Notes under the pieces: generated by a model | Database searches by the model: none | Seen by the model: only the letters and a program-made list of their open reading frames with translations | Told to the model about the DNA's origin: nothing | Part shown: positions 1 through 21,602 of the stretch, in pieces | How positions within the stretch are numbered: position 1 is the first letter of the stretch | Layout: every line of letters begins with the position of its first letter | Origin: Baffinella frigidus | Lineage: Eukaryota > Cryptophyceae > Cryptomonadales > Baffinellaceae | Reading direction: 5' to 3' | NCBI GenBank assembly: GCA_026770585.1 | Contig: MU646872.1 | Span: forward strand, 30,306-51,907 | Length of the DNA: 21,602 nucleotides | Program-made: the position numbers and the translations under genes

Positions 1-319
1 AGGGAGGGGTGTATGCACATCAAGTGTTGGGTGTGTTTGAAGGATCTTTTGCTATCACATGTTGCGTTTAGTGATCTCGCTCTCTGAGGGAAGGTTCAGA
101 GTTCCGGGACTGGTGACTAATCCGGACACGTTTTGTACGAACCACGGGGAATGCTCTGAGGGGTCAAGAGTCGTGGGATTCTCGGCACCGAGACGGGTCC
201 GTCGTAAGGCACATAGACGATTGGATCAATTAACTTAAGGCTTGAGAGCAATACATACGAAGAAGAAAAAGAAGGAGAAGAATACGAAGAACACGAAGGG
301 AGAAAGAAGGAGGATTGAC
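1..319. other. No recognisable coding sequence; intron or 3' flank of the folate-receptor-like gene
   Basis: The minus strand begins with an intron donor at 319 (GTCAAT after AAG). It continues with a pyrimidine-rich stretch from about 310 to 245 (AAGAAGAA-type on the plus strand). No exon with folate-receptor character or convincing stop codon context was found before base 1. Confidence 0.5.
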
Positions 320-3300
320 CTTGAAGATAGCAGAGCAGGAAAAGAAGGAGCCAGCGTCGTTGGAGCAGAACAGGTCATCCCTGCAAGAGCAGCCGGCGTC
401 AACTCTTGCACCCACGTCAACTCTTGCACACACGTCAACTCTTGCACCCACCTCACTGCCTCTCACTCAGAGGCCACTGCCCCCCCACAAATAACGATTT
501 ATCCTCGGTGGGTGCAAGAGCTGACGGCTGCTGGGTGGGCGTGTGGATGGGTGAGGGCGGGCGACACGGGGTACAGTAAGTAGCACAATGCGTAAGGAAT
601 GTGCGGCGCTAAGCCAATCTCTCGTCCCTGGAACATGGTGTGCGCCGGAGGTCACGAGCCTCGACAGAACGCTGTGAACTGCTTGAAACAAGTTGATTGG
701 ATGCCCATCAATTCAGTCTTCGCGTCAGTGTTACGGGCACCAGCCCGCATGGCCCCAGATGGGTATTTTAGAGAATGCACGCTAATCTGTCCCGAGGCGG
801 GCACACACATGTCCTGAGGCGGGCCCACAAAAAAAGTAAGGGGGGCACCTGCACGCGTAGTGCCAGTTGTCGCAGAAGGACGCTTTGATGGGCATCTTCT
901 CGATCTGCGAACAGGAGTTTAACTCCAAAAGTCAACTTTTTGTTCCTTTTTCGTCTTGGGTCAGTCTTGTGGCCCAGGTTTGTCTTAGTCTTCGGTTGCA
1001 GGTGTAGGCACGCGGCCCCTTGCGAACAAGTATCCCTTAAGTGGCCAGTAGGCTCATACGCCCTACGGTAGGGTCCTAGGACCTGCCTAGGGCGAGTTAG
1101 GGTAAATATTGACCCTATGGGCACTTGCGGGATAGCCCATCAACAGGTTCTAGTCCGCCACGGACCCTGCCTGCGGTTGTTCGAACAACCGCTTCTTCGG
1201 AGGTACCACACGGCAGGGGGTGCGCTTCTTTGTAGCGTGGTTGCAGGTAACAGGCGGGGGGGGGGGTTGAGGTAAGACAGCCCCGGTCCTGGCTCAGCGA
1301 CGGCATGGGTTGGCAAAACACGGCGATCCTCTCCACTGAATCGAAATTACTCGGGGCAGGCAGCGCACCTGAAAAACAAACTAAAAAGGACCAGACAGGT
1401 GTTGGACACATCGTTGGCCACACTTGACAAGACTCAGACACGTGTTGGGCACGCTCATGAAGTGAATAGGGTAACGTCCTGAAAACCGGGTAGGCCGTGG
1501 GGCTCCTAGGACCTGGTGTTTTTTGGGACCCCCTATAGGCCCCCACGGCCTACCGTAGGCAATACCGTAGGCCCAACTACCCGGTTTCAGGACGTTGGCC
1601 TATGAAAGTGTGAGACACACTCATCAAGTGTTAGACACACTCATCAAGTGTTAGACACACTCATCAAGTGTTAGACACACCTGCCAGGTGTTCATGGAGG
1701 TCTCGTTGAAGTCCGGGCCCGACGGGAACTTGCGGTAGTGCCCGGCGATGGGCTCGCACTCGTAGAGGCATGCCTCCTTCACGAAGAATCGCTCGAGAAT
1801 CGCTCGCACTCCTTGGGTGCGGTTTGGGGTTCGGGGTTTAGGGGTGAGAATTCACGGTTTGGGGTTTAGAATTCAAAGTTTGGGGTCAAGATGCATGCCC
1901 CCCCGTAGAGCGTTTGCAGTAAATTTTGGCCGCATTTCGAGTTCAAGTTTTTAAGTTTCAAGACTCGTCAGATATTGTAAAGGCCGTAAAAGGATTTAAA
2001 CGGACACTCTTGGTACAAATGAAAACTCAAAGTCACCCAGTCACCAAGTCGAAACAAAAGGCAAACAATTACCGCAAAAGCTCCACCAGGGCGAAAACAA
2101 CTGATGAAAGGATTCGTACCAGACACAGTTCAAACTAGTCAAACCCAAGAAAAAAAAGTGAAACACCTGGGACCTAGTCAAACGCAAGAAAGTAGAGAAA
2201 GTAGTGAAAGACCTCGGACATCGGGCCGCAGCGATCCCAGTGCCAGTGGTCGCCGTACGCGTCCTTGATCACGTCCTTGGTGGCGACCGTCGCGTCCTCG
2301 CAGCACGCTTTTTTGTTCCACGGCTGCCACACACATGAAGCGGGTCTCTCATTAGTTGACATTTCCCCCCCCGAAAAACTTGTGAACTTCCAAAGTATTT
2401 TAGTAACAGGAGTTGTTTCAAACGGACGGATCGGGTAGTCAACTTTGATGTTTACTACAAGAGTTGATTAATGCAGTTTGGAAGTTTAGAAGTTTTTGAA
2501 CCCCAAAAGGTGTGAAGTAATCAGAGACCGGCTCTAACGCTCAGGTTATTGCCCGCCATGAACCTCTGGGGAGCCCGTGTTCGACTAGGAGACAACACCC
2601 CGCCCAAACTCAGCTGCAGCACACGGGTCTGTCAGCAACATCGGCAGAATCTAGCTAGAGGTTCGAACGATTCTTATCGACCAGATAAACTCGGGGAACT
2701 CCCGACTACGAGTCACCCTTGTGGTACACACGCTGTCTCGACGAGACGACACGCGTGCCAAGTTGCCGGGCTCGTCTCAAGGCTAACACACTTTTAGATG
2801 ATTCGTTTCCAGGCCTGCTCCGTAATCGAGAAGAAAGGAAGAAGGGTCGTACCCAGCAGGCGTGGTTGGTCTCGGTCTCAGGGCCTGGCACGTCCTTATG
2901 AAAGCTCCCTTCCACCTCGCACGTCCCAGGATTCGGGTCCAAGCCCAGCGCCACGGCCGCCGCCTGGTGTGTGATGTGTGTCAAAGAACAACCCGTTATG
3001 AGGCGACAACGAAACAGGGGTCAGAGGGTTTGTGAGAACGACCGTGTGTGAGAAGGACCCGTCATGTGTGTGAGAAGGACCGTGTTTATGAGAGAGGAGG
3101 ACAGTGTGTGAGAAGGACCCGTCATTCAACGACAACGAAACACAACATCAGCAGGCTTCACCAGAGGGGGGAGCGGAGGTGGGGGGCAGATGGGTTGCGG
3201 GTGGGCTGACCCAGCCTAAGCGGGAGGGAGCACAGCCAGCACTGCGTGCTTCACGCTGTGAATCGTTCGAACCTCTAGCAAGATCACTTCCGGGAGAGAC

Positions 3301-3551
3301 GTGTGGGCTGGTAGGCGCCCGGGGAGAAAGGAGAGCACCTTGTTGGGGTTCTCGCCATAGTCCCACCACATGGTGTACGCCTTGTCCTCGTCGGTGGTGT
3401 AAACGAATGCCTCATCCCACATATTCTCGCACAGCTCCTTGCCACCGGCATAGATCTCCGAGAACTTCTTGCAGCCGAAGGTTTCCGGAGCCGCGGAGGC
3501 CAAGGAGGCGACGAGGCCCACTGCGAGGAGGGCGCGGTGGACGGTGTACAT
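320..3551 (-). CDS. Folate receptor-like secreted cysteine-rich protein, multi-exon, 3' end not found
   Basis: Exons in transcript order are 3551-3339, 2963-2853, 2323-2213, 1791-1681, 904-849 and 380-320. All junctions are GT-AG and keep frame, giving 221 residues. The start at 3551 opens a signal peptide (MYTVHRALLAVGLVASLASA) with cleavage near residue 20. Family motifs seen: CKKF..LCE..W with YTMWWDYGENPN (residues 27-70), C..EGSFHKDVPGPE (exon 2), CWPWNKKACC and HWDRCG (exons 2-3), FFVKEACLYECEP (exon 4), MPIKASFCDNWHYACRDDLFC (exons 5-6) and FFSCSAIFK. They match the Folate_rec/riboflavin-binding family (secreted or surface vitamin binding), but the ligand is not shown. Oddity: the CKKF...NPN block is C-terminal in vertebrate folate receptors and comes first here. 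Exons 2, 3 and 4 are each exactly 111 nt. After the last donor at 320 I find no further exon; the end may lie left of base 1. The exon 4 acceptor is ambiguous because of an 11-bp tandem duplication. Confidence 0.9.
398..451. repeat. 18-bp tandem repeat (3 units) just upstream of a splice acceptor, plus an inverted copy
   Basis: Three units of GTCAACTCTTGCACCCAC occupy 398-415, 416-433 and 434-451, with one base changed in the middle unit. An inverted copy lies at 509-526. The array sits 14 bases upstream (in transcript sense) of the acceptor AG of folate-receptor exon 6 at 381-382. The sense unit resembles the acceptor region (TGCAAGAG against CTCTTGCAG), so it may derive from it. Confidence 0.85.
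1031..1134. mobile_element. MITE-like element, family B, copy 1
   Basis: About 104 bp with imperfect terminal inverted repeats, TATCCCTTAAGTGGCC at the left and the complement of GGGCACTTGCGGGATA at the right. The inner palindrome is CCCTACGGTAGGGTCCTAGG. It has no coding capacity. Further copies lie at 5027-5131 and 17971-18074, with a fragment at 17329-17353. It lies in intron 4 of the folate-receptor-like gene. Confidence 0.8.
1466..1603. mobile_element. MITE-like element, family C
   Basis: Inverted termini ATAGGGTAACGTCCTGAAAA and the complement of TTTCAGGACGTTGGCCTAT enclose about 100 bp. The interior repeats CCTACCGTAGGC and contains CTCCTAGGACC, related to the core of families A, B and H. 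It is non-coding and lies in intron 4 of the folate-receptor-like gene. Only one copy was seen here. Confidence 0.7.
1621..1680. repeat. 20-bp tandem array (3 perfect units) abutting a 5' splice site
   Basis: Three exact units, in sense GTGTGTCTAACACTTGATGA, start directly at the donor of folate-receptor exon 4, which ends at 1681 with CAG. Each unit therefore begins with the same GTGTGT donor-like sequence. A degenerate fourth partial unit lies at 1604-1620, and similar decayed text (GTGTTGGACACA) lies near 1400-1460. Confidence 0.95.
1815..1890. repeat. Short telomere-like minisatellite
   Basis: Degenerate GGTTTGGGG/GGTTTAGGG units on the plus strand, interrupted by GAATTCA and AATTCAAAG. 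They lie immediately upstream (in sense) of exon 4 of the folate-receptor-like gene, so the transcript carries the C-rich CCCTAAA form. Confidence 0.7.
2337..2535. mobile_element. MITE-like element, family D, copy 1
   Basis: About 199 bp with inverted ends (AAGCGGGTCTCTCATTAGTT at the left, AGAGACCGGCTCT at the right). The interior is itself largely inverted: AACTTCCAAAGTATTTTAGT against CAGTTTGGAAGTTTAGAAGT, with a centre around GTAGTCAACTTTGATGTTTACTAC. It closely matches copy 2 at 18791-19001. It starts only about 10 bases upstream of the exon 3 acceptor of the folate-receptor-like gene. Confidence 0.85.
2654..3279. repeat. 20-bp perfect inverted repeat flanking exon 2
   Basis: The arm GCTAGAGGTTCGAACGATTC at 2654-2673 is repeated in perfect inverted form at 3260-3279. 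The 586 bp between the arms contain exon 2 of the folate-receptor-like gene (2853-2963). In the transcript the arms could pair and loop exon 2 out. Confidence 0.85.
2998..3151. repeat. Imperfect tandem repeat GTGTGTGAGAAGGACC
   Basis: Three good units and one decayed unit of GTGTGTGAGAAGGACC(CGTCAT) lie between about 3043 and 3125. They are flanked by direct copies of GACAACGAAACA at both sides. The repeat lies in intron 1 of the folate-receptor-like gene; no coding role seen. Confidence 0.75.
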
Positions 3552-4341
3552 CTCTGCTTGGTTGTTACGAAGCGGGGGGGGGTTGATGGAGAGGAGACGC
3601 GGGTGCGCGTGCGGGTTGTATGGAGGAAGGACGATAGATGGAGTGAGGGGCCTCCTTGCGCTGGAATTACCCAGATCAAGTTCGAACGGTGTTTCTCAGC
3701 ACGACTCGCTGCGGGACAGCGAGGCGGCACCCGTGGCGTGGAGGGAGGGAGGGAGGGAGGTTCGGGGACCTAGCAGGGGGTCTGCGGATTTCGGAGGCCG
3801 GGTTATTCAATTACGGGATTCTCCACGTCCGTCCGTCAGGATTCGTTTGGAGATCTCCTACGCCTCTCCAAGAAAACTTCTCCGTCGGAGTTCCTCTGTG
3901 GATCAAATCGAGGATAAAGCTTGCGCCGTTTACAATTGCAAAGCCTCAATTTCGAACCCTTTGCCATGGAAAAAATGGTGTCTTGATCTTCGATTTGAAC
4001 CACTTTGACAGAGGCTTTTTCTAAAGTGGCGACACGTCAGCAAGTGTTGTTGGACGGACGTGCGTGTGGACGTGCGCTGGTTATGTCAGCATGTGTGTGG
4101 ACATGTGTGTGGTCGTGACGTTCTTATGACGTGGCTGGTGGATCTCAATATCCTGCTGACACAAGATTGGCACAAGTCAAAAATTATTGTGCCAGACATG
4201 TTTTCGATTTGCCTCCTCGAGGCTCACAACCTCCAGTCCACAAGCAGGTTAAAACCTAAAGGACCTAACGAGGAAGATCAGGACTGAGGAGGCCTCATCT
4301 CCAGCACTGGACGAGACACTACTCCCATATCTACCCTCCGG

Positions 4342-4435
4342 GGTGGTAGCGGGCTGTTTGAGCTCTCTGGTCTCGACGCATCTCCCCCCCCAGCGTGAAG
4401 CGGACGTGTCTGTCAACTTATGAAACCTCGCTTTT
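4342..4435. repeat. Dispersed repeat, copy 1 (other copy at 14638-14730)
   Basis: The stretch containing TTGAGCTCTCTGGTCTCG, then AGCGTGAAGCGGACGTGTCTG, recurs at 14638-14730 with scattered substitutions (TTGAGCCCTCTGGTCTCG, AGCGTGACGCGGTCGTGTCTG). A short third piece, CCCTAGCGTGACGCGG, lies at 15107-15123. No terminal repeats are obvious and its nature is unknown. Confidence 0.7.
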
Positions 4436-4691
4436 CCCTCGTCAACAAGACAGTTTCGACAGATCTTTCAAAAGAGTTTTAAAGATGTGATCTCGGAATT
4501 TGAGTCGACCGTCCGGATTTCAAAATCGATTTCCAAAACGAGGGCGAATAGCTCCAGTGCCCGCCTGTTCTGGTTGATTATGTTGTGACTATGTTCTGGG
4601 CGCTATTCCTCGCGTGCGTTACACTGTACTCGCACAGGCCTCCACTCAATAAATACTGATTCCACCTCGTGTCACAGTCTATAATTTTCTG

Positions 4692-4812
4692 GTACAGGGG
4701 TACCTCGTTCATGAGAAACCGCGGACCCCTAGGACCCTACAGTAGACGTATCCATGGTCCTACGGTGGTCCTAGGGGGGGTGCTGTTTCTTATGAGCGAG
4801 GTATCCCGCTAC
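4692..4812. mobile_element. MITE-like element, family A, copy 1
   Basis: About 120 bp. The left end TACAGGGGTACCTCGTTCAT matches the inverted right end (TTATGAGCGAGGTATCCC). The interior has CCTAGGACCCTACAGTAG and GGTCCTACGGTGGTCCTAGG. It is non-coding. The other full copy is at 18166-18292, with fragments at 5388-5413 and about 18072-18097. Ends beginning TA would fit a TA target, but this is not proven. Confidence 0.85.
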
Positions 4813-5026
4813 ATGCACCCGCACCCGCACGCCTGTCTGTCAACGTCTTGGGCCCCGAACTCGCACAGGGCTTGTAATACCCACAGCACCACGCGACCTA
4901 TCCTCGCGTCACACCACTCTACCCGGCACCCTGCATGTCTCCCAGCCATGCACGCCCACCAGTCTCTCCCCCCCCGCCCCCCCCGCCCCCAACACCCACG
5001 GCAACGTCGCTCCTCCTCCTCGCCCC

Positions 5027-5131
5027 TATCCCTTCAGTGCCCAGAAGGCTCATACGCCCTACCGTAGGGTCCTAGGACCTGCCTAGGACCTCTTGGCCCT
5101 CAAATTTGACTGCCTGGGCACTTAAGGGATA
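5027..5131. mobile_element. MITE-like element, family B, copy 2
   Basis: 105 bp with nearly perfect termini (TATCCCTTCAGTGCCCAG against TATCCCTTAAGTGCCCAG) and the inner core CCTACCGTAGGGTCCTAGG. It lies 34 bp downstream of the RPN7 stop codon, so it is probably in the 3' UTR or at the transcript end. Confidence 0.9.
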
Positions 5132-5165
5132 TGTGCGGTACATTCGGCTTGCGGCTAGAAGAAGC

Positions 5166-6078
5166 TTAGATGGTGATAACGCGGCTGAGCTTCTGTATCC
5201 GGTTGAGGAGCGCGTCGCCCTGCTTGATGGTGGTCTGGTAGAGCGCGTTCTTGCTGTCCGGCCGGTTGCTGCACACCACGCCCTTCACCTTGTCCACCTT
5301 GCAGCTGCGCACCCCGGGACATCGAAAATGTTATGCTTTCGAACAGGTTATGGTTGCCGCGTGAGCGGCGCACTCAACACCCACAGGGGTACCTCGCGCA
5401 TAAGAACGTGGCTCCTCCTAAGCACCAAGCGCGTCCTTGAGGTCCGTGCGGTCCTGTGGGTTCTTCGAGCTCCCATCACAGACGGACGCTGCAACTGCTT
5501 CTGCAGAAAAGCCATGCTTCCTTTCGCATCACATCGAGCCGCTCGGTACAGCGGAGGCCTCTCGGAAGCCTCCGGGCGGCTTTACACTCGCTGGACTACG
5601 CATCTTTCAAGGCCCCCAGATTCTGGGGGTCACGTGAACAAGTTTGACCGGAAATGCACCAACATCAGCGGAATTCAACGACAGCTCTTTTACAATGAAA
5701 ACCTCGCAGTTGATCGTGTGGAGCCTCGGGGGTGAAACGACCCGAGGCCGGGCTGCTATGGCTGAGATTCACTCCTACCAAGAGTGACGCACCACTCGAG
5801 GCTAGAAATGGGACCATTTTAAAACAGAGCTTCTTTTACAAGTGAAGGGGGAAAAAGAAATGTGTGGTAATTTTCATACAAATAGGGGCATTTGGTCACG
5901 TAGCTGAAGTTATAACTTGAGCTACGTGACCAAGCATGCCCGTGACTGGTACTAAATCTAACAACCCCACATTCAAAATAAGCCCTCTTCCAGCCTCAAG
6001 TGGGAGTTCCTCCTACTCAGAACGGCCCCGGGGGAGGCGTTTTTCTCTCTCTGTCCCTCTCCCTCTCAAGGGGTGACG

Positions 6079-6110
<32 letters not shown>

Positions 6111-6154
6111 TCTCTCTCTCCCTCCCTCTCTCTCTCCCTCTCTCAATGGGGGGC

Positions 6155-6191
<37 letters not shown>

Positions 6192-9100
6192 CCTCTCCCT
6201 CTCTCTCTCGCAAGGACCTGAGACGGCCGCACGCGACGAGGTCCGCCAGCTCGGAGTCGAGGAAGGTGACCGAGATGCCAAACGTCCCCGCCATGCTCGC
6301 CATCGACACCTGAAGCATCGGGAAAGCGTTCAGCTCTGGAACCCTTTTTTAAGGCAGCAACTCAACTCATGGTACACAATCCACCCCCCCCAGATTTTAC
6401 AATACGACCAACGAAACCTGATGCGCACCGATCAAATTTATTTGACACCCGTAACACCGCGAAATGCAGGGTGTTGCAGACCTGGATGCAGCCATGAGCG
6501 ACTGCGCAAGCCACTACGGGGGGGGTGACGTGTAGGGCGCCGCGCGGTTGCGCACTCCGAGTGTGTGAGGACCTTTCCGAGTGTGTGAGGGCCTAGTCTA
6601 GCGACGGGCCCGCATCGGGACTAAGGAAGGGCCCGCCTCGGGGCACCCCTTGGAATCAAACCAGATGAGTTGAGCCCACGCGCTCGTTTGATCCGCCGCA
6701 GCCTCGCGGCTCCGTTCTGCATGCAAGAATTGCGCTGCAACTGCCCACGCAAGAGTGGTCGAGGGAAACCAACGCCTTATCCGTGACAGATCTGACGTCG
6801 TCGACTTGAGCATTCAAGGGCTTTCCCCTGAAACGTGTCAAAAGTGGATGTTTCGATCCCTCTGGCGTGGACGTGAGGGGGAGCAATGATGTATTACAGC
6901 AAGGACAAAACGCAACTGCAGGGCGTTTCGGGGGAGATAATGACAAGGATGATTGGGGGAGGGGGGCATCAGATAGTTGTTTGGGGGGGAGCAAATGAGC
7001 AGAGGGTGAAACTGGGGGATGGGTAGGTACCGTGTGGTAGCTCTCGAGGTACTGGGTGTAGGCCACCACGCGCGCCTGATTCGGGATTACGGTTCAGGGT
7101 TTAGGGTCTGGGGTTTAGGGTTTCGGGTCTAGGGTTCAGGGTTTCGGGTTTCGGGTTTCGGGCTTCGGGTTTCGGGTTTCGTCGGGTTTCGGGTTTCGGT
7201 TCGAGTGTTCAGGGTTTCGGGTTTCGGGTTTCGGGTTTCGTCGGGTTTCGGGTGTCGGGTCTAGTGTTCAGGGTTTCGGGTTTCGGGTCTAGTGTTCAGG
7301 GTTTCGGGTTTTCGGGTTTCGGATTGAAGGTTTCGGATTGAAGGTTTGAGGTTCAGGGATTGCCTGGCGGAGGAAGAACTTGGCGTGGGGTGCCATGTAC
7401 TGGTCCAGGTGCAGCTGCGCGACAACGTCCACCAGCGCCTGCACCCACATTGTTTAGCCACAGGGATCTCGGGGTTATCCGGGCACACATCCGGCATCCC
7501 GCGTTAATTAATTCAGCGCCTGCACACGCATCGTTTTAGTCTTATCGTGTAGGCCGGATTTGTATCAGGAGGGCATCGCCCAGGTATCGCCGCGCTGTAC
7601 CTCCTCTAATCCGCTAACTTGAAGTGTCTCCACACCCTGCATCGGACCAAGCGGGAGGTGCACGCACATGGTGGCGAGCACAGACTGCGACGGAGCTAGG
7701 ACGTTTGTGAGTACCGACTTGGCCGCGATTTATGTGGGCCCACCACACATCGCGGGCATGCCGGCATCCCCCCTCGGTCATCGGACCGTGGGGGGGGGGG
7801 TACCTTGCACCGGACCACGCGCACCATGGCATATCTCCTGGAATGTCTGCTCTAAATTCATTTTAACGGCGAGCCCAGTTTTACTCAAGCAGAGCTAGAG
7901 GTCCTGATCCACTTTATCACCGCCGCGAGGAGGGGGGTGGGGACCTTGAAGAGGTCGGCGTAGTTGCAGTGGAAGAGGGAGTTCATCATGTCCTTGATCG
8001 CAGGGGCGTCGTCCTGGTTCAGGGTTTATGGCTTGGGGTGTAGAGTTTAAGGTTTAGGGTGTAGGGTTTCGGGTTTAGGATTTAGGGTTTAGGGTGTAGG
8101 GTTTGGGGTTTAGGGTGCAGGGTTTAGGGTTTGGGGTTTACCACCACCGCGAGGATCTCGGGCGCGTGGATCACCGATTCGCGCACCACCTGATGCAGGG
8201 TTTGGGGGTTGGGGGATAGGGTTTAGGGTTGAGGGCTGGGGGCACCGCCATTACGCCATCTCCACCTCTTCATCCCGAACACGCACGACAACCCAGTGAA
8301 GCACTGCACGGACCCGTGCATGTCCCTTCCCCCCTCTCTATCCCCCCCCCCCCAATCTTTCTCTCTCTCTCTCTCTATCTCGGCCCCTCGCTCTCTCACT
8401 CTCTTTCTCTCTCCCCCCCCTCTCCCCCAACCACGCTCTTGCTAGTCCCTCCTGCGGAGCGCCTGTCGGACCCCTTCTGAGGCTTCTGAGGCGGGCCTGC
8501 CGAACAACACTCGACGGCGCGCCTGCGTGGGCGGTGGGCACAGGCAAGCGCTGGGCACAGTCAAGCGCTGGGGGGGGCACAGATCGACACCCGCTCGCGT
8601 CGGCGCTGTGCCTTCGCACCCTATCGAATCCCGGAACCAAGAGGATGCCGAAATTCCACCGCCGTGTGTTGCGTTTAGGGCAGGTTAGGGGTTCGGGTAG
8701 GGTAGGGTAGGGTAGGGCAGGGCAGGGTAGGGCAGGGTAGGGTGATTCCGTCGAGTACGAATGAGGCTGCAGCCGAGATGGTACCTTGCGGTCGAGCGCG
8801 ACGGTGGCGGAGATGACCATGTAGAAGACAAACTGCTTGTAGTCGTACAGCTCGACCGCCGTGAATGTCGAGATCGAGGCCAGGAAGAGGTCCGCCGCCT
8901 GAGGGTGGAGGGGTTGGGGGTTGGGGGTTGGGGTTTGGAGTTTGGAGTTTGGGGTTTGGGTGGAGGGGGTTGGGGGTTTGGGGTTTGGGGTTTGGAGATT
9001 GGGGATTGGGGTTTGGGGTTTGGGGTTTGGGGTTTGGGGTTTGGGGTTTGGGGTTTGGGGTTTGGGGTTTGGGGTTTGGGGTTTGGGGTTTGGGGTTTGG

Positions 9101-12100
9101 GGTTTGGGGTTCGGGGTTTCGGGTGTAGGGTTTAAGGTTTTAGGGTTTCGTGTGAGGGTTCAAGGTTTTAGGGTTTCAGGTTTCTTGTTTGATGGTAGGA
9201 AGGCGGGATAATGAGGGGGCATGGGTCGGAAGCGCACCCTCTTGAACGAGCGGTTTCGGGTTTCGGGTTTTAGGGTTCAGGGTGTGTGGTTTCAGGGTAG
9301 AAATGCGGAGCATACGCCAGGAGGAAGCACACCTTCTTCAACGAGCGGTTTTGGGTTTCGGGTTTCAGGGTTTATGGTGTGTGGTTTGAGGGTAGGAAGG
9401 CGGAGCAGTTGGAGGGTATAGGGTAGAAAGGCGGAGCATATTCAAGGAGGAAAGCGCACCTTCTTGAAGGAGCGGATCGACAGGAGGTACGTGGCCTCGT
9501 ACACCTTCAGTCGGTTCCTGCGAACAGGGGTTTGGGGTTTAGGGTGTAGGTTATTTCATTAATCAGCGCACCATCGCGTCAATTGAGCCATTGCTATTGG
9601 AGCCTCGTACACCTTCAGTCGCTTCCTGCCCACCACCCAATCCCGTTCAGCCAAATCTGGCTAATCCTCAAAATCTGGCGAATCCTTGGTTTGGAGTGGT
9701 AGCCTTTTGTAAAGAATTTGTGCTGAGAACTTGGGGGTTCCTTTCAATGACTTCGAGCCCTCGGGCATCGCGTCGCGTGCGCCATTGGCATTGGAGCCAT
9801 TGGAGCCATTGGTGGTGCGGCAGCCTCCAGCGGCTGGCGCGCACAAGGCAGCGGCCCCGCGCGACTCTTCACTCCCCGAGAGAGCACCTCCTCCTCTGCA
9901 AGCTCATCCTCTGCAAGTTGGAGCCAAGCACCGCCACCCCTGTCCTGCAGGTTCCTGGGTGCACGTAGAGGGTGCGCAGGACGGGGAGGGCACCTGCGGT
10001 CCCAGCTGCCATGGGTACAACCCGAGGGTTGCCATGGGTACAGCCAGTTGTTGTCATGGGTACAACCCGCCCCCCTTGTCATGGATACAACCCGAGGGAG
10101 GGCACAGGTTCCTGGGGGCAAGAAGAGGGTTCGTGCGCGGGGCGGGGAGGGTCCACCTGAGCTCCCAGTCACCCCAGGTTTCGGGTGTCGGGTTTCAGGT
10201 GTCAGGTTGCGGGTGTCGGGTGCAGGGGTTAGGCACCTGCGCTCCCAGTCGCCACCCTTGTCGACCAGGATCTGCGCGGCCTTGACATGCTTGTCTACCA
10301 GCGGGATGTCCGACCTGGTTTCAGGGTTCGGGTTTAGGGTGTAGGTTGTAGGGTCGAGAACCAACCGCATCACCTTCTGCCGAGTCAGTATTGTGTGCGG
10401 CCTTGCCATGCTTGTCTACCAGCGGGATGTCTGATCGGGTGCATCATTTCGGGTTTAGGGTTCAGGGTCTAGGGTTTGGGGTTTGGGGTTTGGGTTGTGG
10501 GGTTCAGGGTTTGGGGTTTAGGGTTCAGGGTTTAGGGTTTAGGGTTTAAGGTTTAGGGTGAAGGGTGCAGGGTGTAGGGTGTAGGGTTGAGGGTTTAGGA
10601 TCTAGAACCAACCGCATCACCTTCTGCCGAATCAGGGTTGTCGCTAGTCGCGTGGTGTAGCACGGGGGGGGGGGCAGGCGTGGTCCAAATCGCACCAACC
10701 CGCTAGCGAGCAGCCCGCCCGCCCCCTGCGCGCTCGCACCCCCCCGCTATGCTCGATCACAGAGGATGAAACGTGGTGCAGGGGCGCGACCAGAACATGC
10801 CGATGCGGATGAGGTTGAGCTCAATGTCGAGGCGCTGCCCGGACGTGGTCTTCGGGAGCGCCTCCGCCTCGGCGTAGGCCTTCACCGCCACCTCCTTGGA
10901 GTCTGTCCGCGCCAGGATCTGCACCCCAACCACCGCACTCCATCTCACACACTGCATTACCCGACCACCCAACACCTCACACACTGTCTGCCCTGTCACA
11001 CAACACCTCACATACTGCCTGGCCTGCAAGCGCCCACAACCTGCCACCTCCTACACTGCCTCACCACGCAACACCTCAACACACTGCCTCATCTGCAAGA
11101 ACCCACCGCCCGCCAACTCACAAACTGCCACCTCAACTTCAGTACCACATCCTGATACAACTCAACATCGCCTCGGCGAATGGCAAACTGACGCCGCCAG
11201 GTCCCGGGTCCCGAAAAGCACCCGGTGGAGAAAGCTTCGTGCATCTCCCCAGCCCTCCTGTCCCTGAGGCTTCCTGAGGCCGGCCGTCCCCCTCATAAAA
11301 GCTCTCAGCATTCCTTTCCAGAGCTTCTTTCATGAGCTTTCCCTGGGGTGACGGCCCGCCTCACGACCGGTCGTCTCGCGAAGGATGGGGCTTGCTGCAT
11401 CTCCGTAGCCTTCCCGGTCCTGGCGAGCCTTCCATACGCGGGCCGTCCCCCCCCAGAAAAGCTCTGCGATGGATGGGGCGCGCACCTGGGCCTTGGCCAT
11501 CATGCCCTCGCGAACCTCCGAGTCTCCCTCGAGATCCTTGGCCTCCGCAATCGCTGCGTCCATCTGCATTCCAGCGTTTGGGGTTTAGCGTTGGGTGTTT
11601 GGGGATCAGGGTTAAGGGGTTGGAAGACGGCGTGGCGTCACCAGCGGTGCACGCTGCACTATGCACGCCGTGACACGCGTGCTAGGCACAGTCGCGCCGA
11701 GGTGATACAGCCGCCCGCAGGATCGTGGGATGGCTGTGGAATGGGTGAGTGAAGGAAGCCACGAGTGGCTTCTGCCAGGATCCCCCGAGGCTAATGCTCC
11801 AGACAAAGCCAGGGCAGCCGACCTCAGCGATCTTGGCAGCGATTTCAGCGTTCATCTTCTTGAGGATCGCCGCGTCGGGCGCGTTGCCGATCTCCTTGCA
11901 CACCGCTTCGTAGACGGCGACCGCGTCTGCGCGCAAGGCGGGCTCTTCAGCTAGCGTCCCGCTTGGTGGCGGACTGATGATGACACGCCTTTCAAGGAGT
12001 TGTGTGCAGTCATGTAGCGAGCGGGCCGTGGCTGGCACCCTTCGCAGTCTAGGTTCCCCTCCTCAAAAAAGGTCGGGGCGCTGCTGCTGTTGTGAGGTGC

Positions 12101-12585
12101 CCAGGCTTGTCCTGGCAGGTGGTGCGGGGCTGGGCACTGACTGAATCGCTGCACGCCGACCATGAACTCCTCCCAGTCCTTGGCCTTGCTCTCCTTGCTT
12201 GACTTCGGGCTGCACACGCCCCAACCATAGGGTTCAGTTGCGCAATTTCGAATGGAGGGAACCAGCAGGGGGAGCCCGGACCGGCGGGGTGTGCGGGGTT
12301 CAAGCATCTCCAACGCAAAACTCTTGCACCGCGATGCATGTTATCTCAGTCTGCGAACCGCCTGGCTGCATGGGACACCGCCGCCGCCGCCAGCCTGGGC
12401 GAGAATTCCCGGCGCTGATCCCCTATCGTTGAAAGGCAGGCCTACCTCGTTAGCCGGAAGCGGTGGGCCGAGAGCTTCATGAACGCGCCCTCGTTCTCGG
12501 GGTTGTCGTCGATCTTGATCTTCTTCAGCACCACCCCGTCCTTCTTCTCCCCCTTCTTCTCCCCGTCAACCTCCATGCTAGACAT
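5166..12585 (-). CDS. RPN7: 26S proteasome regulatory subunit Rpn7 (PSMD6), complete, 14 exons
   Basis: Exons in transcript order: 12585-12446, 12209-12161, 11942-11823, 11563-11486, 10918-10791, 10314-10237, 9517-9460, 8898-8785, 8189-8142, 8013-7945, 7438-7364, 7075-7031, 6309-6218 and 5304-5166 (stop TAA). They sum to 1233 nt, 410 residues; the family is usually about 390. Phases agree at every junction. Diagnostic stretches: GESEVR-like [14 protein letters not shown] (exon 4), [14 protein letters not shown] (exons 6-7), the PCI region [18 protein letters not shown] (exon 8), PEILAVV (exon 9), YTQYLESY (exon 12), [20 protein letters not shown] (exon 13), and C-terminal [18 protein letters not shown] plus [11 protein letters not shown] (exon 14). 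Rpn7 is a PCI-domain component of the proteasome lid, holding the lid together next to the deubiquitinase module. The N-terminus ([17 protein letters not shown]) is lysine-rich and poorly conserved. An in-frame ATG at 12684 would leave almost no promoter, so 12585 is preferred. Acceptor choice for exon 3 is the least certain. The intron after exon 11 starts with GC. Confidence 0.96.
5388..5413. mobile_element. Fragment of MITE-like family A (one end only)
   Basis: CACAGGGGTACCTCGCGCAT followed by AAGAA matches the terminal repeat of family A. The matching other end is missing. It lies in the last intron of RPN7. Confidence 0.6.
5892..5933. repeat. 42-bp near-perfect palindrome
   Basis: TTGGTCACGTAGCT (5892-5905) pairs with AGCTACGTGACCAA (5920-5933). 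The middle, GAAGTTATAACTTG, is itself a palindrome except for one G/C pair. It lies in the last intron of RPN7 in otherwise AT-richer sequence. It could be a cruciform or RNA hairpin, or the footprint of an excised element. Confidence 0.9.
6041..6210. repeat. CT/GA microsatellite with an internal duplicated spacer
   Basis: Long TCTCTC runs are interrupted by GGGGTGACGTC and GGGGGGCGTC. In the RPN7 transcript this is a GAGAGA tract beginning 8 bases after the exon 13 donor. Open frames made of Leu-Ser or Arg-Glu repeats here are not genes. Confidence 0.9.
7085..7350. repeat. Telomere-like minisatellite forming nearly a whole RPN7 intron
   Basis: Units vary around GGGTTTC, GGGTTTA and GGGTCTAGTGTTCA on the plus strand. 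The intron between RPN7 exons 11 and 12 spans 7076-7363 and is almost entirely this array. In sense it reads CCCGAAACCCGAAA. The acceptor (CCCGAATCAG) and the GC donor (GCAATCCCTGAACC) lie at the array edges. Confidence 0.95.
7511..7538 (-). repeat. Ghost copy of the RPN7 exon 11 acceptor edge
   Basis: CAGCGCCTGCACACGCATCG and the following TTTTA match the real exon 11 5' edge plus acceptor at 7431-7456 (CAGCGCCTGCACCCACATTG, then TTTA). The copy lies about 80 bp upstream in intron 10 and keeps the AG. Confidence 0.75.
8020..8141. repeat. Telomere-like minisatellite forming a whole RPN7 intron
   Basis: The 128-bp intron between exons 9 and 10 (8014-8141) is nearly all GGTTTAGGGTGTAGG units. 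In sense it starts GTAAACCCCAAACCCTAAAC and ends CCCTGAACCAG, so both splice sites are variants of the repeat unit. Confidence 0.95.
8336..8430. repeat. C-rich and CT microsatellite
   Basis: A run of about 11 C is followed by TCTCTC runs and further C-rich text, in the intron between RPN7 exons 8 and 9. It is non-coding. Confidence 0.85.
8692..8742. repeat. 5-bp minisatellite GGGTA/GGGCA
   Basis: About ten units of GGGTA with some GGGCA, in the same RPN7 intron. It is telomere-like but of a different unit length from the TTTAGGG-type arrays. Confidence 0.9.
8905..9180. repeat. Telomere-like minisatellite, GGGTTTG type
   Basis: Seven-base GGGTTTG units are nearly perfect from about 9005 to 9108 and degenerate on both sides. 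The array fills the 3' half (in sense) of the RPN7 intron before exon 8. The open frames with Gly-Leu-Gly-Phe-Gly-Val-Trp repeats are translations of this array, not genes. Confidence 0.95.
9230..9348 (-). repeat. Two ghost copies of the RPN7 exon 7 donor edge
   Basis: The real exon 7 3' edge with its donor is at 9446-9475 (GCGCACCTTCTTGAAGGAGC on plus). Decayed copies lie at 9230-9253 (GCGCACCCTCTTGAACGAGC) and 9321-9348 (GCACACCTTCTTCAACGAGC). Both keep a GT at the donor position, and both are followed by telomere-like units. Confidence 0.85.
9601..9629 (-). repeat. Ghost copy of the RPN7 exon 7 acceptor edge
   Basis: GCCTCGTACACCTTCAGTCG followed by CTTCCTGC matches the real exon 7 5' edge at 9494-9521 at 27 of 28 bases. 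It lies 108 bp upstream in the intron and still ends in a usable AG (GGCAG before GAAGCGACTG in sense). Confidence 0.9.
9988..10175 (-). repeat. Two ghost copies of the RPN7 exon 6 donor edge and a CATGGGTACAACCC tandem repeat
   Basis: The real exon 6 3' edge is at 10231-10257 (GGCACCTGCGCTCCCAGTCG). Copies lie at 9988-10010 (GGCACCTGCGGTCCCAGCTG) and 10151-10175 (TCCACCTGAGCTCCCAGTCA). Between them, 10011-10097 holds about four units around CATGGGTACAACCCGAGGGT. Confidence 0.8.
10395..10436 (-). repeat. Ghost copy of the RPN7 exon 6 acceptor edge
   Basis: GCGGCCTTGCCATGCTTGTC followed by TACCAGCGGGATGTCTGATC closely matches the true exon 6 5' part at 10276-10314. The offset is about 121 bp, in intron 5. 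A neighbouring block, AGAACCAACCGCATCACCTT, is also duplicated (10356-10388 and 10603-10635). Confidence 0.9.
10448..10605. repeat. Telomere-like minisatellite, TTTAGGG type
   Basis: GGGTTTAGGGTTCAGGGTTT-type units in the RPN7 intron between exons 5 and 6, inserted between the two copies of the AGAACCAACCGCATCACCTT block. C-rich in the sense strand. Confidence 0.95.
10930..11135. repeat. Degenerate CACACTGCC-rich minisatellite
   Basis: Repeated text of the form CAACACCTCACACACTGCCT recurs about six times with variation, in the RPN7 intron upstream of exon 5. Downstream, 11230-11310 and 11388-11468 are a decayed direct duplication (GCATCTCC..AGCC..GGCCGTCCCCC..AAAAGCTCT). Confidence 0.7.
11574..11622. 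repeat. Short telomere-like patch next to RPN7 exon 4
   Basis: GTTTGGGGTTTAGCGTTGGG and following GGGTTAAGGGG units lie a few bases upstream (in sense) of the exon 4 acceptor at 11564. Confidence 0.6.
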
Positions 12586-12692
12586 TCCTTTGGCGCGACA
12601 CCTGTGCACCTCAAAAGTGGCTGGGATCTTGGGATCGTCAAAAGTCAACTTGATGGTCAACTTGATCAGAAAAAAACCACCCACAAATTTCC
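12586..12692. promoter_or_regulatory. Probable bidirectional promoter between RPN7 and the pseudouridine synthase gene
   Basis: Only 107 bp separate the preferred RPN7 start (12585, minus) from the pseudouridine synthase start (12693, plus). The interval holds a direct repeat GTCAACTTGAT at 12644-12654 and 12656-12666, preceded by CGTCAAAA. No clear TATA box is seen. Both transcripts must be controlled from here or from within each other's leader. This is inference from spacing only. Confidence 0.55.
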
Positions 12693-13946
12693 ATGATGCG
12701 CCGCCCCGCTCTCATCCTGCTTCTGTGCCTCGAGGCGGTGTCCTTCTGTCCGCCGCAAGGACCAGCGGTTCATGTGGCGCTCTTGCGGAGCCTGCTTCAA
12801 GCCAGCCACACAGCTACACCTCGGTCCTCAACATCATCGGCCGCATCAGTCGGGTCGGAGGTGGCTCTGCCTCCGCGTGTCTCGCGACTCGCTTACCTCG
12901 CAGACCCCTTCTTGGGCCAATCCAGGAAACAGCCGCGGGCCGAAATACGCACCTACTGCCCGATTCCCGTAGAGGACTGTCCAACGGCGCACTCGCTCTT
13001 CCCTCCAGTCCCGAGAGAGCAGCTGCCTCCGCTGATTCACCACATTAATGCCGAGGATGAATGGCCGTCGCTAGTCGAGCTGATCTCGACGCAGGCAGGC
13101 ATACCGGAGAGCCTGGTCCTCGAGCTTCTGCGCTTCGGCGCTGTCTACCTGTCAAAACCGCTCGTCCCCGGCTTGAGAAAGCAGCGCGTGGGGCTTGTGG
13201 AGGGCATGGGCAAGGCGATGCGCGTCACAACAAACGTACCGGTTCCCCGTGGCGCGTATATACGCGTGCATGCAAACCCGAAGCGCCACCTCGAAGCCAA
13301 CGACGTCGACTGGTCAAACCACATCCTCGCGGAAGTGCACGGCCTCGTGGTGATCGACAAGCCGGCCGCCGTTCCCACGGTGCCCACCGTCGACAACCTG
13401 GTGGAGTCGGCGCTGTCCCGCGTGCAGGAGGTGGTGAGGCAGCCGCTGCTCTCGACGTCGCGGCTCGACACGTGCACGTCGGGCGTCGTGATCCTCGCCA
13501 AGACGCAGGAGATGTGCGAGGCGGTCAACTGGGCCCTCAGGAACCGCCAGGTTCCCGCCACACCCTCTCCCTCTCCCGCTCCCGCTCCTTCCCCCCCCCT
13601 CCCTCCCGCGGCTTGCCCCACGCACGCGACCAGCGCACCTCGCACCATCCTCTCTAGCATTGCATACCGCCCTCTCGCATCCCGGTGCCTGATCTCCATG
13701 CCGGTGTCTGATGCCGGCGTCTGAGCGCTGCCCCGCGGCGCCGGCGCAGGTGGTCCACCAAATCCTTAACAGACTTAACAGTCCTTACCAGACCTCACAG
13801 CAGCTGATCCTCAGCAGACTTAACAGCAGCTGGCTGGTAATCTACTGATATACGTGATAGTTAACAGCCAGGTGCTGATGTACAAACCCTGCAGGAGAAG
13901 AGGGGTGGACCGCGTGCTCTGACCCGCGACTCTCTCGCTCTCTCTC

Positions 13947-13987
<41 letters not shown>

Positions 13988-15594
13988 GCCGGCACAGGTG
14001 GAGAAAGTGTACCGCGTGCTCTGCTACGGACCGGTGCCGCTTGGGACGCTCCGCCACTGCTGGCGGAAACGCGGCGCAGGTCAACGAGTCACCCCATCAG
14101 ACCGCCCAAAGGCCTATAAACTCTAAACCCTAGACACTGCCGCCTAAACCCTGAACCCTGAACACCAAACACTAAAAACTAAACTCTAATCACTAAACAC
14201 TCAACCTTAAACCCCAAACCCTGAACCCTAAACCCTAAACCCAAAACCCTAAACACTAGACCCTAGAACCTGACACCTGTACACCAGACCCTAAACACTA
14301 AACCCTAAACACCAAACCCTAAACCCTACACCCTAAACCCTGGTGGACTCGCTCCCCCTCTCCCGCCTCCCCCCACCCCCCCACCACCGCCAGAGAATGC
14401 TGCGTGTGTCCTGGAATCGTCGGTCATTGCTCTCGGTCATGGTAACTCGACTGTACGACCAGCGACACACACACGCGAGGAAACTGAAGACCGGAACATA
14501 CACACACGGAAACTGAAGGACCCTTCTCTGGTTCAGGGGGACACTCAAACGGCAAACCGTCGCTTCTCGCGGCGTGGGATCCGGCATTGCTCGTCACTCC
14601 TGATCAGAAAGAGGTGCGCAACCTCTCTGCCCCCTGTGTGGTTGCGGGCAGCTTGAGCCCTCTGGTCTCGTCACACCTCTCCCCCTAGCGTGACGCGGTC
14701 GTGTCTGGCATCTTGGTAAATCTCGCTCTCCCCCCTTGTTCGCGGATGCCCTTGCGACGTCGGTGGATGGATCATCGCGCTTTCAGGGTTCAGGGTTGAA
14801 GGTCGAGGTGTCTCTAGGGGAAGACGCGCCCTCTTGGGTTTTGAGAAATTCGTATCAAATCGCGAGGCGAGGCGGGGTGTGCTGCTTGATTTGATTTGAA
14901 TTGAATTTCCGGGAAATCGATTCAATGCAGTTGCTCTGACTGTGGTGCAAACTTTTGCGGCACAGTCAGAGCAACTGGACCCCTGCCGGGAGGCCGGCGT
15001 GCTTGGTGCGGCGTCCTTCTTTCATCCTGATCCGGTGCTTCGAGGCGGTGTCCTCATGTCCGTGGACATGAGCAAGGCCGGACGTGAGGACACCGCCTCG
15101 AGGCTTCCCCTAGCGTGACGCGGAACACTCCTAAACCCCGAGCAAGGCCAAGTGCTTTGGGGCACGCCCATGCATTTGAGGTTGAGGGTTCAGGCTTGAG
15201 CGTATAGATAGGGTTTAGGGCTTAGTGATTAGGGCGTATGGCTTAGGGTTCAGGGCTGAGGGGGTAGGGTTCAAGGGGCACGGTATTCATGTGGTGCGGT
15301 CTGCCGTGGTGCAAAGGCTCAACACGGCAGGGGCAATGCTGGAACAGCAGACCATGCACGCATCGCGCTCTGCATCTTCTCATCTGAGCTGTGGGTTTCT
15401 AGGCTCTAAGGGCACCTACGGATGCAAGGTTATGAGGACTCCAATTCTTCTAGGGCATGCCGACGCCTGGCAGCACCTGAATCACGCAAGGTCTCTCCCA
15501 GCGCCGACTTCTTCTTTATTACTCTCGATACAGGTCCTAGATAGGCCCTGAAGCCTTGCGTTGAGTGTATCGCGTGCTCTGACCCGCGGGTCTG

Positions 15595-15633
<39 letters not shown>

Positions 15634-17793
15634 TTCTCGCTCTCTCTCGCTCTCTCTCTGCCGGCACAGGTAGAGAAAGTGAACCGCGTGCTCTGACCCG
15701 CGGCTCTCTCTCTCCATCTCGCTCTCTCTGTCTCTCTCGCTCTCTCTCCCTCCCTCGCTCTCTCGCTGTCTCTCTCTCTCTCTCAGAACTGACGCTCGCG
15801 GCTTGCAGACGGGAGCCGAATGGCAGCTGGCGGAGCTGGAGGTGCGGAAGTGCTCGCCGCTTCCTTCTGTCGGCCTTCTGCAACCGGGTCTTGCCGGTGC
15901 GTGCCCGTCGCCTCGCGTGTTTAGGGTTCAAGGTTCAAGATTTTGGGATGAGGGTTAAACAGAACACTGCACCCTCAACCCGAAAGACTAGACCCTAAAC
16001 CATACACTGGAATCTACACCCTACACCCTAAATCCTGAACCCTAAACTCTAAACCCTACACCCCAAAACCTAAAACCTAAACCCTAAACCCTGAACTCTA
16101 AACCCTAAACCCTAAACCCTAAACCCTAAACCCTCAGCCCACACCCCTCAACTCTCAAACCACAACCCTCAACCCTCAACCCTCAACCCTTAACCCTCAA
16201 CCCTCCCAATCCGTGTGTGTCGGACCCGCCAACGGCGTTGTCCATGCATCGCGTGCTTCATGCAACGGCAGAAAAAGATTGGGCGTGGCTGGCGCACCTG
16301 AGTCACTCCGCGCCTGCGAGTTGATCCGCGGAAACATATTTTTCTTTCATTTCCTTGCAACGAAAATTACTACACAAATACTTTATTACTAGTACGAACG
16401 AATTGTGTACTAATTTTCGTTGTCAGGAAATGGAAGAAAAATAGGTTTTCCCGGATAAGAGTGGCTGGAGCAAGTGCGTGGCACCACGCCGGGTGTCGCC
16501 ATGAAGCAGGCGATACTTGCCCAGCACCTGAGGCATGTCGCTGGGCAGGTGGGCTGTTCGAGTGCGAGGTCAGCTTGATCACGGGCCGCACCCATCAAGT
16601 ACTTCCCTCCCTCCCACGTCAAGTGTTTTGCACGTGATCCCAAGTCAAGAGTTTGGCTCGTTGGACCAACCCCCGATGTTCTCCGATCTTTACCGAGGGT
16701 TTGCCATACCGCTCAAAAGCCGACGCTTCACATCGAGCCCGGATGTCCGGGCGTAACGCGGCCAACAATTACTGGCGCGGGGCCTTACGGGGTATCCTCG
16801 GACGTGCCCCGTACCAACAAAGACGCCCCGGTACTGACCGTGACGGCAGCGTCGACTGATGTCAGCAGTATGATTCGCGTGTGGGATGGGTTCGTCGTCA
16901 GCACCATAAACTCTCAAGTGGTGCAGGTTCGGCTGCAGTTCTCGGCGAGTGGCGCGCCGCTCGTCGGCGATTCACGCTACGCGCCTGCCGCTGGCCGCCT
17001 CGAGGGCCTCGGTGCCGAGGAGGGGGGGAACGCCGGCTTTGAATTTGGGGTGGAGCCTGCGCGCGTGGGGCTGCAGGTCACACCCCCCCCCCTCCCCCTC
17101 CTCAACTCCCTGTGTCTGCGCATGCACGGTCACTCGGACGTTTCATTGTTAGGAGGATGAGTAGACGCACTGACATAGGGAGGGCCCTACGGAAGGGCTA
17201 TTCCTAGGAGCATAGACTCCCGGAGACGGTGCGTTTACTTACTCACGAGTAGGGCCCTAGTGGCGGTGGTTTTCCTTAATTTCGAGTAACCCTTGCATCA
17301 CGCGGTGGTGTCAGGCGGCGCACGTGGCAGAGCCTACTCGCCACTTAAGGGATACGCATGAGACTTGCACTACTGTAGGACCTAAAGAAGGTGCGTTTTC
17401 TTAATTTCGAGTAACCCTTGCATCACGCGGTGTGGCACGCGGCGCGCCGGACACCCCTTGATTGTTAGGAGGATGCGTAGAGGGGACGGTGCGTGTACTT
17501 ACTCGTGAGTAGGACCCGCAGGCGGTGCGTGTTCTTAATTTCGAGTCACGTGGCAGGCGGCGCACGTGGCAGTGACGACGCGCGACGGGCGGCACCTCGC
17601 CTTCGCGGCGGGCGAACCCTGGTGGCGCGACGCCCGCCTCTTGGGGGAGCTGCTGGCGAACGACGCGCACGAGGCGCAGGCCCGCCTCGGGACTGATCAG
17701 GCCCGCCTTGGGAGTGAGGTGTCCGCGTGTCAGGACGATGTCCTCACGCGCAGCGATGTCGCTCCTCTCGTTGAGAGTCTCTCCGCACACTGA
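12693..17793 (+). CDS. RluA-family RNA pseudouridine synthase, six exons, probably targeted by an N-terminal presequence
   Basis: Exons: 12693-13550, 13998-14087, 15809-15896, 16549-16598, 16927-17076 and 17557-17793 (stop TGA), about 490 residues. Exon 1 holds a presequence (MMRRPALILLLCLEAVSFCP), an S4-like stretch (LLRFGAVYL, then GAYIRVHANPKRH), the motif HGLVVIDKPAAVPTVPTVDN and the active-site block RLDTCTSGVVILAKT. Asp 259 is the expected catalytic residue. Exon 2 gives VEKVYRVLCYGPVPLGTLRH, exon 3 WQLAELEVRKCSPLP, exons 4-5 FECEVSLITGRTHQVRLQF and GAPLVGDSRYAP, and exon 6 the tail with LAFAAGEPWW. The family isomerises uridine to pseudouridine in rRNA or tRNA; the target is unknown. 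The motif order resembles plant-type organellar RluA proteins. The hydrophobic start followed by Ser-Phe-Cys-Pro could be a plastid-type bipartite signal. The weakest point is the exon 2 donor (14087, CGA before GTCACC; alternative 14079), and a small exon between 14088 and 15808 could be missed. Confidence 0.92.
13896..13985 (+). repeat. Partial ghost of exon 2 followed by CT microsatellite
   Basis: GGACCGCGTGCTCTGACCCG (about 13907-13926) copies the exon 2 text ACCGCGTGCTCTGC with a stop TGA. It is followed by a long TCTCTC run that ends at the real exon 2 acceptor region and may serve as its polypyrimidine tract. Confidence 0.75.
14110..14340. repeat. Telomere-like minisatellite, CCCTAAA orientation
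   Basis: Degenerate CCCTAAACCCTGAACACCAA-type units on the plus strand, in intron 2 of the pseudouridine synthase gene. The array is again C-rich in the sense strand of its host gene. Confidence 0.95.
14638..14730. repeat. Dispersed repeat, copy 2 (copy 1 at 4342-4435)
   Basis: Shares TTGAGC-CTCTGGTCTCG and AGCGTGA-GCGG-CGTGTCTG with the first copy. It lies in intron 2 of the pseudouridine synthase gene. Confidence 0.7.
14928..14977. repeat. 50-bp hairpin with 17-bp perfect arms
   Basis: CAGTTGCTCTGACTGTG (14928-14944) pairs with CACAGTCAGAGCAACTG (14961-14977). The loop contains GCAAA-C-TTTTGC, which pairs again, so nearly the whole unit is self-complementary. Confidence 0.95.
15022..15101. 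repeat. Inverted repeat that includes a decayed copy of the gene's own first exon
   Basis: Bases 15022-15062 match 12712-12752 (codons for ILLLCLEAVSFCP) at 35 of 41 positions. TCGAGGCGGTGTCCTCA (15040-15056) is perfectly inverted at 15085-15101, with ATGTCCGTGGACAT between. The exon 1 fragment was thus copied into intron 2 and is now part of a hairpin. Confidence 0.85.
15180..15275. repeat. Telomere-like patch, GGGTTTA orientation
   Basis: GGGTTCAGG, AGGGTTTAGGGCTTAG and AGGGTTCAGGGC units. This is G-rich on the sense strand, against the usual orientation seen in the other introns of the window. Confidence 0.75.
15563..15785 (+). repeat. Two further ghosts of exon 2, each followed by CT microsatellite
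   Basis: At 15563-15589 (GTGTATCGCGTGCTCTGACC and following) and at 15658-15705. The second keeps GCCGGCACAG, an AG acceptor, then GTAGAGAAAGTGAACCGCGT and GCTCTGA. It matches the start of real exon 2 (13998-14024) at 24 of 27 bases but ends in an in-frame TGA. TC-repeat tracts at about 15595-15660 and 15705-15785 follow each ghost. Confidence 0.9.
15915..16205. repeat. Telomere-like minisatellite, mainly CCCTAAA orientation
   Basis: A short GGGTTCAAGG patch switches at about 15960 to a long CCCTAAACCC / CCCTCAACCC array reaching about 16205, in intron 3 of the pseudouridine synthase gene. Confidence 0.95.
16322..16458. mobile_element. MITE-like element, family G, copy 1
   Basis: An inverted repeat over nearly its full length: TGATCC and GGAAACATATTTTTCTTTCA at the left against the inverted right end (TTATCC, GGAAAACCTATTTTTCTTCC). 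The centre is TTTATTACTAGTACGAA. Flanks read GAGT on both sides, a possible 4-bp target duplication. The core CGAAAATTACTACACAAATA is shared with 20006-20154. Confidence 0.85.
17145..17556 (+). repeat. Tandem duplication in intron 5 carrying copies of the exon 6 acceptor
   Basis: ATTGTTAGGAGGATG recurs at 17145 and 17461. GGTGCGTGTACTTACTC and TTCTTAATTTCGAGT recur two to three times. The acceptor segment CAGGCGGCGCACGTGGCAG (real at 17554-17572) is found intact at 17312-17330 and altered at 17431-17446. A 25-bp end of family B (17329-17353) interrupts the first copy. Confidence 0.85.
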
Positions 17794-17873
17794 GCCTTTT
17801 CTGCGGTCGTGCCGTGTGAATGAACGGGGGTGCTGTCCACGTGGTGAGTCCGTCGGGAGTTACATGGTTACTT

Positions 17874-18292
17874 TGCTCATAAGAAAACGCCTCCCCCTCC
17901 TAGCTAGGACCACCTTAGGGCCATAGCTAGGCATATGCCTACTGTAGGGTCCTAGGAGGAGGCGCTGGCGTATCCCTTGAGTGGCGAGTAGTCTCATAAG
18001 CCCTACGGTAGGGTCCTAGGACCTGCCTAGGACCTTTGGCCGTCAAATTTGACGGCCTCTCCACTTAAGGGGTGTACATGTAAGCGAGGTACCCCTGCGT
18101 GGACGTGGTTTCGGGCACCGCGGTTGGACCTCTCTGGACTTGGCGAGGAGGGCGTCGCACTCCAATACAGGGGTACATGTACTTCGCTCATAAGAAACCG
18201 ACCCTCCCTAGGACCCTACAGTAGGCCTATGCCTAGGGCCCTCGGTGGTCCTAGGGAGAGGGGCGGTTTCTTATGAGCGAGGTACCCCTGTA
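17874..18292. mobile_element. Cluster of MITE-like elements of families A and B
   Basis: Three parts. At 17874-17962 is a family A-like unit with inner CCTAGCTAGGACC and TACTGTAGGGTCCTAGG. At 17971-18074 is family B copy 3 (TATCCCTTGAGTGGCGAGTA at the left, CACTTAAGGGG at the right, centre GGCCGTCAAATTTGACGGCC). At 18166-18292 is family A copy 2, with good inverted ends TACAGGGGTACATGTACTTC/GCTCATAAGAAACCG and TTTCTTATGAGCGAGGTACC/CCTGTA. A loose family A end lies at about 18072-18097. Confidence 0.85.
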
Positions 18293-18470
18293 CCGTTCAC
18301 GCTGGCACACTAGCCACTTTTCACAGCGGCAACGTTTTGCAAAGAACATCTGTGCATGTACTGAAACGGGCAAGCACAGCCTACATCAACGATGAGCCGC
18401 GACGCGACTGGCGACCAACGCATCATCGGAGGCCCCTTCTCTGCCAGAGCTCAACGCGTCATCGTAAGCC

Positions 18471-18511
18471 CCTTCTCTGTCGGAGCCGGCATGCGGCTCC
18501 GACAGAGAAGG
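18471..18511. repeat. Perfect 18-bp-arm hairpin
   Basis: CCTTCTCTGTCGGAGCCG (18471-18488) and its exact complement at 18494-18511 enclose GCATG. A related direct copy (GGCCCCTTCTCTGCCAGAGC) lies just before, at about 18431-18450. Confidence 0.95.
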
Positions 18512-18609
18512 CCCCTTCCTCGGCGCGTGGAAGGGGCTCTCAAAGTGGATTGCGGAAGGGAGGGGCTTGTCGGGGTCGGCTGTGTCGCGATCCGACCAAC
18601 CCCCCCCCG

Positions 18610-18699
18610 TCCCCATCGTGCTCGACCGCGAGAGAGAGGGAGATAAAGAAGTCGTCATTGATCTCCTCCGACTCTGAGGAGTCGCTTGCGTGGTCCTGT
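18610..18699 (-). other. Possible exon on the minus strand, unassigned
   Basis: In minus sense, a telomere-like patch (CCCTAAACAG, acceptor-like) precedes an open acidic stretch, DHASDSSESEEINDDFFISL, then SLAVEH. GT occurs at a possible donor near 18630 (GCG before GTCGAG). The context resembles the intron/exon borders of the assembled genes. No family is recognised and no partner exon was found. Confidence 0.2.
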
Positions 18700-18732
18700 T
18701 TAGGGTTTGGGGTCTAGGATTTAGGGTGTGGG
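18700..18732. repeat. Short telomere-like patch
   Basis: GTTTAGGGTTTGGGGTCTAG and GATTTAGGGTG units. In this window such patches otherwise mark introns, which is the only reason to suspect a gene here. Confidence 0.75.
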
Positions 18733-18790
18733 CCGCCGCCGACTGCGAGCACGCCATCCACATGCCAATCAGCATCCAGTCAGCATTACT

Positions 18791-19001
18791 AGAGCGGGTC
18801 TCTCATTAGTTGACACCTTTTTGACAGAAAAAAATCTGAACTTCCAAATTCTTTTATTCAACCTGTGTACCAGGAGTTCTTTTTAAACGGACAGGTCGTG
18901 TAGTCAACATCGATGTTTACTACACGAGTTGACTAATTAAGTTTGGAAATTTGGAAGTTTTTCGGCCCCAACAAGGTGTCAAGTCGTCAGAGGCCCGCTC
19001 T
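18791..19001. mobile_element. MITE-like element, family D, copy 2
   Basis: 211 bp. The left end AGAGCGGGTCTCTCATTAGT matches the inverted right end (AGAGGCCCGCTCT). The centre GTAGTCAACATCGATGTTTA/CTAC is palindromic. Strong full-length similarity to 2337-2535. Confidence 0.9.
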
Positions 19002-19026
19002 GCACACTTGACACGATCAATTCCAA

Positions 19027-19163
19027 TTTCGGAACAAGACAGAATCTGTCCCGCTATCTTGGGCTCCCCACGCGGACGGTAAGGATGTACATGCTATTTT
19101 AGGCATCAAATGATGATATCTTCCGCCTTTTTATCAAGACAGATTCTGGTATGTTCCGAGATG
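19027..19163. mobile_element. MITE-like element, family E, copy 1
   Basis: The left end CGGAACAAGACAGAATCTGT resembles the inverted right end (GACAGATTCTGGTATGTTCC/G). The whole unit recurs at 20706-20842 with shared inner text (CCCCACGCGGA-GGT, AATGATG-TATCTT-CGCCTT). Confidence 0.85.
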
Positions 19164-19306
19164 AAATCATCACGCCATCCACAATCCAGTCAGCGTTCTG
19201 GCGCATCGTGCCGTCAGGCGCTCGTGACACACGGAGACATCCGCGGCGAGTAGAGACGTTATGTAAAGCCACTCCGGCTTTCCTACACGGGACTGTGTCT
19301 CCCCGT

Positions 19307-19357
19307 CAGCATCCAGTCAGCATCCAGTCAGCATCCAGTCAGCATCCAGTCAGCATT
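19307..19357. repeat. 11-bp tandem repeat CAGCATCCAGT
   Basis: Four exact units at 19307-19350, then CAGCATT. Single or double units also lie at 18771-18787, next to family D copy 2, and two inverted units lie at 20409-20431. Confidence 0.95.
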
Positions 19358-19383
19358 ACTACACGCGTTACACGACCAATCAT

Positions 19384-19439
19384 CATGGTCACGAGGAAGG
19401 TTGCAACTGGCCTAAGGCCGGGGCCGCCTCGTGACCATG
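19384..19439. repeat. Hairpin with 13-bp perfect arms
   Basis: CATGGTCACGAGG (19384-19396) and its exact complement (19427-19439), with a GGCC-rich loop. Confidence 0.9.
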
Positions 19440-19484
19440 CACGTGCTTTTCGGTGCCTGCCGGCGCACGCCACACACACAATGT

Positions 19485-19605
19485 CTAGCTGTGCCTGAAT
19501 TTTATGCTGGCTCGTCCTAAAAAGAATTTAAGAACAGAAATCCAGTACAAAAGGGCGAAGAGAAAGCCGTAAGGACGAGCCAGAATACAACTCAGACAGA
19601 GCTAG
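19485..19605. mobile_element. MITE-like element, family F, copy 1, with target-site duplication
   Basis: 121 bp. The left end CTAGCTGTGCCTGAATTTTA matches the inverted right end, which also holds GGACGAGCCAGAAT. The flanks are AATGT on both sides, a 5-bp target-site duplication. The second copy is at 21298-21416. Confidence 0.95.
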
Positions 19606-20005
19606 AATGTGCCGTTCTGGCAGTCCACTTCGCCACACCCTAGACATTGTGGTGGTTCCCTAGAGCGGGGGCGTGCGTGCACATAGCGCCTTTGAGTGAT
19701 GTGTCCTATGATGTGTCCCACCATCTCACGCCATTCGTGGCCAGGGTGTGAAGCAACGGACTGCCGGCACGTGTGGTGGTATCCCAGGGCGGGGGCGTGC
19801 GAGCACAGGGTCTGGGGAGCCACGTGTGTAAAGTCACTCTGGTCATCCTACACGGGGTAGTATCCTCAGATGGGGCGTCTTGGAGTGAAGTCTCCTATCT
19901 GTCCCGCCTCCATTCGTGAGGCGGGTTTCGCACAGGTTATGCTCGGGTTTCTTGCGTCACGTGACGCAGCGGAATAGTGCCGCTTCGAAGAGCGGGTCCA
20001 CGGCT

Positions 20006-20154
20006 GATCTCATAGGAAAACGGTTTTAATTTAAAGCTTTTGGATTCAACAAAAATTACTACACAAATTATTTAATATTACTAGTAAAAATCATTCTGTG
20101 TAGTAAATTTCATTGCCAGAAAGTTTTAAATTAAACCCGTCTTCCTATGAGATC
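20006..20154. mobile_element. MITE-like element, family G, copy 2 (divergent)
   Basis: 149 bp, inverted over most of its length: GATCTCATAGGAAAACGGTT and TTAATTTAAAG at the left, CTTTCCTATGAGATC-type at the right (TAAATTAAACCCGTCTTCCT, ATGAGATC). The centre, AAAATTACTACACAAAT and TATTACTAGTA, is shared with 16322-16458 while the ends differ. Confidence 0.85.
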
Positions 20155-20705
20155 CACTGCTGGTCAGCCGATAGGGGCTTGCCGTGGTACACAAACAGCA
20201 GACCGCGAGGGAGCCGGGCGGCAAAGCGTCCAGTGTTGGTCCCTGGCTGTTCGAGGATTGTTCCTTGCCTGGTGCGAGAATGCACCACTTCCAAGAGAAA
20301 ATCCACGGCGGATCGGCCAAGAGATGGGCGGGGGCGTAGAGTTACGAGAGAACGGCGCGAGGGAGCAGGGCCACACCGAGGGGAGCATTGATCAGTGGCT
20401 GGGGGTGCTAACTGGATGCTGGCTGGATGCTGGGGCGGGAACGCACCCGCGTAGCAGCCTCCGCGTGGACCGCACGGGCAGGCTCTTTCGAAGGGCACGA
20501 TCGTCCATGGTCCGAAGTGCCTTCTTCCATGCCGGGCCGCCGGGAGGAATGGCGACTTGTGCCGTTGCCGAGGCTCTTGGGGCGGAGTGTGATGGAGGAG
20601 GAGAGGGAGGGGGAGGCGTGGGGTTCGAGGGGAGGGTGGTGGATGTGTGAGGAATGGCGGAGCTGGTGACGTTTCTTGCGCACCTGTTTCGCGTGCGAGA
20701 TTTAA

Positions 20706-20842
20706 TTTCGGAACACGACATAATCGGCCCCGCTATCGTAGGCGCCCCACGCGGAAGGTGAGGGTGTATATGCTATGTTAGGCATACAATGATGCTATCT
20801 TACGCCTTGTCATGTGGACAGAATCTGGTATGTTCCGAGATG
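20706..20842. mobile_element. MITE-like element, family E, copy 2
   Basis: Matches 19027-19163 over its length (AATTTCGGAACACGACATAA at the left, GAATCTGGTATGTTCCGAGA at the right). It is non-coding. Confidence 0.85.
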
Positions 20843-20873
20843 AGATTCCCCGGGTAAGATGCGGTGTTGTGGT

Positions 20874-21035
20874 CCACACAGCGGACTTCGAAGGGATTTT
20901 TGAATAACCCCTAAGCGACAAGACCTAGGACCCTACAGTAGGCAACCCGTAGAGACATGGGGGGGTTCCTGCGGATAAGGTAACGGAAACTCGGGCTCTC
21001 AGCGCCCGAAAATCCCTTCGTAGCCCGCTGTGTGG
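20874..21035. mobile_element. MITE-like element, family H
   Basis: 162 bp. CCACACAGCGGACTTCGAAG, then GGATTTT at the left, pairs with AAAATCCCTTCGTAGCCCGC, then TGTGTGG at the right. The interior carries CCTAGGACCCTACAGTAGGC, the core also seen in families A and B. Confidence 0.9.
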
Positions 21036-21297
21036 TACTACGCGGGGGGGCTACACGTCTCATCCAGGCAACCGCGCATTGCTGGAGTGTGTCCATCTCA
21101 AGTCAAAGTCAGTTCTTTCCACACAGTATCTCCAAAAAATGAACGATTCGCAGCACGAATAATAGAAAGCCTCGGGGTGGCGAATAGCGGTTACTGCTTC
21201 CGCGTAGTACAGGTGGGTCCCTTCCTGAGCTTGAACCCAAACAAGTGGCGGACTCCAGAGCCCCCCATGCAAGGCAGGGCGGTTAGCTCACGGCATT

Positions 21298-21416
21298 CTA
21301 GCTCTGCCTGAGTGTTATTCTCGCTCGTTCTTAAGTATGCAAGCGCAGAAATCCAGTATAAACGGGCGAATAGAAAGACTTGAAGACGAGCCAGAATAAA
21401 ACTCAGGCAGAGCTAG
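21298..21416. mobile_element. MITE-like element, family F, copy 2, with target-site duplication
   Basis: 119 bp. The left end CTAGCTCTGCCTGAGTGTTA matches the inverted right end (CTCAGGCAGAGCTAG). The flanks are GCATT on both sides, a different 5-bp target from copy 1, which confirms the element ends. Confidence 0.95.
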
Positions 21417-21526
21417 GCATTGGACTGCGGTAGGCCACATGAGCCCTCGCCCCAACCGTCCTCAATCCGAACAGCTCTTCGGACCAGGGCGCACCTCTTC
21501 CAGCGCATGCATCCACACCTTTTTCG

Positions 21527-21602
<76 letters not shown>
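21527..21602. other. 76-base run of C at the window end
   Basis: An uninterrupted C homopolymer runs to the last base. This is most simply a sequencing or assembly artefact at a contig end (poly-G reads), though a real homopolymer cannot be excluded. In minus sense, the text just before it (21498-21526) reads VWMHALEE and ends at a GTGCGC donor like those of RPN7, so an exon of another gene might begin here; that is a guess. Confidence 0.7.

Follow-up and report, generated by a model that had tools for sequence, protein, structure and literature searches.

In five out of six genes of Baffinella frigidus, introns contain decayed copies of exon edges of the same gene, and the copy often includes the splice site. 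We call these copies ghosts. They were studied in the window, the whole 21,602-nucleotide stretch of DNA analysed, which carries genes for the proteasome subunit RPN7 and a pseudouridine synthase (PUS), and in four genes elsewhere in the genome. Our preferred reading, to which we give a probability of roughly 0.6, is that ghosts were left by short local tandem duplications blind to exon borders, with the exon-side copy kept by selection, and that the duplications probably arose through break repair.

Decayed exon-edge copies in five of six genes

The initial annotation had suggested aligning introns to their own borders and comparing the result with mismatched pairings. Run on the six genes (57 introns, 114 borders, simple repeats masked in the targets), at a score of at least 30 this comparison recovers an own-intron copy for 16 borders, 10 acceptors and 6 donors, in 14 introns, against 0 of 2731 pairings of a border with an intron of another gene (Fisher p about 1.5e-23, ignoring dependence among pairs). 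The excess persists at other thresholds: 21/114 versus 5/2731 at score 26, 12 versus 0 at 34 and 7 versus 0 at 40. An earlier and smaller count on the two window genes, masked and at the same threshold of 30 or more, gave 6 of 38 borders in their own intron and 1 of 684 border-by-other-intron pairs; the single control match, between PUS exon 2 and PUS intron 3, is also local. The four outside genes alone have ghosts at 10 of 76 borders and in 9 of 38 introns (CCT1 4/34, CCT4 5/14, CCT6 1/6); HSP70 has none at any of its 22 borders at this score. Most copies are 5-25% diverged.

The outside genes were located by Pfam searches, and their exons were mapped with human template sequences. CCT1 contributes 18 exons, which contain one stop when joined, a segment of CCT4 contributes 8 and a segment of HSP70 contributes 12; at the start of CCT6, 4 of 7 mapped exons were kept. 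CCT6 was cut to its first four exons, since the fifth was a spurious 5-residue match and the remainder lay beyond it. LHC genes were left aside, several matches being long single exons with few introns.

Exon ends are firmest for RPN7, where they were set by spliced alignment with P0001, a 408-residue transcript-derived protein with a Baffinella frigidus taxid and the label MMETSP0986, presumably that of a transcriptome project. P0001 is 98% identical over 99% to the joined-exon RPN7 query, its alignment to the window gives consistent splice sites throughout, and the joined exons read 408 codons without a stop. All seven ghosts initially reported for RPN7 exons 6, 7 and 11 were recovered by local alignment to their own exon border (Table 1). 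RPN7 intron 11, following the exon at 7364-7438, has a GC donor, as does the mapped CCT4 intron 2.

For PUS, exon limits were placed manually on the basis of alignments to relatives; the start, the end and exons 3-4 are approximate, and the joined exons contain 5 stops. Of the three ghosts claimed for PUS exon 2, two are clear copies; the search for border matches did not return the third, at about 13905-13930. Both clear copies lie downstream, in intron 3 and past exon 3, so they contradict the expectation that acceptor ghosts lie upstream of their exon. One of two ghosts assigned to exon 6, which is exon 7 in our numbering, crosses the border, and the other (17390-17415) ends before it. The start of PUS exon 1 has an inverted copy in intron 3, at about 15079-15104, besides the direct copy in the table.

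Table 1. Genes, ghosts and arrays in the window (positions counted from its first letter)
Feature	Positions	Strand	Remarks
RPN7 (26S proteasome subunit) gene	5169-12576	-	14 exons, 13 introns; spliced alignment with P0001; Pfam RPN7
RPN7 exon 11 acceptor ghost	7514-7536	-	20/23; AG retained
95-bp tandem unit, 1.9 copies	9228-9407	-	Tandem Repeats Finder; the two exon 7 donor ghosts lie in it, as does telomere-like sequence
RPN7 exon 7 donor ghost 1	9230-9253	-	22/24
RPN7 exon 7 donor ghost 2	9319-9348	-	27/30, one gap
RPN7 exon 7, exon-side copy	9460-9517	-	Spliced alignment with P0001
RPN7 exon 7 acceptor ghost	9602-9629	-	27/28
RPN7 exon 6 donor ghost 1	9989-10011	-	20/23; GT retained; use would give an open frame
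RPN7 exon 6 donor ghost 2	10154-10173	-	18/20; GT retained
RPN7 exon 6, exon-side copy	10237-10314	-	Spliced alignment with P0001
Telomere-like array	10317-10354	-	C-rich on sense strand; direct-repeat flanks; between exon 6 edge and exon 6 ghost
RPN7 exon 6 acceptor ghost	10397-10434	-	36/38 bases; CG in place of AG
Telomere-like array	10446-10605	-	Direct-repeat flanks 10359-10394 and 10606-10641
PUS gene	12690-17793	+	7 exons; spliced alignment with P0122-P0124; Pfam PseudoU_synth_2
Copy of 12694-12752, near the start of PUS exon 1	15004-15062	+	47/59; intron 3
PUS exon 2, second clear copy	15564-15581	+	17/18; intron 3
PUS exon 2 acceptor ghost	15655-15695	+	38/41; lies in intron 3, which does not adjoin exon 2
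PUS exon 7 acceptor ghost	17262-17344	+	59/65 versus 17521-17586

Form and origin of the copies

The ghosts are local genomic copies that run across the exon/intron junction, their homology sometimes reaching 30-50 bases into the intron. An alignment to genomic sequence scores above an alignment to the spliced exon pair in 19 of the 21 ghosts compared, the exceptions being the RPN7 intron 6 acceptor (52 versus 54) and a self-overlapping alignment in CCT1 intron 16. An origin from spliced mRNA copied back into the genome is thereby disfavoured. A paralogue source was sought for RPN7, and none was found: all 11 scored genomic matches of P0001 fall in the RPN7 locus of the window.

When exons with 25-base flanks were compared with adjacent introns, 20 of 23 direct matches crossed an exon end; the other three comprise an internal match, one that ends 3 bases before the exon end and one confined to the flank. 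Tandem duplication requires such crossings, and scattered copying should give more purely internal exon copies. The initial annotation's view that short tandem duplications span the borders is borne out by several ghosts that lie within tandem units, namely the 95-bp array of RPN7 intron sequence and the stretch 10273-10641, where exon edge, array and flank form one unit.

A plain tandem unit does not explain four of the ghosts. In the CCT4 intron 2, CCT6 intron 3 and RPN7 intron 6 acceptors and the CCT4 intron 3 donor, homology ends 2-6 bases into the intron while the exon side is still 85-96% identical, and a fresh unit should extend further. Later replacement by an array, or a templated insertion, may be the cause.

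Some or all ghosts could instead be working alternative splice sites, or exon duplicates under selection. Exon-side mismatches fall 11, 5 and 28 at codon positions 1, 2 and 3, with no nonsense change among the 44, in a set of 16 matches at a score of at least 34 that includes one HSP70 match that is no border ghost; PUS was left out because its hand-set exons give stops when joined. Under an assumed rate model, this bias exceeds simple neutral decay of the outer copy (p 0.006, or 0.04 without the HSP70 match and three CCT6 copies). Silent change in the exon accounts for part of the third-position excess, and the rest could reflect past use of some ghosts. A splice dinucleotide, AG or GT, is kept at a fixed offset in 11 of 16 ghosts, and two further ghosts have one when alignment gaps are allowed (one GC, as in the exon copy, and one AG). 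Against present use, splicing at the ghost site would preserve an open reading frame in 1 of 16 cases, which makes the ghosts, as judged from their reading frames, poor candidates for productive alternative splicing. None of 28 exon-to-intron matches covers a whole exon with both splice sites, as mutually exclusive duplicated exons would, and P0001 reads KHVKAA and RRNRLKVYE, in agreement with the exon-side copies of RPN7 exons 6 and 7. We therefore regard functional alternative sites as quite unlikely to account for the ghosts.

The start of exon 4 recurs five times in CCT6 intron 3, each copy in an acceptor-like context and four of them reading AG|GT; together they might form a series of recursive splice sites. 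By our own reading, the sequence upstream of these ghosts is of two types, and neither resembles the sequence upstream of the real exon 4. Recursive splicing was set aside as a general account, since AG|GT is absent from most ghosts of other genes.

Telomere-like arrays and local duplication

The further claim that ghosts are often joined to telomere-like arrays is supported by the sequence around those arrays. At score 28, direct-repeat flanks were found at 16 of 71 telomere-like arrays and at 55 of 710 controls with the same gap (p 0.00025); at score 40 the counts were 9/71 and 28/710. Arrays whose flanks were mostly masked or N were excluded, and no flank pair taken across loci matched (0/319). 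Four of the ten best direct-repeat-flanked arrays are in RPN7. Other simple-repeat arrays show a weaker tendency (8/55), so the telomere-like motif may not be special and the effect may be general to arrays.

Defined as 12-mers with up to 2 mismatches, telomere-like sequence covers 22% of the intron bases of the six genes in C-rich form on the sense strand and 1% in G-rich form, compared with 0.6% and 0.1% in base-shuffled introns. C-rich sense stretches occur in 41 of the 57 introns, and this orientation prevails in 40 of the 41 introns that have a prevailing strand. No telomere-like arrays were found in the exons of the six genes. The arrays are denser near acceptors (four genes), and they overlap the -45 to -3 region at 29 of 57 acceptors. 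Outside the six genes, in DNA with no sense strand assigned, telomere-like sequence amounts to 1184 C-rich and 3640 G-rich bases. In PUS intron 4, G-rich and then C-rich telomere-like sequence stand head to head at 15919-16204, a possible hairpin whose first, G-rich stretch runs opposite to the usual orientation. One-sided orientation suggests that such DNA is drawn into splicing or filtered by splicing, and the sense-strand bias is possibly more important than the ghosts themselves.

Local duplication is widespread in this genome, which was searched as 382 Mb in 1364 contigs. Direct local duplications occur in 16 of 17 other stretches having more than 2 kb of sequence, 14 of them chosen near CCT or LHC matches and three at will. 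Their share of unmasked bases reaches 37% in these stretches and is 7.4% in the window, one of the lower values. At score 40, the density of direct pairs falls nearly 60-fold, from about 0.5 per base of distance below 200 bases to 0.009 at 1.6-3.2 kb, and inverted copies are also present, at lower density below 200 bases. The window ends in a run of 76 C (21527-21602), possibly an assembly artefact, and the stretches C560:1-20000 and C560:20306-30305, with one other, are N throughout.

Border-blind duplication as the probable cause, and its alternatives

It had been proposed that introns grow specifically from the border outward. This part of the initial annotation we cannot uphold, as intron interiors are duplicated too and a position-blind simulation reproduces the border share of duplicate pairs. 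In the 57 introns, 19 of 46 pairs (41%) touch a border; a simulation in which tandem units of 30-160 bases fell without regard to position, run with parameters of our choice and without arrays, gave 40-48%. Counted by segment over the six genes, matches were found for 16 of 114 borders and for 196 of 1624 interior segments (12%), and for 14 of 77 unmasked borders (18%). In the window alone, matches within 700 bases were found for 9 of 72 border segments and 98 of 595 interior ones. Exon positions 50-60 bases from the border match at a rate of 1-2%, the junction itself at 21% and intron positions at 4-20%.

A splice junction might nevertheless be a hot spot, for instance through breaks linked to transcription or splicing, from which introns would lengthen border outward. 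The bootstrap ratio of border to interior matches, when matched by intron, is 2.2 (1.2-4.4), above the 0.55-0.82 expected from simulation. Border pairs occur in 14 introns and interior pairs in 8, and the four ghosts that stop at most 6 bases from the junction point the same way. The balance varies by gene: CCT1 has 7 border and 0 interior pairs, CCT6 has 4 and 15. However, the interval of the pooled ratio (1.5, 0.82-3.6) spans equality, the pair-level share falls inside the position-blind range, and two biases would favour borders, in that masked arrays lower interior detection and conserved exon halves keep border pairs detectable for longer. A border preference is thus not required by the data, a moderate border excess is possible, and we consider border-directed duplication on balance improbable.

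The ghosts could also be the remains of intron gain, in which introns arose from tandemly duplicated AGGT exon segments, a proposed mode that has been demonstrated in one case (PMC3443670, PMC2891723). Such an origin should pair a donor-spanning copy with an acceptor-spanning copy of the same intron. This was seen in 0 of the 46 pairs of the 57 introns at score 34, where older events could have lost the signal, and we hold the explanation to be very unlikely. Less likely still, in our judgement, is that the ghosts reflect chance, low sequence complexity or errors of assembly. Simple repeats abound in the introns and gaps interrupt the assembly, but the repeats were masked in the targets, cross-gene matches were absent, and copies diverged to the extent seen here do not resemble one sequence assembled twice.

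We propose a model where short tandem duplication strikes DNA irrespective of exon borders. A unit that includes a donor or acceptor would initially leave a splice site in each copy, and the intron would become longer by one unit with each such event. The right protein comes from the exon-side copy alone, from which we infer that selection keeps that copy while the outer one would drift as intron DNA. The likely trigger is repair of DNA breaks, during which telomere-like repeats would be added and the fill-in of staggered ends would place the array between direct repeats. As the length of the array changed afterwards, the copies would be pushed apart.

It is tempting to speculate further, as a tentative idea that we hold with considerable doubt, that one coupled repair process makes introns grow. 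Breaks in transcribed DNA would be healed with telomere-like repeats of one sense (CCCTAAA in the RNA), each healing duplicating its flank. The array would double as branch point and pyrimidine tract, lengthening the intron, renewing the 3' splice site and stranding exon edges as ghosts.

Comparison with known systems

Polymerase-theta end joining reportedly leaves templated insertions, short copies of nearby DNA inserted at breaks. Compared here by the pattern of local copies alone, such insertions would fit the ghosts whose homology ends at the junction.

Short interstitial telomeric sequences at double-strand breaks offer a likeness for the arrays. At staggered breaks in the horse genome, insertion of telomeric repeats can leave them flanked by direct duplications of the target, and 3 of 66 loci are listed as duplication (PMC7215372). 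Like those sequences, our arrays are internal, absent from exons and in some cases flanked by direct target duplications. Unlike them as there described, ours are far denser, filling more than a fifth of intron bases in the six genes, and have a strong sense-strand bias; they are telomere-like by motif alone.

Introners, which would place the same sequence in introns of unrelated genes, find no counterpart in the cross-gene border comparison, and a spot-check of the window gave 4 far matches of 573. Among the matches listed, titles and abstract openings mentioned no border copies left by intron lengthening, and the main text of the CCMP2293 genome paper has no word beginning with intron or telomer (PMC9756366).

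A further related system is intron gain by tandem genomic duplication. In that mode (PMC3443670, PMC2891723), a short duplication makes a second splice site too, and the protein-preserving reading persists. Here, by contrast, the duplicated unit covers a border that already existed, introns already present become longer, and no intron was seen at a new position. What is known already is thus tandem genomic duplication as intron gain; what is apparently new is border copies from the lengthening of existing introns. Because exon edges are conserved, a ghost marks duplication in DNA that otherwise erases its own history, and ghost counts give a direct measure of intron lengthening and of competing splice sites made and then silenced. 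The published CCMP2293 assembly has 534.5 Mb, 6.1 times that of Guillardia theta (PMC9756366), so the process that makes ghosts may bear on genome expansion.
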